The notes under the pieces were generated by a model. That model was not told where the DNA came from and made no database searches. It was given only the letters and a program-made list of their open reading frames with translations. A stretch of DNA of 64,000 nucleotides, taken from the NCBI RefSeq assembly GCF_000381825.1, contig NZ_KB907122.1, forward strand, positions 1 to 64,000, written 5' to 3'. Shown here piece after piece: positions 1-64,000 of this stretch (the stretch's first letter is position 1; each line of letters opens with the position of its first letter). A program made the position numbers and the translations under genes. This stretch comes from Thioalkalivibrio sp. ALJT (GTDB lineage Bacteria > Pseudomonadota > Gammaproteobacteria > Ectothiorhodospirales > Ectothiorhodospiraceae).

Positions 1-628
1 CAAGGTCCACGACATCGTGGGGCTGTACATGCAGCCGCCGGATCGCGCACTGGTGCTGTGCGTCGATGAAAAGAGCCAGATTCAGGCCCTGAACCGGTCT
101 CAACCGGCCTTGCCGTTAACGTTTGGCCATCCCGAGACCCGCACGCATGACTACCTGCGCCATGGCACGACGACCTTGTTCGCGGCACTGGATGTGGCCA
201 CCGGCGAAGTGATCGGCAAACTCCAGAGAAGACATCGCGCAAAGGAATTCCTGGCGTTTCTCAACGAGATCGACCGTCAAATTCCGGCCGACCTCGACGT
301 CCATCTCATCATGGACAACTACGGCACCCACAAAACCGAAAAAGTGCGTGCGTGGTTCGCTGCGCGGCCGCGTTACCATGTGCACTTCACGCCCACCTCG
401 GCGTCATGGATCAACTTGGTTGAACGCTTCTTCGCGCTCATCTCGGAACGCTGGATCAAACGCGGTTCGCATCGCAGCACTCGGGAACTCGAGGATTCCA
501 TCCGCGAATACCTGGAGACATACAACGATGAACCCCGACCGTTCATCTGGCGCAAAACCGCCGACCAGATCATCGCCTCCATCGCCCGTGTAAGCGAGCG
601 CCTCAATAATACTGCGAACTATTGTTAA
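1..628 (+). mobile_element. IS630-family transposase, C-terminal part (5' end outside window)
   Basis: This is the catalytic part of a DDE transposase; the reading frame is open to the first base, so the N-terminal helix-turn-helix region lies outside the window. The visible acidic triad is CVDEKSQ, then LIMDNYGTH, then SASWINLVE, with 35 residues between the second Asp and the Glu, the arrangement of the IS630/Tc1-mariner superfamily. The text [10 protein letters not shown] is also typical of IS630 transposases. The protein ends at a normal TAA at 626-628 and appears intact over the part seen. Members of this family insert at TA dinucleotides. A TA-flanked inverted-repeat element starts only a few bases downstream, so the two may be mechanistically linked (inference). 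Confidence 0.93.
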
Positions 629-634
629 GGGGCA

Positions 635-922
635 TTAGGGAGACGCTGATTTAATCGCACGTCCGCGCTCGAGTCGCTTTTGCGTGCGAACAAGGCGCGG
701 TGACTGCCGTGCAGTCATTCTGCACAAGGGAACCGCAACACCGTTCCCGCGCAAAAGCGGCCGAGCCCCCGCTTTCAATAGCTTGTGGGGTTGGTGGCCC
801 CTGTTCCCCGAGCCTGCGTTGCGCCGCTTGCGGGTAGAACCACTACCCGCTGCACGACGCGCCTTGCCTCGGAAAACAGGGGGCACCAACGCGGACGTGC
901 GATTAAATCAGCGTCTCCTTAG
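635..922. mobile_element. MITE-like inverted-repeat element, family 1 copy A
   Basis: The two ends, 635-667 and 890-922, are inverted repeats matching at 31 of 33 positions, with a perfect 29-bp core (639-667 against 890-918). Each end is bordered by a TA dinucleotide (636-637 and 920-921), the target duplication expected of IS630/Tc1-mariner transposition. The roughly 280-bp interior has no credible gene. It contains further internal inverted segments and is about 85 percent similar by eye to a second copy at 47821. An IS630 transposase ends seven bases upstream. The likeliest reading is a non-autonomous element mobilised in trans by an IS630-type transposase. Confidence 0.8.
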
Positions 923-1028
923 TCTTTTCTTAACACGCCCGCCCCCACCCCACGTGCAAAACCCGGCGTAGTAGGGGAACATGGGCAGTCCAGAGCGAAA
1001 CCTCCCAACCCAGCCCCGGAGGCCATGT

Positions 1029-3146
1029 ATGTCACGCGACAGGGCCGCATCCCTCGGTTGTCCGACTCCTGGCCTCGCGGCCTCGAGCCAATGGGCCGGC
1101 ATGGCCGGGTTGTCGATCGTGCAGCGCGAGCAATTAGTGGAGATGATCGTACCTCGCGTGCTGGCGCACCTCGAACGCTGCCTGACGACCACGCGTACGG
1201 AATGGGAAGCCGGTCGTTCCTGGGGAACTTCCAACCAGAACACCATGCTTTGGGCAACCGACTTCGGCATGTTCGAAAAGCGTGCACTGCGGGATTTCCG
1301 GGACAACCTGACCGAGGACTTCCGCAGCAACGACTACCCCCCGCAATACGAGTTCTCCGGCATCGCCTTCGCCGACCAGGATGACGGGCTCGCAATCCTG
1401 GATGACTACCAGTCCACCCGGCGGTCGCTGCGCCACAAGCTGGAAGGCGCGATACGCGAAAACAATCGCTATTCGCATTTCGTGTTCACCCGGGCCGCAC
1501 AGGAAAGAAACCGTTTCGAGCATGCAAACTGGGCGCCCTGGTCACCTCTGCACTGGTACGAACGGCTGATCGAGATCGGCGAACTCTACTTCGGCAAGAG
1601 CGAGATGACGCTGGACCTGATGCGCGCCTACCTGGACTGCATGCAGAAGACCGCCTCCCCTACCCTGGCGCTCGTCGTCGAGGCCATCGAACACTGCGGA
1701 CTGGTCAGTACGCCGCGGGCCGATCCGGAGTCCGTCGCGACGCTGCGCCAGAATGCCTCCTGGAAACACCTGGCCGGCACCCACGCACAGACGACGGAGC
1801 AGGACAACGCCGGCAATGCGCCCGAAGACGCGGCCGCAGCGACATGGCAACCCGCCACCCGCGCGGTCTCGGTGCAGGAACCCGCGAACATGCCGGATAC
1901 CGGAGCGGATCCGGCCCAGTGGGCCGCATGGGCCTCGAACATGCGGCAGTCGCCCCTGTTCCGCGCCACCGGGTCGGACACCACAGAAACCACCACCCCC
2001 ATGACCGCCTACGTGGTAGCGGATGACCAGTCGGATCCACGTGCCGCATTGGCGCCCTTCATCCACGACCTGCTCCAGGGCCTGTTCGATCACATCTTCC
2101 GCGAGGTCGGCTTCAATCCGGCCGTACGCGCGCTGATCAGCGAAATGCAGTACCCACTGGCCACTGCCGTGATCCGCGACCTCGGGTTCTTTCGCGACCG
2201 CTCGCACCCCCTGCGCCTGTGGATCGGCAGCCTGATCAACGTCGCCATCCGTATTAACCCGGAGACCGGTGCCGACGACGAGGCAGTGGAACGCTATCTG
2301 GACCGCATCCGGCAGTCGATCGAACAGCTGCGCAACCAGGCAGACCAGATCGACCGCGATGCCGCCAGCACCCTGATGCAAGAGTTTCTCGAAAGCGTCG
2401 AGGCCGAGGATGCACTCTGGCACGAACGCCAGATCACCCAGATCGACCTCCCGCATACGGAGGAATGGGCCGAACAGGCTCGACGCAACCTCGCACTGGC
2501 AGCACTGGAGACCGGTGCAGACTTGCCGGAATCCGCGGCAACGGAGATCTTCCAGTCCTGGGAGACCGTACTGGCAGTGGAACATAACACCGGCGAGGTC
2601 GGTGAAGCCCTGCACCGATCGCTGCGCCAGGTCGTGCGCCATATCTGCAACATGGCCAGTGCCGCCGAGGTCAACCCGCTGGTCGCCGAGACCCGGGAAA
2701 ATGCGCATGCCGCAGGACTGCCCAAGGACCGCATCCGCGATCTGGTGCAACATCTCGGCAAGGCCCACCTGTTCCGCCTGCGTGCGGGGGACGACACCCC
2801 GCGTTTCGACCCGCGCGCCCGTCTGCAGACGCGGGAATCGGTCCGCTACGAAGACGACGACCCGACCCTGCACCAGGACCGGGACGATGATCACGTATTC
2901 GCGGCCATCAGTCTGGCTATCGGTGACTGGTTCGAATTCACGGACGACGACGGCGAGAACCCGTTGCGTCTGGCACTGCTCTGGCGCGGAGAGACCACCC
3001 GGCGCTTCTTCTTCCTGTCGCTGGATGGCGTCCATGCCCGCCGCTACAGCCTGCAGGGCGTGGCTCAGGAATTGCGCCAGGGCCGTATGCGCGCGTTACC
3101 GCAAGACAACCCTTTGGACGCCATCATCGAGGCCCCCGGCAGCTGA
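1029..3146 (+). CDS. DUF1631 family protein
   Basis: This 705-residue protein carries the DUF1631 signature in the middle (GFNPAVRALISEMQYPLATAVI followed by FFRDRSHPLRLWIGSL) and the PilZ-like C-terminal end typical of the family (LALLWRGETTRRFFFLSLDG, then a Gly-Arg-Met-Arg tail). It has no signal peptide or membrane segment and should be cytoplasmic. No biochemical role is established for the family; some databases carry the misleading name thymidine phosphorylase. I chose the ATG at 1029 because GGAGG lies six bases upstream. An in-frame ATG at 981 would add 16 residues and has a weaker site. The stretch between about residues 230 and 320 is low in conservation and looks like a linker. 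Confidence 0.85.
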   Translation: MSRDRAASLGCPTPGLAASSQWAGMAGLSIVQREQLVEMIVPRVLAHLERCLTTTRTEWEAGRSWGTSNQNTMLWATDFGMFEKRALRDFRDNLTEDFRSNDYPPQYEFSGIAFADQDDGLAILDDYQSTRRSLRHKLEGAIRENNRYSHFVFTRAAQERNRFEHANWAPWSPLHWYERLIEIGELYFGKSEMTLDLMRAYLDCMQKTASPTLALVVEAIEHCGLVSTPRADPESVATLRQNASWKHLAGTHAQTTEQDNAGNAPEDAAAATWQPATRAVSVQEPANMPDTGADPAQWAAWASNMRQSPLFRATGSDTTETTTPMTAYVVADDQSDPRAALAPFIHDLLQGLFDHIFREVGFNPAVRALISEMQYPLATAVIRDLGFFRDRSHPLRLWIGSLINVAIRINPETGADDEAVERYLDRIRQSIEQLRNQADQIDRDAASTLMQEFLESVEAEDALWHERQITQIDLPHTEEWAEQARRNLALAALETGADLPESAATEIFQSWETVLAVEHNTGEVGEALHRSLRQVVRHICNMASAAEVNPLVAETRENAHAAGLPKDRIRDLVQHLGKAHLFRLRAGDDTPRFDPRARLQTRESVRYEDDDPTLHQDRDDDHVFAAISLAIGDWFEFTDDDGENPLRLALLWRGETTRRFFFLSLDGVHARRYSLQGVAQELRQGRMRALPQDNPLDAIIEAPGS

Positions 3147-3206
3147 GACCCCGATGCAGCGCATACCGCGCACGGGCAAGTTCATCCGCTATCCCACCGG
3201 CGCCTG

Positions 3207-3587
3207 TTAATCCGTGGGGTCGCAGGCATGTTCCTTCAGGATATCCAGCGGGATCACCGCCAGGGTCTCCTCGTGGGTGGCACGCAGAAAGACGCCCGGC
3301 GCCACCCCGGCCTTGTAGGCCTCCAGCCAGCGCGCCGCACACAGGCACCAGCGGTCCCCGGCCGCCAGCCCGGGGAAACCGAACGCCGGCACCGGCGTCA
3401 TCAGGTCGTTCCCTCGCGCCAGGGAGAAGTCCAGGAACTCGCGCGTGAGCTCCGCGCAGACGGTATGCATGCCCTGGTCGTCGTAGCCGGTGGCACAGTG
3501 GCCATCCCGGTAGAACCCGGTCACCGGGTCCTGTCCACAGGCCTCCAGTGGTCCGCCCAGTACGTTCACCGATCGAAATGGCTGCAT
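3207..3587 (-). CDS. DUF2237 family protein
   Basis: This 126-residue protein matches the DUF2237 family along its whole length. The hallmarks are NVLGGPLEAC near the N-terminus, DPVTGFYRDG, RGNDLMTPVPAFGFPGL and GDRWCLCAARW, with several conserved cysteines that could bind a metal or form disulfides. It is probably cytoplasmic, as no signal peptide is seen. The function is unknown. The start at 3587 is preceded by GGGAGAG and begins right before the conserved block; an upstream extension of 22 residues in the same frame is not family-like. It is convergent with the DUF1631 gene, about 60 bp away. Confidence 0.9.
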   Translation of the reverse strand: MQPFRSVNVLGGPLEACGQDPVTGFYRDGHCATGYDDQGMHTVCAELTREFLDFSLARGNDLMTPVPAFGFPGLAAGDRWCLCAARWLEAYKAGVAPGVFLRATHEETLAVIPLDILKEHACDPTD

Positions 3588-3759
3588 GGGTCTCTCCCGC
3601 TTTACGTGATCTACAGGATAACGGAGCCACGCACGGATGCGGCGAGCGGTCACTCGGGCCGCGGGAATTCAGTCGCCCCCGCCTGGTGCAGGCACGCCGG
3701 TAACACCCACGCACCCGGTGGAGGTGTGCCGCCGCAACCGATGCAACGGCGCCAGGGCC

Positions 3760-5295
3760 TCACTCCGCCGCCTTCGGCGGCCCCGCATCCCCCTTCCCGG
3801 AGGACTCCGGGCGCGAGGCATTGATGGCGCGCTGGAACACCCAGCTCTTGATCTCCCGGATCTGCTCCATCATGGTCCGCGACAGCGGTACGGTATCGAT
3901 CACATTGCGGATCACGTCGCGCTGATTGAAGGTCCGATCCTCGCGATAGGCGTCGATACGCGCCGATTTCACGGCCTGCTCGATCTCCGCTCCGCTCCAG
4001 CCCTCCGTGCTCGCCGCCATGTAGTTCAGGTTGAAATCCTCGAGGTGGCCTCCGTGGCGCAGCACATGAATGCGCAGGATCTCCTTGCGCTCGTCCACAT
4101 TGGGCAGATCGAGGAAGAACAGCTGGTCAAACCGGCCCTTGCGCATCAACTCGGCCGGGAGCTGCTGGATACGGTTCGCCGTCGCCGCCACGAACACCCG
4201 TGGCGATTTCTCCTGCAGCCAGGTCAGAAAGCTGGAAAAGATATTCACATTGCCCGCGCTGCCTGCAGCATGACTGTCAAAGCCGAATGCATTTTCCAGC
4301 TCGTCCACCCACAGCACCATCGGTGCGATCTCTTCCGCGATCCGAGTGGCCCGTGCGAAGGCGTATTCCGGCGTACCGAAGCTGCCGGACAGCACCAGAC
4401 TCATATCCAGCCGCACCAGCGGCAGGTTCCAGGCGGTGGCGATGGCCTTGGCCGCCATACTCTTGCCACAGCCGCTCACGCCCATGAACAGCACGCCAGC
4501 GGGGAGTGGCACCTTGTCACGCCAGGCCTTCTCGCTGAACAGGTCGGCCCGGGTGCGCACCCACTCCTTCAGGTTTTCCAGCCCCCCGATCTGATCCAGC
4601 GACGGCTGCGGCGGATAGAGCTCCAGGCAGCTCTCCTTGCGCAGAATCTGCCCCTTCTCCTCCTGAACCGCGGCCAGCATCTCGGCCTCGGGCATTGGCT
4701 TGCCCCGGAACAGACGGGCACTCAGATGCCCGACCTCGTTCAGCGACAGCCCGCGCATCCCCGCAGCCACGCGGAATAACTGGTCACGCGGGATCTCCTG
4801 CGCACCCCGGGTGACCGCAAGCTGTTCCAGCACCTCGCTTTCGGTGGGCAGATCCATCTCGACCAGAAAGACCTCTTTCTTCAGGATCTCCGGCAGTTTC
4901 AACAGCGGGCAACTGAGAAACACCACCGTGCGGCCGCCCTTCAACCGGTAGTAGAGGTCGCGGACCCCGCGTACCAGCGCAGGGTTTGCATCGAACCAGG
5001 TGGGCAGATCCTTGAGCAACACCATGCGCGGCTCCGCGTCCGGACCTGCTGATACCCGGGCCACCGCCGCCAACGGGTCGGCGGTCGGCGCTGCCGGGTC
5101 ATCGTCGGCGCCAAACCCGTGGCTGGCCGACCAGACCCGCAAGTGCCCGTCCTCACCGTAGTACGAGCGCGCCACGGACCGCAGCAAACGTTCCATCCGG
5201 TCCTCGTCCCAACCAAGCAGGTAGAACACCGGATAGTGCGACTGCAGGCCGCGCAGAATCTTGCGGGCTGTCTGGTTCTCGAGCCTGCCGGCCAA
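3760..5295 (-). CDS. Ycf46-like AAA+ ATPase
   Basis: This 511-residue protein has a divergent N-terminal region (residues 1-230) and one AAA+ module. Walker A is GVSGCGKS at about 272-279, Walker B is MVLWVDELE at about 326-334, sensor 1 is ATANR at about 371-375 and the arginine-finger segment is MRKGRFD at about 384-390. The architecture matches the Ycf46 group, named from chloroplast genomes; the cyanobacterial member has been linked to inorganic carbon use. The start is a TTG at 5295 because GGAGGAG sits seven to eight bases upstream; the ATG overlapping that site is in another frame. The C-terminal 15 residues are Pro/Ser/Gly-rich. A role in carbon or stress metabolism here is only a suggestion. 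Confidence 0.85.
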   Translation of the reverse strand: MAGRLENQTARKILRGLQSHYPVFYLLGWDEDRMERLLRSVARSYYGEDGHLRVWSASHGFGADDDPAAPTADPLAAVARVSAGPDAEPRMVLLKDLPTWFDANPALVRGVRDLYYRLKGGRTVVFLSCPLLKLPEILKKEVFLVEMDLPTESEVLEQLAVTRGAQEIPRDQLFRVAAGMRGLSLNEVGHLSARLFRGKPMPEAEMLAAVQEEKGQILRKESCLELYPPQPSLDQIGGLENLKEWVRTRADLFSEKAWRDKVPLPAGVLFMGVSGCGKSMAAKAIATAWNLPLVRLDMSLVLSGSFGTPEYAFARATRIAEEIAPMVLWVDELENAFGFDSHAAGSAGNVNIFSSFLTWLQEKSPRVFVAATANRIQQLPAELMRKGRFDQLFFLDLPNVDERKEILRIHVLRHGGHLEDFNLNYMAASTEGWSGAEIEQAVKSARIDAYREDRTFNQRDVIRNVIDTVPLSRTMMEQIREIKSWVFQRAINASRPESSGKGDAGPPKAAE

Positions 5296-5594
5296 TATCC
5301 GTCTCCTCCATCGACACCTGTATCGAGTGTACCGATCCGCGCCAGCACGCGCGCCGGAAGTCCGCCGCCACCCGCGCGTGACCGTTACATCACCGTATCA
5401 AGCCGGGGTAACCCGCATCCGGTCGCGGAGCCCCGACACGGGCCCGCGGTCACCACATGGATACGGTCATCCCGACCTGCCACCATGGAAATCGGTAGCA
5501 CATGGCCAAAGGCCCGACATCCCGCAGGCCCGCTTGATGGAACCCCTGCTCCGGCGTAAGGTCCTTCTCAGAACAGACTCTCGTGAGAATCCCG

Positions 5595-5918
5595 ATGTTC
5601 AACCTGCTGCGTGCCCGTTCCACCTACAGTGACCAGCGTTTTCAGTTCTCCCTGCTGATGCTCGCCACAGGCATCGTGCTGACCCTGCAGAACCCTGTAG
5701 CGCAGGAGTCCGCCATGGAACTTTTTTCCAAGGTTGAAGTGCCGAATTTCGCCCAGGTACAGGACATGCGACCGCAGCTGCCACCGCCCTGGATGGAAGG
5801 CGACCAGCTCGCCAGCGAGGACACCGACTCCAGCCCGGTAGTCACCGTACTGGAGCGCGAAGGCATCCGCAGCGCCGATCTGCGCGAACGCCCGACCCGC
5901 GAAGCGGCGGCCGAGTAG
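5595..5918 (+). CDS. hypothetical protein with one hydrophobic segment
   Basis: A possible 107-residue protein that I do not recognise. Residues 18-33 (FSLLMLATGIVLTLQN) could form a membrane helix or an uncleaved signal; the rest is acidic and proline-rich (LPPPWMEGDQLASEDTD). Codon use and third-position GC look like those of neighbouring genes. The start is uncertain: ATG at 5595 or GTG at 5583, neither with a strong ribosome binding site. It is divergent from the AAA+ gene, separated by about 300 bp in which I see no other feature. Confidence 0.5.
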   Translation: MFNLLRARSTYSDQRFQFSLLMLATGIVLTLQNPVAQESAMELFSKVEVPNFAQVQDMRPQLPPPWMEGDQLASEDTDSSPVVTVLEREGIRSADLRERPTREAAAE

Positions 5919-6318
5919 GCCCGCCCCAAAATCCCTCAGGGAGCGGGTTCAAGCCAGCCGGGACAACGGCCGCGCCCCAGCGGCACGTGCCCCGCTTGTC
6001 CGGACCGGCTGCAGCGGCTTCCCTTTCGTAGATCCGAAGCGCACCACGGAACGCCCGTCGTCCCGTGCAGCGTACCGATACCGACCATGCCCCGCTCTTA
6101 AACACCGGGCCAGCACGCCTTCGCGAGCGCCCGGCGCCCCATGCCGGGCGTCACCACATTGGCCCGACCAATGCCGCCCACCCGGCTGCTGGGTGAACGC
6201 TGGGCCGCCCCGCGCGACATCCAGCTGCCGGGGATCGATTCAGTAGTGTGCACCGGCCCCCATGCCGCAACGCACAGGAACGGGCTATGCTGGCAGGACA
6301 GCGATTCAGGAGAAACGC
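5919..6318. other. intergenic stretch of 400 bp with one strong hairpin
   Basis: No gene is supported here. The only structure I see is a 7-bp GC hairpin at 6129-6149 (GCCCGGC, 7-nt loop, GCCGGGC). It has no T tract, so calling it a terminator would be weak. Confidence 0.4.
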
Positions 6319-6666
6319 ATGAGCGAACTCGCAGCCCGACTGCGGAGCATCCGCAACCGCCTGGCCAGCCTGGAGGCGCTGGCCAGAGACGACCAGGCCG
6401 CTGCGGCGCATCGGCTCGCGGCCGAACTGACGCGCGAACTGAATCAGGCGCTGGAGGCCGCCGCCGGCCCCGAGGGGCACGCAGACGCGCGCGGCGCCGG
6501 GGAGCCACAAGCCCCGCGCGACCCGATCGAGAAGTGCCCACGCTGCACCCTGCGCAGCTTCACCTTCCAGGACGGCACGATCCGCGAGCGTGCCGCTGAA
6601 CCGGGGCGCTATGAGGCCCAGTACCTCTGCATGAGCTGCGGTCACGAGGCCTGGCGCCGCCTGTAG
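6319..6666 (+). CDS. small zinc-ribbon protein
   Basis: The 115-residue product has an N-terminal helical, probably coiled-coil half (residues 1-50, rich in Leu, Ala, Arg and Glu) and a C-terminal half with two cysteine pairs, CPRC and CMSC, spaced about 33 residues apart like a TFIIS-type zinc ribbon. The aromatic residues around TFQDG and the ending HEAWRRL are consistent with a treble or ribbon fold. AGGAG lies six bases before the ATG, which decides the start. I do not recognise a named family; zinc binding is inferred from the cysteines. Confidence 0.75.
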   Translation: MSELAARLRSIRNRLASLEALARDDQAAAAHRLAAELTRELNQALEAAAGPEGHADARGAGEPQAPRDPIEKCPRCTLRSFTFQDGTIRERAAEPGRYEAQYLCMSCGHEAWRRL

Positions 6667-6726
6667 TCCGGGGCGAACACCGGGCCCCTTCACCCCATCG
6701 CGACCGGCAGACGCGGGCCGCCCGGG

Positions 6727-6797
6727 AGTCGGTCGGATGTGGGCGCTCGTCGCGAGCGCAAGGCAGGAGATCCGTCCCGAATCCGACAGGCTCCTAG
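6727..6797. repeat. family 2 inverted repeat, copy a (partial)
   Basis: Its right end reads CCGACAGGCTCCTAG and is followed inward by the family core GGACGGATCT (on the minus strand). The left end GTCGGTCGGATGTGGG is a decayed form of the same end. The stop codon of trxC (TAG, 6794-6796) lies inside the boundary of the repeat. It may serve as a transcription stop for trxC. Confidence 0.6.
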
Positions 6798-7228
6798 CCG
6801 TGCGCCCGCACCCAGCGCACGATGTCGGCCGCACCCATCGCACCGGCCTGGCGCGCCACCTCACGCCCGCCGCGAAACAGCACCAGGGTCGGAATGCTGC
6901 GAACCGCGAACTGCTGCCCCAGGACCGGTTCCGCCTCGGTGTCCACCTTGGCCAGGCGCAGTGCCGGCTCCAGTTCGGCGGCCGCCTGCTGGAACTGGGG
7001 GGCCATCATCTTGCAGGGGCCACACCACGGCGCCCAGAAATCCACCAGCAAAGGGATATCGCTGCGCTCCAGATGGCGACGGAAATTGGCCGCGGTCAGG
7101 ACCACCGGCGCAGCCGCAAACAGCGGCTGGTGGCACTGGCCACACCGCGGCCCGCCTTCCATACGCGCGGCGGGAATCCGGTTCACCGCATCACAATGCG
7201 GACAGACAACATGCAGAACTTCACTCAT
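6794..7228 (-). CDS. trxC: thioredoxin 2 (TrxC)
   Basis: This 144-residue cytoplasmic thiol-disulfide oxidoreductase has the N-terminal zinc-binding module of thioredoxin 2, with CPHC at residues 9-12 and CGQC at 29-32. A standard thioredoxin domain follows, with active site WCGPC at 68-72 and the cis-proline segment RSIPTLVLF. TrxC reduces protein disulfides and takes part in oxidative stress defence, recycled by thioredoxin reductase. The start at 7228 is preceded by GAGG at a suitable distance; an upstream in-frame ATG would add 25 residues foreign to the family. Its stop codon lies in a family 2 repeat. Confidence 0.95.
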   Translation of the reverse strand: MSEVLHVVCPHCDAVNRIPAARMEGGPRCGQCHQPLFAAAPVVLTAANFRRHLERSDIPLLVDFWAPWCGPCKMMAPQFQQAAAELEPALRLAKVDTEAEPVLGQQFAVRSIPTLVLFRGGREVARQAGAMGAADIVRWVRAHG

Positions 7229-7411
7229 AACAACCTCGCAAGAAGCCGAATAAAGCCACGCTGGCTTTCGGGACCCCACGCTGCACAGCCGCTTCTGGTA
7301 CACCTTTGTACGGACAAAGAAGGCTGCAACTCAATCCGGACTCCTTGTCGCAGCCCGATGGGTACCGCCATTACCCGGAGTCTACCGTGAGAGCGGCACA
7401 GGCCTGGCACA

Positions 7412-8083
7412 TCAGGGCCGGCGGAGACGTAACAGGAGCCCGCCCACCAGCCGGTGCGTCAGCCACCAAACCGCCATGCACACGGCCATCACCACGGCCA
7501 GCCACGCCAGCGGGTGCATCCATTCCTGCACCTGCCCGCCGGGCCCCAGCACCCAGTTCACATTGTTATCGGCATCCGCAAGCCAGTAGGTCAGCAGCAG
7601 GATGCCCCAACCCAGCAACAGCATGTAGCGCCAGGCACTCGGATCATACCCAAGGCGCCAGACCAGCCAGATCAGCACAAACGGAAGCGGCAGGTGGTAA
7701 AGCGACAACAGCCGCACGAACAGCGGGATATCAGGGTTGAACATGTAATGCACAATCCCCAGCGGTGCCCAGCCCCACACCACCATGCTCAGCAGGAAGT
7801 CCAGCACCCAGCCCAGTTCCAGCAGCACCACCGCCACCAGCATCATGCTGGCGATACGGCGGCTCTCCAGCCAGCTTGCAAGCAGCCCGCCCAGCAGCGC
7901 CACGTTGGAAAACCACAGAAAGTTGAACCAGCCGTGCACCGCCGCATACACCGGCACCAGGACCAGTACGAAGACCAGATACCCCCACTTGAAACCCTGC
8001 GGGAGCCTGCCCGCGCCCAGCGTCGTACCCTGTTGTCTCAACGTGCTTGCTCCCGGCTGTACCCCGTAGCAGGGTAGCAGCAT
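7412..8083 (-). CDS. integral membrane protein of unknown function
   Basis: The 223-residue product has about six hydrophobic helices, beginning with the segment YLVFVLVLVPVYAAV and ending with AWLAVVMAVCMAVWWL, so it is an inner-membrane protein. Short loops contain conserved-looking aromatic and charged residues (WLESRR, MFNPDIPLF, DADNNVNW). I do not recognise the family. The start is uncertain because the first 30 residues are not hydrophobic and no clear ribosome binding site is seen; it begins close to a family 1 repeat that may separate it from the divergent patatin gene. Confidence 0.7.
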   Translation of the reverse strand: MLLPCYGVQPGASTLRQQGTTLGAGRLPQGFKWGYLVFVLVLVPVYAAVHGWFNFLWFSNVALLGGLLASWLESRRIASMMLVAVVLLELGWVLDFLLSMVVWGWAPLGIVHYMFNPDIPLFVRLLSLYHLPLPFVLIWLVWRLGYDPSAWRYMLLLGWGILLLTYWLADADNNVNWVLGPGGQVQEWMHPLAWLAVVMAVCMAVWWLTHRLVGGLLLRLRRP

Positions 8084-8104
8084 GCCCCCAATCGCGGATC
8101 CAGA

Positions 8105-8212
8105 TACATGCTCGCGCTCGAGTCGTTTTGCGCGCGTTTCATGCGCGGTAACCGCCGCGCGGTGACTCTGCTACAGGCGAGCCGCAACGCCGTGCGCGCG
8201 AGCGTGTACATT
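8105..8212. repeat. family 1 short derivative (108 bp) in the patatin promoter region
   Basis: The element begins TACATGCTCGCGCTCGAGTCG and ends GCGCGCGAGCGTGTACATT, so its ends are inverted repeats of one another. The same strings occur in the copy at 47838 onward, including the inner segment GCCGCAACGCCGTGCGCGCG. It lies 30 bp before the patatin start, where promoter elements would be expected. Confidence 0.6.
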
Positions 8213-8242
8213 AGCCCATATTCCCCCGTAATCGGCGAGTCG

Positions 8243-9154
8243 ATGAAAGTTCTGTCCGTTCCAGCCCTGCTGCTCATCCTCGGTGCCACACCGGCCTCAC
8301 TGGCGGCGGAGACAAGCGACCGCGATGCGCCGACCCTCGGCCTGGCGCTGGGTTCCGGCGGGGCGAGCGGCCTGGCGCATATCGCCATCCTGGAGATCTT
8401 CGACGAGCTGGGGACAACGCCGGACCGTATTACCGGCACCAGCATCGGTGCGGTCATCGGCGCCCTTTACGCCGCCGGTCTCGATGCCGACGCGATCCTT
8501 GACCTGTTCGACGACTTCGCCGGTTCGGAACTGGACGCGCTGACCGGGCTGGCACGTTCCAGCCTGCGACTGCGCGACCTGATCCCGCTGCGTTTGGGAC
8601 ACGACGCCCTGCTGGACTCCAGCGAATTTCTGCGCTTTCTGAGCGAACACACCGAGGCCCGCGACTTCGACGACCTGCGTATCCCCCTTGCCGTAGTCGC
8701 CACCGACTTCCGCACCGGCGAGAGTGTGGTCATGGACGAAGGCGATTTATTCGAAGCCATCGAGGCCAGCATGGCGGTCCCCGGGCTGTTTGCGCCCGTG
8801 CAACGCGACGATCGGTACCTGATCGACGGTGGCGCTTCGAACCCGCTGCCCTACGACTTGTTGCAGGGCCACTACGACTACGTAATCGCCGTTGATGTAT
8901 CCGGCCAGGGGGAACCCAACGATACCGACGATCTCGGCATCACCGACCTTCTGTTCGAGAGCTTCAGCATCATGCAGGGGTCCATCATTCGCCAGATGAA
9001 GCGACACGACCCGCCCGATTTGTACCTGGTGCCCGCTACCGAAGGGGTTCGCCTGCTGCATTTCAACCGCATCGAAGAAATCATGGACCAGGCGCAACCG
9101 GTCGCCAACGAGCTGCGCGAGCAACTCGCCACGTGGGGAGTCGACGATCCATAA
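8243..9154 (+). CDS. secreted patatin-like phospholipase
   Basis: This 303-residue protein starts with a Sec signal peptide (MKVLSVPALLLILGATPASLAA) and has the patatin catalytic elements: oxyanion motif GSGGASG near residue 37, nucleophile motif GTSIG with Ser67, and the catalytic Asp in DGG at about 195-197. Patatins are Ser-Asp dyad lipid acyl hydrolases; this one should act in the periplasm or at the outer membrane. It lacks the C-terminal beta-barrel of the long autotransported forms such as PlpD. The frame is open further upstream, but only the ATG at 8243 gives a signal peptide, and the upstream part is repeat sequence. Confidence 0.92.
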   Translation: MKVLSVPALLLILGATPASLAAETSDRDAPTLGLALGSGGASGLAHIAILEIFDELGTTPDRITGTSIGAVIGALYAAGLDADAILDLFDDFAGSELDALTGLARSSLRLRDLIPLRLGHDALLDSSEFLRFLSEHTEARDFDDLRIPLAVVATDFRTGESVVMDEGDLFEAIEASMAVPGLFAPVQRDDRYLIDGGASNPLPYDLLQGHYDYVIAVDVSGQGEPNDTDDLGITDLLFESFSIMQGSIIRQMKRHDPPDLYLVPATEGVRLLHFNRIEEIMDQAQPVANELREQLATWGVDDP

Positions 9155-9283
9155 AATCCCGTGGCCCGATGCGGCCAGCCGCGGAGGATGCCCGCAAACG
9201 GGGTGATGGGACGACGTGGACCTGGCCTATACTCCGGGCATCCGCCGCAAGGACACGAAGCCAGTACACCAGATGCGAGAGCC

Positions 9284-10240
9284 GTGAACCGCGACGCCGT
9301 CCAGCCCCCAGCCACCTCCGAGCAGCGCCCCCCGGATGACCCCGGCATGCGCCCCACGCTGTGGTTCACCCAGCGGGACGGTCGGGTCTGCGGCCCCTTC
9401 CCCGAGGCCACGATCGGCCGGTTCCTGATCCTCGGCCGACTGCACCCGGATGACCACGTCAGCCACGACCGGGAGACCTGGTGGCGTCTCAATCAGTGTC
9501 CTCATCTGATCCCGGAGGAACTGCGGCACGCGCATACCTCGGAGGGCCGCAAGCGTCTGGAACAGGCACGCCTGCGCGAAGACGAGCGCCTGCGCGAACG
9601 TCGCCATGGCGAGCCACCGGCGGAGATCCTGGAGCGCCGCAAGGGCGACCGCCGCTGTCCCGAAGCCGCCAGAACCCTGAGTCACCGCCAGCAGTGGCGC
9701 AATATACTGGATCGTCCCGCCACCAGTGGAAACCGCTGGCTGCGTGGCCCGCAGCCGTGGCTGGCCAGCGGCGTGGTCGTGAGCCTGGCGGCCCTTCTTC
9801 TGATCAGCTCTGCCCTGCAGTTCGAACCTGGCGCGGTACCCGACTGCACCCAGCCCGCAAGCCCGGGGGTCAACTGGAACTACTGCGATCAAAGCGGTGC
9901 CGATCTTCGGGGGGTCGATCTCAGCGGGGCCTCGCTCCACAGTGCCCGGCTGACCAGGGCCCGGCTTCGGGGCGCACGCCTGTCTACCGCCGATCTGCGC
10001 TTTGTCGACCTCTCCCTGGCGGGACTGCAACAGGCCGCCCTCGACGCCACCAACCTGACCGGCGCCGATCTGACCCGGGCCGACCTGGCCGGAGCCCGCC
10101 TGGATGGCGCCGATCTGTCCCATGCCAACCTGAGCGGCGCCAATCTGAACAATGCCCGCCTGGATGGCGCACGGCTGCGCCACAGCATTTGGGTCGATGG
10201 CCGCCGCTGTGCACACGATTCGGTGGGACGCTGCGACTGA
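9284..10240 (+). CDS. membrane-anchored GYF-like/pentapeptide repeat protein
   Basis: The 318-residue product has three parts. Residues 23-70 resemble a GYF_2-type domain (LWFTQRDGRVCGPFPEATI, then a conserved WW). Residues 75-150 are highly charged and helical, and residues 161-179 form one membrane helix. From about 203 to 300 there are A(D/N/R)LxG pentapeptide repeats, which fold into a right-handed beta-helix, here probably periplasmic. The start is taken as GTG at 9284, since upstream codons look non-coding; ATG at 9347 is an alternative. A pairing of a GYF-like module with a pentapeptide helix across a membrane suggests a scaffold or sensor role, but no function can be assigned. Confidence 0.75.
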   Translation: MNRDAVQPPATSEQRPPDDPGMRPTLWFTQRDGRVCGPFPEATIGRFLILGRLHPDDHVSHDRETWWRLNQCPHLIPEELRHAHTSEGRKRLEQARLREDERLRERRHGEPPAEILERRKGDRRCPEAARTLSHRQQWRNILDRPATSGNRWLRGPQPWLASGVVVSLAALLLISSALQFEPGAVPDCTQPASPGVNWNYCDQSGADLRGVDLSGASLHSARLTRARLRGARLSTADLRFVDLSLAGLQQAALDATNLTGADLTRADLAGARLDGADLSHANLSGANLNNARLDGARLRHSIWVDGRRCAHDSVGRCD

Positions 10241-10259
10241 GCCAGAACGCCCGGCTGCG

Positions 10260-10478
10260 TCAGGGTTCGCCGTGATCGCCCGGGTCCAGTTCGATGCCCA
10301 GCGCGGCGGCCTGCTCGGCCCAGTACGGTTCCGCCTCGCAGGAACAACAGTCACACCAGACCGTCACGTTCGCGTGCATGCTGAGGCGGCTTGCCGGTGC
10401 CACCCCCTGGTCCGCCTCTCCAGCCGGTGCGGGACGTTCCCGGGCCGGCGCGTTCGGCCTGTTGGATTGTTGATGCAT
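10260..10478 (-). CDS. small Cys-rich protein with AEPYW motif (paralogue 1)
   Basis: The 72-residue product has a flexible Pro/Ala-rich first half and a C-terminal half with WCDCCSCEAEPYWAEQA. The cysteine cluster followed by AEPYW recurs in another small gene at 12325, which supports both as real. GGAGG stands seven bases before the ATG at 10478. No signal peptide is seen. The cysteines could bind a metal. I do not know this family. It is convergent with the pentapeptide gene, with about 20 bp between them. Confidence 0.6.
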   Translation of the reverse strand: MHQQSNRPNAPARERPAPAGEADQGVAPASRLSMHANVTVWCDCCSCEAEPYWAEQAAALGIELDPGDHGEP

Positions 10479-10916
10479 CACCCGTCCTCCCGGGCCACCG
10501 GCCCTGCCTGCAGGGCCCTGATGGTGCCCATTTTCAAGGATAGACCGCCCCGGCGAGTCCCGATGGCAGCCGTCAGTCGCCGGAGGCCGCAGGTCCACCC
10601 GCGATCGCCGCAAGGCCCCTCGGGCGACACGGATTCATGTACACGCGCGCATGAATGCACTACACCAATCGGAATTACGGCAACACTCGCGCTTGATTCG
10701 CTTCTTGATGATTGATTCGCCACGAGAGCCCGCCACTCTCCGGGGTGCAGCACGGGATGGGCTCCGCGAATCCCCTCAAGGGGGCTGTCCCAATGGGCCA
10801 TGGTGGTGGACAGGTGCCGGCCCGGGCGCAACCCCCGAGACGGGCGGAACGTCGCTTCTGATCAAGATTCGCTTTTGCGTGCGTGCAAGTCGACCCGCCC
10901 TCCCTGGAGAACCCAT
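10479..10916. other. intergenic stretch with degenerate family 1-like sequence
   Basis: No gene is supported. The string CATGTACACGCGCGC at 10636-10650 and the segment ATTCGCTTTTGCGTGCGTGCAAG near 10867 resemble parts of the family 1 repeats at 47838 and 635, so this may be a decayed copy. Similarity is too poor to set ends. Confidence 0.35.
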
Positions 10917-11234
10917 GTGCGAACAGGCATCCTCTTTCTGACCGGCGCCCTGTTGGCGGCGGGCTGCAGTGCATTCCCTCACTCGGGTGAAGCACCACAC
11001 GAGATCACGTACACCTGCGCCCATGGCCACGAACTGGCGGCGAGCATTGAGGGCGAGCACCTGGAGCTCACCCTCAACGGGGCGCGGGCGCGGCTACAGG
11101 CCACCGACGTGGCCTACGGCGCGCGCTACGCCAGTCCCGGCGGCGAGATCGCGTTCTGGACCCGAGATGATGCCGCGATGCTCGAGATGGCTGGCGTATT
11201 CTGGAGCTGCCGCGCCGTGGACCAACGCCAGTAG
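10917..11234 (+). CDS. mliC: MliC-family lysozyme inhibitor lipoprotein
   Basis: The 105-residue product starts with a lipoprotein signal peptide ending in the lipobox LLAAGC. It continues with a short MliC domain: YTCAHGHELAAS, a beta-strand rich centre, GARYASPGGEIAFWTRDDAAMLE, and a last cysteine that would pair with the first. MliC proteins are outer-membrane lipoproteins that bind and inhibit C-type lysozyme. The GTG at 10917 is chosen because GGAGA precedes it and the signal peptide begins there. The stop TAG (11232-11234) coincides with the edge of a family 2 repeat. Confidence 0.85.
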   Translation: MRTGILFLTGALLAAGCSAFPHSGEAPHEITYTCAHGHELAASIEGEHLELTLNGARARLQATDVAYGARYASPGGEIAFWTRDDAAMLEMAGVFWSCRAVDQRQ

Positions 11235-11346
11235 CCTGTCGGGCTTTGGCGGTCGTCGCGAGCGCAGGGCCCGAGTGCGAGAGAGCGGAACAGGGGGCCA
11301 CGCTCCTGCGCACACAGCCAATCCACCCCAAATCCGACAGGCTCCC
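11232..11346. repeat. family 2 inverted repeat, copy b
   Basis: The element begins TAGCCTGTCGGGCTTTGG and ends CCAAATCCGACAGGCTCCC, ends that are inverted repeats. The middle has GCGAGAGAGCGGAACAGG and CCACGCTCC, which recur in copy f at 44039-44160. It starts on the stop codon of the MliC gene and ends 16 bp before the kinase-like gene. Confidence 0.75.
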
Positions 11347-11362
11347 GGGAAACGATCAGACC

Positions 11363-12394
11363 ATGGATGCAAGTGAACTTGTGCGCCAGGCCACCGGGGC
11401 CCGTGCAGCCCGCCGAGAGACGGTCCTGCAGACGTTGTGGAGCGGCTACGGCGAGATCGTGCGCTACCGCCTCGAAGGCGCTCGCGCTGCCAGCGCCATC
11501 CTCAAGCACGTGGTGTTCCCGACGCGGCAGGACCACCCGCGCGGCTGGAACAACGACCGCTCGCACCAGCGCAAGGTGAGCTCCTACGCGGTCGAGATGA
11601 CCTGGTACCGCGTATGGGCCGCGCCTGACGATCCGCACTGCCGGATGCCACGCTGTCTCGCCATCGACACCGAGGGGACACAGCACCGCATCGTGCTGGA
11701 GGATCTGGATGCGGCCGGTTATCCCCTGCGCAAGACGCGCCTGGACCGTGACCAGGCACGGCTGTGCCTGGTCTGGCTGGCCCGCTTCCATGCCCGCTTT
11801 CTTGGCGTGGTGCCAGAGGGGCTGTGGCCCGAAGGCAGCTACTGGCATCTGGCCACCCGCCCGGACGAGTGGGCCGCGATCGCGGACCCGGCCATTCGCG
11901 CCAGCGCCAGCGCCCTGGACGCGGCCCTGCGAGGTGCTCGCTATCGCAGCATCGTCCACGGGGATGCCAAGGTCGCCAATTTCTGTTTCGCTGCGGACGG
12001 GCGCGCTGTCGCCGCACTCGACTTCCAGTATGCCGGGGGCGGCTGCGGGATGCGCGACGTGGCCTACTTCCTCGGCAGCGCGCTGAGCGAACGGGAACAG
12101 GAGGACTGGGAGGACGAGCTGCTGGATGCCTATTTCGACGCCCTGCGCACGGCACTGCAACAGGCCGGACGGGGCGCCGAGGCCACGCCCGTGGAACACG
12201 AATGGCGCACGCTGTTCCCCGTGGCGCAGGCCGACTTCTACCGCTTCCTGGTCGGCTGGAGCCCCGAACACTGGAAGATTCACGACTTCAGCCGGCGCCG
12301 GGCACTGGCGGTGGTGCGGGAGATTCAGTCAGCCGCTTCGTCCGTGGCCGCATCCGGCCCCGAGCGCACGGACTCGGCCACCTCCAGCCAGTAG
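11363..12394 (+). CDS. choline kinase/APH-like phosphotransferase
   Basis: This 343-residue protein has the protein kinase-like fold of the aminoglycoside phosphotransferase/EcKL group. The catalytic loop is VHGDAKVANF (HGD at about 199-201) and the metal-binding Asp is in LDFQYAGGG at about 220, followed by RDVAYFLGS. An N-terminal Lys in SAILKHVVF probably contacts ATP. These enzymes transfer phosphate to small hydroxylated molecules; the substrate cannot be told from sequence. ATG at 11363 starts just after a repeat; earlier codons in the frame are repeat-derived. The last 20 residues, rich in Ser and Ala, overlap the convergent small gene at 12325. Confidence 0.85.
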   Translation: MDASELVRQATGARAARRETVLQTLWSGYGEIVRYRLEGARAASAILKHVVFPTRQDHPRGWNNDRSHQRKVSSYAVEMTWYRVWAAPDDPHCRMPRCLAIDTEGTQHRIVLEDLDAAGYPLRKTRLDRDQARLCLVWLARFHARFLGVVPEGLWPEGSYWHLATRPDEWAAIADPAIRASASALDAALRGARYRSIVHGDAKVANFCFAADGRAVAALDFQYAGGGCGMRDVAYFLGSALSEREQEDWEDELLDAYFDALRTALQQAGRGAEATPVEHEWRTLFPVAQADFYRFLVGWSPEHWKIHDFSRRRALAVVREIQSAASSVAASGPERTDSATSSQ

Positions 12395-12507
12395 GGTTCC
12401 GCCGAGCAGGTGCCCCACTCGCATGCCTCCGACTCGGCAGCAGGCGGGCCGTTCGACGCCCGCTGGGTATCGGCAGGATCAGTCGGATTGGACTCGGGTT
12501 CACTCAT
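12325..12507 (-). CDS. small acidic protein with Cys and AEPYW motif (paralogue 2)
   Basis: The 60-residue product is acidic and contains CEWGTCSAEPYWLEVAES, closely resembling the CEAEPYWAEQA end of the small protein at 10260. That resemblance is the main support, since the ribosome binding site is weak and the gene overlaps the 3' end of the convergent kinase-like gene by 70 bp. No signal peptide or membrane segment is seen. Function is unknown. Confidence 0.55.
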   Translation of the reverse strand: MSEPESNPTDPADTQRASNGPPAAESEACEWGTCSAEPYWLEVAESVRSGPDAATDEAAD

Positions 12508-12591
12508 GACCGAGCCATTATGACAAACGCAAACCCGGGGCGCGGCGGACGGCGACCCGTCAAGGCTCAGGATCCCGTCGGGACCGGGTGA

Positions 12592-13344
12592 TCATCGCGC
12601 GTCTGTGACGAGTAGCCCGGGCCATGCCACTGACTCCGAATTGCCCTGACGGCCGAAGTGCTCGCGCAGGAGGCGGGTCGTGCGCGCCGCCGGGTCCTCA
12701 CGGATGCGCTGCTCCTCCTCCGCAAGAATCGTGAACAGCCCGTCCAGGGCGCGATCGGTGACATAGCGATCCAGGTCCACATCCAGCGCGGACAGGCCCG
12801 GGATACGCCCCGCCGCCTCACGCAGTGGCTGGTACACACGCTCGATCTCGGCGCGCTGCATCTGTTCGCGCACGATCGGCGCATAGCGTTCGCGCAAAGT
12901 CGCCTCCGAGGCCCCGCGCAGGTACTGCGTGGCGGCGTCATCCGGGCCCCGCAACACGCCGTATACATCATCCGGCCGCATGTCGCGGATCGCGCTGACA
13001 AAGACCGGCACGGCCTCGCGTGCGGCCTCTTCGGCGGCCCGGTTCATCCGCCGCTCGAGGTCATCCACCTGGCGCGCGAGACCCACACGCCGCAAGGTGT
13101 CCCCGACCGATTCCAGTTCCTGCGGCAGACCGATGCGAATAAGGTCATTGCCCCGGTAGCCATCCTCGCGCCCGGTTCGCTCCACCGTGCGCTCGGCCCC
13201 GATCCTCAGGGCCTCGCGGATAGCCTGCTCGGCTCGGGCCTCCTCACCGCTGCCGCCCAGCCCCAGGTCACGCACGTCCAGCCCGGCACAGCCACTCAAC
13301 AGGGCAAGCATCAGCAACCAGGGGACTACCACCAGATGACGCAT
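12592..13344 (-). CDS. DUF4197 lipoprotein
   Basis: The 250-residue product begins with a lipoprotein signal peptide with lipobox LLSGC and then matches DUF4197: IREALRIGAERTVERTG, IRIGLPQELESVGDTLRRVG, a helical region with AVPVFVSAIRDM, and the C-terminal ALDGLFTILAEEEQRIREDP block. It should be anchored to a periplasmic-facing membrane. Function is unknown. I chose the ATG at 13344 because AAGGAG lies seven bases upstream; the ATG at 13350 is too close to that site and the one at 13374 gives a poorer signal peptide. Confidence 0.88.
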   Translation of the reverse strand: MRHLVVVPWLLMLALLSGCAGLDVRDLGLGGSGEEARAEQAIREALRIGAERTVERTGREDGYRGNDLIRIGLPQELESVGDTLRRVGLARQVDDLERRMNRAAEEAAREAVPVFVSAIRDMRPDDVYGVLRGPDDAATQYLRGASEATLRERYAPIVREQMQRAEIERVYQPLREAAGRIPGLSALDVDLDRYVTDRALDGLFTILAEEEQRIREDPAARTTRLLREHFGRQGNSESVAWPGLLVTDAR

Positions 13345-13460
13345 CGCCATGCTCCTTGGAAACTCATGATTCATGTCGTCCGATATTCATGTCGCATGGG
13401 GGTTCATCGCAAGCCACGCGCCCCCTTGTCGGCGGCGGTCACATCGCCGATGGTAATGCT

Positions 13461-14525
13461 ATGACCGACAGCCGATCATCCGCCTCCCGCCGCCGGCGCT
13501 GGATCCGCGCGGGCCTGCTCCTGGGTCTGCCGCTAGTGGCCCTGGTCGCCTGGGTGAGCTGGACGGAAAAAAGTCCCGAGCAGGAGCGCGAACTGCGCCT
13601 CGAGGTGCAGGACCGACTGCAGGAGTGGTTCCCGGAACACATGCAGCTCCCGGACGAACTGGAGGGCTTCGTGCCACGGTCGGAGGTCCTTGCCGAAGAC
13701 GCCCCACCAGCGGTCCTGCTGCTGCACGGCCTGGACGAACCGGGCAACATATGGGACGCCCTGGCACCTGCACTGGATGATGCCGGAATCAATGCCTGGG
13801 AGTTTCGCTATCCCAACGACCAGGCCATCGACCGCAGCGCGGACCTGCTCGCGGAATACTGGGGACAACTTCCGGAGGACCACCCCGTCATCCTGATCGG
13901 GCACAGCATGGGCGGGCTGGTGATCCGCGATTTCGTGACCCGCCACCACCAGCCGGTGGACGCCGAGGCCAGGGCGCCCCAGCCGGCGGTGGAAGGCGTC
14001 ATCCTGGTCGCCACGCCCAACCAGGGCTCCGAGTGGGCCCGCCTGCGGGTATGGCTGGAGGTGCGCGAATGGCTGGCCGACATTCAGGAGCAGCGCTTTT
14101 CGCTGTTCGCCGGCCTGCGCGACGGCACCGGCGCCGCCAAGATCGACTTGCGCCCGGACAGCGCCTTCCTCGCCGATCTCAATGCCCGCCCCTGGCCGGA
14201 GACCATCCCGGTCCGCATCATCGGTGGCCGGCTGCCGGAACCGACCCCGGCAATGCGCGACAGCCTTGCCTTCCTGGACGAACAGGTCGACATTGAAGCC
14301 GTCGCCGGGCGTATCCACGAATGGTGGGAACAAACCGATGAGGTGCTGGGCGATGGCGTGGTCCCCGTGGACTCGCTGACCCTGGACGATCACCCGGAAC
14401 CGCTGCTCGTGGAGGGCTCGCACCGCGGCCTGCTGGTGCCCGGCCCGCTGACGGACGAGCCCCCGGCCATCGCCCCCATCCTCGACATCCTCGACCAGTG
14501 GCGCAACCGCCCCGCCACCGACTGA
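13461..14525 (+). CDS. membrane-anchored alpha/beta hydrolase (lipase-like)
   Basis: This 354-residue protein has a basic N-terminus followed by a hydrophobic segment at about 17-33, which should act as signal anchor. The alpha/beta hydrolase domain follows, with oxyanion motif LLLHGLDEPG at about 86-95, nucleophile elbow GHSMGG (Ser149) and a likely catalytic His in EGSHRGLL near the end. The Asp of GDGVVPVDS is the probable acid. This is the pattern of triacylglycerol lipases and PGAP1-like esterases. Substrate unknown. It is divergent from the DUF4197 gene with about 115 bp between. Confidence 0.87.
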   Translation: MTDSRSSASRRRRWIRAGLLLGLPLVALVAWVSWTEKSPEQERELRLEVQDRLQEWFPEHMQLPDELEGFVPRSEVLAEDAPPAVLLLHGLDEPGNIWDALAPALDDAGINAWEFRYPNDQAIDRSADLLAEYWGQLPEDHPVILIGHSMGGLVIRDFVTRHHQPVDAEARAPQPAVEGVILVATPNQGSEWARLRVWLEVREWLADIQEQRFSLFAGLRDGTGAAKIDLRPDSAFLADLNARPWPETIPVRIIGGRLPEPTPAMRDSLAFLDEQVDIEAVAGRIHEWWEQTDEVLGDGVVPVDSLTLDDHPEPLLVEGSHRGLLVPGPLTDEPPAIAPILDILDQWRNRPATD

Positions 14526-14533
14526 CCCCGTCC

Positions 14534-14560
14534 ACGCAAACCGGAACGGTTTCCGTGCGT
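14534..14560. terminator. hairpin between convergent genes
   Basis: ACGCAAACCG pairs with CGGTTT and TGCGT across a 3-nt loop with a small bulge. It lies between the convergent lipase and site-2 protease genes. There is no T tract, so it is a possible but not canonical terminator. Confidence 0.35.
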
Positions 14561-14595
14561 CCATGACCGCATCGCTGCACAGCCGAACGGCCCGG

Positions 14596-15723
14596 CTACT
14601 GCCGCTGCAGCTCCATGTGCATCTCGATGGTCCGCAGCAATTGCTGACGGTCGATCCAGCCAATCGCCCGCCCGGAGGCCTCCATCACCGGGATCTGATT
14701 GAGGTTGCGCTCACCCATCACGCGCAGGACCTCCTCCGCCCTGGTATCCGGCGCCACCCAGCTCAGCGACTCCGCCGGGGTCATGATCTCGTCGACCCGA
14801 CGCGTGGCCCACTGCTCGCGCGGCAGCTTGCCACTGTCACTGAGGCTCACCAGGCCCCGCACCCGTTCCGGCGTGCCTACCAGAAAGGCACGCCGCCCGC
14901 CCGGCAGCACATCGCGCTGGATCCAGGCGTCGATGGAGGTCTCCGGGCGCACGCAGGGCGGGTCCGGGCTGGCCAGGTCCCGTGCACGCACATCCGCCAG
15001 ACGTTCCCGCATATCGAACATCCGGCCCTGGCCCTCGGCCATGGTCAGCAGGAACCACGCAATCAGCATGATCCACAGCCCGCCGACCAGATTCCCGATC
15101 ACCACCAGATTCCAGAAGGCGACGCCGAACAGCAGGAACGCCACAATACGCCCACCCCACACGGCTGCCTCGATCGCCCGACGCGGGTTGCCCGTGAGCT
15201 TCCAGACCACCGCCCGGAACACCCGCCCCCCATCCAGCGGGAACCCGGGGATCAGATTGAATATCGCCACGATCAGGTTGATCAGCGCAAGCCAGCCCAG
15301 GGCCACCGGGATCGGCTCGAACCAGCCCGCAGTAGCCTGCGCCAGCGCGGCGAAACCCAGCGCCAGTACCACGCTCACCGCCGGCCCGGCAATGGCGATC
15401 CAGAACTCGTCCTCGGCCCGCTCCGGGTCCCGTTCCATCTGCGCCACACCGCCAAAGATGAACAGCGTAATGGACTCCACCGGCACCCCGCGCCGCAGCG
15501 CCACAAGGCTGTGTCCCAGTTCATGGGCCAGAATGGACGCAAAGAACAGCAGGGCCGTCACCACCGCGGTGACGCCCGCCACGGCCAGGCTCCAATCCGG
15601 ATACTGGTGATGAAGGCCCGTGCTCATACTGGCCACCAGCAGGATCAGGATGAATACCCAGCTAATGTGGAGCTGGATACGAATCCCGCGAATATGGCCA
15701 AGGATCAGGACAGTCTTGAACAT
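14596..15723 (-). CDS. site-2 protease family M50 metalloprotease with CBS domains
   Basis: This 375-residue membrane protein has the zinc motif HELGH at 67-71 and the third ligand in NLIPGFPLDGGR (Asp164), both inside membrane helices, as in intramembrane site-2 proteases of the SpoIVFB/Rip3 type. About six helices cover residues 18-240. The C-terminal 120 residues form a CBS pair (VDEIMTPAESLSWVAPDTRA and IPVMEASGRAIGWIDRQQLL) that may bind a nucleotide and control activity. The start at 15723 is set by AAGGAG seven bases upstream; the ORF extends further but without family similarity. The substrate may be an anti-sigma factor or other membrane protein (inference). Confidence 0.93.
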   Translation of the reverse strand: MFKTVLILGHIRGIRIQLHISWVFILILLVASMSTGLHHQYPDWSLAVAGVTAVVTALLFFASILAHELGHSLVALRRGVPVESITLFIFGGVAQMERDPERAEDEFWIAIAGPAVSVVLALGFAALAQATAGWFEPIPVALGWLALINLIVAIFNLIPGFPLDGGRVFRAVVWKLTGNPRRAIEAAVWGGRIVAFLLFGVAFWNLVVIGNLVGGLWIMLIAWFLLTMAEGQGRMFDMRERLADVRARDLASPDPPCVRPETSIDAWIQRDVLPGGRRAFLVGTPERVRGLVSLSDSGKLPREQWATRRVDEIMTPAESLSWVAPDTRAEEVLRVMGERNLNQIPVMEASGRAIGWIDRQQLLRTIEMHMELQRQ

Positions 15724-15860
15724 GCAGTCACTCCTTGCGGGCCCACGCTCCCGGATGCCATGAACAGCATAGGCGTGTTCCACATTATGGCGCTGCATCC
15801 GGGGCTGTTGGGCTGCACGAGGTTTGCGGAACATCCACCGCCGGGCACGCTCTCAAAGGC

Positions 15861-16004
15861 ATGGACATCCCCCTGCTTGTCATTGGCGCCCTGCTCGTCG
15901 CCAGCCTGACCGCTTTCTTCTCCGGCGTACTGCCCTACCCCATCGGCTGGATCATCCTCGGTGTCGCCTTCGTCGCCCGTCTGCTCTATCTGGCCGGGCG
16001 CTGA
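15861..16004 (+). CDS. small two-helix membrane protein
   Basis: A 47-residue product with two hydrophobic stretches, LLVIGALLVASLTAFF and IGWIILGVAFVARLLYL, joined by a Pro/Tyr turn. The site AAAGG stands directly before the ATG, which is weak. The composition is strongly membrane-like rather than random, which supports a real small protein. Function unknown. It lies between the site-2 protease and the MOSC pseudogene. Confidence 0.6.
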   Translation: MDIPLLVIGALLVASLTAFFSGVLPYPIGWIILGVAFVARLLYLAGR

Positions 16005-16066
16005 TGCAATGCGCGCGCAAGCGGGCTGTTATAGGGTCGAACCTGATCAGTCCAGGACCCAACGGC

Positions 16067-16810
16067 ATGAGCCACCCCCGCCTGCCCGGCGTCTACGCCG
16101 GCCGCGTGACTGCAGCCTTCGCAAAGGGGCTCGCCAGCGTCATTCACAAATCCCCGCTGCACGCTGCGGTGGCTCTGGGCCCGCTCGGCCTGGCCGGTGA
16201 CGAACAGGCGGACCCGAAAAACCACGGGGCCCGGAACGCGCATTGCTCCACTACAGCGTGGACCACTACCCGGGCTGGCGCAGACAATACCCCGAGCGTG
16301 CCGCCCGCTTCGCGCCGGCCGGCTTCGGCGAGAACCTGACCTGCCACGGCATGGACGAGCACAACGTCCACATCGGCGACATCGGGGACATCGACCACAT
16401 CGGTACCGCCCGAGTGCAGGTCAGCCAGCCCCGCACCCCTTGCTGGAAGCTCGATGCCCGCTTCGACCTCCACGGTCTGGCGCAGGAAGTCCAGGAGACC
16501 TGGCTGCTGCGGCTGGTGCTATCGCGTACCGGGGCCCGGCCACCTGACCGCAGGCGACACTATCGAGCCCCAGGAACGCCAGCCCGACCGTCTCAGCATC
16601 GCGGATGCAATGGCGGCCGTCGATCGCCACCCCCACCGTCGCCATCTGCAGCGGCTGGCCGACTGCACGGCCCTGGCCGAAAACTGGCGGGAAAAGACCC
16701 GGCACCGACTACGCGGAGCGGCCGCCACCACTGGCGAACGACACCTTACCGGAGAGCCCCGGGTAGCCCGGACGTTCCATGCATTGCGTCCGCCCACGCT
16801 TGTCGCTTGA
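16067..16810 (+). pseudogene. MOSC domain protein (YiiM-like), frame broken twice
   Basis: Three reading frames together spell one YiiM-like protein. From 16067 the frame gives HAAVALGPLGLAGDEQADPK. Near 16230-16245 the match moves to the frame reading LHYSVDHYPGW, FAPAGFGENLTCHG and VSQPRTPCWKL. Near 16505-16515 it returns to the first frame with GWCYRVPGPGHLTAGDTI and LAENWREKTRHRL. The two shifts compensate, so the ends are in phase but the middle is not. YiiM proteins handle N-hydroxylated substrates with a molybdenum cofactor bound by the PCWKL cysteine. As read, no working protein would be made; sequencing errors in GC-rich runs could explain it. Confidence 0.8.
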
Positions 16811-16992
16811 TCACGTGCCCCCCCTGCACTGATCCCGAAACATCCAGTCTCTGAAACCCCGGTCTCACACAACCTTGCAAGCCCTGGTCTAAACTGGAGG
16901 CAAATATCTGTGCCTACCGCTGCACGCCAAGTGCCACGGCAAGCCAGGCCCCTGAATCACATTGATATCCCACCCGGCCGGGAGGCCCTGCC

Positions 16993-17307
16993 ATGAACCA
17001 TCGCTTGTATATTGCCGTGCTGATTCTGACCGTGCTGCCGTTCGCCAGCAGCGGCTGTGCGACCACCTCCCAGGCGAACACGCCCGCAGCGCTGGCTTCC
17101 GAGGATGCGCTCTCCCAGATCCTGTTCGACTACGAAGCCGACGCCTTCACGGCCTACAACATGCGCCGCAACGGCACCGTTGAGATCACCTTTGCACGCG
17201 ACGTCCCCGACGGCCTGTACAGCGAAATGGTGGATGAACTGCGCGCCCACCCGGACATCCGCAACGTACGCCCGGCGCGCACCGGACCCGCCTGCGGCCT
17301 GTTCTGA
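16993..17307 (+). CDS. putative lipoprotein, unknown
   Basis: The 104-residue product begins with a signal peptide whose likely lipobox is ASSGC (cysteine at about 22). The mature part has no family I recognise; it contains ILFDYEADAFTAYNMRRNG and VPDGLYSEMVDELRAHPDI, a mixed alpha/beta pattern. GGGAGG lies seven bases before the ATG. It is convergent with the DUF1820 gene; a perfect 7-bp palindrome, ACGGCCG and CGGCCGT, lies between them near 17318-17334. Confidence 0.75.
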   Translation: MNHRLYIAVLILTVLPFASSGCATTSQANTPAALASEDALSQILFDYEADAFTAYNMRRNGTVEITFARDVPDGLYSEMVDELRAHPDIRNVRPARTGPACGLF

Positions 17308-17363
17308 ACACACACCACGGCCGCCGCGGCCGTTCCGGCGTCACCGGATACCCGCGGACCGGA

Positions 17364-17711
17364 TCAATCGCCGGATGGCCGGGTCGGACCGCGCCCGGGC
17401 AACCCGGGAAAGGTGTGCACGTTACCGGAGTCCCCGCCACCATCATGGATGCGCGGGGTTCCCACGGCGGCCACCTCGTCGATGCGGATCAGTGCATGCA
17501 TCGGCACGTGGAACCGCGCCACCCCTTCGAATTCATTACGCAGACGTTCTTCGGACGGGTCCACCACCACCTGTGAGCGCTCGCCAAACAACAGCCCTTC
17601 GACCGTCACAAAACCATACAGGTCGTCCTGGTAGACCTCGCGGGCGTAGATCTCGTAGACCTTCCCGTGATTGAGAAAATGGATGCGATAACGGGTATGG
17701 GACGTGTTCAT
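17364..17711 (-). CDS. DUF1820 family protein
   Basis: The 115-residue product fits DUF1820 throughout: YRIHFLNHGKVYEIYAREVYQ, LYGFVTVEGLLFGERSQVVVDP, EERLRNEFEGV and FHVPMHALIRIDEV. It is cytoplasmic and of unknown function, common in gammaproteobacteria. The start at 17711 places the family block at residue 8; ATGs 9 and 12 bases upstream are alternatives, because the GGAGGG site overlaps them. It is divergent from the diiron protein gene. Confidence 0.9.
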   Translation of the reverse strand: MNTSHTRYRIHFLNHGKVYEIYAREVYQDDLYGFVTVEGLLFGERSQVVVDPSEERLRNEFEGVARFHVPMHALIRIDEVAAVGTPRIHDGGGDSGNVHTFPGLPGRGPTRPSGD

Positions 17712-17822
17712 GCCCTCCATCATGGGGCAGCAACCGCAGATTGCAACGGGTTGGCGTTGGTCCCGGGCGCCAGAGTCGGTATGATTCCGGCCGTTATCCG
17801 CCATCGGTCCGGCACGCCAACG

Positions 17823-18683
17823 ATGAATGCTTCCCAGGAGCTGCTCGATCATCTGAGCCGCAACAGCTCGCCGTACCAGGATCCGCTGACGCGGATTCGC
17901 TGGGACGCGCTGTCGTGGGAAGACTTCTGGATTCCGGAAGAAGCGATCTCGCTGTTCGGCACCCCGGAGTACACGGCGCTGAGCCCCGAGCAGAAACGTC
18001 GCCTCTCACAGTACGAATTCCTGTATTTCATCAGTGGCGCACTGTGGCTGGAAGGCCTGTTCATGGAGCGCATCGCGCGGATTTCCATGCATTCGACGGG
18101 CCGGCTGGACCGCCTGAACTACCGCCTGCACGAGCTGCGCGAAGAAGCCGGCCACAGCCTCATGTTCATCGAGTTCATGCGCCGCAGCGGGCTGCCGCTG
18201 CCGGAACAGCGGTTCCCCAAACCGAAAATGGCCACGCTGGTGGGGCGCTTCTCGCCCTTCGAATCCTCGATCTTCTGGATTGCCGTCATGATCGGCGAGG
18301 AGGTCCCGGATCGAATGAACCGCCTGATCCATCAACGCCGCGCCGAAATCAGCCCGACCGTGCACGACATCGTCACCACGCACATGATCGACGAGGCGCG
18401 TCACATGGCACATGCCCGCGACACGCTGGAAGGCTGCCTGGACAACCTGCCGACCTGGCAAAAACTGACCTATCGCCCCCTGATGCGGCGCGTGTTCCGG
18501 CAGTTCGTACGCGCCTTCTACTATCCGACCGCGGATATCTATCAGCTTGCCGGGCTGCCGGTGGGTCCGGACTACCAGCGCCTGGCACGGAACAATCCGC
18601 GCCGTGCGGCATTCGTGGACACCTGCGTCGACCCTGCGCTGAAGATCCTCCGCGACCAGGGTCTGGTGCTGAACTGGCGCTGA
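17823..18683 (+). CDS. AurF-like diiron oxygenase
   Basis: The 286-residue, largely helical protein carries the ligand pattern of a ferritin-like diiron enzyme of the AurF type: a Glu in WLEGLFMERI, LREEAGHSLMF (ExxxH), GEEVPDRM and HMIDEARHMAHAR (DExxH). AurF-family enzymes oxygenate amines or related substrates with molecular oxygen; others act on lipids. No partner reductase or biosynthetic cluster is adjacent, so the substrate is unknown. The start at 17823 is the first ATG giving the helical fold. No signal peptide is seen. Confidence 0.75.
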   Translation: MNASQELLDHLSRNSSPYQDPLTRIRWDALSWEDFWIPEEAISLFGTPEYTALSPEQKRRLSQYEFLYFISGALWLEGLFMERIARISMHSTGRLDRLNYRLHELREEAGHSLMFIEFMRRSGLPLPEQRFPKPKMATLVGRFSPFESSIFWIAVMIGEEVPDRMNRLIHQRRAEISPTVHDIVTTHMIDEARHMAHARDTLEGCLDNLPTWQKLTYRPLMRRVFRQFVRAFYYPTADIYQLAGLPVGPDYQRLARNNPRRAAFVDTCVDPALKILRDQGLVLNWR

Positions 18684-18725
18684 TGCGCAGGGCGGTCGGG
18701 CCGGCCTTTTGAGTATGATCGGGCC

Positions 18726-20219
18726 ATGACCCCGTCGCCCCGCCTTCGCCCCCCCAGTTCCACCTGGCGCCAGATCGAACTGGGCGTGTTCATCGTCCTG
18801 CTGGTGATGATCGGACTACGGGTCTGGTTCCAGCCCCCCTCCGCTCTGCAGCAACTCGACTTCCGCGAGGAACTGCGAGTGGTGCTGGTCGAGACCCCGC
18901 TGGGACGTTCCGAGATGACCACGACCAACGACTACCACCAGCTGGAGCAGGACCTGCTGCACGGCTTTGCCCGGGAACTGGGTACACGCATCCGGGTCAA
19001 GCGCGTGGAGACTGCCGCCGAGGCCCTCCGACGTCTGCGCAAACAACGCGTGGATCTCGCCGCTGGCCTGCTGGTGGATCCGGGCGATCCCGCGATCGAA
19101 CGGGGGCCGGAGATCCTGACCATCCAGCAGGTGCTTGTTTTCTCGCGCGACAACGAAACCAGCACCACGCTGCAAAGCCTTCACGACCTGCCCATGGGTA
19201 CCCGGCTCGGCCTGACCGCCCAGGCACCCCTGCCCGACCCCCTGCGTCAGGCACTGGCGGCCGCGCCGGACACCACCGAACCATCAGCAGCCCCGGACAC
19301 GCCGCCCCGAGTGGAACTGGTCCCTCTCGGAACCACCGAGTCGCTGCGCCAGGCACTGGCCTCCGGCGCGATCGACTACGCCCTGATGAATTCGCTGGAG
19401 TTCGGGCGTCTGCGCCGCCTGCACCCGGAGTTGCGCACCGCCCACGAGTTCGAACACAAGGCCACTGTGTCATGGTTGTTCCCCGCCGGCTTCGACCACA
19501 GCCTGATCGATGCCGCGAGCGACTATCTCGAGCGCCTGCGCGCCAACCGTGATCTGGAACTGAAGATCGACCGTTACCTGGGGCACCTGGAAACCCACAA
19601 CCTGGTGGACACCCTGACCTTTAACGCCCGCGTGGAAGAGCGTCTGGACCGTTTCCGCGCCCTGTTCGAACGCATCGGCGCGCAGTACGGTCTGGACTGG
19701 CGGTTCATCGCTGCGGTGGCCTATCAGGAATCACACTGGGACCCGGACGCCGTCTCGCCGACCGGGGTACGCGGCTTGATGATGCTGACCCGGAACACGG
19801 CGGCCGGTCTCGGCGTCGAGGACCGCACCGATCCCGAGGCCAGTGTGGACGGTGGCACGCGTTATCTGCTGGAACTGCACGAACGCCTGCCCGAACGCAT
19901 CCCGGAACCGGATCGCACCTGGATGACCCTTGCCGCCTACAACGTCGGCCTGGGCCACCTGTACGATGCCAGACGGCTGGCCGCGGCCAACGGCGACGAC
20001 CCCGACCGCTGGCTCGACATGATGCAGTGGCTCCCGCGTCTGGCCGAACCGGAGTGGCACGAGCAGACCCGCTTTGGCTATGCCCGCGGCTGGGAGCCGG
20101 TGATCTACGTCCGCAACATTCGCAGCTATTACGACAAGCTGATCCAGCGCTTCCCCCCCAGCCACGACCATCCGCCAACGCCCATCCATACCTATCACCG
20201 CGTCCCCCTGGCGCTGTGA
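18726..20219 (+). CDS. mltF: membrane-bound lytic murein transglycosylase F
   Basis: This 497-residue protein has an N-terminal signal anchor (about 18-35). An ABC substrate-binding-like domain follows (about 50-300; LRVVLVETPLG, VDLAAGLLVDP, IDYALMNSLEF). The C-terminal part is an SLT lysozyme-like domain with catalytic Glu in AYQESHWDPDA, then GVRGLMMLTRNTA and AAYNVGLGHL. MltF cleaves the MurNAc-GlcNAc bond of peptidoglycan, making 1,6-anhydro ends, and its amino-terminal domain senses muropeptides to control activity. Length and order match the family. It lies 42 bp after the diiron gene. Confidence 0.94.
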   Translation: MTPSPRLRPPSSTWRQIELGVFIVLLVMIGLRVWFQPPSALQQLDFREELRVVLVETPLGRSEMTTTNDYHQLEQDLLHGFARELGTRIRVKRVETAAEALRRLRKQRVDLAAGLLVDPGDPAIERGPEILTIQQVLVFSRDNETSTTLQSLHDLPMGTRLGLTAQAPLPDPLRQALAAAPDTTEPSAAPDTPPRVELVPLGTTESLRQALASGAIDYALMNSLEFGRLRRLHPELRTAHEFEHKATVSWLFPAGFDHSLIDAASDYLERLRANRDLELKIDRYLGHLETHNLVDTLTFNARVEERLDRFRALFERIGAQYGLDWRFIAAVAYQESHWDPDAVSPTGVRGLMMLTRNTAAGLGVEDRTDPEASVDGGTRYLLELHERLPERIPEPDRTWMTLAAYNVGLGHLYDARRLAAANGDDPDRWLDMMQWLPRLAEPEWHEQTRFGYARGWEPVIYVRNIRSYYDKLIQRFPPSHDHPPTPIHTYHRVPLAL

Positions 20220-20296
20220 CGCGGAGGGATGCGGGCTCGCGACCACTGGCGAATCCCCTATAATCGCGACCGAATTGCAACCCCCGGAAAACGCCC

Positions 20297-21598
20297 ATGA
20301 CCGCCGCCTCCCGAGCCTCCCTGCGCGCCGCTATCGGTCCCGGACTCCTGATGGCAGGGGCCGCAGTGGGGGTCTCCCACCTGGTGCAGGCCACGCGCGG
20401 AGGGGCCGAATATGGCCTGCTGCTGATCCCGATCGTGCTGCTGGCCTGTCTGTTCAAGTACCCGTTCCTGGAGTTCGGGCCGCGCTATGCCGCGGCCACC
20501 GGGCACAACCTGCTCACCGGCTATCACCGCCTGGGCAACTGGGCCCTGGGCCTTTACATCGCAGTGACCCTGGGCACCCTGTTTATCATTCAGGCCGTGG
20601 TCACCCTGACCACGGCAGGGCTGCTGGGGCTGGTGTTCGGACTCGACCTGTCCATGGTCGTGCTCTCGGCCGCCATTCTCGCAGTCTGTATCGCATTCCT
20701 GATGATCGAGGCCTACCGGGGCCTCGATCTGGGAATGAAGATCATCATGGTCGCCCTCAGTGTCTCCACCGTGCTGGCGGTTGCCCTCGCCTTCCAGGAG
20801 GCACCGGACTGGCACTCGCTCTCGGGTGCTGCGGAATGGTCGAACCTCTGGACCCTCGCCGGACTCGCCTTCGTCCTGGCCCTCCTCGGCTGGATGCCCA
20901 TCCCGCTGGACGTCGCCGCGTGGCATTCCATCTGGACCCAGGAACGCGCACGCCTGACCGGGCACCATCCCAGTGTGCGTGAGGCCGTGTTCGACTTCCG
21001 GCTGGGCTATCTGGGGGCCACCATCCTGGCGCTGTTCTTCCTGCTGCTGGGCGCACTGCTGATGTACGGGAGCGGAGTGGGTTTTGCCCCGGGCGCCGCC
21101 GCTTTTTCCGCACAACTGGTGGATCTCTATGCCCAGAGCCTGGGCGAGTGGAGCCGTTCGCTGATTGCCATTGCCGCGCTCACGGCCATGTTCTCGACCA
21201 CCCTGGCCGTCACCGACGCCTACCCGCGCGTCATCGTTGCGACCATCCGTACCCTGCGCGAAAACCACCACCGCGCCCGCGATATGGAACCCGACCCGGA
21301 AAGCGAACGCGGTCTGGAATGGTGGGGCTACCGGATCGCCCTGGTCGTGGTCACGCTGGGCGCGCTGCTGCTGATCTGGCTGGCCGGGGAGAACTTCACC
21401 CGTTTCGTCGACATCGCCACCACCCTTTCCTTCCTCTCGGCCCCGATCCTTGCCTGGATCACCTTCCGCGTGGTGACCAGCTCGCAGATGCCGGTCGCCG
21501 CCCGCCCCGGTCGTGCCCTGCGAGGGCTGGCCTGGGCGGGGGTGGTGTTCCTGTCGAGTTTCTCCCTGATCTGGCTGGTCTGGCGCTTCGTCCTCTGA
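20297..21598 (+). CDS. Nramp-like divalent metal transporter lacking the DPGN motif
   Basis: This 433-residue inner-membrane protein has about eleven helices in the Nramp order (GPGLLMAGAAVGVSHLVQATRGGAEYG first, then YPFLEFGPRYAAATGHNLLTGY). At the position where Nramp proteins have DPGN in helix 1, this one reads GVSH. In helix 6, where MPHN is usual, it reads WMPIPLDVAAWHS. Canonical manganese/iron ligands are therefore missing. It may carry a different ion or substrate or be a regulatory relative. Start at 20297 follows a short purine-rich stretch. The 3' end is convergent with the dehydrogenase gene, 4 bp apart. Confidence 0.8.
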   Translation: MTAASRASLRAAIGPGLLMAGAAVGVSHLVQATRGGAEYGLLLIPIVLLACLFKYPFLEFGPRYAAATGHNLLTGYHRLGNWALGLYIAVTLGTLFIIQAVVTLTTAGLLGLVFGLDLSMVVLSAAILAVCIAFLMIEAYRGLDLGMKIIMVALSVSTVLAVALAFQEAPDWHSLSGAAEWSNLWTLAGLAFVLALLGWMPIPLDVAAWHSIWTQERARLTGHHPSVREAVFDFRLGYLGATILALFFLLLGALLMYGSGVGFAPGAAAFSAQLVDLYAQSLGEWSRSLIAIAALTAMFSTTLAVTDAYPRVIVATIRTLRENHHRARDMEPDPESERGLEWWGYRIALVVVTLGALLLIWLAGENFTRFVDIATTLSFLSAPILAWITFRVVTSSQMPVAARPGRALRGLAWAGVVFLSSFSLIWLVWRFVL

Positions 21599-21602
21599 GG
21601 GG

Positions 21603-22517
21603 TCACGGCTCGTCGCCGCGATCACGCGCCCGCACACAAAAACGGGCAAGGATGGACACATCGTGCCGCGCCTGCCCCGCCTCCAGGGCGGCATCCACCG
21701 CCGCACGAACCGGTTCGATTCCCTCCGTCACCAGTCCCAGGTCACGCCCGAGCCCCGCGACGATGCCGAGATCCTTGCGATAGAGCTCGACCTGAAAGCC
21801 GGGTTCGAAGTCGCCGTCCAGCAGGCGCTGCCCGTGAACCTCCAGGATGCGGGAACCGGCAAAGCCACCCAGCAGGGCCGCGCGCACCCGCGCCGGGTCC
21901 ACACCCGACTGCTCGGCCAGGGCAAAGGCCTCGCCTACCGCCACCAGGGTCTCGCCGACCACCAGCTGGTTGCAGGCCTTGGCAATCTGTCCGGCCCCGC
22001 TGGCCCCGACATGCGTCAGCGTCGAACCGACGACATCGAAGATCGGCCGCAAACGGTTCACGACCTCCTCCGGGCCACCGACCATCAGGCTGAGCGTGCC
22101 GCTGCGGGCACCCGGCTCACCACCGGAAACCGGCGCATCCACGAAGGTCACATCATGCCTGGCCGCGGCCTGCGCAAGCGCACGGGTCCGCATCGGGTCG
22201 ATGGTGCTGTGATCCACGACCATCAAGCCGGACGGCGCATGGGCAAGAATGCCGTCGTCGCCCAGCATCAGCGCTTCCACGTCCGGGGTATCGGAGACAT
22301 TCAGCACCAGCACGCGTACTTGACGCACCAGCTCCGCCACGCTCGCGCAAACCCCGGCGCCGTCCGCCGCAAGGGCACGGGCCACGTCCGGGTTGCGGGC
22401 CCAGACCCGCAAGTCGGCCCCGGCCGCGAGGAGATTGCGGTTCATCGGCGCCCCCATGATGCCGAGGCCGATGGCGCCGATCGGCTGCAGTTCGGGGGGA
22501 ATCATCGCTGTGGACAT
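21603..22517 (-). CDS. NAD(P)-dependent beta-hydroxyacid dehydrogenase (GlxR/HIBADH family)
   Basis: The 304-residue protein has the Rossmann motif GLGIMGAPM near residue 14, the substrate segment DAPVSGGEPGARSGTL and the catalytic Lys in GQIAKACNQ. These define the 3-hydroxyisobutyrate/tartronate semialdehyde reductase family, which oxidises or reduces short beta-hydroxyacids. The exact substrate is not decided by sequence; no glyoxylate carboligase or valine pathway genes adjoin it. AGGAG six bases upstream fixes the ATG at 22517. Confidence 0.92.
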   Translation of the reverse strand: MSTAMIPPELQPIGAIGLGIMGAPMNRNLLAAGADLRVWARNPDVARALAADGAGVCASVAELVRQVRVLVLNVSDTPDVEALMLGDDGILAHAPSGLMVVDHSTIDPMRTRALAQAAARHDVTFVDAPVSGGEPGARSGTLSLMVGGPEEVVNRLRPIFDVVGSTLTHVGASGAGQIAKACNQLVVGETLVAVGEAFALAEQSGVDPARVRAALLGGFAGSRILEVHGQRLLDGDFEPGFQVELYRKDLGIVAGLGRDLGLVTEGIEPVRAAVDAALEAGQARHDVSILARFCVRARDRGDEP

Positions 22518-22725
22518 CGGGTACTCCTGTAGCGCGAGTGGTTCGCCGGGCGGGTCGCCAGGTCCCTCCTGACCATCCCCGGCTGCACGGCACATGGTCC
22601 GGGAAAACACGTCTCAATGTACACGGTCGCGTCCTCGGCGCAGCGGCGGCAAACAATGCCACACCATTGGGACCGCGGGAGCGAACCGGTATGGTAGGCG
22701 CAGCCTTCCCGAACCGAGCGCTACT

Positions 22726-23631
22726 GTGTCCGCGATCCGCATCCAGCAACTGCGCAAGACCTACGACGGCGTCCACGTTGTCGATGGCGTGGATCTCGAG
22801 ATTGCCCCCGGCGAGTTCTTCGGGCTGCTGGGCCCGAACGGTGCGGGCAAGACAACCACCCTGCGCATGCTGCTGGGGATGACCCCGATCGACGGGGGGC
22901 AGGTCAAGGTACTGGGCCTGCCGATGCCGGAGGGCGAGCGCGAGGTGCGCAAGCGCCTGGGCATCGTGCCGCAGTTCGACACCCTGGACCCGGACTTCAC
23001 CGTGATCGAGAACATGCGGACCTATGCCGCCTATTTCGGTCTCTCCGGCGCAACGGTCCAGGCGCGCATCGATCACCTGCTGGAGCAGGTCAATCTGAAC
23101 GACAAGCGCGACGCGCGCATCAATGCCCTGTCCGGCGGCATGAAGCGCCGGCTGACCCTCGCGCGCGCCCTGATCAACGCGCCCGAGGTCGTGGTGCTGG
23201 ACGAACCCACCACCGGGCTGGACCCGCAGGCGCGCCACCACCTCTGGCGCCAGCTCCGCCAGCTGCGCGCCTCCGGGGTCACCCTGGTGCTGACCACGCA
23301 CTACATGGAAGAGGCCCAGGAGCTGTGCGATCGCATCGCGATCATCGACCACGGCCGCATCATCGCCTGTGACCGACCCAGCCGCCTGATCGCCGAGCAC
23401 ATCGAACCCTGGGTGGTCACAGTCGGCGGGCCCGATGCCGGCACCGCGATCGAGCAGGAGATCGGCCCCCGGGATCGTGCCCACCAGGTGGCGGATACCT
23501 GGCTGGTGTACACGGCCGAACCGGACCGGCTGCGCGAACGCCTGCGCGCCCGCGGGCTGGAACCCACGCTGCGCGGGGCGGACCTGGAAGACGTGTTCCT
23601 GAAACTCACCGGCCACGAGTTGCGTGACTGA
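22726..23631 (+). CDS. ABC-2 type exporter ATP-binding protein (NodI-like)
   Basis: The 301-residue ATPase has Walker A GPNGAGKTT, a Q-loop in IVPQFDTLDPD, signature ALSGGMKRRL, Walker B VVVLDEPTTGLDP and the switch His in LTTHYMEEA. The wording around these motifs is that of the NodI/daunorubicin-resistance subgroup. It energises the permease encoded immediately downstream. The start is a GTG at 22726, since earlier in-frame codons give no family similarity. The substrate is unknown; NodIJ relatives export lipooligosaccharides or other amphiphiles. Confidence 0.92.
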   Translation: MSAIRIQQLRKTYDGVHVVDGVDLEIAPGEFFGLLGPNGAGKTTTLRMLLGMTPIDGGQVKVLGLPMPEGEREVRKRLGIVPQFDTLDPDFTVIENMRTYAAYFGLSGATVQARIDHLLEQVNLNDKRDARINALSGGMKRRLTLARALINAPEVVVLDEPTTGLDPQARHHLWRQLRQLRASGVTLVLTTHYMEEAQELCDRIAIIDHGRIIACDRPSRLIAEHIEPWVVTVGGPDAGTAIEQEIGPRDRAHQVADTWLVYTAEPDRLRERLRARGLEPTLRGADLEDVFLKLTGHELRD

Positions 23632-24419
23632 TGCCCGACCCGACCTCCACCTGGCTCCCCCGCCCCAGCCTGCGCTTTGTCGCGGTCTGGCGCCGCAACC
23701 TGAGGGTCTGGCGCAAGCTGCTGGTGCCGTCCATGCTCGGCAACTTCGGCGAGCCCATCCTCTACCTGCTTGCCTTCGGCTATGGCTTCGGACGTCTGGT
23801 GGGCGATCTCGACGGCATGAGCTACATGGTGTTCATCGCCTCCGGGATCATCTGCTCCTCGGCCATGTTCACCGCCAGCTTCGAGGGCATGTATTCCGCC
23901 TACACGCGCATGGCGGAGCAGAACACCTGGCTGGGGATGCTGGCGACACCACTGACCCTGGACGACATCGTGTTCGCCGAGGCCACCTGGGCCGCCAGCA
24001 AGGGCCTGATCAGCGCCACCACCATCCTGCTCGTCGCCGCCGTCCTGGGGCTGGTCAGCGATGCGCGTGCCCTGCTCGCCCTGCCGGTGATCTTCCTCGC
24101 CGCGTTCACCTTTGGCGCGCTGGCGCTGGTGATCACCGCCCTGGCGCGCAGCTACGACTTCTTCCTGTATTACTTCACCCTGGCGGTCACGCCGATGCTC
24201 CTGCTCTCCGGGGTGTTCTTCCCGCTGCAGGAGCTGCCCGACTGGGTGCAGACCCTGGCGCTGGCCCTGCCGCTGGCCCACGTCGTCGAGATCGTACGCC
24301 CGCTGATGACCGGCAGCTGGCCGGCCAGCTTCTGGCCGCACCTGGCGGTGATCACCGGCTACGGCCTGGCCGGCCTCATCCTGGCGACCGCGCTGATCCG
24401 GCGCCGCCTGCTGCGCTGA
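23631..24419 (+). CDS. ABC-2 type exporter permease (NodJ-like)
   Basis: The 262-residue protein has six membrane helices and the NodJ-type text WRKLLVPSMLGNFGEPILYLLAFGYG near the start and LLLSGVFFPLQELPDW late, which marks ABC-2 permeases. Its ATG overlaps the stop codon of the ATPase gene by one base, so the two are translationally coupled and form one exporter. Substrate unknown. Confidence 0.92.
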   Translation: MPDPTSTWLPRPSLRFVAVWRRNLRVWRKLLVPSMLGNFGEPILYLLAFGYGFGRLVGDLDGMSYMVFIASGIICSSAMFTASFEGMYSAYTRMAEQNTWLGMLATPLTLDDIVFAEATWAASKGLISATTILLVAAVLGLVSDARALLALPVIFLAAFTFGALALVITALARSYDFFLYYFTLAVTPMLLLSGVFFPLQELPDWVQTLALALPLAHVVEIVRPLMTGSWPASFWPHLAVITGYGLAGLILATALIRRRLLR

Positions 24420-24475
24420 CCATCACGCCGGCTGTGGCAAGATAGCGGCCCGAAAACACCGATACGAGCCGCCAC

Positions 24476-26683
24476 ATGGCCACCCCCGACACCGATCCCG
24501 AAAACCCGCAGGAATACCGCGCCACTGTCGCCCGCGGGCTCGGCCCCCTGCTGGCCGCGGAACTGGGCACCCTCGGCGCCACCGACGTGCGCGAGGAAGG
24601 CGGCGCGGTGCACTTCTCGGCCGATCTTGAGACGCTTTACCGCGTACTGCTGGGCAGCCGCATCGCCAGCCGCATCCTGCTGCCCCTGGCGCGTTTCGAG
24701 CAGCCGGACGGGGACGGCTGCTACAGCACCGCCCGCGCGATCGACTGGCCCGCGCTGATGGACCCCGGTGCCACCTTCGCGATCGAGGTCGGCGGCAAGA
24801 GCCGCCACATCCGCCACACCCACTTCGCCGGGGTACGCACCAAGGACGCGGTGGCCGACGCCTTCCGCGCGGCGACCGGCGCCCGCCCGGACGTGGACCC
24901 GAAACACCCGGACGTGCGCATCCTGCTGCAACTGCAGGGCGATCATGCCCGGCTGTCCGTGGATATCGGGAACGGCGGCCTGCACCGACGTGGCTATCGC
25001 GGTGCCGGCGGGGCCGCCCCGCTGCGCGAGAACCTCGCCGCGGCCCTGCTCGCCCGCGCCGGCTGGCCCGCGCGCGTCGAGGACGCCCCGGAACCGGCGC
25101 AGCTGCTCGACCCCTTCTGCGGCAGCGGCACCCTGGTGATCGAGGCCGCTCTGATCGCCACACACACCGCTCCCGGCCTGCTGCGCCATGACTTCCGCCC
25201 GCAGGGCTGGTCCGGGCACGACACCGCCCTGTGGCAGCGCTGTGTGGATACGGCACAGGCGGCGGTTCGTCCCTGGCCGGGCCCGACGCTGCTAGGGTCG
25301 GATCGCGACCCGCATGCCGTGCAGGCCGCTCGCCAGGCGGCCCGGACGGCCGGGGTCGCCGCCTGCACCCGGTTCGAGGTGGCCGACGCGCTGACCCTGA
25401 CACCCCCCGCACCGAACGGGCTGCTGATCAGCAACCCGCCCTATGGCGAGCGCATCGGCGACCAGCCCGAGCTGGTCAAGCTCTACAGCCTGCTGGGCGA
25501 GCATCTGAAAAAGGCCTTTGGCGGCTGGCAGATCGCGCTTCTGGTCGCGGACACAACCGACTCCCGCCGCCTCGGGCTGCGGGCCACGCGCAAGTACCGC
25601 GTCCACAATGGCCCGATCGACTGCCAGCTGCTGGAGTTCGACATCCATGCCCGCGACGGACAGGCCGAGGCGGCACCCCCGGCGCCGGAGTTCGCCAACC
25701 GCCTGCGCAAAAACCTGAAGCACCTGGATCGCTGGGCGCGGCGTCAGGATGTGACCTGCTACCGCATCTACAGCGCGGACCTGGACGAATACCCGCTGCT
25801 GATCGACCGTTACCAGTCCACCGACGGCACCGTGCACCTGCACCTGCAGGAGTTCGCCGCGCCCGCCTCGGTCGAGCCCGCGCGCGCCGAGGCGCGCCTG
25901 CGCGGGGCACTGGCCGCGACCCTGGAGGTCACCGGCGTGGCCCCCGCCCACCTGCACTACAAGCAGCGCCGATCGCAGAAGGGGCGTTCCCAGTATCGTC
26001 CTGCCGAGACCGCGCAAGCGGCCCCTTTCTGGGTGGAGGAACACGGCTGCCGACTGAAGGTCGAACTGGACCGCTACCTCGACAGTGGCCTGTTCCTGGA
26101 CCACCGCCCGATGCGGCGGCGCCTGCAGGAAGAATGCGGCGGGCTGCGGTTTCTGAACCTGTTCTGCTACACCGCGGCGGTCAGCGTACATGCCGCAGTG
26201 GGAGGTGCCCGCCAGACAGTCTCGGTGGACCTGTCCAACACCTATCTGGACTGGGCCGCCGCCAACCTCGCGGCCAATGGCTTCGCGACCAGCGTGCGCG
26301 ACGGGCGCAGTCGGCGCCGGCCGGACACCCATGCCCTGCTGCGCGCCGATTGCGTGGCCTGGCTGCGCGCGGCGGCCGAGGACCCCGAGCTGCGCTTCGA
26401 GCGCATCTTCCTCGATCCACCGACCTTCTCCAACTCCAGGCGCACCGATGCCGAGTTCGACGTGCAACGTGACCATGCCGCACTGATACTGGACGCCGCG
26501 CGCCTGCTGACGCCTGATGGCGTACTCTACTTTTCCACCAATCGGCGACGCTTCGAACTGGAACACGAGGCCCTGACCGGACTGGAGGCCCGCGACATCA
26601 CCCGCGAGACCCTGGACGAGGATTTCCGCCGCCCGCCCGCCCCCCATCGATGCTGGGCGATCACGCCCCGGAACGCTGCATAA
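24476..26683 (+). CDS. rlmL: bifunctional 23S rRNA methyltransferase RlmKL
   Basis: The 735-residue protein is a fusion of two methyltransferases. A THUMP domain (about 50-160) precedes the N-terminal RlmL part, with LLDPFCGSGTLVIEAAL and the catalytic SNPPYGER, which makes m2G2445 in 23S rRNA. The C-terminal RlmK part (from about 480) has FLNLFCYTAAVSVHAA and LDPPTFSNS and makes m7G2069. Both use S-adenosylmethionine. Length matches the E. coli fusion (about 700). It is followed by a clear terminator hairpin. Confidence 0.96.
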   Translation: MATPDTDPENPQEYRATVARGLGPLLAAELGTLGATDVREEGGAVHFSADLETLYRVLLGSRIASRILLPLARFEQPDGDGCYSTARAIDWPALMDPGATFAIEVGGKSRHIRHTHFAGVRTKDAVADAFRAATGARPDVDPKHPDVRILLQLQGDHARLSVDIGNGGLHRRGYRGAGGAAPLRENLAAALLARAGWPARVEDAPEPAQLLDPFCGSGTLVIEAALIATHTAPGLLRHDFRPQGWSGHDTALWQRCVDTAQAAVRPWPGPTLLGSDRDPHAVQAARQAARTAGVAACTRFEVADALTLTPPAPNGLLISNPPYGERIGDQPELVKLYSLLGEHLKKAFGGWQIALLVADTTDSRRLGLRATRKYRVHNGPIDCQLLEFDIHARDGQAEAAPPAPEFANRLRKNLKHLDRWARRQDVTCYRIYSADLDEYPLLIDRYQSTDGTVHLHLQEFAAPASVEPARAEARLRGALAATLEVTGVAPAHLHYKQRRSQKGRSQYRPAETAQAAPFWVEEHGCRLKVELDRYLDSGLFLDHRPMRRRLQEECGGLRFLNLFCYTAAVSVHAAVGGARQTVSVDLSNTYLDWAAANLAANGFATSVRDGRSRRRPDTHALLRADCVAWLRAAAEDPELRFERIFLDPPTFSNSRRTDAEFDVQRDHAALILDAARLLTPDGVLYFSTNRRRFELEHEALTGLEARDITRETLDEDFRRPPAPHRCWAITPRNAA

Positions 26684-26719
26684 CCCACGAATCCGGAAAC
26701 GATTCAGGGCCCGGACAAA

Positions 26720-26748
26720 AAAACGTCCCGGACTGGCCGGGGCGTTTT
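26720..26748. terminator. bidirectional Rho-independent terminator
   Basis: AAAACGTCCCGG and CCGGGGCGTTTT form a 12-bp stem (one wobble) around a 5-nt loop. An A tract precedes it and a T tract follows, so it can stop transcription from rlmL on the plus strand and from sorB on the minus strand. Confidence 0.85.
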
Positions 26749-26766
26749 GTCATCAGCGGGTCACGC

Positions 26767-27093
26767 TCAACGCGGTGGGTAATAGGTCTCCAGATAGTCC
26801 AGGATCTCTTCCTCCACCTCCGGCGCGAACTCCCAGAGCCCCTGGGTATCCTGCATCCAGCGGATCTGCTCCAGCCAGACCGCGCGGGTGTACCCGCGGT
26901 TGGTAACCAACCGGGCCGAGTGACAAACCGTGCAATTATTCTTGACGGTATCGAACCCCGGCGCCTTGATCAGCCCGGTTTCCGAGTCGGTCTCGTATTC
27001 CTCGGCGGCCTCGACGTTCTCGCCCGCTGTCACGGGCGCCACCCAGATGAGGCCGAGGGCAAGCGCCCACAACAGGACCCTCTTCGACTTCAT
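26767..27093 (-). CDS. sorB: sulfite dehydrogenase cytochrome c subunit SorB
   Basis: The 108-residue product has a signal peptide (cleavage after VTAG) and one c-type heme site, CTVCH at 54-58. A methionine in IRWMQD may be the distal ligand. It lies 9 bp downstream of sorA on the same strand, the arrangement of the periplasmic SorAB sulfite dehydrogenase known from Starkeya novella, where SorB takes electrons from the molybdenum centre and passes them to cytochrome c. The length is close to that of known SorB. Confidence 0.92.
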   Translation of the reverse strand: MKSKRVLLWALALGLIWVAPVTAGENVEAAEEYETDSETGLIKAPGFDTVKNNCTVCHSARLVTNRGYTRAVWLEQIRWMQDTQGLWEFAPEVEEEILDYLETYYPPR

Positions 27094-27102
27094 TGCTGCT
27101 CC

Positions 27103-28434
27103 TTACGCCTTGACGCGGACATCGATGTGGTGGGCCTTGTTATTACCGTAACCGCGCGGGTTCCAGCCCGGCAGCACCATGGGCTGACGGTCGCCCTTGC
27201 TGTTGGTGGCCACCGCCCAGACCTGGTAGAAACCCTGCTCGGGGAACTCGAGATCCGCCTCCCAGAGTTGCCAGGCAAACTTGTTGACCGGGCGTTTCAG
27301 ATCGGCCTTCTGCCAGGTCACCCCGTAGTCCGTCGACACGTGGAGTTCCTCCACGTCGCCGTAGCCGTCCCATGCCTTGCCTGCAACCTTCAGCGTGCTG
27401 CCTGCGGCGATCTCGACACCGGTCTTCGGATACGTGATCAGCGACTTCACCGGCATTTCCTCGAGGACGACCATATCCTCGTTCGGCACGTCGGCGCCCG
27501 GCTCCACCGGATGCCGTGGCATGCGATAGCTGTGGCCGGTCATGCCCTGACCATCATGCTCGCGGTCGCGCACCAGGATCTCGGTCAGCCATTTGCCACT
27601 GGCAGATCCCGGGAAACCGGGCGCGACCAGGCGCAACGGATAACCGTGCTGCTCCGGAATATCCTCGCCATTCATCGCCCAAGCAATGATGGTCTCGTCC
27701 TCCAGCGCCTTGCGCATCGGGCAGCCCCGGGACAGGGCGTCGAGATCGTCCCGACCGCTCAAATGGGCATCGCCCGCCTTGTAGCCGATGTACACGGCCT
27801 TGTCCGCGTCATAGCCGACATCCTCCAGCACATCGCGCAGGCGCACGCCGGTCCAGGTCGGGCAACCGATGGCACCCAGATCCCACTGGTTACCCCGCGG
27901 GGACGGCGAGAACGCCGCACGCCCGTTGCCGCCGCACTCGATCCAGAGCTGCAGGGTATGATGCTCGAACTTCTCCTTGAGCTCCGCGATCGTGTAGGAC
28001 TTCTCCTGGTTCGCGGCTTCACCGCGGACGGTCACGGTCCAGGCCGCGGCATCGATACCGGCCTTCTCCGGCGGCACACCGTTGTTCCGAATGAACATGT
28101 TCGAGAACGGAGTCACCTCGTCGTGCAGCAGATGGGGCGGCAGTTCACCGTTGATCGGACGGTCGTTCAACCAGATGATCCCGTCGACCTTGCCCTCCAC
28201 ATGGAAGCCCTCGATGCCGGCGGCCACGGCACTGGACAGGGTGCTACGGTTGAACAGGGTCTGCATGGCCGTCTCCGTGCCCATGCCGAACACGGCCAGG
28301 GCCGCACCGCCCTTGCCCAGATTGCCCAGGAAACGCCTGCGGGCGGCGCCCTTCTCGGTGAGCCCCACGGTTTCCCTGACCTCTTCTTCGGACGCGTGAT
28401 CCAGCTCGGAACGATCGTTCTTGTCTTCACTCAT
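27103..28434 (-). CDS. sorA: sulfite dehydrogenase molybdopterin subunit SorA
   Basis: The 443-residue protein belongs to the sulfite oxidase family. A Tat-like segment ARRRFLGNLGKGG at about 31-43 indicates export to the periplasm after cofactor insertion. The molybdenum-binding cysteine is C167 in IECGGNGRA. The C-terminal dimerisation domain starts near residue 330 (ITYPKTGVEIAAG) and ends in the WNPRGYGNN segment. SorA oxidises sulfite to sulfate, the last step of many sulfur oxidation routes, giving electrons to SorB. The twin-arginine motif lies further from the N-terminus than usual and the acidic N-terminal extension of 25 residues is unusual for a signal peptide. Confidence 0.94.
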   Translation of the reverse strand: MSEDKNDRSELDHASEEEVRETVGLTEKGAARRRFLGNLGKGGAALAVFGMGTETAMQTLFNRSTLSSAVAAGIEGFHVEGKVDGIIWLNDRPINGELPPHLLHDEVTPFSNMFIRNNGVPPEKAGIDAAAWTVTVRGEAANQEKSYTIAELKEKFEHHTLQLWIECGGNGRAAFSPSPRGNQWDLGAIGCPTWTGVRLRDVLEDVGYDADKAVYIGYKAGDAHLSGRDDLDALSRGCPMRKALEDETIIAWAMNGEDIPEQHGYPLRLVAPGFPGSASGKWLTEILVRDREHDGQGMTGHSYRMPRHPVEPGADVPNEDMVVLEEMPVKSLITYPKTGVEIAAGSTLKVAGKAWDGYGDVEELHVSTDYGVTWQKADLKRPVNKFAWQLWEADLEFPEQGFYQVWAVATNSKGDRQPMVLPGWNPRGYGNNKAHHIDVRVKA

Positions 28435-28504
28435 CTGTCATCCTCCGGCTTGTTCTTGGAACAAAATCGCATGCGCTGTCCCTCTCTCCCCGGGACAGCC
28501 ACCT

Positions 28505-28530
28505 GGTTTTTAGTACACCCCCTAAAAACC
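28505..28530. promoter_or_regulatory. perfect dyad between sorA and the FKBP-rhodanese gene
   Basis: GGTTTTTAG and CTAAAAACC are perfect 9-bp inverted repeats separated by 8 bp. The dyad lies 71 bp upstream of sorA and about 170 bp upstream of the divergent gene, in an AT-rich patch of an otherwise GC-rich genome. It could be an operator for both genes, or a transcribed hairpin in the sorA leader. No regulator gene adjoins it. Confidence 0.5.
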
Positions 28531-28699
28531 TGCAATAAAAGTTCGGGATTTTTTACCGATTCCAGAATCCTGCCTCGAACACCGGTATCCGGGCCGCTAT
28601 TCGGGGCCGGGGATACGGTGTAGAATACTGCTCACAACGACACCGCAAACCACTGACAATAAAGCAATATCAATAATTCTAAATATTAACTGGATCTGC

Positions 28700-29512
28700 A
28701 TGATGCACAATACAGTCCGTCAGTTCGCACACCCCCCCATGGTCATATTTTCGGCTGCACTGGTTGCGACCCTGATGGTCACAGGAACCGCCAGTGCGGA
28801 ATCCGCGCCCTCCATCGATATCCACGAGGTGGAACGCGGGCAGGGTCCCGAGATCGTTCGCCACGACACGGCGATCCTGCATTACACCGGCTCCCTGGAG
28901 GCGGACGGCACGGTATTCGATTCCAGCCGCGACGCCGGGGCCCCGTTCGCGCTGACCATTGGCAGCGGACAGGTCATCCCGGGCTTTGAACAGGGGGTGA
29001 AGGGCATGCGCGAGGGCGGTATTCGCGAGATCACCATTCCTCCGGAACTGGCCTACGGCGAGCGCGGCGCCGGCAACATCATCCCTGCCAACGCCACCCT
29101 GCAGTTCGAGGTCGAGATCCTGGAGGTGGAGCGTGCGCCCTTCAGCGCCCTCGACAACGAGGGTCTGGCCGAAAAGGTTCGGGAAGGGGCCACCATCGTC
29201 GACATCCGGCGTCCGGACGAGTGGGCCGAGACCGGCGTGATCGAGGGCAGCCATCGCATCACCGCCTTCGACGAGAGCGGCGAGCTGCACCCGGAGTTCG
29301 GCCCGCAATTCACCGAACTGGTCCAGCCGGGTGACGAGGTCATCCTGATCTGCCGCGTCGGCAACCGCACTGCGGCCCTCGCCCGCGCGCTGGCCGATGG
29401 ACTGGGATACGACGAAGTCTACAACGTCACGGACGGGATCATGGCGTGGCTGGACGACGAACGCGTGGTGCAGCACGACTGTCCGGAGGCGGCCGAAACC
29501 GCACAGTGCTAG
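28700..29512 (+). CDS. secreted FKBP-type prolyl isomerase fused to rhodanese
   Basis: The 270-residue protein starts with a signal peptide (cleavage near ASAES, residue 34). An FKBP domain (about 48-144) follows, with TAILHYTGSLEADGTVFDSS, VIPGFEQGVKGMREGG and ELAYGERGAGNIIPANATL. A rhodanese domain (about 150-253) follows, with IVDIRRPDEWAETGVIEGSH and active-site loop CRVGNR (Cys218). The first domain should speed folding around prolines; the second could carry sulfane sulfur as a persulfide. The protein is periplasmic. Two cysteines near the C-terminus (DCPE and the last residue) may form a disulfide. Divergence from sorA suggests a role in sulfur metabolism or maturation of sulfur enzymes (inference). 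Confidence 0.9.
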   Translation: MMHNTVRQFAHPPMVIFSAALVATLMVTGTASAESAPSIDIHEVERGQGPEIVRHDTAILHYTGSLEADGTVFDSSRDAGAPFALTIGSGQVIPGFEQGVKGMREGGIREITIPPELAYGERGAGNIIPANATLQFEVEILEVERAPFSALDNEGLAEKVREGATIVDIRRPDEWAETGVIEGSHRITAFDESGELHPEFGPQFTELVQPGDEVILICRVGNRTAALARALADGLGYDEVYNVTDGIMAWLDDERVVQHDCPEAAETAQC

Positions 29513-29574
29513 ATTTCAGGCCGGATCTGCTGCACAGGCGGCAGAGCGGCGCCTCCCGCGGCACAGTGAAGCCG

Positions 29575-29645
29575 GGCGCCTGTCGTATTCGGGACGGATC
29601 TGCTGCCCCACGCTCACGCCGATCGCCCGAACTCGACGGGTTCTT
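29575..29645. repeat. family 2 repeat, copy c (degenerate)
   Basis: The string GCGCCTGTCGTATTCGGGACGGATCTGCTGC is a decayed left end of family 2, and AACTCGACGGG near 29631 resembles the right end. A shorter fragment, GGCCGGATCTGCTGC, lies at 29519-29533 just after the stop codon of the FKBP-rhodanese gene. Confidence 0.5.
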
Positions 29646-29715
29646 CACTCAGCGCCTGGCTGACCCGCTGCGGGATTGAGGACGGGCCGGCGGCGCCCCG
29701 ACCGCTCCCGTTGAT

Positions 29716-29745
29716 ACCGGCCGCCCCGTATCCGGGGTGGCCGGT
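29716..29745. terminator. strong hairpin next to the scpB stop codon
   Basis: ACCGGCCGCCCCG pairs with CGGGGTGGCCGGT at 12 of 13 positions around a 4-nt loop. It ends one base before the scpB stop codon. No T tract follows on either strand, so its role as terminator is likely but not certain. Confidence 0.5.
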
Positions 29746-30423
29746 TCAGTCCCGCGCCTCCGCTTCGCCACCCGGGTCGGGGCCGGTACTGCCTCCCGGT
29801 GCGGGCGCTTCCTCTTCCACCTCAGGCGGTGCCAGACTGATCCCGGCATCGGAGGCCACGTCGGCGAGATCGCGGATCTGCTCCAGCGGCGGCAACTCCT
29901 CCAGCCGCGTCAGACCGAGATCGTCGAGAAAGAGACGGGTCGTCGCGTACAGGGCCGGCCGCCCCGGGACCTCCTTGTGTCCCACCACCCGCACCCACTC
30001 GCGCTCCTGCAGGTTGCGCATGATTCCTGAACTCACCGCCACCCCGCGCACCGCCTCGATCTCGGCACGGGTGACCGGCTGGCGATAGGCGATGATGGCC
30101 AGCGTCTCCAGCAGGGCTCGCGATAATCGCGCCGGACGTTCCGGTTGCGCTGCCTGCACGCTCGCCGAGAAACGCGCACGCACGCGGAAACGGTAGCCAC
30201 TCGCGGACCGCACCAGTTCGATGGCGCGGTCATGGTAGTGCGCTTCCAGCCGTTCCAGCGCCTGTTCCAGCAGGGGCTGATCGACCTCGCCCAGATCGGC
30301 ACAGGCCGCCTTCAGGTCGCGCGCGGCAACCGGCTCGGCGGCCGCAAACAGCACGGCCTCCAGCGCGAGTTCGATCGCCGCCAGTTGCTCGGCCTCCACG
30401 TCCGCCGTACTGCCCTCGCTCAC
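29746..30423 (-). CDS. scpB: segregation and condensation protein ScpB
   Basis: The 225-residue product has two winged-helix domains of ScpB: IELALEAVLFAAAEPVAARDL at the start and LSRALLETLAIIAYRQPVTRAEIEAVRGV in the middle. ScpB dimers bind ScpA and the SMC/MukB-like ATPase to organise chromosomes for segregation. The GTG start at 30423 overlaps the scpA stop by four bases (GTGA), which signals translational coupling. The C-terminal 40 residues are acidic and proline/glycine-rich and probably disordered. Confidence 0.95.
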   Translation of the reverse strand: MSEGSTADVEAEQLAAIELALEAVLFAAAEPVAARDLKAACADLGEVDQPLLEQALERLEAHYHDRAIELVRSASGYRFRVRARFSASVQAAQPERPARLSRALLETLAIIAYRQPVTRAEIEAVRGVAVSSGIMRNLQEREWVRVVGHKEVPGRPALYATTRLFLDDLGLTRLEELPPLEQIRDLADVASDAGISLAPPEVEEEAPAPGGSTGPDPGGEAEARD

Positions 30424-31286
30424 GCCGACACCTCCGCGCTGTGGATATCCGCCCCGCGCCGGCGCAGCCGGATGGGGCTGTACGGTTCGCTCTGCCCCCA
30501 CTCGATCAGTCCGGCCTTGGTCAGCTCCAGGATGGCGAGGAACGAGACCACGACGCCCTGGCGCCCTTCCGCACTCATCAGCAGGGTCACGAAATCGACG
30601 AACCGTTCCGGGTGCAGGCGCTCGAGGATATCCGACATGCGGCTGCGCACCGACAGTTGCTCGGTGGAGACATGATGATGCGCGGTCAGACTGAGCCGGT
30701 GCATGACGGCCGCCAGTGCCTCCATCAGCTCATCCAGTGTCGGGGCAGGCGGCGGCGGGCCTTCCAGGGCCTCGACACTGGCGCCGGCGGCATACACGTC
30801 GCGGTCCATGCGTGGCAGCTCATCCAGGCGCTCGGCGGCAGTCTTGAACTGCTCGTATTCCTGCAACTGGCGGATCAATGCCATGCGCGGGTCGGTGTCG
30901 TCGTCCGACTGTGCCTCGCTCGGGCGCGGCAGCAGCATGCGGGACTTGATCTCCGCCAGCAGCGCGGCCATCACCAGATACTCGCCCGCAAGCTCGAGGC
31001 GCAGGGCACGCATGACCTCGATGTAGGCCATGTACTGACGGGTGATCTCGGCGATGGGGATCGCCAGGATATCCAGATTCTGGCGCCGGATCAGGTAGAG
31101 CAGCAGGTCCAGCGGACCCTCAAAGGAGTCCAGAAAGACCTCCAGGGCATCCGGGGGGATATAGAGATCGGCCGGGAGTTCCGCGACCGGCTCACCGTGC
31201 ACGCGGTACAGCATCTCCCCGTCCGCACCGGGTTCCGCGGCTTCCGGCGGCGCCAGATCCCCCTCGGTCTCAGCGCTGGAACTCAT
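30420..31286 (-). CDS. scpA: segregation and condensation protein ScpA (kleisin)
   Basis: The 288-residue product contains the kleisin signature FLDSFEGPLDLLLYLIRRQNLDILAIPIAEITRQYM after an acidic N-terminal extension of about 50 residues. The MAALLAEIKSRMLLP helix comes in the middle and the C-terminal winged helix VVSFLAILELTKAGLIEW near the end. ScpA bridges the heads of SMC proteins. It lies between trpS (9 bp upstream) and scpB (4-bp overlap), a conserved gene order in gammaproteobacteria. Confidence 0.95.
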   Translation of the reverse strand: MSSSAETEGDLAPPEAAEPGADGEMLYRVHGEPVAELPADLYIPPDALEVFLDSFEGPLDLLLYLIRRQNLDILAIPIAEITRQYMAYIEVMRALRLELAGEYLVMAALLAEIKSRMLLPRPSEAQSDDDTDPRMALIRQLQEYEQFKTAAERLDELPRMDRDVYAAGASVEALEGPPPPAPTLDELMEALAAVMHRLSLTAHHHVSTEQLSVRSRMSDILERLHPERFVDFVTLLMSAEGRQGVVVSFLAILELTKAGLIEWGQSEPYSPIRLRRRGADIHSAEVSA

Positions 31287-31295
31287 GCAACGCGC

Positions 31296-32516
31296 TCATC
31301 GCAGGTAGTCCAGCCCCATCGCCCGGCGTACTTCCTCGAGCGTCTCGCGCGCCTCCTCGCGGGCGGCCTCCGATCCCTCGACGATGATGGAGCGCACCAG
31401 ATTCGGGTCCTCGGCATATTCCTTCGCCCGCTGCTGGATCGGCTCCAGTTCTGCCTGTACCGCCTCGATCAACGGGCGTTTGCAGTCGACACACCCGATC
31501 CCGGCCGAGGTACAGCCGGCATGCAGCTCTGCGCGCTGGTCGGTGTCCGTGTAGATCTCGTGCAGGTCCCACACCGGGCACTTGGCCGGATCACCGGGGT
31601 CGGTGCGCCGCACCCGGGCCGGATCGGTGGGCATGGTGCGGATCAACTGTTCCACCTCGGCCGGCTCGGTGCGCAGGCTGATGGTGTTGCCATAGCTCTT
31701 GGACATCTTGCGCCCGTCCAGACCGGGCATCCTGGCCGCCGGGGTCAGACGCGCCTGCGGTTCCGGCAGAATGATCTTGCCGCCACCCTCCAGGTAGCCG
31801 AACAGGCGCTCCCGATCGCCCAGCGAAAGATTCTGCTGGGACTCGAGCATGGCGCGCGCGACCTCCAGGGCCTCGTCCTCTCCCTGCTCCTGGTAGCGCT
31901 TGCGCAGGTCGCGGTAGCGCCTGGCGGCCTTCTTGCCCATCTTGTCGGCCGCGGCCTCGGCCTTTTCGGCGAAGCCTGCCTCGCGGCCGTAGAGGTGGTT
32001 GAAGCGCCGCGCGATCTCGCGCGTGACCTCGAGATGCGAGACCTGATCCTCGCCCACCGGGACCATGCCGGCGCGGTAGGCAAGCACATCGGCGCTTTGC
32101 AGCACGGGGTATCCCAGAAAACCGTAGGTCGCCAGGTCCTTCTCGCGCAGCTGCTCCTGCTGGTCCTTGTAGGTCGGCACGCGCTCCAGCCAGCCCAGTG
32201 GCGTAATCATCGACAGCAGCAGATGCAGCTCGGCATGCTCCGGCACGCGCGACTGCACGAACAGCGTCGCCGAACCCGGGCTCACGCCAGCCGCCAGCCA
32301 GTCGATCACCATCTCGGTCACATGCCGCTGCAGATCACCCGGATTTTCGTAATGAGTGGTCAGCGCATGCCAGTCGGCCACGAAGAAGAAACACTCGTAG
32401 TTGTGCTGCAACTCGATCCAGTTCTTCAACACACCGTGGTAATGCCCCAGATGCAGGCGCCCGGTGGGACGCATGCCGGAAATCACGCGCTGGTTGGTAC
32501 CCTGGTTACTGCTCAC
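31296..32516 (-). CDS. trpS: tryptophanyl-tRNA synthetase
   Basis: The 406-residue class I synthetase has the HIGH-type motif GRLHLGHYHG near residue 19 and KMSKS in GRKMSKSYGNT. It charges tRNA-Trp. It is the long proteobacterial form, with an inserted charged segment (about 185-270) between the two halves of the catalytic domain and CTSAGIGCVDCKRPL near the C-terminal end. The start is a GTG at 32516 preceded by AGGAAGGG. It is transcribed with scpA and scpB. Confidence 0.95.
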   Translation of the reverse strand: MSSNQGTNQRVISGMRPTGRLHLGHYHGVLKNWIELQHNYECFFFVADWHALTTHYENPGDLQRHVTEMVIDWLAAGVSPGSATLFVQSRVPEHAELHLLLSMITPLGWLERVPTYKDQQEQLREKDLATYGFLGYPVLQSADVLAYRAGMVPVGEDQVSHLEVTREIARRFNHLYGREAGFAEKAEAAADKMGKKAARRYRDLRKRYQEQGEDEALEVARAMLESQQNLSLGDRERLFGYLEGGGKIILPEPQARLTPAARMPGLDGRKMSKSYGNTISLRTEPAEVEQLIRTMPTDPARVRRTDPGDPAKCPVWDLHEIYTDTDQRAELHAGCTSAGIGCVDCKRPLIEAVQAELEPIQQRAKEYAEDPNLVRSIIVEGSEAAREEARETLEEVRRAMGLDYLR

Positions 32517-32570
32517 GAAATCAATCCCTTCCTGTCAGGAAACGGGCGCAGAGGCACCCGCTCAGTGGTC

Positions 32571-33938
32571 TCAGAACATACCGCCGGAAAATGCGAACAG
32601 CATCACCAGTAGCGCGGCCGTGCGATCCACGCCGTTGATGTTCACGCGGCCATCCTTCATCTCCACGGCAGCGTGCCAGAAACCGGCCTCGCCATCGCGT
32701 CGGACCCAGCCATCCTCGGCCAGCGCATGCAAATGGTCAGCGAGATCGAGATCCGGATAAGCGGCATCGATTTCTTCCACCCATTCCAGCCCGAGCCGCA
32801 TTTCGCTGTCCAGCAGCAGTGCCTCCAGCGGGCGCGTCGCCAGCGCCTGTTTCGTACCGCGCAGGCCCAGCTCCGCTTCCAGTGCCAGCTGGCGCTGCGG
32901 CATTTCATTCAGCGAGGCCTTCAGCTCGATCGCCGGCCGGTGTTCAATCATGCCGCCCAGCGCATCGATCAGCGCCGCTCCGATCAGGGCATTACGCTGG
33001 CTGCCCGCGACGCCGCGCGCCTCGATCAACTCCAGCTCGGCCAGCAATGCCAGCAGGCTGGGACGGTCCCAGCGCAGAACACCCAGCTGCAGGTCCAGCA
33101 TCTCCAGAGTCAGGGCCTCGCCCGCGGCGTCATCCAGGCGCGCCCGATCCACCTGCAGGCGCAGACGCGAATCCAGACGATCATTGTTCGTTTGCTGGAA
33201 GGCATCCACCCGCGGGCGCTCGATATGCAGGCGACTGGCGGCCTCTTCCCGCAATTCGATCGCAGAGGCGGCAAACCCCGCCTCGTAGTCCGGCAGACGA
33301 CCGAAGACGCCATCGGCATCGGACTCGAAAACCGTGGCGTAGCGGATATCACGGGCCTCCCAGGCGAAGCGGCCGTCCGAGATCCGCAGCTCCGGCAGGT
33401 CGGCACTGAGCAGGATCTGCTCGGACGACCAGGCGAAACGTCCCTTACCGGCCGCGAGCTCAAGCCACAGCTTTCTGCCAGCCATGGCCAGATGACCGGC
33501 CACCTCGGGTATGGTCATCAGATCCATGTGCAGGTCGTCAAATGCAACGCGCGTGGTCACGCCCCCCCCGAACCCGGAGCGCGAATGCACACGCAGATCC
33601 AGGGCGCGCAGCAGTTGATCCAGCAGCGCGTCACCAGGCGCGGCCAGCGCATTCAGGTCCACCTCCGAATCAGCGCGCGCCCCGAGCACACCGTGGCGCA
33701 GTTCGTGTAACAGCGGGATCTCGATCCGCTCGCCACCCTCCTCCACGACCAGGCGGCTGCGCCCGCTGGCGCCCAGATAGCCACGTTTGTACTCGAGCAT
33801 CTCGTGGCGCAGGCGCATCTCGCCCAGTTGTGCCTCGTGGGTCTCGGCCAGAGCCCCCTGCACCTGGGTTCCGACCACCAGCGGCCAGACGGCGGCCAGC
33901 GCCAGCAGCACCACCGCAAGAGCGATCCATTTACGCAC
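32571..33938 (-). CDS. DUF945 (YdgA-like) family protein
   Basis: The 455-residue product starts with a signal anchor (WIALAVVLLALAAVWPLVVG) and matches DUF945: a beta-rich extended protein with YKRGYLGASGRSRLVVEE near residue 60 and a C-terminal helical pair ending in LLVMLFAFSGGMF. YdgA proteins lie in the periplasm attached to the inner membrane; the function is not settled, with links to cell envelope or motility in E. coli. GTG at 33938 has GGGAG upstream. It is read in the same direction as trpS, 54 bp away. Confidence 0.88.
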   Translation of the reverse strand: MRKWIALAVVLLALAAVWPLVVGTQVQGALAETHEAQLGEMRLRHEMLEYKRGYLGASGRSRLVVEEGGERIEIPLLHELRHGVLGARADSEVDLNALAAPGDALLDQLLRALDLRVHSRSGFGGGVTTRVAFDDLHMDLMTIPEVAGHLAMAGRKLWLELAAGKGRFAWSSEQILLSADLPELRISDGRFAWEARDIRYATVFESDADGVFGRLPDYEAGFAASAIELREEAASRLHIERPRVDAFQQTNNDRLDSRLRLQVDRARLDDAAGEALTLEMLDLQLGVLRWDRPSLLALLAELELIEARGVAGSQRNALIGAALIDALGGMIEHRPAIELKASLNEMPQRQLALEAELGLRGTKQALATRPLEALLLDSEMRLGLEWVEEIDAAYPDLDLADHLHALAEDGWVRRDGEAGFWHAAVEMKDGRVNINGVDRTAALLVMLFAFSGGMF

Positions 33939-33983
33939 TGTGTCTCCCTGCGGCTGCGCCGCGTTCCCGTACTCGCCGCCCCG

Positions 33984-34082
33984 GGAGCCTGTCGGATTCG
34001 GAACGAATCTGCAGCACGTGCGGGACAGCGGGCCCTTCTCCGCTCTCACTCGTTACATAGCCTGCACCCGACAGGCTCCTAG
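33984..34082. repeat. family 2 inverted repeat, copy d
   Basis: It begins GGAGCCTGTCGGATTCGG and ends CCCGACAGGCTCCTAG, with GAACGAATCTGCAGC and CGCTCTCACTCG between. The TAG stop codon of yciO (minus strand, 34079-34081) lies exactly at its right boundary. The element separates yciO from the DUF945 gene on the same strand. Confidence 0.75.
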
Positions 34083-34693
34083 TCATCCAGAAATCCCACG
34101 TCGCCCCGGCCGTGACGGATCACCTCCGGCGCCGCGCCGGTCAAATCCAGCACGCTGGTCGCCTCCAGCGTCCCCGCCCCGCCATCGACTACCAGGTCCA
34201 CGGCATGGCCCAGACGCTCGTCGATCTCCCAGGACTCGGTCAATGGGTGCGCGTCCTCCGGCAGCTGCAGGGTCGCAGACATCAACGGCGAACCCAGCTC
34301 CTGCAGCAGCGCCGCGACGATCGGGCTCGCCGGCACGCGCAGGCCGATCGTCCGCCGCTTCGGATGCTGCAGACGCCGCGGCACCTCGCGCGTGGCCGGC
34401 AGGATGAAGGTGTAGGCCCCCGGCGTCAGGGTCTTCATAAGACGAAACGCAGTGTTGTCCACCTTGGCGTAGACCCCCAGTTCGGAGAGGTCGCGGCACA
34501 ACAAGGTCAGGTGGTGGGTAGCGTCCACCTGGCGGATGCGCCGGATACGGTCCGCCCCGGTCCTGTCTCCCGGCAGACAGGCCAGCGCATAGCAGGCATC
34601 CGTCGGCAGCGCGATCACCGCCCCTTCCTGGAGTCGGTCCATGACCTGACGGATCAGCCTGGGCTGGGGGTTCTCGGGGTGGATCGAAAGCAT
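34079..34693 (-). CDS. yciO: Sua5/YciO/YrdC-like protein
   Basis: The 204-residue product has the YrdC fold with GAVIALPTDACYALAC near the N-terminus, HHLTLLCRDLSELG, TPGAYTFILPATREVPRR and IGLRVPASPI. This is the YciO branch, which has weak or no known threonylcarbamoyl-AMP synthase activity compared with TsaC; its own role is unclear. Gene order yciO, trpS, scpA, scpB is conserved in related bacteria. The ATG at 34693 gives the family length. Confidence 0.9.
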   Translation of the reverse strand: MLSIHPENPQPRLIRQVMDRLQEGAVIALPTDACYALACLPGDRTGADRIRRIRQVDATHHLTLLCRDLSELGVYAKVDNTAFRLMKTLTPGAYTFILPATREVPRRLQHPKRRTIGLRVPASPIVAALLQELGSPLMSATLQLPEDAHPLTESWEIDERLGHAVDLVVDGGAGTLEATSVLDLTGAAPEVIRHGRGDVGFLDD

Positions 34694-34918
34694 GGTCACG
34701 GCAGAAAGGGAATCAGGCCACGCAGTGTAGCGCATCCACCTGCCAGCCCATAAGATCACACAGTGACAGCGCCCTTCGGGAGGACCGGAGGTGCCAGCAC
34801 GGGCCGGTACATGCATCCGTGTCTCGCTGCACCGCGTCGGACCCGCCCACCGGGCTGCGGCGCGCGTGTACATTGTTCGGCGTTTCCTTAAACTGCGCCA
34901 AACTCGAGGAGAACGCCG

Positions 34919-35215
34919 ATGCTCTACATGATCCAGGGCCAGGATGTGCCGGACTCGCTGGACGCGCGCCTGGCCGCGCGCCCGGAACACCTCGCCCGCC
35001 TGCAAACCCTGCGCGACGACGGCCGCCTGGTCCTGGCCGGCCCGTGCCCCGCCATCGACAGCGACGACCCCGGACCGGCCGGATTCACCGGCAGCCTGAT
35101 CGTCGCCGAATTCCCCTCGCTGGAGGCGGCGCGTGCATGGGCGGATGCCGACCCCTATGTCGCCGCCGGGGTCTACGCCCGCGTGGATGTACAACCCTTC
35201 AAGCAGGTGTTCTGA
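34919..35215 (+). CDS. yciI: YciI-like protein
   Basis: The 98-residue product fits the YCII fold: [29 protein letters not shown], then [33 protein letters not shown] and a C-terminal [10 protein letters not shown]. Conserved His24 and Asp may form an active site, as in related dehydrochlorinases and muconolactone isomerases, but the YciI function is unknown. GAGGAGAA precedes the ATG. The ATG of the next gene overlaps its stop codon, so the two are coupled. Confidence 0.92.
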
Positions 35216-36066
35216 TGCGATCCGCTACTGGCTTCCAATGGGCGCTGGCCGCCGTCGCTGCGGTCGCCCTCGTGAGTGGCTGTAACAACGGGCCTGATGC
35301 CCCGGACACAGCCAACACCATCAGCGCCGATACCCGCGACGTGGATACCGTCGCCACGGTCAACGACGAGCCGATCACCCGCGCCGACCTGTTCACCTAC
35401 TCCGGCCTGGACGAAGACGCCGGCGCGGTCTCCGGAGACGGCACGCTGGAGGAACTCATCAGCCTCGAGCTGCTACGCCAGGAGGCCGTGGCCCGCGGGC
35501 TGGATCGCGACGCCGAGACCCGGCGTATCCTGCGCATGGTGGAGACCAACCTGCTGGCCTCGCGGCTGATGGAGGACATCACCGCCGAGCTGGAGATCAC
35601 CGAGGCCGACCTCGAGGCGGAATACGGACGCCAGATCGAGGCCATGCGCGGCACCGAATACCGCGCCCGCCATATCCTCGTCGACGATGCCGAACAGGCT
35701 CGGGAGCTGCTCGCCGAACTGGAGGCCGGCGCGGACTTCGCGGAGCTGGCCGCGGCGCATTCCACCGACCCCGGGTCCGCCGCCCGCGGCGGCGACCTCG
35801 GATGGTTCAACCCGGAGCAGATGGTCCCGGCATTCAGTGAGGCCACTACCGATCTGGAGGCCGGCGAGACCACCCGCGAGCCGGTGGAAAGTCCGTTTGG
35901 CTGGCACCTCATCCGCCTGGAAGAGACCCGCGAGATCGAAATGCCCGAGCTGGACGACGTGCGTGTCGAACTGATCGAAATCCTCGAAAGCCGCAGCATC
36001 CAGGAATTTCTGGAGGCCCTGCGCGCGGATGCCGACATCGAGATCCCGACGCGGCCGGCCAACTAG
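35215..36066 (+). CDS. parvulin-type prolyl isomerase lipoprotein
   Basis: The 283-residue product begins with a lipoprotein signal (lipobox LVSGC, cysteine near 22). A SurA/PrsA-like helical N-domain follows (ATVNDEPITRADL). The rotamase domain (about 155-245) contains RARHILVDDAEQA, GADFAELAAAHSTDPGSAARGGDLGWF and SPFGWHLIRLEETRE. It should help fold exported proteins at the outer face of a membrane. It is coupled to yciI by a one-base overlap of stop and start. Confidence 0.92.
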   Translation: MRSATGFQWALAAVAAVALVSGCNNGPDAPDTANTISADTRDVDTVATVNDEPITRADLFTYSGLDEDAGAVSGDGTLEELISLELLRQEAVARGLDRDAETRRILRMVETNLLASRLMEDITAELEITEADLEAEYGRQIEAMRGTEYRARHILVDDAEQARELLAELEAGADFAELAAAHSTDPGSAARGGDLGWFNPEQMVPAFSEATTDLEAGETTREPVESPFGWHLIRLEETREIEMPELDDVRVELIEILESRSIQEFLEALRADADIEIPTRPAN

Positions 36067-36420
36067 GCGCCTGAAGATTCAGACGGATCAGCTGCGCATG
36101 GGCACTGCGGGCCTGTCCGCCCGCGCCGCCCGCCGGCACCACTCCATACGGGACACCGGTTTTGGCCATCACGCCACGATCGGCGTCTGCGACCGCGCAC
36201 TGCGCCGGATGCGCGCGCGAACCCGCGGGCCCTCCGCTTCGTCCAACCCCAAGACCGCGGCCCCCGATCGACCGGCCGCAACCGGTGCCGCACCGAAAAC
36301 GGCCGGTGATACCATGGGCGCGCCGTGGAACCTCCTGCCACGACCTCGCTCCAATCCCCGGTCCAGCCATCCGGCAGATGCTGCCGCGTCCGGGCCGTAT
36401 GAACCACAATCGAGACATCC
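36067..36420. other. intergenic stretch of 354 bp
   Basis: I see no credible gene, terminator with T tract or repeat here. The region presumably holds the promoter of the RND operon. Confidence 0.4.
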
Positions 36421-37677
36421 ATGCCGAGCGCCCTTCGTCGAACCCTGGTCCCTGTCCTCGTCCTCGCCGTGGCGGTCGCGGGGTTCGTGCTGCTGCGTGC
36501 GACCGGCCCCGAGGCGCCGCCGCCCGCCGCTGCCGAACGCACCTGGCCGGTGCAGGGCCTGACCGCCGAGCCCGGCACTCACCGCCCGGCCGTAATCATC
36601 AACGGCCGTGTGCAGTCGGCCCGCAACGCGCGCCTGCGCGCCGCAGTCGAGGGCGAGATCGAGGCCGTGCCGGCCCGGGCCGGTCAGATGGTGGCTCAGG
36701 GGGATGCCCTGGTCCGGATTGATCCCCGCGAGGCCCGGCTGCAACTCGACCAGCGCGAAGCCGAACGCCGTGAACTCGAGGGGGCGGTCCAGAGCGAGGA
36801 CCTGCGCGCCCGCTTCGACCGCGAGGCCCTGCAGCGCGAGCGTGACCTCCTGGCCATCGCCGAGCGCGCTCTGGAGCGCGCCCGGGACCTGCGTGAACGC
36901 AACCTGGGTTCCGAATCGGACGTGGACGCCGCTCGCGAACGCCTGCAACAGGCCAACATCACCGTGGACAACCGCGCGCAAGCCGTGGCCGACGCCCCGA
37001 TGCGGCGGGCCCAGGCCGACGCACGACTGGCACGCGCCCGCGCCGCCGAGGAGCAGGCACGCATTGATCTCGAGCGCACCACGATCCGGGCACCCTTCGA
37101 TGCCCGCATCGTCACGGTGGAGGTGGCCAATGGCGAGCGCGCGCGCCCCGGCGATCTCCTGCTGCAACTGTTCGCGATCGACGACCTGGAGATCCGTGCC
37201 AGCCTTCCGGAGCCACGCCTCGCGCAGGTCGCAGACCTGCTGCGCGACGAGGTCCGGCTGCCGGCCACGGCCATGGTCGGGGGGCAACGCATCGAGACCG
37301 AACTGGCCCGACTGGAGGGCGAGACCCGCACCGGTGAGGCCGGAGTGCGCGGGGTGTTCGAGGTACGCGCAGGGGGCGAGGCCCTGTCTCTGAACCGATT
37401 TGTCGAACTGCGCCTGCTGCTGCCGGAAGAACCGGACAGCCTGGCCGTGCCATTTGAATCGCTGTTCGGCCGCGATCAGGTATTCCGCGTCGTCGACGGT
37501 CGCCTGGAAACCCTGCCGGTCGAGCGTCTGGGCGAGGTCGTCGATGCAGACGGCAACACCCGCGCGCTGATCCGCAGCCGTGACATTGCTGCCGGTGACA
37601 CCCTGCTCGCGACCCGCCTGCCGAACGCCGTCGACGGCCTGCGCGTCGAGGTCGAAGATCGGGATTCCGGCGAATGA
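36421..37677 (+). CDS. RND efflux periplasmic adaptor (membrane fusion protein)
   Basis: The 418-residue product has an N-terminal signal anchor (about 6-26). The lipoyl half-motif GEIEAVPARAGQMVAQGDALVRID follows, then a long helical hairpin (about 105-205, heptad-rich) and the second lipoyl half with TTIRAPFDARIVTVEVANGE. A beta-barrel and membrane-proximal domain form the C-terminal part. Adaptors of this type link the RND pump to an outer-membrane channel; no channel gene is in the neighbourhood. The 3' end overlaps the RND gene by four bases (ATGA). Confidence 0.92.
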   Translation: MPSALRRTLVPVLVLAVAVAGFVLLRATGPEAPPPAAAERTWPVQGLTAEPGTHRPAVIINGRVQSARNARLRAAVEGEIEAVPARAGQMVAQGDALVRIDPREARLQLDQREAERRELEGAVQSEDLRARFDREALQRERDLLAIAERALERARDLRERNLGSESDVDAARERLQQANITVDNRAQAVADAPMRRAQADARLARARAAEEQARIDLERTTIRAPFDARIVTVEVANGERARPGDLLLQLFAIDDLEIRASLPEPRLAQVADLLRDEVRLPATAMVGGQRIETELARLEGETRTGEAGVRGVFEVRAGGEALSLNRFVELRLLLPEEPDSLAVPFESLFGRDQVFRVVDGRLETLPVERLGEVVDADGNTRALIRSRDIAAGDTLLATRLPNAVDGLRVEVEDRDSGE

Positions 37678-40600
37678 GCGAAACCGAACCGGCCAACGCC
37701 CCCCAGCGCCCGCTGCCCGGCGGCGGCACGCAGGACCACGAGCGGCCACCCCGCGGCCCGATCCAGTTGTTCCTGGAGCACCGGCTGGCGGCCAACCTGC
37801 TGATCGCATTGATGCTGCTGGCCGGGGCCTTTGCCCTGACCAAGCTGAACACCCAGTTCTTTCCCAGCTTCGAGCTTGATTTCGTTACCGTCGAGGTGCC
37901 CTGGAGCGGCGCCAGCGCCGAGGATGTCGAGCGCGCTGTGGTCGACCCGCTGGAGCAGGACCTGCGCACGGTGGATGGCCTGCGCAACATGACCTCCACC
38001 TCGGCCCTGGGGATTGGCGTGGTGACCCTCGAGTTCGAGGCCGGGACCGACATGACCCTGGCGCTGGAGCAGGTCAACGACCGTGTCAACCAGCAGCGCA
38101 ATCTGCCGGAGGCGGCCGAGACCCCGGTGGTCACCCGCGTGATCCGCTACGAACCCGTGGCACGCCTGCTGCTGACCGGGCCCGACGACCCGCAGCAGCT
38201 GCGCATCCTCGCCCGCCAGTTCGAACGCGAGCTGCTGGACGCCGGGATCGCCCGCATCGAGTTCACCGGCCTGACCGAAGACGAAATGGCCATCCAGGTC
38301 CCCGCGGCGACGCTCTACCAGCTGGACATGACCCTGGCCGACATCGGCGAGCAGATCCGGGCCATGGCCCGGGACCTGCCGGCCGGCTCGGTCGGGCGCG
38401 ACGACACCGCGCGCCAGATCCGCAGCCTGGAACAGGCCCGCGACGTCGTCAGCTTTGAGCGGCTGGTCCTGCGCGGGGACCCGGAACCGGGACGCCTGAC
38501 CCTGGGCGATATCGCCAGCCTCGACCTGCGCCACCGTGACGGCGCGGTACGCGCCCGCGCCAACGGCCAGCGCGCCATCGAGATGCAGCTGCTGCGCTCG
38601 GAGACCGGAGACTCGCTGGAGGCCGCCCAGGTGCTGGAGGACTGGCTGGCGCAGACCCGCCCCGCCCTCCCGCCCGGGATCGAGCTGCAGGTCACCGACG
38701 CCTTCTGGGAGCTGCTGTCGGAGCGCATCACCCTGCTGCTGAAAAACGGCCTGGGCGGCCTGATACTGGTGCTTGGCATCCTGTTCCTGTTCCTGAACCG
38801 GCACATCGCCCTGCGGGTTGCGCTCGGCATCCCGATCGCCTTCACGGCCGCCTTCGTGGTGCTGTGGATCATCGGCGGCTCGATCAACATGATCTCGCTG
38901 TTCGGTTTTATCATGTCGCTGGGGATCATCGTGGACAACGCGATCGTGGTCTCCGAACACGCCTACAGCCTGCATCAGCGCGGGCTCTCGGCGGGCCGCG
39001 CCGCCCGCGACGGCGCGCGCCGCATGGTAGGGCCGGTGATCGCCGCCTCGCTGACCACGGTGGCCGCCTTCCTGCCGCTGATGCTGATCGGCGGCATCAT
39101 CGGCAACATCCTGTTCGACATCCCGCTGGTGGTGATCTGCGTGATCATCGCCACGCTGCTGATCGCCTTCCTGATCCTGCCCGCACACCTGAAGGGCGTG
39201 ATGCACCGGCTGGAACCGCCGCGCCCCGGCAGCCTGCGGGCCCGCTTCGATCACGGCTTCGAGACCTTCCGCAATGGCCCCTTCCGGCGCGCGGTCTCCA
39301 CCTCGGTCAACCATTCGGGAACCACCCTGGCCCTGGCCGTGGGCGCGCTGATCCTGGCCATCGGCCTGGCCGCCAGCGGCCGCATCGGCTTCACCTTCTT
39401 CCCCTCACCCGAGGGGACGATCGTCAATGCCGGGGTCAACTTCGTGGCGGGCACACCGCCGGAGCGGGTGGAGGCCTTCCTGGTCCACGTCGAGGAGGCC
39501 CTGGCCGAGACCGAGGCGGACCTGGGCGGCGACCTGATCCGCGCCTCCGTGACCCGGCTCGGCCGTGGCATCGACCCCGGCGACGGCAACGCCCCGCGCG
39601 GCGACCAGTTCGGCAACATCCAGGTCGAGCTGATCTCCCCGGAGCAGCGCGAAGTGCGTAACCGCGAGTTCATCCAGGCCTGGGAGACGCGTGTGCGCCA
39701 GGCACCCGGCATCGAGAACTTCAGCATCGACGAACGCCAGACCGGGCCACCCGGGCGCGACCTGGAGGTGCGCCTGACCGGCGATGACCCGCACGTCCTG
39801 AAGAACGCCGCCCTCGACCTGGCGGAGCTTTTCGATGATTTTGCGGGCACCTTCGCCACCAATGACGACACGCCGTTCGGTCGCGAGCAACTGGTGTTCC
39901 AGGTCAAGCCAGAGGGCCGCGCCCTGGGCCTGACCACCGAATCGGTCGGCGCCCAGCTGCGCGACGCCTATGACGGCTACCTCGCCCAGCTCTACCAGGA
40001 CGGCCTCGAGGAGGTCGAGGTCCGCGTGCGCCTGCCGGATGCCGAGCGCCATTCCAGCGAGAGCCTAGAGCGTCTGAACCTGCGCCTGCCCAGCGGCGAG
40101 TTCGTGCCGCTGGGCAGCGTGGTCGACCTGCGCTCGCGCCAGGGCTTCGAGACCCTGCGCCATGCCGACACCCGGCTGGCTATCCAGGTCTCCACCGAGG
40201 TCGACCGCAGCGTGAACAACGCCGCGCGCATCCGTGCGGCACTGGAAGACGGCCCGCTGGACGACCTCGCGGCACGCCACGGCATCGAGTACTCGTTCGA
40301 AGGACGCGCGGCCGACCAGGCCGAGACCTTCGCCGACATGCGCACCGGCCTGATCCTGGCGCTGGGGCTGATGTATCTCACCCTGGCCTGGGTATTCGGT
40401 TCCTGGGGCTGGCCGCTGATCGTGATGGCCATCATCCCGTTCGGCATCCTCGGCGCTCTGCTCGGGCACTGGCTGCTGAACGTGGAACTGACCATCCTGT
40501 CGCTGTTCGGGCTGTTTGGCCTGACCGGTATCGTGGTCAACAACTCCATCATCCTGGTCAGCTTCTACCAGGGCCTGCGCGAGGCCGGGCTGGCCCTGCA

Positions 40601-40856
40601 GGACGCGATCGTCGAGGCCGCCTGCCAGCGCCTGCGTGCGGTGATCCTGACCTCGGTGACCACCATCGCCGGCCTGACCCCGCTGCTGTTCGAGCGCTCG
40701 GTCCAGGCCCAGTTCCTGATCCCGATGGCGATCTCCATCGTGTTCGGCCTGGCCATCGCCACCGTGCTGGTGCTGTTCGTGATCCCGGCCCTGCTGCGCC
40801 TGTACGAAGGCCGCTTCGACCGTGGCGCCACCCTTACCCACCACGCCACCGAATAG
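37674..40856 (+). CDS. RND family efflux transporter (HAE-like)
   Basis: The 1060-residue protein has the RND layout of twelve membrane helices and two large periplasmic loops. The first helix follows IQLFLEHRLAANLLIALMLLAG, and the loop includes TEVPWSGASAEDVERAVVDPLE-like text. Helix 4 reads SLGIIVDNAIVVSEH and helix 10 GIVVNNSIILVSFY. Where AcrB has the proton-relay pair DD in helix 4, this protein has DN, as in some non-AcrB RND pumps. It is coupled to the adaptor gene. Substrates are unknown: multidrug, lipid or metal export are possible, though no metal-type signature is seen. Confidence 0.92.
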   Translation: MSETEPANAPQRPLPGGGTQDHERPPRGPIQLFLEHRLAANLLIALMLLAGAFALTKLNTQFFPSFELDFVTVEVPWSGASAEDVERAVVDPLEQDLRTVDGLRNMTSTSALGIGVVTLEFEAGTDMTLALEQVNDRVNQQRNLPEAAETPVVTRVIRYEPVARLLLTGPDDPQQLRILARQFERELLDAGIARIEFTGLTEDEMAIQVPAATLYQLDMTLADIGEQIRAMARDLPAGSVGRDDTARQIRSLEQARDVVSFERLVLRGDPEPGRLTLGDIASLDLRHRDGAVRARANGQRAIEMQLLRSETGDSLEAAQVLEDWLAQTRPALPPGIELQVTDAFWELLSERITLLLKNGLGGLILVLGILFLFLNRHIALRVALGIPIAFTAAFVVLWIIGGSINMISLFGFIMSLGIIVDNAIVVSEHAYSLHQRGLSAGRAARDGARRMVGPVIAASLTTVAAFLPLMLIGGIIGNILFDIPLVVICVIIATLLIAFLILPAHLKGVMHRLEPPRPGSLRARFDHGFETFRNGPFRRAVSTSVNHSGTTLALAVGALILAIGLAASGRIGFTFFPSPEGTIVNAGVNFVAGTPPERVEAFLVHVEEALAETEADLGGDLIRASVTRLGRGIDPGDGNAPRGDQFGNIQVELISPEQREVRNREFIQAWETRVRQAPGIENFSIDERQTGPPGRDLEVRLTGDDPHVLKNAALDLAELFDDFAGTFATNDDTPFGREQLVFQVKPEGRALGLTTESVGAQLRDAYDGYLAQLYQDGLEEVEVRVRLPDAERHSSESLERLNLRLPSGEFVPLGSVVDLRSRQGFETLRHADTRLAIQVSTEVDRSVNNAARIRAALEDGPLDDLAARHGIEYSFEGRAADQAETFADMRTGLILALGLMYLTLAWVFGSWGWPLIVMAIIPFGILGALLGHWLLNVELTILSLFGLFGLTGIVVNNSIILVSFYQGLREAGLALQDAIVEAACQRLRAVILTSVTTIAGLTPLLFERSVQAQFLIPMAISIVFGLAIATVLVLFVIPALLRLYEGRFDRGATLTHHATE

Positions 40857-40878
40857 CGAGCCTCCGGCCCCTGATGCT

Positions 40879-41066
40879 CGCCACCAGGCGCACGCAGAAG
40901 GTCAAGGGCGATTAACAGGAAGAATGGAAGCCAGGAAGGATGATCGGGATGCGATCCCTGGCGGGCCGCTCGGCACACCCCGCTGCCCGCACTACCCTCG
41001 ACGCATCAACCCAGCCCCTCTTCCAATCTTCCAGACTTCCTGTCGAGGCCCTTGACCTCCTTCATG
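40879..41066. repeat. family 3 palindromic repeat, copy 1
   Basis: This roughly 185-bp sequence is repeated in the same direction at 41703. Each copy is also an imperfect palindrome: the left arm GCACGCAGAAGGTCAAGGGC and the following AACAGGAAGAATGG are matched by CTTCCTGT and GCCCTTGACCTCCTTC near the right end. The centre has GGGCCGCTCGGCACACCCCGCTG and CCCTCGACGCATCAACCCA in both copies. The pair flanks the toxin-antitoxin genes. Confidence 0.8.
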
Positions 41067-41129
41067 CCTGCGTGTGCTTCGTGGTGAATCAACAGTCCTT
41101 CGCGGGCCGCATGCGATGGTCTGTCGGGC

Positions 41130-41135
41130 TATACT
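41130..41135 (+). promoter_or_regulatory. probable -10 box of the toxin-antitoxin operon
   Basis: TATACT stands 28 bp before the GTG start of the antitoxin gene, followed by GAAGGGAG as ribosome binding site. No convincing -35 hexamer is seen. It lies outside the repeat, so the cassette carries its own promoter. Confidence 0.45.
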
Positions 41136-41163
41136 GGGACTGAATGTTCGAAGGGAGTAACCC

Positions 41164-41376
41164 GTGACTGCAGCCCTCGCGCTCGATCAGATGACGACAG
41201 CCGAAAAGCTCCGAGCCATGGAGGATCTGTGGCAGGATCTGGCCCGCAATCCTGCGGATGTCCCGGTCCCGGACTGGCACCGCGAGGTGCTGGAACAGCG
41301 CCAGGCGACCGTGGCCCGCGGCGCGGCCCGATTCCACCCCTGGGACGACGCAAAACGGCGCCTGCGCAACCGGTAA
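41164..41376 (+). CDS. addiction module antitoxin (TIGR02574-like)
   Basis: The 70-residue product is a short helical antitoxin: ALDQMTTAEKLRAMEDLWQDL, then PDWHREVLEQRQATVARG and FHPWDDAKRRLRNR. This wording (L..ER..L...W..L, then P.WH...L..R) is that of putative addiction-module component proteins, whose genes precede a RelE/ParE toxin gene. It should bind and neutralise the toxin and bind its own promoter. Start is GTG at 41164, with GGGAG upstream. The toxin gene begins 12 bp after its stop. Confidence 0.88.
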   Translation: MTAALALDQMTTAEKLRAMEDLWQDLARNPADVPVPDWHREVLEQRQATVARGAARFHPWDDAKRRLRNR

Positions 41377-41388
41377 AACGGCACTGCC

Positions 41389-41694
41389 TTGCGCTCCATC
41401 GAACTGATCGAGGCAGCGGAAGAGGATCTGGCAAGGGGAGCCGCGTTCTATGCCTCCAGGGCACCAGGACTCGGCGCGTATTTCCTCGATACCCTCTTTT
41501 CCGATATCGACTCGTTGCTCCTGTACGCCGGCGTGCACGAGCAACATCATGGTTTCCATCGTTTGCTGTCCCGCCGTTTCCCCTTCGCAATCTACTATCG
41601 GGTCGATGGCGAGATCATCCGCGTCTATGCCGTCCTCGATTGCCGCCAGGCCCCCGGCCCTCTCGCCTCCCGCCTGAACGCCCCTGACGAGTAA
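41389..41694 (+). CDS. RelE/ParE-family toxin
   Basis: The 101-residue product has the RelE/ParE fold: IELIEAAEEDLARGAAFYASRAPGLGAYFLD as the two helices, then HRLLSRRFPFAIYYRVDGEIIRVYAVLDCRQAP as the beta sheet with the typical FPFAIYY strand. Toxins of this type either cleave mRNA in the ribosome or poison gyrase; sequence does not decide which. The start is TTG at 41389, since no ATG or GTG begins the conserved part. It is the second gene of the operon with the antitoxin. Confidence 0.9.
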   Translation: MRSIELIEAAEEDLARGAAFYASRAPGLGAYFLDTLFSDIDSLLLYAGVHEQHHGFHRLLSRRFPFAIYYRVDGEIIRVYAVLDCRQAPGPLASRLNAPDE

Positions 41695-41702
41695 CCCGCA
41701 AT

Positions 41703-41884
41703 TTCACCACCAAGCGCACGCAGAAGGGCCATCAAGGGCGATTAACAGGAAGAATGGAGGAATGGGATGTGCGCCCTGGGGGGCCGCTCGGCACACCCCG
41801 CTGCGCGCACTCCCTCGACGCATCAACCCAATCCGTCTTCCCACCTTCTGGCCTTCCTGTAGACCGTCATTGACCTTCTTCATG
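41703..41884. repeat. family 3 palindromic repeat, copy 2
   Basis: Direct-repeat partner of the copy at 40879. Shared runs include GCGCACGCAGAAGG, AAGGGCGATTAACAGGAAGAATGG and GCCGCTCGGCACACCCCGCTG. Its right end stops six bases before the stop codon of the MFS gene. Confidence 0.8.
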
Positions 41885-41889
41885 GGGAA

Positions 41890-43221
41890 TCAAGCAGACG
41901 CGGCGCGGCGGCGGTCGGCGAGGCGGACGGGGATGGCAGCAAACAGCGCGGCCAGGAACAGGAACAGGCAGAACAGGATGGCGTTGGCCAGCCCCAGCCA
42001 GACCTGCAGCAGCCCGATCCCGGCCAGCCCGAAGATCGCGGCCGCCCGTGCCGACAGGGCCCAGAACCCGAACCAGCGCCCGGCCTCGCGCACCGGCACC
42101 ATCATCCCGACCAGGGCGCGCCCGGCCGACTGCGCCGAACCCAGACACAAACCGGCGACAATCCCCACACCGAGGAACACCATCTGCGCCTCCACCGGCC
42201 GGCCCAGCATCACGCTTAGCCACTGCGCGATAGTGGTGGTGCCGAAAATCGCCAGAACCGCCAGCGCCCAAAGCGCCAGGGTCAGCCGGTAGATCCGCAC
42301 CGGCCCGACACGGTCCTGCAGGAAGCCGAAACCGATGGCCCCGATGATCGCGGTGACCTGGGTAATCACGAACATCGCGATGCGCACCGGCTCGTCCCAC
42401 TGGATCACCTGCGAGCCGTAGATGAAGGTGAAGGAGATGATGATGTAGATCCCGGCCATCATGAAGAAGATGGACACATACAACGCGCGCAGCTCGCGGC
42501 GCTGGCCGAGGGTCACCAGCGCCTCGCGCACCCGCCGCCAGCCGAGCCCCAGCTGCATCCGCCGGCGCATCCTCCGGCGCGTACCGCGCTCCTTCAGGAA
42601 CAGGAAGGTCGGGATCGCCGAGATCAGGAAGAACACCGCGGCGAACGGCCCCACCCAGCGGATACGCTCGAAGTTCTCGGCGCTGACCTCGCCCAGCAGG
42701 CCCAGGGCAAAGGCGGTGGCGACCAGCCCGCCGATATAGCCCAGACCCCAGCCCAGCCCCGAGATCCAGCCGAGCTTCTCCGGCGGGCCGAGGCTGGGCA
42801 GGAAGCTGGCAATGAAGGATTCGCCGATCGCGTAGCCGAAGTTGGAGGCGATGATCAGCGCCATGCCGAACAGCACCAGCCCCGGCTCGACGAAATACAA
42901 AAGCCCCGTCGTCACTACCGTCAGGATCCACGAGGCCATCAGGAAACGCTTGCGCGACGCCGTTGCATCCATCACCGCGCCGGCGAACGGGGCCGCGACC
43001 ACCACCATGGCGTAGCTGATCGCCAGCGCCAGACTCCACAGCAGGTTGCCCAGCCGATAGTCCGGACCATCCCCGACGATGATGCGGGTGAACAGGTCGC
43101 CGAAGATCACCGTAATGATCAGCAGCGTGTAGGCCTGGTTGGCGAAGTCGAACATCGCCCAGCCGAAGATCTCGCGGCGCGGGGCGGGGGCATTCTCGGG
43201 GTGACGCCGAATCAGCGGCAT
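41890..43221 (-). CDS. MFS transporter of the UMF1/Atg22-like group
   Basis: The 443-residue protein has twelve membrane helices and starts with EIFGWAMFDFANQAYTLLIITVIFGDLF, the hallmark of the vacuole effluxer Atg22-like/UMF1 group. Later motifs include GAVMDATASRKRFL (the MFS loop 2-3 motif) and GLGWGLGYIGGLVA. Relatives export amino acids in fungi; bacterial substrates are mostly unknown. ATG at 43221 starts just before the conserved domain; the upstream ATG at 43251 adds ten residues. It is convergent with the toxin gene. Confidence 0.88.
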   Translation of the reverse strand: MPLIRRHPENAPAPRREIFGWAMFDFANQAYTLLIITVIFGDLFTRIIVGDGPDYRLGNLLWSLALAISYAMVVVAAPFAGAVMDATASRKRFLMASWILTVVTTGLLYFVEPGLVLFGMALIIASNFGYAIGESFIASFLPSLGPPEKLGWISGLGWGLGYIGGLVATAFALGLLGEVSAENFERIRWVGPFAAVFFLISAIPTFLFLKERGTRRRMRRRMQLGLGWRRVREALVTLGQRRELRALYVSIFFMMAGIYIIISFTFIYGSQVIQWDEPVRIAMFVITQVTAIIGAIGFGFLQDRVGPVRIYRLTLALWALAVLAIFGTTTIAQWLSVMLGRPVEAQMVFLGVGIVAGLCLGSAQSAGRALVGMMVPVREAGRWFGFWALSARAAAIFGLAGIGLLQVWLGLANAILFCLFLFLAALFAAIPVRLADRRRAASA

Positions 43222-43265
43222 GCGGGGATTCCCGGATTCATGACGGACCACATGCTAACGCAATG

Positions 43266-43300
43266 GAAGCCTGTCGGGTTTGGGTCGAACCGGCTGCGCG
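43266..43300. repeat. family 2 repeat, copy e (half)
   Basis: Only the left half is clear: AAGCCTGTCGGGTTTGGG followed by CGAACCGGCTGCGCG. It lies between the 5' end of the MFS gene and the 3' end of the aspartic protease-like gene. Confidence 0.55.
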
Positions 43301-43377
43301 CAAAGGGAATGCAGCGCCTTCGAGTACGCCCCCGCGGCCAGCGACCGGCCCCGGCAGCGCGCCGGGCTGGCAGGCCG

Positions 43378-44184
43378 CTACCGCTCGCGGATCACGAGTG
43401 CATCACCAGCCGCCGTGACTTCGAAATGTTCCAGGAAGCTGCGGCCCAGGCGCGAGCGCGGCAACACCGCGTCGGGCAGCACGATCGCGGTGACGCCCGC
43501 CTGGCGCAGCGCGCCGACCTGCAGGCGTTCAATGCGCACGCGCTGGCCATGCACATAGCCGTGCTCACGCTGGATGCGCACCGACCGCCCCGTGTCCGGG
43601 TCAATCCCGGCGCGCTCGGCATCGGCGGCGCGCAGCAATACCGAATCGACGCCCCGGTCCACCACCAGGGTGATGGCGATACCGTTAACCCCTGCGGTCA
43701 CGGCATGGTCGCCGCGCGAATCCCGGTGCACGCGCAGCTCGACCCCGCCCGCCGACGATGCGGCCAGCCCGGTTGCCGCCGGGCGCACCCGCAGCTCGTG
43801 GCGTTCGCCACGGTATTGCACCAGAGCCGCGCCCGGCCGGGTCCGCAGCACCTGCAGACCACCCGGCCCCGTCTCGCCGGGAGCGATCACAGCGCGTTCA
43901 CCGTCGACCGACAGGACCGCGCGTTCGCCAAAAACCGCGTGCAGACGCAGGCCCGGCTCTGCCAGAACCGCCGGCGGCAACGCCAGCAGGACCGGCAGCA
44001 GCACGAGCCCGAACCGGCGCGGCCAACAAGCCGCACCAGGAGCCTGTCGGGTTTGGGACGGACCTGCTGCGCGATCCCCACGATCCGACGCGAGAGACCG
44101 GAACAGGGACCTCACGCTCCCGCCGCTCTCGCGACGATCGTCCAGACTCGACAGGCTCCCCGGTGGATGCGATGCAGCGGTCAT
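43378..44184 (-). CDS. retropepsin-like clan AA protein with altered active site
   Basis: The product has a signal peptide (FGLVLLPVLLALPPAVLA) followed by a short SH3-like part and a retroviral-type aspartic protease domain: VNGIAITLVVDRGVDSVLLRAADAERAGI and, near the end, LGRSFLEHFEV. In this family (TIGR02281) the active site is DTG or DSG; here it reads DRG, so catalysis is doubtful. The frame extends to an ATG at 44184, but residues before the signal peptide are encoded by a family 2 repeat. No other good start exists close to the signal peptide, except GTG codons within it. The 5' end may have been rewritten by repeat insertion. Confidence 0.65.
   Translation of the reverse strand: MTAASHPPGSLSSLDDRRESGGSVRSLFRSLASDRGDRAAGPSQTRQAPGAACWPRRFGLVLLPVLLALPPAVLAEPGLRLHAVFGERAVLSVDGERAVIAPGETGPGGLQVLRTRPGAALVQYRGERHELRVRPAATGLAASSAGGVELRVHRDSRGDHAVTAGVNGIAITLVVDRGVDSVLLRAADAERAGIDPDTGRSVRIQREHGYVHGQRVRIERLQVGALRQAGVTAIVLPDAVLPRSRLGRSFLEHFEVTAAGDALVIRER
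44039..44160. repeat. family 2 inverted repeat, copy f (most complete)
   Basis: It begins GGAGCCTGTCGGGTTTGGG and ends GACTCGACAGGCTCCC. Inside are GACGGACCTGCTGC, GCGAGAGACCGGAACAGGG and CTCACGCTCC, which recur in copies b and d. It overlaps the 5' end of the aspartic protease-like reading frame. Confidence 0.8.
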
Positions 44185-44227
44185 ACCTCCCTTATAGCGA
44201 ATCCGGCTGAACAGAACCGGAATGCCC

Positions 44228-44262
44228 TCAGGGAGACGCGAGATCCAATCAGCGTCTCCTCA
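44228..44262. repeat. remnant of a family 1 element (ends only)
   Basis: AGGGAGACGC and GCGTCTCCT, the tips of the family 1 inverted repeats, face each other across only 12 bp. The internal part seems deleted. The tips match those at 637-646 and 911-919. Confidence 0.5.
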
Positions 44263-44327
44263 GAACCACCGGCTGCGCGGCCCACCACCTGCTACCATCG
44301 GCACGTATCCAGGTTGCCGGAGCTACC

Positions 44328-45179
44328 GTGTCCACGCCCACTGTCCATCCGCCCGGGGCGCCCCCCGCTCGCCATGTCGCGCTGCGCCATGCCTTCACCA
44401 TGACCGTGCTGGTAATCGGGCTGTGGCTGCTGCACATGTACCTGCGCGTCCTGCCGGAGGCCGCAATCACCCTGCTGTGGATTGGCGTGACCTTGATCAT
44501 CGCGCTCGGGGCCTTCCGGCGCCATCGGGTCCGGCGTGCCGCCTTCCTGCGCGGCTATCTGGAACCCACCAGCGTCTGGCCCCGGCGCCTGCGCGGCGGG
44601 CCACTAATGGCACTGCGCCACCTGCTCGCCGGCATGGTCCTGGGGGGGCTGCTGCTGATCGCCCTGGCGCGGATCTCGAGCCCGGAGGCCTGGGCTGCCC
44701 TGCTGGTCGCCGGCTTCGTACTGGTGGCTGGCGATGCCCTGTTCACGCGATGGCTGCGCGGACACGCCCATCCCGACTTCGCGCCCGAGCTGGCCCGCCG
44801 CGCCGCCCTGAGGGTAGCCGGGACCCTGCTGATCGCTGCCCTGATGGTACTGGCCCTGCAAGCGCGCTATCCCGACCTGACGGGTGCCAGTCTGGAACAG
44901 GCGGTCTGGTTCCTGGTCCAGCACGAGGGTGCGCGCAGTCTCCTGCTGGAGACCGGGCTGCAAATCGTCGCCGCCCAGGATGCCCTGCGCCTGTGGCTGG
45001 GCCAGCAATGGTTCCCGCAGGGCGTGCAGTCACTGCCGGCCCTGCTCGGCTGGCTGCTGGTACTGGTCGAACAGGCATTCCTGGCCGTGGGCTTCCTGTT
45101 GCTCGCCAACGGCCTGCTGCCGCTGCGCGCGGTCGACCGATCCCTGGATGACCCGCGCAATGCGCCGGTCGTCGAATAG
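44328..45179 (+). CDS. membrane protein of unknown function, first of a pair
   Basis: The 283-residue product has about six hydrophobic helices, beginning FTMTVLVIGLWLLHMYLRVL and ending LLVLVEQAFLAVGFLLLANGLL. A cytoplasmic loop is rich in arginine (FRRHRVRRAAFLRGYLEP). I do not recognise the family. The start is GTG at 44328. The next gene starts 24 bp after the stop, so they form an operon. Confidence 0.7.
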   Translation: MSTPTVHPPGAPPARHVALRHAFTMTVLVIGLWLLHMYLRVLPEAAITLLWIGVTLIIALGAFRRHRVRRAAFLRGYLEPTSVWPRRLRGGPLMALRHLLAGMVLGGLLLIALARISSPEAWAALLVAGFVLVAGDALFTRWLRGHAHPDFAPELARRAALRVAGTLLIAALMVLALQARYPDLTGASLEQAVWFLVQHEGARSLLLETGLQIVAAQDALRLWLGQQWFPQGVQSLPALLGWLLVLVEQAFLAVGFLLLANGLLPLRAVDRSLDDPRNAPVVE

Positions 45180-45203
45180 ACCCGGCCGCGGAGACCCGTA
45201 ACC

Positions 45204-46313
45204 ATGGCAACACCCGCAGCCCCTGCAGCCCCCGACGCCGGTATCGTCCGCGCCGGCCTCTGGCTGCTGCTGACCCTGCTGGGCAGCCTGACGCTGCTGG
45301 GGCTCGCCAGCCAGCACACGCCGCACGGCTGGCAACCCGATCCGCCATTGACCCTGCAACTGGGCGACCAGCGTTATCAGCTGGACCACGAACGCCTCAG
45401 CACCCTTGAACGCTACACGCTGGAGTGGCTGGAGGCTGGCGACCGCGCGGCGCGAGAACACTGGAAGGCGCAGCTGGACGCAAAGCTGGAGGCCCGCTTT
45501 GCGGCCCTGCACGAGCGGGTCCCCGAGGTGGCGGAGGCCCACTTCTCGCTGGCCGCGGAATATGCCCGCCTTTGGCTACGCGGTACCCAGTGGCTGAGCG
45601 ACCCCGACCCGGATGCCGAGGTCCGCATGCTGCGCGAACGTCTGCTGCCCGAGGCGCTATGGGACGCCCCTATACAGGAGCTCGCTACCCGTGTGGAATG
45701 GGGGCTGGATGAACATCAGCGGCAGGTCCGTGATCAGTGGCAGCTCGATCTGGCCGCCCATCTGGAGGACGCCCGCATCCCGAACCCGCCACCCGCGGCG
45801 GCTGCGGCCACGGCCATGGAGATCGACCACGGCCACCGCCTGCATGCGGCGCTGGACGTGGATATGGAACGCTTCGACCAGCGCACCGGGCTTGCCGCGA
45901 CCGCCGCCGCTGGCACCGGACTCGCAACCCCGCTGATCGCCCGCGCGCTACAGGCCCGACTGGCGGCGCGCGCCACGCAGGCGGGCGTCGCCCACAGTCT
46001 CGGCCGTGCCGGACAGGCCGGCGCCCTGGGCGCCGGGCTGTGCACCTGGAGCGGGCCCTTCGCGCTGGGCTGCGGCCTCGCTGCTGCCGGCGCTACCATC
46101 GTGGGAACCGACTGGCTGCTCCTGCGCCTCGACGCCGCCCGCCACCGCGACGACCTCGAACAGGCCCTGCACGAGGCCCTGGACGCCCTGGAGACCGAGA
46201 CCCGGGCGGCACTGCGCCAGGCCATTGCCGCGCGCGCAGAGGCCCGGCATGCCGCCAGCCGCGCCAGCCTGGAACGCAGCTTTCAGCCCTGGACCGCAAA
46301 CCCGGAACCCTGA
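45204..46313 (+). CDS. membrane-anchored helical protein of unknown function, second of a pair
   Basis: The 369-residue product has an N-terminal membrane helix (about 14-34). A long acidic, Leu/Glu/Arg-rich helical region follows (about 60-190, probably coiled coil). Then come two glycine/alanine-rich hydrophobic stretches (about 225-240 and 270-310), the second with LCTWSGPFALGCGLAAAG. A basic and acidic helical tail ends the protein. I do not recognise it. Pairing with the preceding membrane gene suggests one complex. Confidence 0.68.
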   Translation: MATPAAPAAPDAGIVRAGLWLLLTLLGSLTLLGLASQHTPHGWQPDPPLTLQLGDQRYQLDHERLSTLERYTLEWLEAGDRAAREHWKAQLDAKLEARFAALHERVPEVAEAHFSLAAEYARLWLRGTQWLSDPDPDAEVRMLRERLLPEALWDAPIQELATRVEWGLDEHQRQVRDQWQLDLAAHLEDARIPNPPPAAAAATAMEIDHGHRLHAALDVDMERFDQRTGLAATAAAGTGLATPLIARALQARLAARATQAGVAHSLGRAGQAGALGAGLCTWSGPFALGCGLAAAGATIVGTDWLLLRLDAARHRDDLEQALHEALDALETETRAALRQAIAARAEARHAASRASLERSFQPWTANPEP

Positions 46314-46570
46314 GCGGAACGCCCCGCATCGACACCATTCGCGGCACATCCACCACAGGGTCGCCGGGGCGCAGCCCCCTCCGGCCCTCCCGGCCGGAGC
46401 GCAGCGCACAGCCGGGATCTCCGCCGCCCGCTCCGCTTCGACACCGGCCGAAGCGCGGAACCCCGGCTCACCATGCAGCGAACCAACCCCGGCACCAGAG
46501 CGGCGTCTCGGCAGTCGCGCCGGGCTGCGTTACACTCCGCGCAACATCTTCCCGCCCTGCGTAGCTCAAC

Positions 46571-47797
<1,227 letters not shown>

Positions 47798-47820
47798 CGC
47801 CTGCTCCACGCCTTCGTCAC

Positions 47821-48120
47821 TTTAAGGAAACACTGATTAATGTACACGCTCGCGCTCGAGTCGCTTTTGCGTGCGAACAAGGCGCGGCGACTGCCGTGCA
47901 GTCATTCCGCACAAGGGCGCCGCAACGCCGTGCGCGCGCCCGTTTTTGATCAACAACGGGCGGCCGAGCCCCGTCTTTCAATCGCTTGTGGGGTTGGCAC
48001 CCCAGGTGTCCCGCATCCGCATTGCGGCGCGCGTCAGTCAAACGGGTTGACCCGCCCCAACGGGCTGTACCACCCGTCTGGTCTCGGAACATCTGGGGTA
48101 CCAACACAGCCGTATCTCGT
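47821..48120. mobile_element. MITE-like element, family 1 copy B (right end degenerate)
   Basis: The left end TAAGGAAACACTGATTAATG corresponds to the left inverted repeat of copy A. The interior then follows copy A closely for about 130 bp (CTCGAGTCGCTTTTGCGTGCG, CGTGCAGTCATTC, TCAATCGCTTGTGGGGTTGG). The right end has only ACCAACACAGCCGT in common. It lies between ispG and the small gene at 48150. No coding capacity is evident. Confidence 0.7.
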
Positions 48121-48149
48121 GACCGCATGGCCCCGGGGGCAATTGCCCC

Positions 48150-48524
48150 TCAGCGATTGCATCGATGCGCGAGGATCATTTCCACGCCCTGCCGCTTGAA
48201 CGGCGGGATGGCCTCTAGGATCTCCCGCACACCCGACTGCGGCAGGCGTTCGCAGATCCGCGCCAGCGCGTAGTTACTCAGCCCCCGCGCCAGGCGGCCG
48301 ACGTCCTCTGCCGGCAGCTGCCGCACCACATGGGCCTGGGCATCCTCCGTGAGCCGCATCAGGCGCAGCCGCGCAGTGCCGGGCTCGCCCCCCTGCAGCG
48401 CACGGCTTACGAGCTCCAGCGCCGCATCCGGACGCTCATCACGCCAGAGGATGGGGGCCACCGCGCCCGCATCCATCCCGGGAAAATGGTTGTTGTTCAG
48501 GTGTTCTGCGTAGATCGGGTTCAT
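48150..48524 (-). CDS. stand-alone MgtE N-domain-like protein
   Basis: The 124-residue product is all helical. Residues from LTEDAQAHVVRQLPAEDVGRL onward align without gaps to residues starting MDDEEQAILLERMPAPAAREL of the MgtE encoded at 53244-54635, with about 16 identities over some 57 positions, including the shared run of YxLAR. That part of MgtE is the helical superhelix (N domain) which binds magnesium and gates the pore. No membrane or CBS part is present here. GAGGAG lies upstream of the ATG at 48524. It may be a magnesium-binding regulator (inference). Confidence 0.65.
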   Translation of the reverse strand: MNPIYAEHLNNNHFPGMDAGAVAPILWRDERPDAALELVSRALQGGEPGTARLRLMRLTEDAQAHVVRQLPAEDVGRLARGLSNYALARICERLPQSGVREILEAIPPFKRQGVEMILAHRCNR

Positions 48525-49056
48525 CGCGTTTCTCCTCGCCAATGAGCTGGCGTCAAACATGACGCGCAGCAACAACACGGCCGCACTCAACATGCGGAAC
48601 AGAAACGTGAAGGACGGTGGCGGGAATGAAACGGTTGAACGGTGGCGGGGGATAAAGGTACGTACCCACTTGCGTGCCATCGGGGATGTCGCGGCGCGCA
48701 AGAGGCAGTGAAGGGCGGGCAGCTAGATGACCCGAGTCCCTGGTGCTTCCTGACGCGACAGGCGACAAAACCGCTTCAGGCCATCACCGGCCTTCACGTG
48801 TTTAGATCGACTACTGTCACTTTCCATTAATGCAATGGCCTCTGATGCTTCGGAAGTGCCCCCGGCGCAAACCGAGAACACGCAAAATTATATCTGCGGC
48901 TGCCTTTACCTGAAACCCCTCCTGCGTCGGAATTTCAGAAAAACCACACATGCCCGGCGTGCCACGGGAAAACACGGACCAACATTTGCCTGGCAGCCAT
49001 GCGTCGGCTATACCGAACGATGGCCCGACCAGACGGCTTTACGCCTCTTCCTGGTG
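48525..49056. other. intergenic stretch of 530 bp with lower GC
   Basis: No gene is supported on either strand. The part from about 48820 to 48960 is less GC-rich than its surroundings (for example AAAATTATATCTGC and CCATTAATGCAATGG). I see no transposon ends. It may hold the promoter of the gene at 48150 and decayed sequence after amn. Confidence 0.4.
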
Positions 49057-50538
49057 CTACAGAAAAGCCGTTTCGTTGAAGGAACGCAGCTTGCGGCTGT
49101 GGATCTCCTCGATGGGCATCTCGCGCAGCAACTCCATCGCGCGAATCCCGATCTCCAGGTGGCGGGACACCTGTGTTCGGTAAAAGCTCGACGCCATGCC
49201 CGGCAGTTTCAGTTCACCGTGGAGCGGCTTGTCGGAGACGCACAGCAGCGTTCCGTAGGGCACACGAAACCTAAAGCCGTTGGCCGCGATGGTGGCGCTT
49301 TCCATATCCAGAGCGATGGCTCGGGACTGGCTGAGTCGCCGCACCGGGCCGGACTGCTCCCGCAACTCCCAGTTCCGGTTGTCGATGCTGGCGACCGTGC
49401 CGGTGCGCATGATCCGCTTGAGGTCATAGCCTTCGAGTTGCGTGATCTCCGCCACGGCATCCTGCAGCGCAATCTGAATCTCGGCCAAAGCCGGGATCGG
49501 GACCCATACGGGCAGATCAGCATCCAGCACGTGGTCCTCGCGCACATAGGCATGGGCGAGTACGAAATCCCCCAGCGCCTGGGAGCTGCGCAGCCCGGCG
49601 CAATGGCCGACCATCAGCCAGGCACGCGGACGCAGGACGGCGATGTGGTCGGTGGCGGTCTTCGCATTCGATGGCCCCACGCCGATATTGACCAGCGTGA
49701 CTCCCGCGCAACCCGGTCGCTGCAGATGGAAGGCCGGCATCTGCGGCGAACGGGTCCGAGCGGGGATCGGCGCGTCGGGGTCGGTGATTACGACGTCCCC
49801 CGGCGCCACCAGCGCACTGTAGCCGCTGTCGGGATCGCGCAGCTGTGCGCGGGCGAAGGCCTCGAACTCGTCCATGTAGAACTGGTAATTGGTGAACAGG
49901 ACGTGGTTCTGGAAATGTTCGGGCGCAGTGCCCGTGTAATGCGCAATCCGCGCCAGCGAGTAATCCACCCGCTGCGCGCTGAACAGGGCCAGCGGCAGGG
50001 AGCCATCCTCGCGCGCCACGGCATCGCCGTTGGCCGCTTCGTCATTCATGGTAGTCAGATCCGGCACATCGAAATTGTCGCGCGGCGAGCGCTCCTGCCC
50101 GTCATGCTCCGGCGGCTTCACCTCACCCCTCCCGGCCATGGCAAATTGCAGGGGTATCGGCGTGGTGGAGGGACCCACGCTGACCGGGACACCATGGTTC
50201 TGCATCAGCAACGTGATCTGCTGATACAGGTAATCTCTGAAAAGATCCGGGCGGGTCACCGTGGTTGTGTAGGTACCCGGTTCCGTCACGTGACCGAAGC
50301 TCAGGCGCGCATCGATTGGATCAAAGCGCGCGGTGGAAAAACGGATTTCCGGATAGCAAGCCCTGAAACGGGCAGCCGGCGGCTCACCTCTGGAAACACC
50401 TTGAAATGCTTCGACAAGAAATTGTGTTGCGTCCGTGTAGAGCTCTTCGAGACAGGCGACCGCCTGGTCGGCATCCGTAAAAGAGCGAAACTCGGGCACC
50501 GCAGGGGTATGAATTGGAGGCAAGCTGTTCGGCGTCAT
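49057..50538 (-). CDS. amn: AMP nucleosidase
   Basis: The 493-residue enzyme hydrolyses AMP to adenine and ribose 5-phosphate and sets purine nucleotide levels. The N-terminal regulatory domain (about 1-170) precedes a phosphorylase-like catalytic domain, with LVNIGVGPSNAKTATDHIAVLRP, GHCAGLR, ALDMESATIAANG and SDKPLHGELKLPG. The catalytic Asp is probably in the VSDKP segment. AAGGAG precedes the ATG at 50538; a 22-residue upstream extension is not family-like. Length matches E. coli Amn (484). Confidence 0.95.
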   Translation of the reverse strand: MTPNSLPPIHTPAVPEFRSFTDADQAVACLEELYTDATQFLVEAFQGVSRGEPPAARFRACYPEIRFSTARFDPIDARLSFGHVTEPGTYTTTVTRPDLFRDYLYQQITLLMQNHGVPVSVGPSTTPIPLQFAMAGRGEVKPPEHDGQERSPRDNFDVPDLTTMNDEAANGDAVAREDGSLPLALFSAQRVDYSLARIAHYTGTAPEHFQNHVLFTNYQFYMDEFEAFARAQLRDPDSGYSALVAPGDVVITDPDAPIPARTRSPQMPAFHLQRPGCAGVTLVNIGVGPSNAKTATDHIAVLRPRAWLMVGHCAGLRSSQALGDFVLAHAYVREDHVLDADLPVWVPIPALAEIQIALQDAVAEITQLEGYDLKRIMRTGTVASIDNRNWELREQSGPVRRLSQSRAIALDMESATIAANGFRFRVPYGTLLCVSDKPLHGELKLPGMASSFYRTQVSRHLEIGIRAMELLREMPIEEIHSRKLRSFNETAFL

Positions 50539-50606
50539 CCGGATTCTCCTTTCTGTTTGGCCAGTGCCTCGGTGCCTGAATCGCATCGGCTCGGTAACAA
50601 GCATGC

Positions 50607-52202
50607 TTACGTGTCCAGCGCCTCGACCTCAGGTTCGTTACGGCAGTAGACATATGCCACGCCGCTCAGACGGCGATTGAGTTGCTGGAAATCGTCGAGG
50701 ATCTCCCAGACCGGATACGGCAGACCGATCTGCGTGCGCTTCGCCTGGATCAGCCAGCTACTGTTCTCCTGCTTGCGTTCCAGGATCTTTCGCCCCAACT
50801 CGGGGCGTTCGCGCATCAGCATCCGGGCGACTGTATTCATCTGCTGCGAGAGTCGCGTCGCGGCCTCGGACAACACCGGGCGTGCGGCCGCCAGCGCATC
50901 GGGATGCGCCTGCAACAGCCGCTCGACATCCTCGTGCAGGTTCGTTCCCAGCGTGCGCACGATGACCGGCAGTTCGCGCATGAAGTCGTCCAGGGTCTCC
51001 TTCAGGATCTGATCGTTTGTATCCAGCGCGTCGTCCGGAATCCCGTCCAGAAACTCCACCAGTTCGTCACGAACCTCCAGGATCTGCCAGCGCCGGTGAT
51101 CCATTTCCGTCTTCAGCCCGGCAGGGAGCTGCCCCTCGGCAAGGGCGAGCATGGCCCGTTCGCGAATCAGGTGCAGTTGGTCGAACATCTTCAATGTCTC
51201 CCGCAGCACGGCGTTGAGCGCCAGCACCGGATTCTGCAGGAGCAGCGGATCGAGGCTTGTGGGTCCGGAAGGCTCGGTCATCGCCGGCTCGGGGACCAGG
51301 ATACGAACCCAGCGCCCCAGAACGGCTGCGAACAAGATCGCCGCGCAGGCGGCCAGGTTGAACAGCGTATGCCCCCAGGCCGCCTGCTGCGGCAGTGTAC
51401 CGGGCAGCATTTCCAGCGATGTCAGTGGCACATGCAGCAACACGGCGGTCAGGACCACCACCAGCGGGCCCTTCACCAGCAAACCCGCCAGACCGAGCCT
51501 GCGTCCCTGACGATCGTTCCAGCCGGCGACCAGTACCGTCAGCACCAGGCCGATATTCGCGCCCAGGACCCACAACAACAGCATGGTCAGATCCACCTGG
51601 CCGCTGGCAACCAGGGCGAGCGCGAGCGCGATCGACGCCGTGGCACTCTGCATCATCAGTGTCAGCAGCGCGGCGCCAATCAGAAACAGCAGCGGCAGCT
51701 GCCCCAGCGCAGCAAACAGATTCACAACGGCAGGATCACTGCCGAGCACGCGCGCGGCATCCCCCAGCAGCCCCATCCCCAGCAGCATGAAACCGAAGGC
51801 CAGCAGCGCCTGCCCGACACCTCGCGGCCGCGGCGCCTCGACATACAGGAACAGGACCGCACCCAGAGCAATGAACAGGCCGGCAAACGCCTGCAGATCG
51901 AAGGACAGCACCTGAATCAGGGCCGTCGTGCCCAGTTGCGCCCCCAGCAGGACCGCCAGGACATTCTCCCAGGCGACATTTCCGCGGCGGGTCATCTGCA
52001 CCGAGAGGAGTGCCGCAGCCGTGGACGACGGCATCACCACCCCACCAGCGACACCACCGACCCATGCGCGGGGACGGGTACGGGTAAAACCCTGCAGCCA
52101 GTCGATCAGGTCGCCCCCCATCACCCTTGCAAAGCCTTTTCGCAGAAAGCGCAGGCCAAACAGGATCAGCAGGACGCCTGCCACCAGATTGATCATTTCC
52201 AT
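50607..52202 (-). CDS. Na/Pi symporter family protein with PhoU-like domain
   Basis: The 531-residue protein has two sets of Na/Pi-cotransporter repeats in the first 320 residues (FGLRFLRKGFARVMGGDL, GGVVMPSSTAAALLSVQM and MMQSATASIALALALVA). A cytoplasmic C-terminal half follows with PhoU-like helices (about 330-520). It should import phosphate with sodium. The ATG at 52202 is preceded by AGG at a suitable distance; a GTG directly before it is an alternative. Confidence 0.9.
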   Translation of the reverse strand: MEMINLVAGVLLILFGLRFLRKGFARVMGGDLIDWLQGFTRTRPRAWVGGVAGGVVMPSSTAAALLSVQMTRRGNVAWENVLAVLLGAQLGTTALIQVLSFDLQAFAGLFIALGAVLFLYVEAPRPRGVGQALLAFGFMLLGMGLLGDAARVLGSDPAVVNLFAALGQLPLLFLIGAALLTLMMQSATASIALALALVASGQVDLTMLLLWVLGANIGLVLTVLVAGWNDRQGRRLGLAGLLVKGPLVVVLTAVLLHVPLTSLEMLPGTLPQQAAWGHTLFNLAACAAILFAAVLGRWVRILVPEPAMTEPSGPTSLDPLLLQNPVLALNAVLRETLKMFDQLHLIRERAMLALAEGQLPAGLKTEMDHRRWQILEVRDELVEFLDGIPDDALDTNDQILKETLDDFMRELPVIVRTLGTNLHEDVERLLQAHPDALAAARPVLSEAATRLSQQMNTVARMLMRERPELGRKILERKQENSSWLIQAKRTQIGLPYPVWEILDDFQQLNRRLSGVAYVYCRNEPEVEALDT

Positions 52203-52205
52203 CAC

Positions 52206-52412
52206 GGCACCTGCTCAACGGTTCAGACTCGGTTCGTGCCCTTTCAAGCATCGAAAGTGGTTGCTCGGCGCACCCGACAACAGGCCGATCACCCACGCAA
52301 ACGGCTGGCGGCCGACCGGCCCATGATCGGGCAGCCGGAAACCTGACGCGACCTGACTGCAGGTTATGGAATCGGCGTTGGCGAGCACAGGGCCTGTTCA
52401 GATTCAGGCCCG
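52206..52412. other. intergenic stretch between convergently spaced transcription units
   Basis: Upstream region of the Na/Pi gene. No gene is supported. It presumably holds the promoter of that gene; I see no clear hexamers. Confidence 0.3.
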
Positions 52413-52461
52413 GAAAAAGAAACGGGCCGTGCCCCGGCGCTGAGTTCCGGGAGACGGCCCG
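52413..52461 (-). terminator. Rho-independent terminator after the porin-like gene
   Basis: On the minus strand CGGGCCGT pairs with ACGGCCCG across a 23-nt loop that contains a smaller stem, followed directly by TTTCTTTTT. It lies about 50 bp past the stop of the Gcw_chp gene. Confidence 0.7.
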
Positions 52462-52464
52462 CAG

Positions 52465-52489
52465 GGCAAGGAAACCCGGTTTCCTTGCC
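52465..52489. terminator. second hairpin after the porin-like gene
   Basis: GGCAAGGAAA and TTTCCTTGCC are a perfect 10-bp stem with a 5-nt loop. It is the first structure met after the stop codon of the minus-strand gene and may protect the mRNA end or pause polymerase before the terminator. Confidence 0.55.
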
Positions 52490-52507
52490 GTCCGGTTGGA
52501 CGACGTC

Positions 52508-53164
52508 TCAGAAGTTCAGCGTATATCCGGCAACCAGGAGGTCCTGCGCATCACTCTCATCGCGGGATGCGTAGGTCAGGGAGAGCGTACCGAAATCAAA
52601 CGTATACGCCGCACCCAGTTCCCAGAAGGTCGCGCTGTCGTCGTCGGCCGGATCGTCATAGCCCACTCCGCCAAAGAGCTCGGTACGCGGGGCAACTTCA
52701 TACTCGGCGCCCAGGAACCACACGCGGCTGCCTTCGGCATCGCGATCGTCGGCATGGAGCACATAGCTGACTTCGGCGAAGACCGGACCCCACTCGGCCC
52801 CGATGAAAATCTCGCCCTCGTCTGCATCATCCAGGCGGGAGAAGTGGAAGTACTCGTACCCGAATTCCATCCCGACCGGCCCGGCGTCGAAGGCATAGCC
52901 GATGAACGGGACCACCTCGATGCCGTTTCCGCTCCCCAGCGTGGAGGCCTCGACACCGGTAAACACGCCACTCTCAAGGTCGAACTCGAAGCCGCCCTGC
53001 AACACCGGGTCGTTGTCGGACTTGGATTCCCCATTGTCGATGTAATCGGTGAACAAGCCGATGTGGAAATCGGCCTCGGCCGCCTGAGCCGCCGGGAAGC
53101 CAAGGGCGAACACACCCGCCACGGCGGTGGTCAGGAGGCTGCGCGGTAATTTTCGATCAGTCAT
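52508..53164 (-). CDS. TorF/Gcw_chp family outer-membrane porin-like protein
   Basis: The 218-residue product has a signal peptide (AGVFALGFPAAQA) and alternating beta strands with acidic loops: ADFHIGLFTDYIDNGESKSDNDPVLQGGFEFD and later ATFWELGAAYTFDFGTLSLTYASRDES, ending in GYTLNF. The terminal Phe is typical of outer-membrane beta-barrels. The family (TIGR02001) is uncharacterised. Acidic loops suggest a preference for cations or adaptation to salt (inference). Its gene lies after mgtE in the same direction, 79 bp away. Confidence 0.85.
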   Translation of the reverse strand: MTDRKLPRSLLTTAVAGVFALGFPAAQAAEADFHIGLFTDYIDNGESKSDNDPVLQGGFEFDLESGVFTGVEASTLGSGNGIEVVPFIGYAFDAGPVGMEFGYEYFHFSRLDDADEGEIFIGAEWGPVFAEVSYVLHADDRDAEGSRVWFLGAEYEVAPRTELFGGVGYDDPADDDSATFWELGAAYTFDFGTLSLTYASRDESDAQDLLVAGYTLNF

Positions 53165-53243
53165 GTCAGTTCCTTTTCTATCAAGATTGGTTTACAGCCG
53201 TGTTGCCGGGGCCGCCCCCGACAACACGATCAAGATTTTCCGT

Positions 53244-54635
53244 TCAACCCGCCGTCGGCATGTGCGCGCTCAGCAGCCAGGCAGCCATCCCGAAGTACAC
53301 GGCCAGGCCGGTGAAATCCTTGATGGTGGTGATGAAGGGGTCGGCACCGGGCGCGTGATCCACGCCGATCTTCAGCAACAACCACGGCAGCAGGAAACCA
53401 AGGAGGGAGGCCGAGAAGACGGAGAAGAACAGCGCAACACCGACCACGATGCCCAGCTGCGGGATGTCGTTCGGCGCACCCTGCCAGAAGTAGGCAATCG
53501 TCCCGGCAAGCACGGCAATGGTGACCCCCATGGCCAGACCCACAGCCGCCTCGCGCACCATGTGGCCGCGGAAGAAGCGATTCAGGTTGATATGTCCCAG
53601 TGCGAGCCCGCGGGCGAAGATCGTGGTCGACTGCGTGCCGACGTTACCGCCCATATCCATCACCAGCGGGATAAAGATGGCCAGCGCCACGACCGCGGCC
53701 AGGGTGTCTTCAAAGAAGTCGATCACGCCACCCACGGCCAGGCCACCAGCCAGGGTCACCATCAGGAAGGCCAGGCGCACCTTGACCGGATAGCCAATCC
53801 CCCCGGAGGTCAGCTTTTCGGAGCGAACGACATCCTTGTGATGCAGCAGATCCCCAATACCCGCCTTCTTGTAGAAGTCTTCCGAGGTGTCTTCCTCAAG
53901 CACGTCCATCGCATCATCGATGCGCAACACGCCCACCAGCAGGCCGTCCGCATCCACCACAGGCAGCCAGGGCAGGTCTGTGCGCTGCAGCAGCCGGGCG
54001 GCCTCCACCTTGTCACCGGTCGGCGTGGTGTAGAAGTCCCCCATCTCGAGGAGTTCACCCACCGGCTGTTCCGGCTCGGCACGGAACAGCCGGCCCAGGC
54101 GCACAAGCCCGCGGTAGTGCTGGTCGCGATCGGTGATCAGCAGCGCCGCCCCGACATCTTCGGGCATCTTGGAGTTGTCGCGCAGCCGTGCAGTGACCTC
54201 ACCAACCGTCTCCTCCGGCGTAACCCAGAAGACCGGGCGGCGCATGAAACGGGCCACGGTGTCCTCGTCCTGACGCCACAGGGCGCGGACCTGGTCACGC
54301 TTGGCGCCCGGGAGGGCGTTCAGGAAATCCTCGGAACGCCCCTTGCCAACGAGATTCAGGGAACGCGCCAGGGTGTAGGCCGGCAGACGCTGGACCAGCT
54401 CACGCGCTGCGGGGGCCGGCATCCGCTCGAGCAGGATGGCCTGCTCTTCGTCGTCCATGGCCAGGAAGATGGCACGACGCTCATTGAAGTCCACGCCTTC
54501 CAGCACGGTCCAGCGCGCAGCCGGTTCCAGTTCAGCGAGACGTTCGGCCGTGATGGCCGGGACTGGGTGTATCAGTTCGGAACGGGCGCGTTCCAGCTCA
54601 CCCGCGTCAATCATTTTCTGGATGATGTCGTTCAT
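53244..54635 (-). CDS. mgtE: magnesium transporter MgtE
   Basis: The 463-residue protein has the full MgtE plan. The N superhelical domain (about 1-125, ARWTVLEGVDFNERRAIFLAM and LLERMPAPAARELVQRLP) precedes a CBS pair (about 130-255, RPVFWVTPEETVGEV and LPVVDADGLLVGVLRIDD). A plug helix follows, then five membrane helices with the pore signature PLVMDMGGNVGTQSTTI; the Asp there lines the selectivity site. It is a magnesium-gated channel that closes when cytosolic magnesium is high. The leader upstream has an ORF and hairpins suggesting added control of expression. Confidence 0.96.
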   Translation of the reverse strand: MNDIIQKMIDAGELERARSELIHPVPAITAERLAELEPAARWTVLEGVDFNERRAIFLAMDDEEQAILLERMPAPAARELVQRLPAYTLARSLNLVGKGRSEDFLNALPGAKRDQVRALWRQDEDTVARFMRRPVFWVTPEETVGEVTARLRDNSKMPEDVGAALLITDRDQHYRGLVRLGRLFRAEPEQPVGELLEMGDFYTTPTGDKVEAARLLQRTDLPWLPVVDADGLLVGVLRIDDAMDVLEEDTSEDFYKKAGIGDLLHHKDVVRSEKLTSGGIGYPVKVRLAFLMVTLAGGLAVGGVIDFFEDTLAAVVALAIFIPLVMDMGGNVGTQSTTIFARGLALGHINLNRFFRGHMVREAAVGLAMGVTIAVLAGTIAYFWQGAPNDIPQLGIVVGVALFFSVFSASLLGFLLPWLLLKIGVDHAPGADPFITTIKDFTGLAVYFGMAAWLLSAHMPTAG

Positions 54636-54686
54636 CAGTAATGCTCCTCGTACGTGTAAGAGTCATACAAAGCACGCAGGGCATTA

Positions 54687-54725
54687 CAAAAAGACAAAAG
54701 AATCCCGTGACCGCTGGCGGCGGTC
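54687..54725 (-). terminator. hairpin and T-rich tract in the mgtE leader (attenuator candidate)
   Basis: On the minus strand GACCGC and GCGGTC form a 6-bp stem (54709-54725, 5-nt loop). After a short spacer there follow CTTTTGTCTTTTT (54687-54700). It lies between the leader ORF and mgtE. The spacer of about seven bases between stem and T tract is longer than in a classical terminator, so it may be Rho-assisted or a pause site. Confidence 0.5.
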
Positions 54726-54727
54726 TT

Positions 54728-54832
54728 TTACAAAACCCCCATCAGCGAGACGAACACACTTTTACTTTTTCCACTGCCCTGCAGTGTTACTTCGGGCCTA
54801 GACCCGGGGTCGTCGTCTTCAGGTGCTGGCAT
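54728..54832 (-). CDS. 34-codon leader ORF upstream of mgtE
   Basis: The ORF begins MPAPEDDDPGSRPEV and ends in SLMGVL, with AGGAGG five bases before the ATG, one of the strongest ribosome binding sites in the window. Its N-terminus is rich in Pro, Asp and Glu, the kind of sequence that destabilises ribosomes at low magnesium, as described for the mgtL leader peptide of enteric bacteria. Its stop lies 3 bp before the hairpin-T tract structure and 93 bp before mgtE. A hairpin CACTGC/GCAGTG lies within the ORF, and GCAGGGCA (54675-54682) can pair with TGCCCTGC (54676-54683 region near mgtE is 54676-54683; the ORF copy is 54775-54782). Function as a sensor is inferred. Confidence 0.55.
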   Translation of the reverse strand: MPAPEDDDPGSRPEVTLQGSGKSKSVFVSLMGVL

Positions 54833-55272
54833 GGCAGCCTCCTGTTCGTTGGCTGGTTAAGAGAAAACGGACACGCGCACAGCAATACGCACCCCGCTCC
54901 ACCGGGGACACGCAGAGCGTTCCCCGATACGGGCAGAGGCGGAATATTATCGAACGGCATGGAGCCGCGCGCCGCGCACAAGGCTGGCGCAGCACGGGGT
55001 GGGGCTGGGGAGGCGCCCGTCGTAACGGGCAGGAAGGGGAAGGAAGGGCTTGTCATCCCCCCCGGAATCACGCATATCGCTGACACCGGGGAGACACCAC
55101 CGAATTACCGGATGGCGGGACCCCGCTGGCAACGATATGCACGCTCGTACCGGCCACCAGCCCTACGCTCATGCATACATCGACAACAGTCCATTGACAT
55201 ACCTCTGCTACTCAAGATGTTCATTAGTTTAGCACCATGTAAGTTTTGTGCAACCCCATAACAGAAAATTCA
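54833..55272. other. intergenic stretch upstream of the mgtE leader
   Basis: About 440 bp with no supported gene between the end of the chemoreceptor gene and the mgtE leader. It should contain the mgtE promoter. I could not recognise an M-box or other known riboswitch by eye. Confidence 0.35.
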
Positions 55273-56841
55273 TCAATTCTTTTGTTCAAAACGCTGGATC
55301 AGGGCTTTCAACTCGACAGCCTCGGCCTGCATGCGTTCACTGGCATCTCGTGCTTGTCCGGATACCGAGCCGGTTTCGCTCGCCACATCGCGGATGGAGG
55401 TCACGTTGCGGTTGATTTCCTCGGACACGGCGCTTTGCTCCTCAACCGCTGTGGCAATCTGCGTGTTCATCTCGGTGATCTGCGCCACGGCCTCCCGGAT
55501 CGTCACCAGCGAATCGCCCGCCGCCCTGGCCTTCTCTACGCCGTCGGCGGCCTGTTCCTGACTGCCCCGCATCGCGGACATCGCTTCCCGTGCTCCACTT
55601 TGCAGGGTCTCGATCATGTTGCGGATGGTCACGGTCGATTCGTCGGTGCGCTGCGACAGCGAACGCACCTCGTCGGCGACCACGGCGAATCCGCGGCCGT
55701 GCTCACCGGCACGCGCCGCCTCGATTGCGGCGTTCAGCGCCAGCAGGTTGGTCTGCTCGGCAATCTCGCGGATCACGCTCAGGATCTTGTCGATCTCGGC
55801 CGTGCTGGCCTCGAGCTTGCCCAGCTTCTCCGCGGTGGCCTCCACCTCGGCCGCCATCCGGTTAATCACGGACACCGTGCCATTGACCACTTCCTGACCG
55901 GCGTCCGTTTCCTTCTCGGCATGATTGGCGGCTTCGGCCGCACGCGCCGAGTTGCTCGCCATCTCATGGATGGTCGAGGTCATTTCGTTCATGGCCGTAG
56001 CCACCTGATCCAGTTCGTTTTGCTGGCGCTCGACACCGGCAGCGGTCTGCTCGACGTTGCTGGCCATCGCCTGGGCGTCGGTACTGACCACCGCGGCCTT
56101 GTCCTGGATACGTCCGAGCACGGTGCGCAGGGTCGCCTGATTGAAGTGCTGGATCATCTCCAGCGAGGCACTGTCATCGCGACGGCCGGTGTAAATCGCT
56201 TCCATCACCGGGTTGTCGAACACGGCCCGGGCCCGCTTGATGGCCTGCCGGATCCCGGATGCGAAGGCCAGCGTGACAGCGCCGCCAACGACAAAGATCA
56301 CCACCATGAGCCCTGCCAGAATCAGCGGCGAAGACACAAGACTGACCGCCGCAAGCGCCAGCAGCAGACTCACCGCCCAGGTGCCCGCAAAGCGCCCCGT
56401 CAGATTGTGATACCAGCGCCGATGAAAACTCCGGCCCTTGTTGAGCGCGGCATAGACCTTCTCCGCGCGCGCCACGTGATCACGCTTCGGGATAGCACGC
56501 ACCGACTCGTAACCGACCTTGCGCCCATCCTCGTACGACGGGGTAACAAAGGCATCCACCCAGTAGTGGTCGCCATCCTTGCGGCGGTTCTTGACGATCC
56601 CGATCCACGGCTGGTCCGACTTCAGGGTTTCCCACATGTTCGCGTAGGCGGCCTCCGGCATGTCCGGGTGGCGCACGATATTGTGGGCAGAGCCTTCGAG
56701 TTCGGACCAATCGAAACCGCTGACTTCCACGAAATCCGCGTTCGCATGCTGAATACGACCCTTTTGATCGGTGGACGAAATCAGGTCGCCGAACCGATCA
56801 ATCGGATACTCCGTCTGCGTCACAGGAAGGTTCTTGCGCAT
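55273..56841 (-). CDS. PAS-domain methyl-accepting chemotaxis protein (Aer-like)
   Basis: The 522-residue protein has an N-terminal PAS domain (about 8-115: [43 protein letters not shown]), two close membrane helices (about 155-205) and a HAMP-like segment. The signalling hairpin has the tip [35 protein letters not shown]. This is the plan of the aerotaxis receptor Aer, which senses redox through FAD in PAS; FAD binding here is possible but not proven. It signals through CheA/CheW to the flagella. AAGGAC precedes the ATG at 56841. Confidence 0.93.
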
Positions 56842-57007
56842 TGCGTGATGTCCTTTTTCCAGTATCGAGGGCGCCTGCTCCACCGGAGCGTCGCATCTTT
56901 ATGCGCCCGGGCAGGTCCCCATGCCTTGTATCCGACTCTGTACCTGTATCGGACACCGCGCCATGGACTTGAGCCCCTTGTCGGCCCCGGGCGGAACTCC
57001 ACAGGAC

Positions 57008-58390
57008 TCAGCCACCACTCGGTCGTGAGGCCGCCTCCAGCACCTGAGCGAAACCCGCGAACGCGACCGGGGTCAACTCGAGGTCAGGCGTACGGCGGTC
57101 CGCATAGACCATGCCCAGAACCTGTTCTCCGTCGGCCACCCGACCCACAAAGCCGGCCACGCCACCGGTGAGCTGGCGCACCTCGGCAGGCAGGTCCGCG
57201 AGCGGAACGTCCCGGCCCCACCACTGCGGCTGGCCGCTCTGCAGCGTGCCCGCCAGCGGACCCAGGGCCGCCACCGGGATCGTGAAGTGGCTGAATTCGG
57301 GCTCGTGCAACGTGCCGACCAGATATTCCGCCCGCAGCGACTCGCCATCGCGTGCCAGCCGCGCAAACACCACCCGATTGAGCCCGAGCCCGAACTGCAT
57401 CACCCGCAGCATGCGCCGAATCCGCCGCACCGGGTCGACCTCGGCACGCAATGCGGCCAGTCCTTCATCCAGGATATCCTGCCGTGGCAACAAGCCCAGA
57501 GGCGTCTGATGCCGCGGCGCCCCGATCCAGACCCGCCCCGGGATCCCCCGCTCCAGCGGCGAGCGCCGGTACACCGCCGCGTCCTGGTTGAAGCGTTCGA
57601 TCACCCCATCCAGTCGGTCCACCAGCACCTTCTCATTCTGCCCCGCCAGGCGCGCCAGCAGCTGCAGGTCGCGATCGCCCCGCGCCGTATCCATGCCCCG
57701 CAGGATCTGCCAGGCCAGCGCACTGGAGGCCATCACTTCCAGGGCCCGAGGATGCATCGCATTGACCGCCCGCTGGGTGCCGGTCAATAGCTCCGGGAGC
57801 GCCATCTGTTCGGTCATGGCCCGGGACAGGTCGTCCGTCGCATAGCCCAGCGCCACGTAACTGGCTTCGTCAGGCAAGGCATTCAGCTCCAGCATGACCA
57901 GCAGACGGTCAAGCCGCGGCTCGTCCGCGATCAGCAACGCCAGGAATCCAAGCTGATTCAGGAGTGCCGCCAGCGCGACCTCGCCCGGCTCGCTGTCATG
58001 GCGCAGACCTGCAACCTCGACCGCGATCAGGGCCGCCAGGCGCGACTGGGCTGCCAGGTCGCGATACGCCTGGGCCCTGCGGACCGCATCGGCAACCCGC
58101 GGCGCCTCCCGCACAATGCGGTGAACGCCCTGCAGACCGAGCATACCGATGGCATCGGCGAGCGCGTGCACCTCGTGACGCAGCCCGCGGCGCGAGCCGT
58201 TGGCCTGCTGAATCAGACGCAGGGCCAGTCCGGGGTCGCGTTCGGCGTACTGTGCAAGTTCGCGCAAAGGACGCGTCGCCAGGGCATCGGGGTCATCAAA
58301 GGTGGAGGCGCTGGCCTCGAGAACCGGCCAGTCCAGCCGACTCAGGGTTCGCGCCTGCGCGCTGTAGGGTGCGTCCTCGTCCCGGGACAT
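57008..58390 (-). CDS. HDOD domain signalling protein
   Basis: The 460-residue product has an HDOD domain (about 20-215: LRELAQYAERDPGLALRLIQQANG, ADAIGMLGLQGVHRIV, LNQLGFLALLIA). A C-terminal region follows that may be GAF-like (about 300-455, LNRVVFARLARDGESLRAEYLVG and GMVYADRRTPDLEL). HDOD proteins are related to HD phosphohydrolases but lack the metal ligands; they act in signal transduction, often with motility or cyclic di-GMP. It is next to, and divergent from, motA, which supports a motility role (inference). Confidence 0.87.
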   Translation of the reverse strand: MSRDEDAPYSAQARTLSRLDWPVLEASASTFDDPDALATRPLRELAQYAERDPGLALRLIQQANGSRRGLRHEVHALADAIGMLGLQGVHRIVREAPRVADAVRRAQAYRDLAAQSRLAALIAVEVAGLRHDSEPGEVALAALLNQLGFLALLIADEPRLDRLLVMLELNALPDEASYVALGYATDDLSRAMTEQMALPELLTGTQRAVNAMHPRALEVMASSALAWQILRGMDTARGDRDLQLLARLAGQNEKVLVDRLDGVIERFNQDAAVYRRSPLERGIPGRVWIGAPRHQTPLGLLPRQDILDEGLAALRAEVDPVRRIRRMLRVMQFGLGLNRVVFARLARDGESLRAEYLVGTLHEPEFSHFTIPVAALGPLAGTLQSGQPQWWGRDVPLADLPAEVRQLTGGVAGFVGRVADGEQVLGMVYADRRTPDLELTPVAFAGFAQVLEAASRPSGG

Positions 58391-58501
58391 GCTGTACCTC
58401 GTACGGGGGAGCCGTTATCGTAAAGCTAACCAACTATAGCAATGCGTACGGACGGGTGGTCTGTCCGGTGGACACGCTGCAGCAACGTGGGGTCGCGAGC
58501 C

Positions 58502-59355
58502 GTGAAGTACGTTCTTGGAATCGTCGTGGTTTTTTCGTCGGTTTTTGGCGGATATCACTTTCATGGCGGCGACCTCGCTGTCATGTGGCAGCCATACGAA
58601 TACTGGATCATTGGAGGCGCGGCAATCGGGGCGTTTCTGATCGCCAACCCGATCGGCGTGGTCATGCGCGTCTTCAAGTCCATTCCCAGCCTGCTCAAGG
58701 GCAGCAAGTACAAATCGGAAGACTACCTCGACCTGCTGGCGCTGATGTACAAGCTTTTCACCAAGGCCCGCAAGGAAGGCCTGATGGCGGTGGAAAGCGA
58801 CATCGAGGAACCCGAGAGCAGCGAGGTCTTTCAGGCGCATCCGCGTATCCTCAAGGATCATCACGCAATGGAGTTCATCACCGACTACATGCGCCTGATC
58901 ATCTCCGGCAGCATGAACCCGCATGAACTCGATGCCCTGATGGACCTGGACCTCGAGACCCACCACGAAGAGTCGCACCAGCCTGCCCATGCCGTGCACC
59001 GCGTCGCCGAGGCCCTGCCTGGCTTCGGGATCATCGCCGCAGTACTGGGGATCGTGATGACCATGGGCAGGCTCGACGGATCGGTCGCGGAGATCGGTTC
59101 CAGCGTCGCGGCCGCCCTGGTTGGCTCACTGCTCGGGATTTTGATGGCCTACGGCTTCGCCGGACCGACCTCGACCGCCCTCGAATCCCGCGCACAGGAA
59201 GAAGCCAAGTTCCTGCACAGTGCATCAAGGCCTGCATCCTGGCCAACGTACAGGGCTACAGCCCTCAGGTCGCGATCGAGTTCGGCCGCAAGACCATGGA
59301 AGGCGCAATGCGCCCGACCTTCGCAGAACTTGAGGAGCACGTGAAGGGGGCCTGA
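58502..59355 (+). pseudogene. motA: flagellar motor stator MotA, frameshifted near the 3' end
   Basis: The first 240 residues are a good MotA: VLGIVVVFSSVFGGYHFHGG, helix 2 with ANPIGVVMRVFKSIPSLLKG, and the TM3-TM4 segment EALPGFGIIAAVLGIVMTMG and SLLGILMAYGFAGPTSTALE. At about 59216-59221 the frame changes: the expected CIKACILANVQGYSP and FGRKTMEGAMRPTFAELEEH follow in another frame to a TGA at 59353-59355, 20 bp before motB. As read, the last 40 residues would be replaced and translation would end at 59344. One missing base or two extra bases explain it. The start is GTG at 58502. MotA forms the proton channel with MotB. Confidence 0.85.
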
Positions 59356-59374
59356 CGGCACCCGGATCACACCC

Positions 59375-60298
59375 ATGGGCGTCGAGGACAAGACCCAACC
59401 GATCATCGTCAAGAAGAAGGTGGTCCAGGCAGGCCACCACGGCGGCGCGTGGAAGATCGCGTTCGCCGACTTCACCCTCGCGATGATGGGTTTCTTCCTG
59501 GTGATGTGGCTGATCCTCGCCCTGGACGACGACGATCTTGCAGGGATCTCCGAATACTTTCAGAATCCGTCCGCGTTTGTGGGCGAGGCCGCAGCCCCCG
59601 GACCGGCCCCGGGCGACGGCACCGGTGTCGATCCCTCCATCCTCGATTTCGAGGGCATGCCCGAGATCCTGATGGATCCGGAAGCGATCATGGGGCTGGA
59701 CGCCGAAACCCTCGAGGAGCTCGCCGAAGCCCGTGATCGCGAGGCACTCGAAGTGCTGCAGGAGGCCCTGGAGGAAGCCCTGGACCGGAGTCAGGCGCTG
59801 GAGCCCTTCAAGGACCAGCTCCTGCTGGATCTCACCCCCGAGGGCCTGCGCATCCAGATCATCGATCGCGAGAACCGCCCGATGTTTGCCAGCGCCAGTG
59901 CGCGTCCGCTGGACCACGCGGACGCGATCCTGCGCGAGCTGGCCGGCCTGATCAACCAGGTCCCCAATCGGGTATCGATCACCGGACACACCGATGCGCG
60001 CCCGCTACTGCGGCCGGACTACACCAACTGGGAACTCTCCACCGACCGCGCCAATGCGGCGCGCCGCGCGCTGGTCCAGGGCGGGACCGAATCCGACCAG
60101 ATCGCGCGCGTCGTGGGCCTGGCCGCCAGCGTACCGTTTGACCGCGAAAACCCGGAGGCCGCCATCAACCGACGCATCACCCTCATCGTGCTGAGCCAGG
60201 AAGCGGAAGAGGCCATGTACCGCAGCCTGGAGAGTGAAGCGCGTGCACCGGAAACGCTACGTGCCAGCCCCGACGCCGCCAGCGAAGGAACCGAATAA
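59375..60298 (+). CDS. motB: flagellar motor stator MotB
   Basis: The 307-residue protein has a short cytoplasmic N-terminus and one membrane helix with the ion-binding Asp in FADFTLAMMGFFLVMW (about residues 30-45). A plug and linker follow, then an OmpA-like peptidoglycan-binding domain (about 160-270: VSITGHTDARPLLRPDYTNWELSTDRANAARRALV). It anchors the stator to the cell wall. The linker is long, acidic and contains PAPGDGTGVD. Its gene follows motA by 19 bp, so the two would be one operon. Confidence 0.95.
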   Translation: MGVEDKTQPIIVKKKVVQAGHHGGAWKIAFADFTLAMMGFFLVMWLILALDDDDLAGISEYFQNPSAFVGEAAAPGPAPGDGTGVDPSILDFEGMPEILMDPEAIMGLDAETLEELAEARDREALEVLQEALEEALDRSQALEPFKDQLLLDLTPEGLRIQIIDRENRPMFASASARPLDHADAILRELAGLINQVPNRVSITGHTDARPLLRPDYTNWELSTDRANAARRALVQGGTESDQIARVVGLAASVPFDRENPEAAINRRITLIVLSQEAEEAMYRSLESEARAPETLRASPDAASEGTE

Positions 60299-60299
60299 C

Positions 60300-61430
<1,131 letters not shown>

Positions 61431-61454
61431 GAGGTCACACCTGGCGCACGCCGG

Positions 61455-62441
61455 TCAGACGACTGCGCGGTCACTGAACGCCGCGCGGTAGAACCACTCG
61501 TTGCCCGGCAGCGCGTTCGGGTTGGGGAATACGATAAATCCGGGCTCCGGCGCGCGCACCTCGGTCCCGTCGGCCCGCACCCCAATCAGGTCGCCCGCCT
61601 CCAGCCGGTCGAAGCTCTTCCACTCGCGCGCGAAACGGTCGTCCGGGTGATCCCGGTCGATCACCTCGACCAGACGCAGCACCTCCGGGGCATCCTGCCC
61701 CGGCGTCGCCGGCGCCGGCGCCGGCAGCATATCCAGATGCGCCAGGGTGTTAATGATCGCGTTGTATGCCACCACCGGGGCCTGCGGATCATCATGCTGA
61801 CCGCACTCCAGCGTCACACCGTAGCCGCCCTGACTGCGCATGTATTCGGTGGTGCCAATCCCGTAGCTCGGGTCCGTGCTGAGCATCTGTGCACGCTGGC
61901 TGGCGTTCGGATTGCGCATCCGCCGGGCCACGCCGCGTGCGTAAGTATCCAGCCAGCCCTCGACCATCCGCTGCGGCCCCAGACAGGCGGCCAGCGCCTC
62001 CTCCTCCCGGGCCTGCCCAAAGTCCTCCAGCTCGCCATCATTGTTGCGCGGACCCAGCATGATGAACGGCTGCCCGCCGGTATGGAACGAATGCAGATCC
62101 AGCAGCACGTCGTGTGCCGCCAACAGCGGGCACAGCACGTTGGCGATGCGGTCCTCGAAATCCTGCGGGGCCGAGGTCACGCGCAGATTGCGGTTCAGAT
62201 TGCGCTCGCCCATGCGCTGCCCGAGTTCGTAGGCCAGCGGATTGGTACGCGGCACCAGGGTCAACGTCCCGCGCAGCAAACACCTCGCACCGCTTTCCAG
62301 CTCGTCCTGCAGGCGCTCGGCGGCCCGGGTGCCACAGGTCTCGTTCCCGTGCACCGCCCCCAGCACAATCAGGCGCGGCCCCGGCTCCAGACCATGAAAG
62401 GTGACGGAACGCAGCGCGGTGGGATGAACCGGCTCGGACAT
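61455..62441 (-). CDS. succinylglutamate desuccinylase/aspartoacylase family zinc deacylase
   Basis: The 328-residue product has the zinc site of the M14-like AstE/ASPA group: GAVHGNETCG (His and Glu) near residue 28 and LLDLHSFHTGG (second His) near 115. Substrate-binding NLNRNLR lies between, and TLECGQHDD contains the likely catalytic Glu. A barrel-sandwich-like C-terminal domain follows. The enzyme should remove an acyl group from an amino acid or similar compound; no arginine succinyltransferase genes adjoin, so the substrate is open. TGGAG precedes the ATG at 62441. Confidence 0.85.
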   Translation of the reverse strand: MSEPVHPTALRSVTFHGLEPGPRLIVLGAVHGNETCGTRAAERLQDELESGARCLLRGTLTLVPRTNPLAYELGQRMGERNLNRNLRVTSAPQDFEDRIANVLCPLLAAHDVLLDLHSFHTGGQPFIMLGPRNNDGELEDFGQAREEEALAACLGPQRMVEGWLDTYARGVARRMRNPNASQRAQMLSTDPSYGIGTTEYMRSQGGYGVTLECGQHDDPQAPVVAYNAIINTLAHLDMLPAPAPATPGQDAPEVLRLVEVIDRDHPDDRFAREWKSFDRLEAGDLIGVRADGTEVRAPEPGFIVFPNPNALPGNEWFYRAAFSDRAVV

Positions 62442-62592
62442 CGGGCAACTCCAGGTGGTGAATGGCTGCACAAAGGCTACCCGAGGCCCGGGGGCAATGC
62501 CACGGGCGCGGCACGATGATCCACACGGGTGCAGACTTCGAGCGCCCGGGTGAAAATGCTATGGTTTGCGCCTATCACAACCGGACCAGGCC

Positions 62593-63033
62593 ATGTTCAA
62601 GCAACTCGAAAGCGATGCCCCGGGCACCCGTCACCCGACTCATGAAGTCCTGGCCCGACTGAAGCTCAATGCCGATGGCCTGGTCCCGGCCATTGCGCAG
62701 CAGCACGACACCGGCGAGGTCCTGATGCTCGCGTGGATGAACCGCGAGGCCCTGGACGAGACCCTGGCCACCGGCCGCGTATGCTACTACTCGCGCTCGC
62801 GCCAGGCGCTGTGGCGCAAGGGCGAAAAATCGGGTCAGGTGCAGCATCTGCACACGCTGCATATCGACTGCGACGGCGACACCCTGCTGCTGAAGGTCGA
62901 CCAGACCGGCCCCGCCTGCCACACCGGGCGCCGCAGCTGCTTCTACCTGCAAGTGGAGGGCCCCACGGTCACGATTACCAGCGCTCCGGAGATCGCCCCG
63001 GAAACCCTGTACGGCAAGGGGAGCGGCACATGA
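62593..63033 (+). CDS. hisI: phosphoribosyl-AMP cyclohydrolase
   Basis: The 146-residue product is the single-domain HisI. It has [57 protein letters not shown] with zinc-binding cysteines, and DCDGDTLL with the magnesium Asp residues. It opens the adenine ring of PR-AMP in histidine biosynthesis. No HisE domain is attached and no other his gene is in view, so it is separate from the his operon. It overlaps cysS by four bases. Confidence 0.93.
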
Positions 63034-64000
63034 ACAAGGGACGCACCCTGCGCCTGCACAACACCCTGGGCGGGCGCGACGAGCCCTTCGTCCCGCAGGA
63101 CCCGTCGCGGGTCACGCTCTACGTGTGCGGGCCCACGGTGTACAACCGTGTGCACATCGGTAACGGCCGGCCGGTGGTGGTGTTCGACGTGCTGTTCCGG
63201 GTATTGCGCGAGCTCTACGGCCCGGATCACGTGGTCTACGCCCGCAACATCACCGACGTCGACGACAAGATCAACAAGGCCGCGGCGGAGAACCAGGAGC
63301 CAATCGCGGCCCTGACCGATCGCTACACCCGCGCCTTCCACGAGGACGTCGCCGCCCTGGGCACGCTGGAACCCACACTGGAGCCGCGCGCCACGGATCA
63401 CATCCGGCCCATGATCGAGCTGATCGAACGCCTGCTCGCACGCGGCCACGCTTACACCGCCGAGGACCACGTGCTGTTCGACGTGACCTCCTACCCCGAA
63501 TACGGCGCACTGTCGGGGCGCACCCTTGCAGACATGCAGGCGGGTGCCCGCGTGGAGGTTGCCAGCTACAAGCGCCACCCCGGCGATTTCGTCCTGTGGA
63601 AACCGGCCGCCGCCGACGAACCCGGCTGGGACAGCCCCTGGGGCTTCGGGCGTCCGGGCTGGCATCTGGAATGCACGGCAATGATCCGCACCCACCTGGG
63701 GCCGATGATCGACATCCACGGCGGCGGGCACGATCTGGTGTTCCCGCACCATGAGAACGAGATCGCGCAGGGCTGTGCGGCTGAAGGCTGCGCCGAGCAC
63801 GGGACACATTACGCCCGGTACTGGGTGCACAACGGGCACCTGACCATCGACGGCGAGAAGATGTCCAAATCGCTGGGCAACTTCCGGCTGCTGCACGACC
63901 TGTTACAGCACTATCCGGGCGAGGCCCTGCGCCTGGCCCTGTTGTCGCGTCACTACCGTGCGCCGCTCAATTTCTCGGAAGAGACGCTGAACCAGTCGCG
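63030..64000 (+). CDS. cysS: cysteinyl-tRNA synthetase, N-terminal part (runs off the window)
   Basis: The frame from the ATG at 63030 is open to the last base (about 323 codons). It starts [20 protein letters not shown] and has the zinc Cys and HIGH-type motif [16 protein letters not shown], then [11 protein letters not shown] and [28 protein letters not shown] (zinc ligands) and [10 protein letters not shown] follow. It charges tRNA-Cys. The ATGA overlap with hisI implies coupling. The 3' part with the anticodon domain lies outside the window. Confidence 0.95.

Follow-up and report, generated by a model that had tools for sequence, protein, structure and literature searches.

A candidate Mg2+-sensing leader peptide upstream of mgtE in Thioalkalivibrio and its relatives

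Described Mg2+-responsive leaders and the mgtE leader

Mg2+-sensing leader peptides that destabilize ribosomes have been described for the enterobacterial genes mgtA, mgtB and, weakly, corA, according to the available excerpts of this literature. Acidic residues near the start of the nascent peptide destabilize ribosomes, more so at low Mg2+, an effect reported for mgtL and used by mgtQ (excerpts of PMC8092293, PMC11282234 and PMC11552253). The mgtQ ORF precedes mgtB in Salmonella mgtCBRU; it is short, led by a Shine-Dalgarno sequence (SD), and its eight residues include Asp2 and Glu5. Its local stem, anti-sequestor and sequestor are mutually exclusive (1:2, 2:3, 3:4), its leader is closed when untranslated, and the ribosome-binding site (RBS) of the Mg2+ transporter is released when ribosomes fail early, a logic shown by experiment (excerpts of PMC8092293). 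Meanwhile, mgtL, which precedes mgtA in E. coli and Salmonella, starts with an acidic/proline sequence (EPDP), and ribosome drop-off at low Mg2+ refolds its mRNA (excerpts of PMC11282234 and PMC11552253). It acts on Rho-dependent termination in Salmonella, whereas no evidence of such termination was detected in E. coli (excerpts of PMC11552253). Two further leaders are relevant here. An M-box riboswitch leader of M. tuberculosis is Mg2+-responsive and contains a small upstream ORF (uORF) with a conserved N-terminus (excerpts of PMC12810186). In Thioalkalivibrio itself, the 'mgtE motif' (SRC-65-1) was published in 2024 as a strong riboswitch candidate with no ligand; it has 32 representatives, covariation, and an imperfect P4 stem whose base holds an SD and AUG (excerpts of PMC11109978).

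We analysed the mgtE leader of Thioalkalivibrio sp. ALJT within a window of 64,000 nucleotides (NZ_KB907122.1, positions 1 to 64,000). This leader resembles mgtQ in having a short SD-led ORF with early acidic residues, in the mutual exclusion of a local stem, an anti-sequestor and a sequestor, and, by prediction, in the release of a transporter RBS upon early ribosome failure. The mgtC-mgtB context of mgtQ is absent here: the gene is mgtE, the peptide starts with MPAPEDDDPGSR, and both peptide and RNA appear unrelated to those of mgtQ when read side by side with the excerpted description. MgtB is a P-type ATPase. The uORFs before mgtE are also longer, at 29-41 residues, and carry DD or DE before P. 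With mgtL the leader shares the acidic/proline start and the mRNA refolding, along with a drop-off that here would follow by analogy; the switch predicted here acts at the translation start of mgtE, unlike the Rho-dependent termination excerpted for mgtL. The nearest system in logic is mgtQ and the nearest in peptide is mgtL, and both gene and sequence differ from either. Unlike the M. tuberculosis leader, in which the excerpted report places an M-box aptamer, the window leader contains none that we could find: no Rfam family, M-box (RF00380) included, matched positions 53000-56500 at E values up to 5.

Table 1 Features of the mgtE leader in the window
Feature	Position	Strand	Description
mgtE	53244..54635	-	463 aa; domains MgtE_N, CBS, MgtE
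mgtE start region	54633..54649	-	GAGGAG 54649-54644; GCATTAC 54644-54638, 3' arm of the predicted sequestor; ATG 54635-54633
3' strand of long-range helix	54676..54700	-	T-rich tract (54700-54687) and TGCCCTGC (54683-54676)
TGTAATGCCC, within 3' strand of long-range helix	54688-54679	-	doubles as 5' arm of the predicted SD sequestor
Stem GACCGC-CGCCA-GCGGTC, 3' of uORF stop	54709..54725	-	not a canonical terminator
uORF	54728..54832	-	34 codons, MPAPEDDDPGSRPEVTLQGSGKSKSVFVSLMGVL; acidic/proline N-terminus MPAPEDDDPGSR; proposed ribosome-destabilizing leader peptide
Local hairpin CACTGC-AGG-GCAGTG	54772..54786	-	overlaps anti-sequestor; kept in 8/9 window-type leaders, lost in L049, the most diverged of them
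Anti-sequestor core GCAGGGCA, codons 17-20 of uORF	54775..54782	-	one pair G-C in 7/9, A-U in 2/9 window-type leaders
SD of uORF, AGGAGG	54838..54843	-	5 bases, then ATG; invariant in 9/9 window-type leaders
Conserved structured element further upstream	55045..55215	-	in the same 9/47 family genomes as the window-type leader

The main features of this leader had been predicted from the DNA alone, and we recovered them at the positions of Table 1: the minus-strand uORF of 34 codons with AGGAGG five bases before its ATG, the exact complementarity of GCAGGGCA and TGCCCTGC, and the hairpin CACTGC/GCAGTG, which overlaps GCAGGGCA. Between the uORF stop and the mgtE ATG (54635) lie 92 bases. The stem behind the uORF and the T-rich tract, which had been read as attenuator-like, are also where they were said to be, but they do not form an intrinsic terminator. 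Eight bases separate them, leaving no U-run directly 3' of the GC stem, and a terminator scan listed none between the uORF and mgtE. Its single terminator-like site (54892-54873) precedes the uORF, against an average of 1.0 such sites in shuffled sequences. The T-rich tract is instead explained as a strand of the long-range helix described below. Our scan found no promoter for the mgtE leader.

Conservation of the uORF and of its acidic start

A protein search of 58 genomes returned 13 places in 12 genomes, including the genome of the window, with at least 58% identity to the window MgtE over at least 250 residues. The closest named match, from Thioalkalivibrio sp. ALJ7 (L048), is 97% identical over the whole MgtE. 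The remaining long matches are paralogues at 26-35%, except for a 105-residue piece in G017 at 44%. This mgtE subfamily was found at E ≤ 1e-70 in 15 of 47 genomes of the order, a set identical to that of the family search; with the piece in G017, these make up 16 main copies. All 16 have an SD-led uORF 189-207 nt upstream of mgtE, and two loci from outside the family have one as well, at 177 nt (L058) and 202 nt (L059). We compared 18 leaders: nine of the window type, all from Thioalkalivibrio, and nine distant ones.

The original prediction hinged on the conservation of this ORF among relatives, and an acidic/proline start is present in all 18 leaders, as MP..DDDPGS, MPDDPGP, MPDDPEPE or MPDEPEP. 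The nine window-type peptides start with MPAP[EDV][DN]DDPGS, or with MPQDDDDPGSR in G013, and those of G012, G017, G031 and G036 with MPDDPGP. The uORFs of G060 and G064 (both Ectothiorhodospira) and of G065 have a TTG start preceded by a good SD, with MPDDPEPE or MPDEPEPG as their first residues, while L058 and L059 start with MPDEPEP. A pattern of this motif with an ATG start occurred at 17 places in 16 of the 47 genomes, 13 of which are leaders of mgtE; the matched letters of the other four put them out of frame. A control with the pattern reversed had no match in the 47 genomes. The looser pattern M.{0,5}[DE][DE]P picked out the mgtE uORF and one other among the 160 SD-led short ORFs of the window. 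In 80 named loci it matched 22 of 1322 such ORFs; 15 of these rows (13 loci) are mgtE leaders, two belong to the second leader type treated in the last section, and five are unrelated. No early-acidic uORF was found before paralogous mgtE genes, where 12 SD-led uORFs lie up to 650 nt upstream of 18 paralogous matches.

Selection on the uORF was gauged by pN/pS, calculated as pairwise sums over related sequences and to be read descriptively. The values were 0.037/0.250 at D6-R12 in the nine window-type copies and 0.207/0.161 over the last 21 codons in the seven copies without a frameshift. The distant copies gave a similar picture, with 0.054/0.417 at codons 2-5 and 0.574/0.648 at codons 9-14 (nine copies each). 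By this measure, selection on amino acids is seen only at the acidic/proline start of the uORF. Two of the nine window-type leaders (L052 and L053) carry a one-base deletion right after GGGTCTAG; the motif is intact in both, and the frame, now encoding a new C-terminal peptide, still extends beyond the anti-sequestor. Judging from these substitution patterns, the leader of mgtE carries an SD-led ORF whose acidic residues and proline near the start are under selection as peptide.

Several of the compared loci have further features of their own. An ORF of 108-143 residues that resembles the MgtE N-domain precedes the leader in L010, L011, L012, L043 and L058, and would place the uORF inside an apparent operon, as with mgtQ. 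L130 (G065) has tandem acidic/proline uORFs approximately 569 and 203 nt before mgtE, the first with a TTG start, the sequence MPEDPGPAEPPSSCR and a preceding GAGGAG. G036 contains a second, partial mgtE copy (L139) that lacks the mgtE uORF leader; MDSDSSRS lies approximately 540 nt upstream of it with no clear SD, and a manganese riboswitch on the other strand falls just below threshold (44.0 vs 45 bits). A manganese (yybP-ykoY) riboswitch also lies downstream of mgtE in L058 (5165-5333, 63 bits), and was the single Rfam match at gathering score over 19 whole loci.

Competing RNA folds and the predicted effect of ribosome position

The leader is strongly structured, with a minimum free energy of -88 kcal/mol (z -3.7) that none of 200 shuffled sequences reached. 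Two long-range folds compete within it. In fold A, GCAGGGCA and the A-rich stretch that follows it pair with the T-rich tract and TGCCCTGC. The 8-bp pairing of GCAGGGCA with TGCCCTGC is the core of an interrupted helix of 47 pairs, in which the 3' half of the uORF pairs with the T-rich tract and TGTAATGCCCTGC. Over the nine window-type sequences, 95.4% of the cells of fold A are paired, and the core pairs are kept in all nine. In fold B, which had not been among the pairings originally listed, TGTAATGCCC pairs with GGAGCATTAC across the mgtE SD (22 pairs, 94.4% of cells paired), and the uORF segment GCrGGGCA competes for TGTAATGCCC. The two folds are mutually exclusive because TGCCC is common to both. 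The local hairpin CACTGC/GCAGTG is likewise incompatible with fold A, which contains the GCAGGGCA/TGCCCTGC pairing of the original prediction.

Conservation of the pairing was borne out for the core, but compensatory changes are few. Fold A has double changes in three of its 47 pairs in the window group, namely one G-C/A-U exchange in the core and two others further in, and 59 of 500 shuffles reach that number; fold B has none in its 22 pairs. We rejected compensatory change as decisive evidence because the events are too few. Energies of RNA duplexes between the uORF and the region before the mgtE SD were compared with those of codon-shuffled uORFs: in 15 of the 18 leaders at most 10 of 200 shuffles did as well; the exceptions are L010 (16 of 200), L059 (17) and L012 (26). 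Duplexes between own partners averaged -41.0 kcal/mol vs -38.1 for crossed partners in the window group, and -55.6 vs -50.2 in the distant group. The corresponding sequestor energies were -17.7 vs -17.8 and -18.4 vs -15.9; in the window group, own partners are thus no better than crossed ones. These own and crossed energies carry no significance figure.

The cost of opening the mgtE start was predicted to depend on how far the uORF is covered, with energies that are equilibrium figures and ignore co-transcriptional folding. For the nine window-type leaders, the predicted cost is 4.2-9.9 kcal/mol when cover extends to nt 40 of the uORF and 13.9-18.0 kcal/mol when it spans the whole uORF. The rise on full cover is 6.9-12.8 kcal/mol, and in each of these leaders none of 60 shuffles reaches it. 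Support from the distant leaders is mixed. The predicted rise is clear in four of the nine, at 3.6 kcal/mol in L010 (1/60 shuffles), 5.7 in L128, 6.4 in L129 and 5.0 in L058 (0/60), and marginal in L130, at 1.9 (3/60). It is absent in L011 (0.6, 11/60), L059 (0.6, 21/60) and L012 (-0.6, 34/60), and reversed in L043 (-3.0, 56/60), whose longer ORF ends on the sequestor. An RBS sequestor of the mgtQ type, with a 5' arm for which the uORF competes and a state set by ribosome position, is therefore predicted in all nine window-type leaders, and in the distant ones clearly in four and marginally in one of nine.

A single ribosome footprint of 30 nt was then moved along the uORF in the nine window-type and five of the distant leaders. 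With its leading edge at nt 50, where the local hairpin is blocked, opening of the mgtE start is predicted to cost 3.3-11.5 kcal/mol; at nt 60 the figure is 12.2-17.2 kcal/mol, higher in all nine window-type leaders. A ribosome in the former position decodes approximately codons 11-12, the end of the conserved motif, assuming 15 nt ahead of the P-site. At this position fold A takes over in L051, L054 and L008; in L050 it does so in part, and L052 and L053 keep fold B. Among the distant leaders, the step lies at approximately nt 80-90 in L128 and at nt 50 in L058; L130 shows little of it, and L010 and L059 show no simple step.

The folds of the leaders without a ribosome set a limit on this scheme. 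With the uORF free, or covered as far as nt 40, only three of the nine window-type leaders are dominated by fold A (the window, L048 and L049); in the other six fold B, the closed state, prevails. The untranslated window leader thus prefers its anti-sequestor, in contrast to the closed untranslated mgtQ leader of the excerpted report, and even in this fold its mgtE start is approximately 75% paired. We rejected the idea that drop-off alone opens every leader, since the equilibrium folds fail in those six. The footprint scan leads instead to a position-dependent version of the switch.

Based on these findings, we postulate that the leader of mgtE is probably controlled by a translated uORF of the kind that destabilizes its own ribosomes. 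The acidic run and proline at the uORF start would make ribosomes prone to early pausing and drop-off, particularly at low Mg2+. While positioned on this acidic start, with its leading edge up to approximately nt 50, a ribosome would leave GCAGGGCA free and block the local hairpin. The uORF could then pair with the T-rich/TGCCCTGC strand, removing TGTAATGCCC from the mgtE SD and making mgtE easier to open. When Mg2+ is sufficient, ribosomes would proceed and cover GCAGGGCA, the SD would pair with TGTAATGCCC, and mgtE would be closed. The outcome would be more MgtE when Mg2+ is short. From peptide conservation and folding we infer that the uORF is translated in the cell, that ribosomes drop off it in a Mg2+-dependent manner, and that control runs in this direction. 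Such a switch, acting by hiding or freeing the SD, would be nearer to Salmonella mgtQ than to mgtL. The original prediction had proposed an mgtL-like Mg2+ sensor with an unrelated peptide; the start shared by all 18 leaders and the core pairing kept in the nine window-type ones support this proposal. The switch predicted here, however, lies at the translation start, and no terminator was found between the uORF and mgtE.

Alternative explanations and wider occurrence

The element at 55045-55215 bears on whether an RNA aptamer could do this work. It is conserved at 0.76-0.99 per 20-column block, with six of nine blocks at 0.92 or above, and within the family it shares its nine genomes exactly with the window-type leader, the other 38 having no match. 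It is kept in L049, where the neighbouring gene differs, and we infer that it belongs to the mgtE leader. A second coding ORF within it (MDCC..MHERR...) is not supported, as its pN/pS of 0.071/0.108 differs little from those of the other two frames (0.084/0.079 and 0.072/0.097). This element may form part of the published 'mgtE motif', which is probably the leader RNA analysed here: compared by description, it has the same genus, gene, position before mgtE, and an SD and AUG in a long stem (excerpts of PMC11109978). The original statement that no leader of this type was known before mgtE in these bacteria would then need changing, since the RNA is probably not entirely new. The excerpted description presents a riboswitch candidate and mentions no uORF, and the titles and abstracts listed by searches of open-licence papers named no uORF of this kind before mgtE. 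A metal-binding riboswitch, in which this element or the leader folds bind an ion and the uORF is incidental, would fit the published description, with its 32 representatives, P4 stem and covariation, and the co-occurrence of element and leader. We consider it unlikely, as it would not account for the amino-acid-level purifying selection at the start of the uORF. Nor would it account for the uORF in seven distant family leaders, from genomes in which no match to the element or to the DNA of the window leader was found; the leader also lacks any Rfam match at E values up to 5.

Control might instead be exerted on transcription, with uORF translation exposing or hiding a Rho-dependent terminator. 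This is how mgtL and corL expose Rho sites (excerpts of PMC11282234 and PMC11552253), and by eye the sequence separating the uORF from the upstream element looks C-rich. Such attenuation seems distinctly unlikely here, since the alternative pairings end on the mgtE SD/AUG and no intrinsic terminator was listed between the uORF and mgtE. The uORF might also sense proline codons or charged tRNA-Pro in place of acidic destabilization, as described for the mgtP leader ORF of Salmonella mgtCBR (figure legend in PMC8092293). Prolines are indeed conserved, as P2 and P9 in the window type and within PDDPEPEPPP in Ectothiorhodospira, but the acidic residues are conserved equally and the prolines of the window-type start are all isolated, leaving this reading a low probability. 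That the uORF is a chance ORF in a structured leader, with no regulatory role, would find room in the approximately 90% identity among window-type leaders, which makes conservation alone weak evidence there. We regard it as highly improbable: the same N-terminal motif recurs in distant leaders of otherwise dissimilar sequence, selection is seen at the codon level, and the motif occurs in only five of 1305 other SD-led short ORFs of the named loci.

Related mgtE genes in seven named loci have a second type of leader, with a 26-codon uORF that starts M[ED]DPSSR (ATG GAN GAY CCN AGT AGT CGA) and in several cases has a weak SD. These loci come from Billgrantia/Halomonas (L065, L066, L103 and L108), Alkalilimnicola (L069) and Ectothiorhodospiraceae MAGs (L060 and L079). 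The uORF lies approximately 270-420 nt before the inferred mgtE start, and its AGT AGT CGA codons are invariant. L075, a Nitriliruptoraceae locus of the Actinobacteria, and the Chloroflexi loci L096 and L098 have similar starts. In L075, a MAG, an M-box riboswitch (2390-2577, 109.8 bits) is followed by a GTG-start uORF, MDDSSSRS, at approximately 2730, ahead of mgtE. The MEDPSSR start was rejected as a common element, its exact pattern being found in 0 of 369 class genomes and in 2 of 121 Billgrantia-family genomes, one of them the starting genome. More generally, at least two acidic residues at positions 2-6 were present in 13 of 84 SD-led uORFs before mgtE vs 54 of 1948 at other places in these loci, a comparison that leaves out the 13 loci of the first type, counts one ORF twice and includes several loci that are close relatives. 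A search of another 79 genomes from the class to which L096 (an Anaerolineae MAG) belongs found no mgtE at E ≤ 1e-90, and no consistent leader was seen before the mgtE genes of cyanobacteria; for these reasons we do not claim generality across phyla.

The leader described here looks like a second, independent version of the Mg2+-sensing leader peptides of Salmonella. It is a tentative but serious possibility that mgtE genes of several lineages are under self-aborting acidic uORFs of the MP..DDP and M[ED]DPSSR types, evolved independently or spread; on that view, the 'mgtE motif' would sense Mg2+ through a nascent peptide, and peptides of this kind would serve as general Mg2+ sensors beyond the enterobacteria. 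Little free Mg2+ is available in soda lakes, which would explain a need for control of mgtE. If the proposed control is correct, an orphan riboswitch candidate would gain a concrete function. The same logic would then operate on the unrelated MgtE with unrelated peptides and RNAs, and ribosome stability would have been recruited repeatedly as a gauge of Mg2+.
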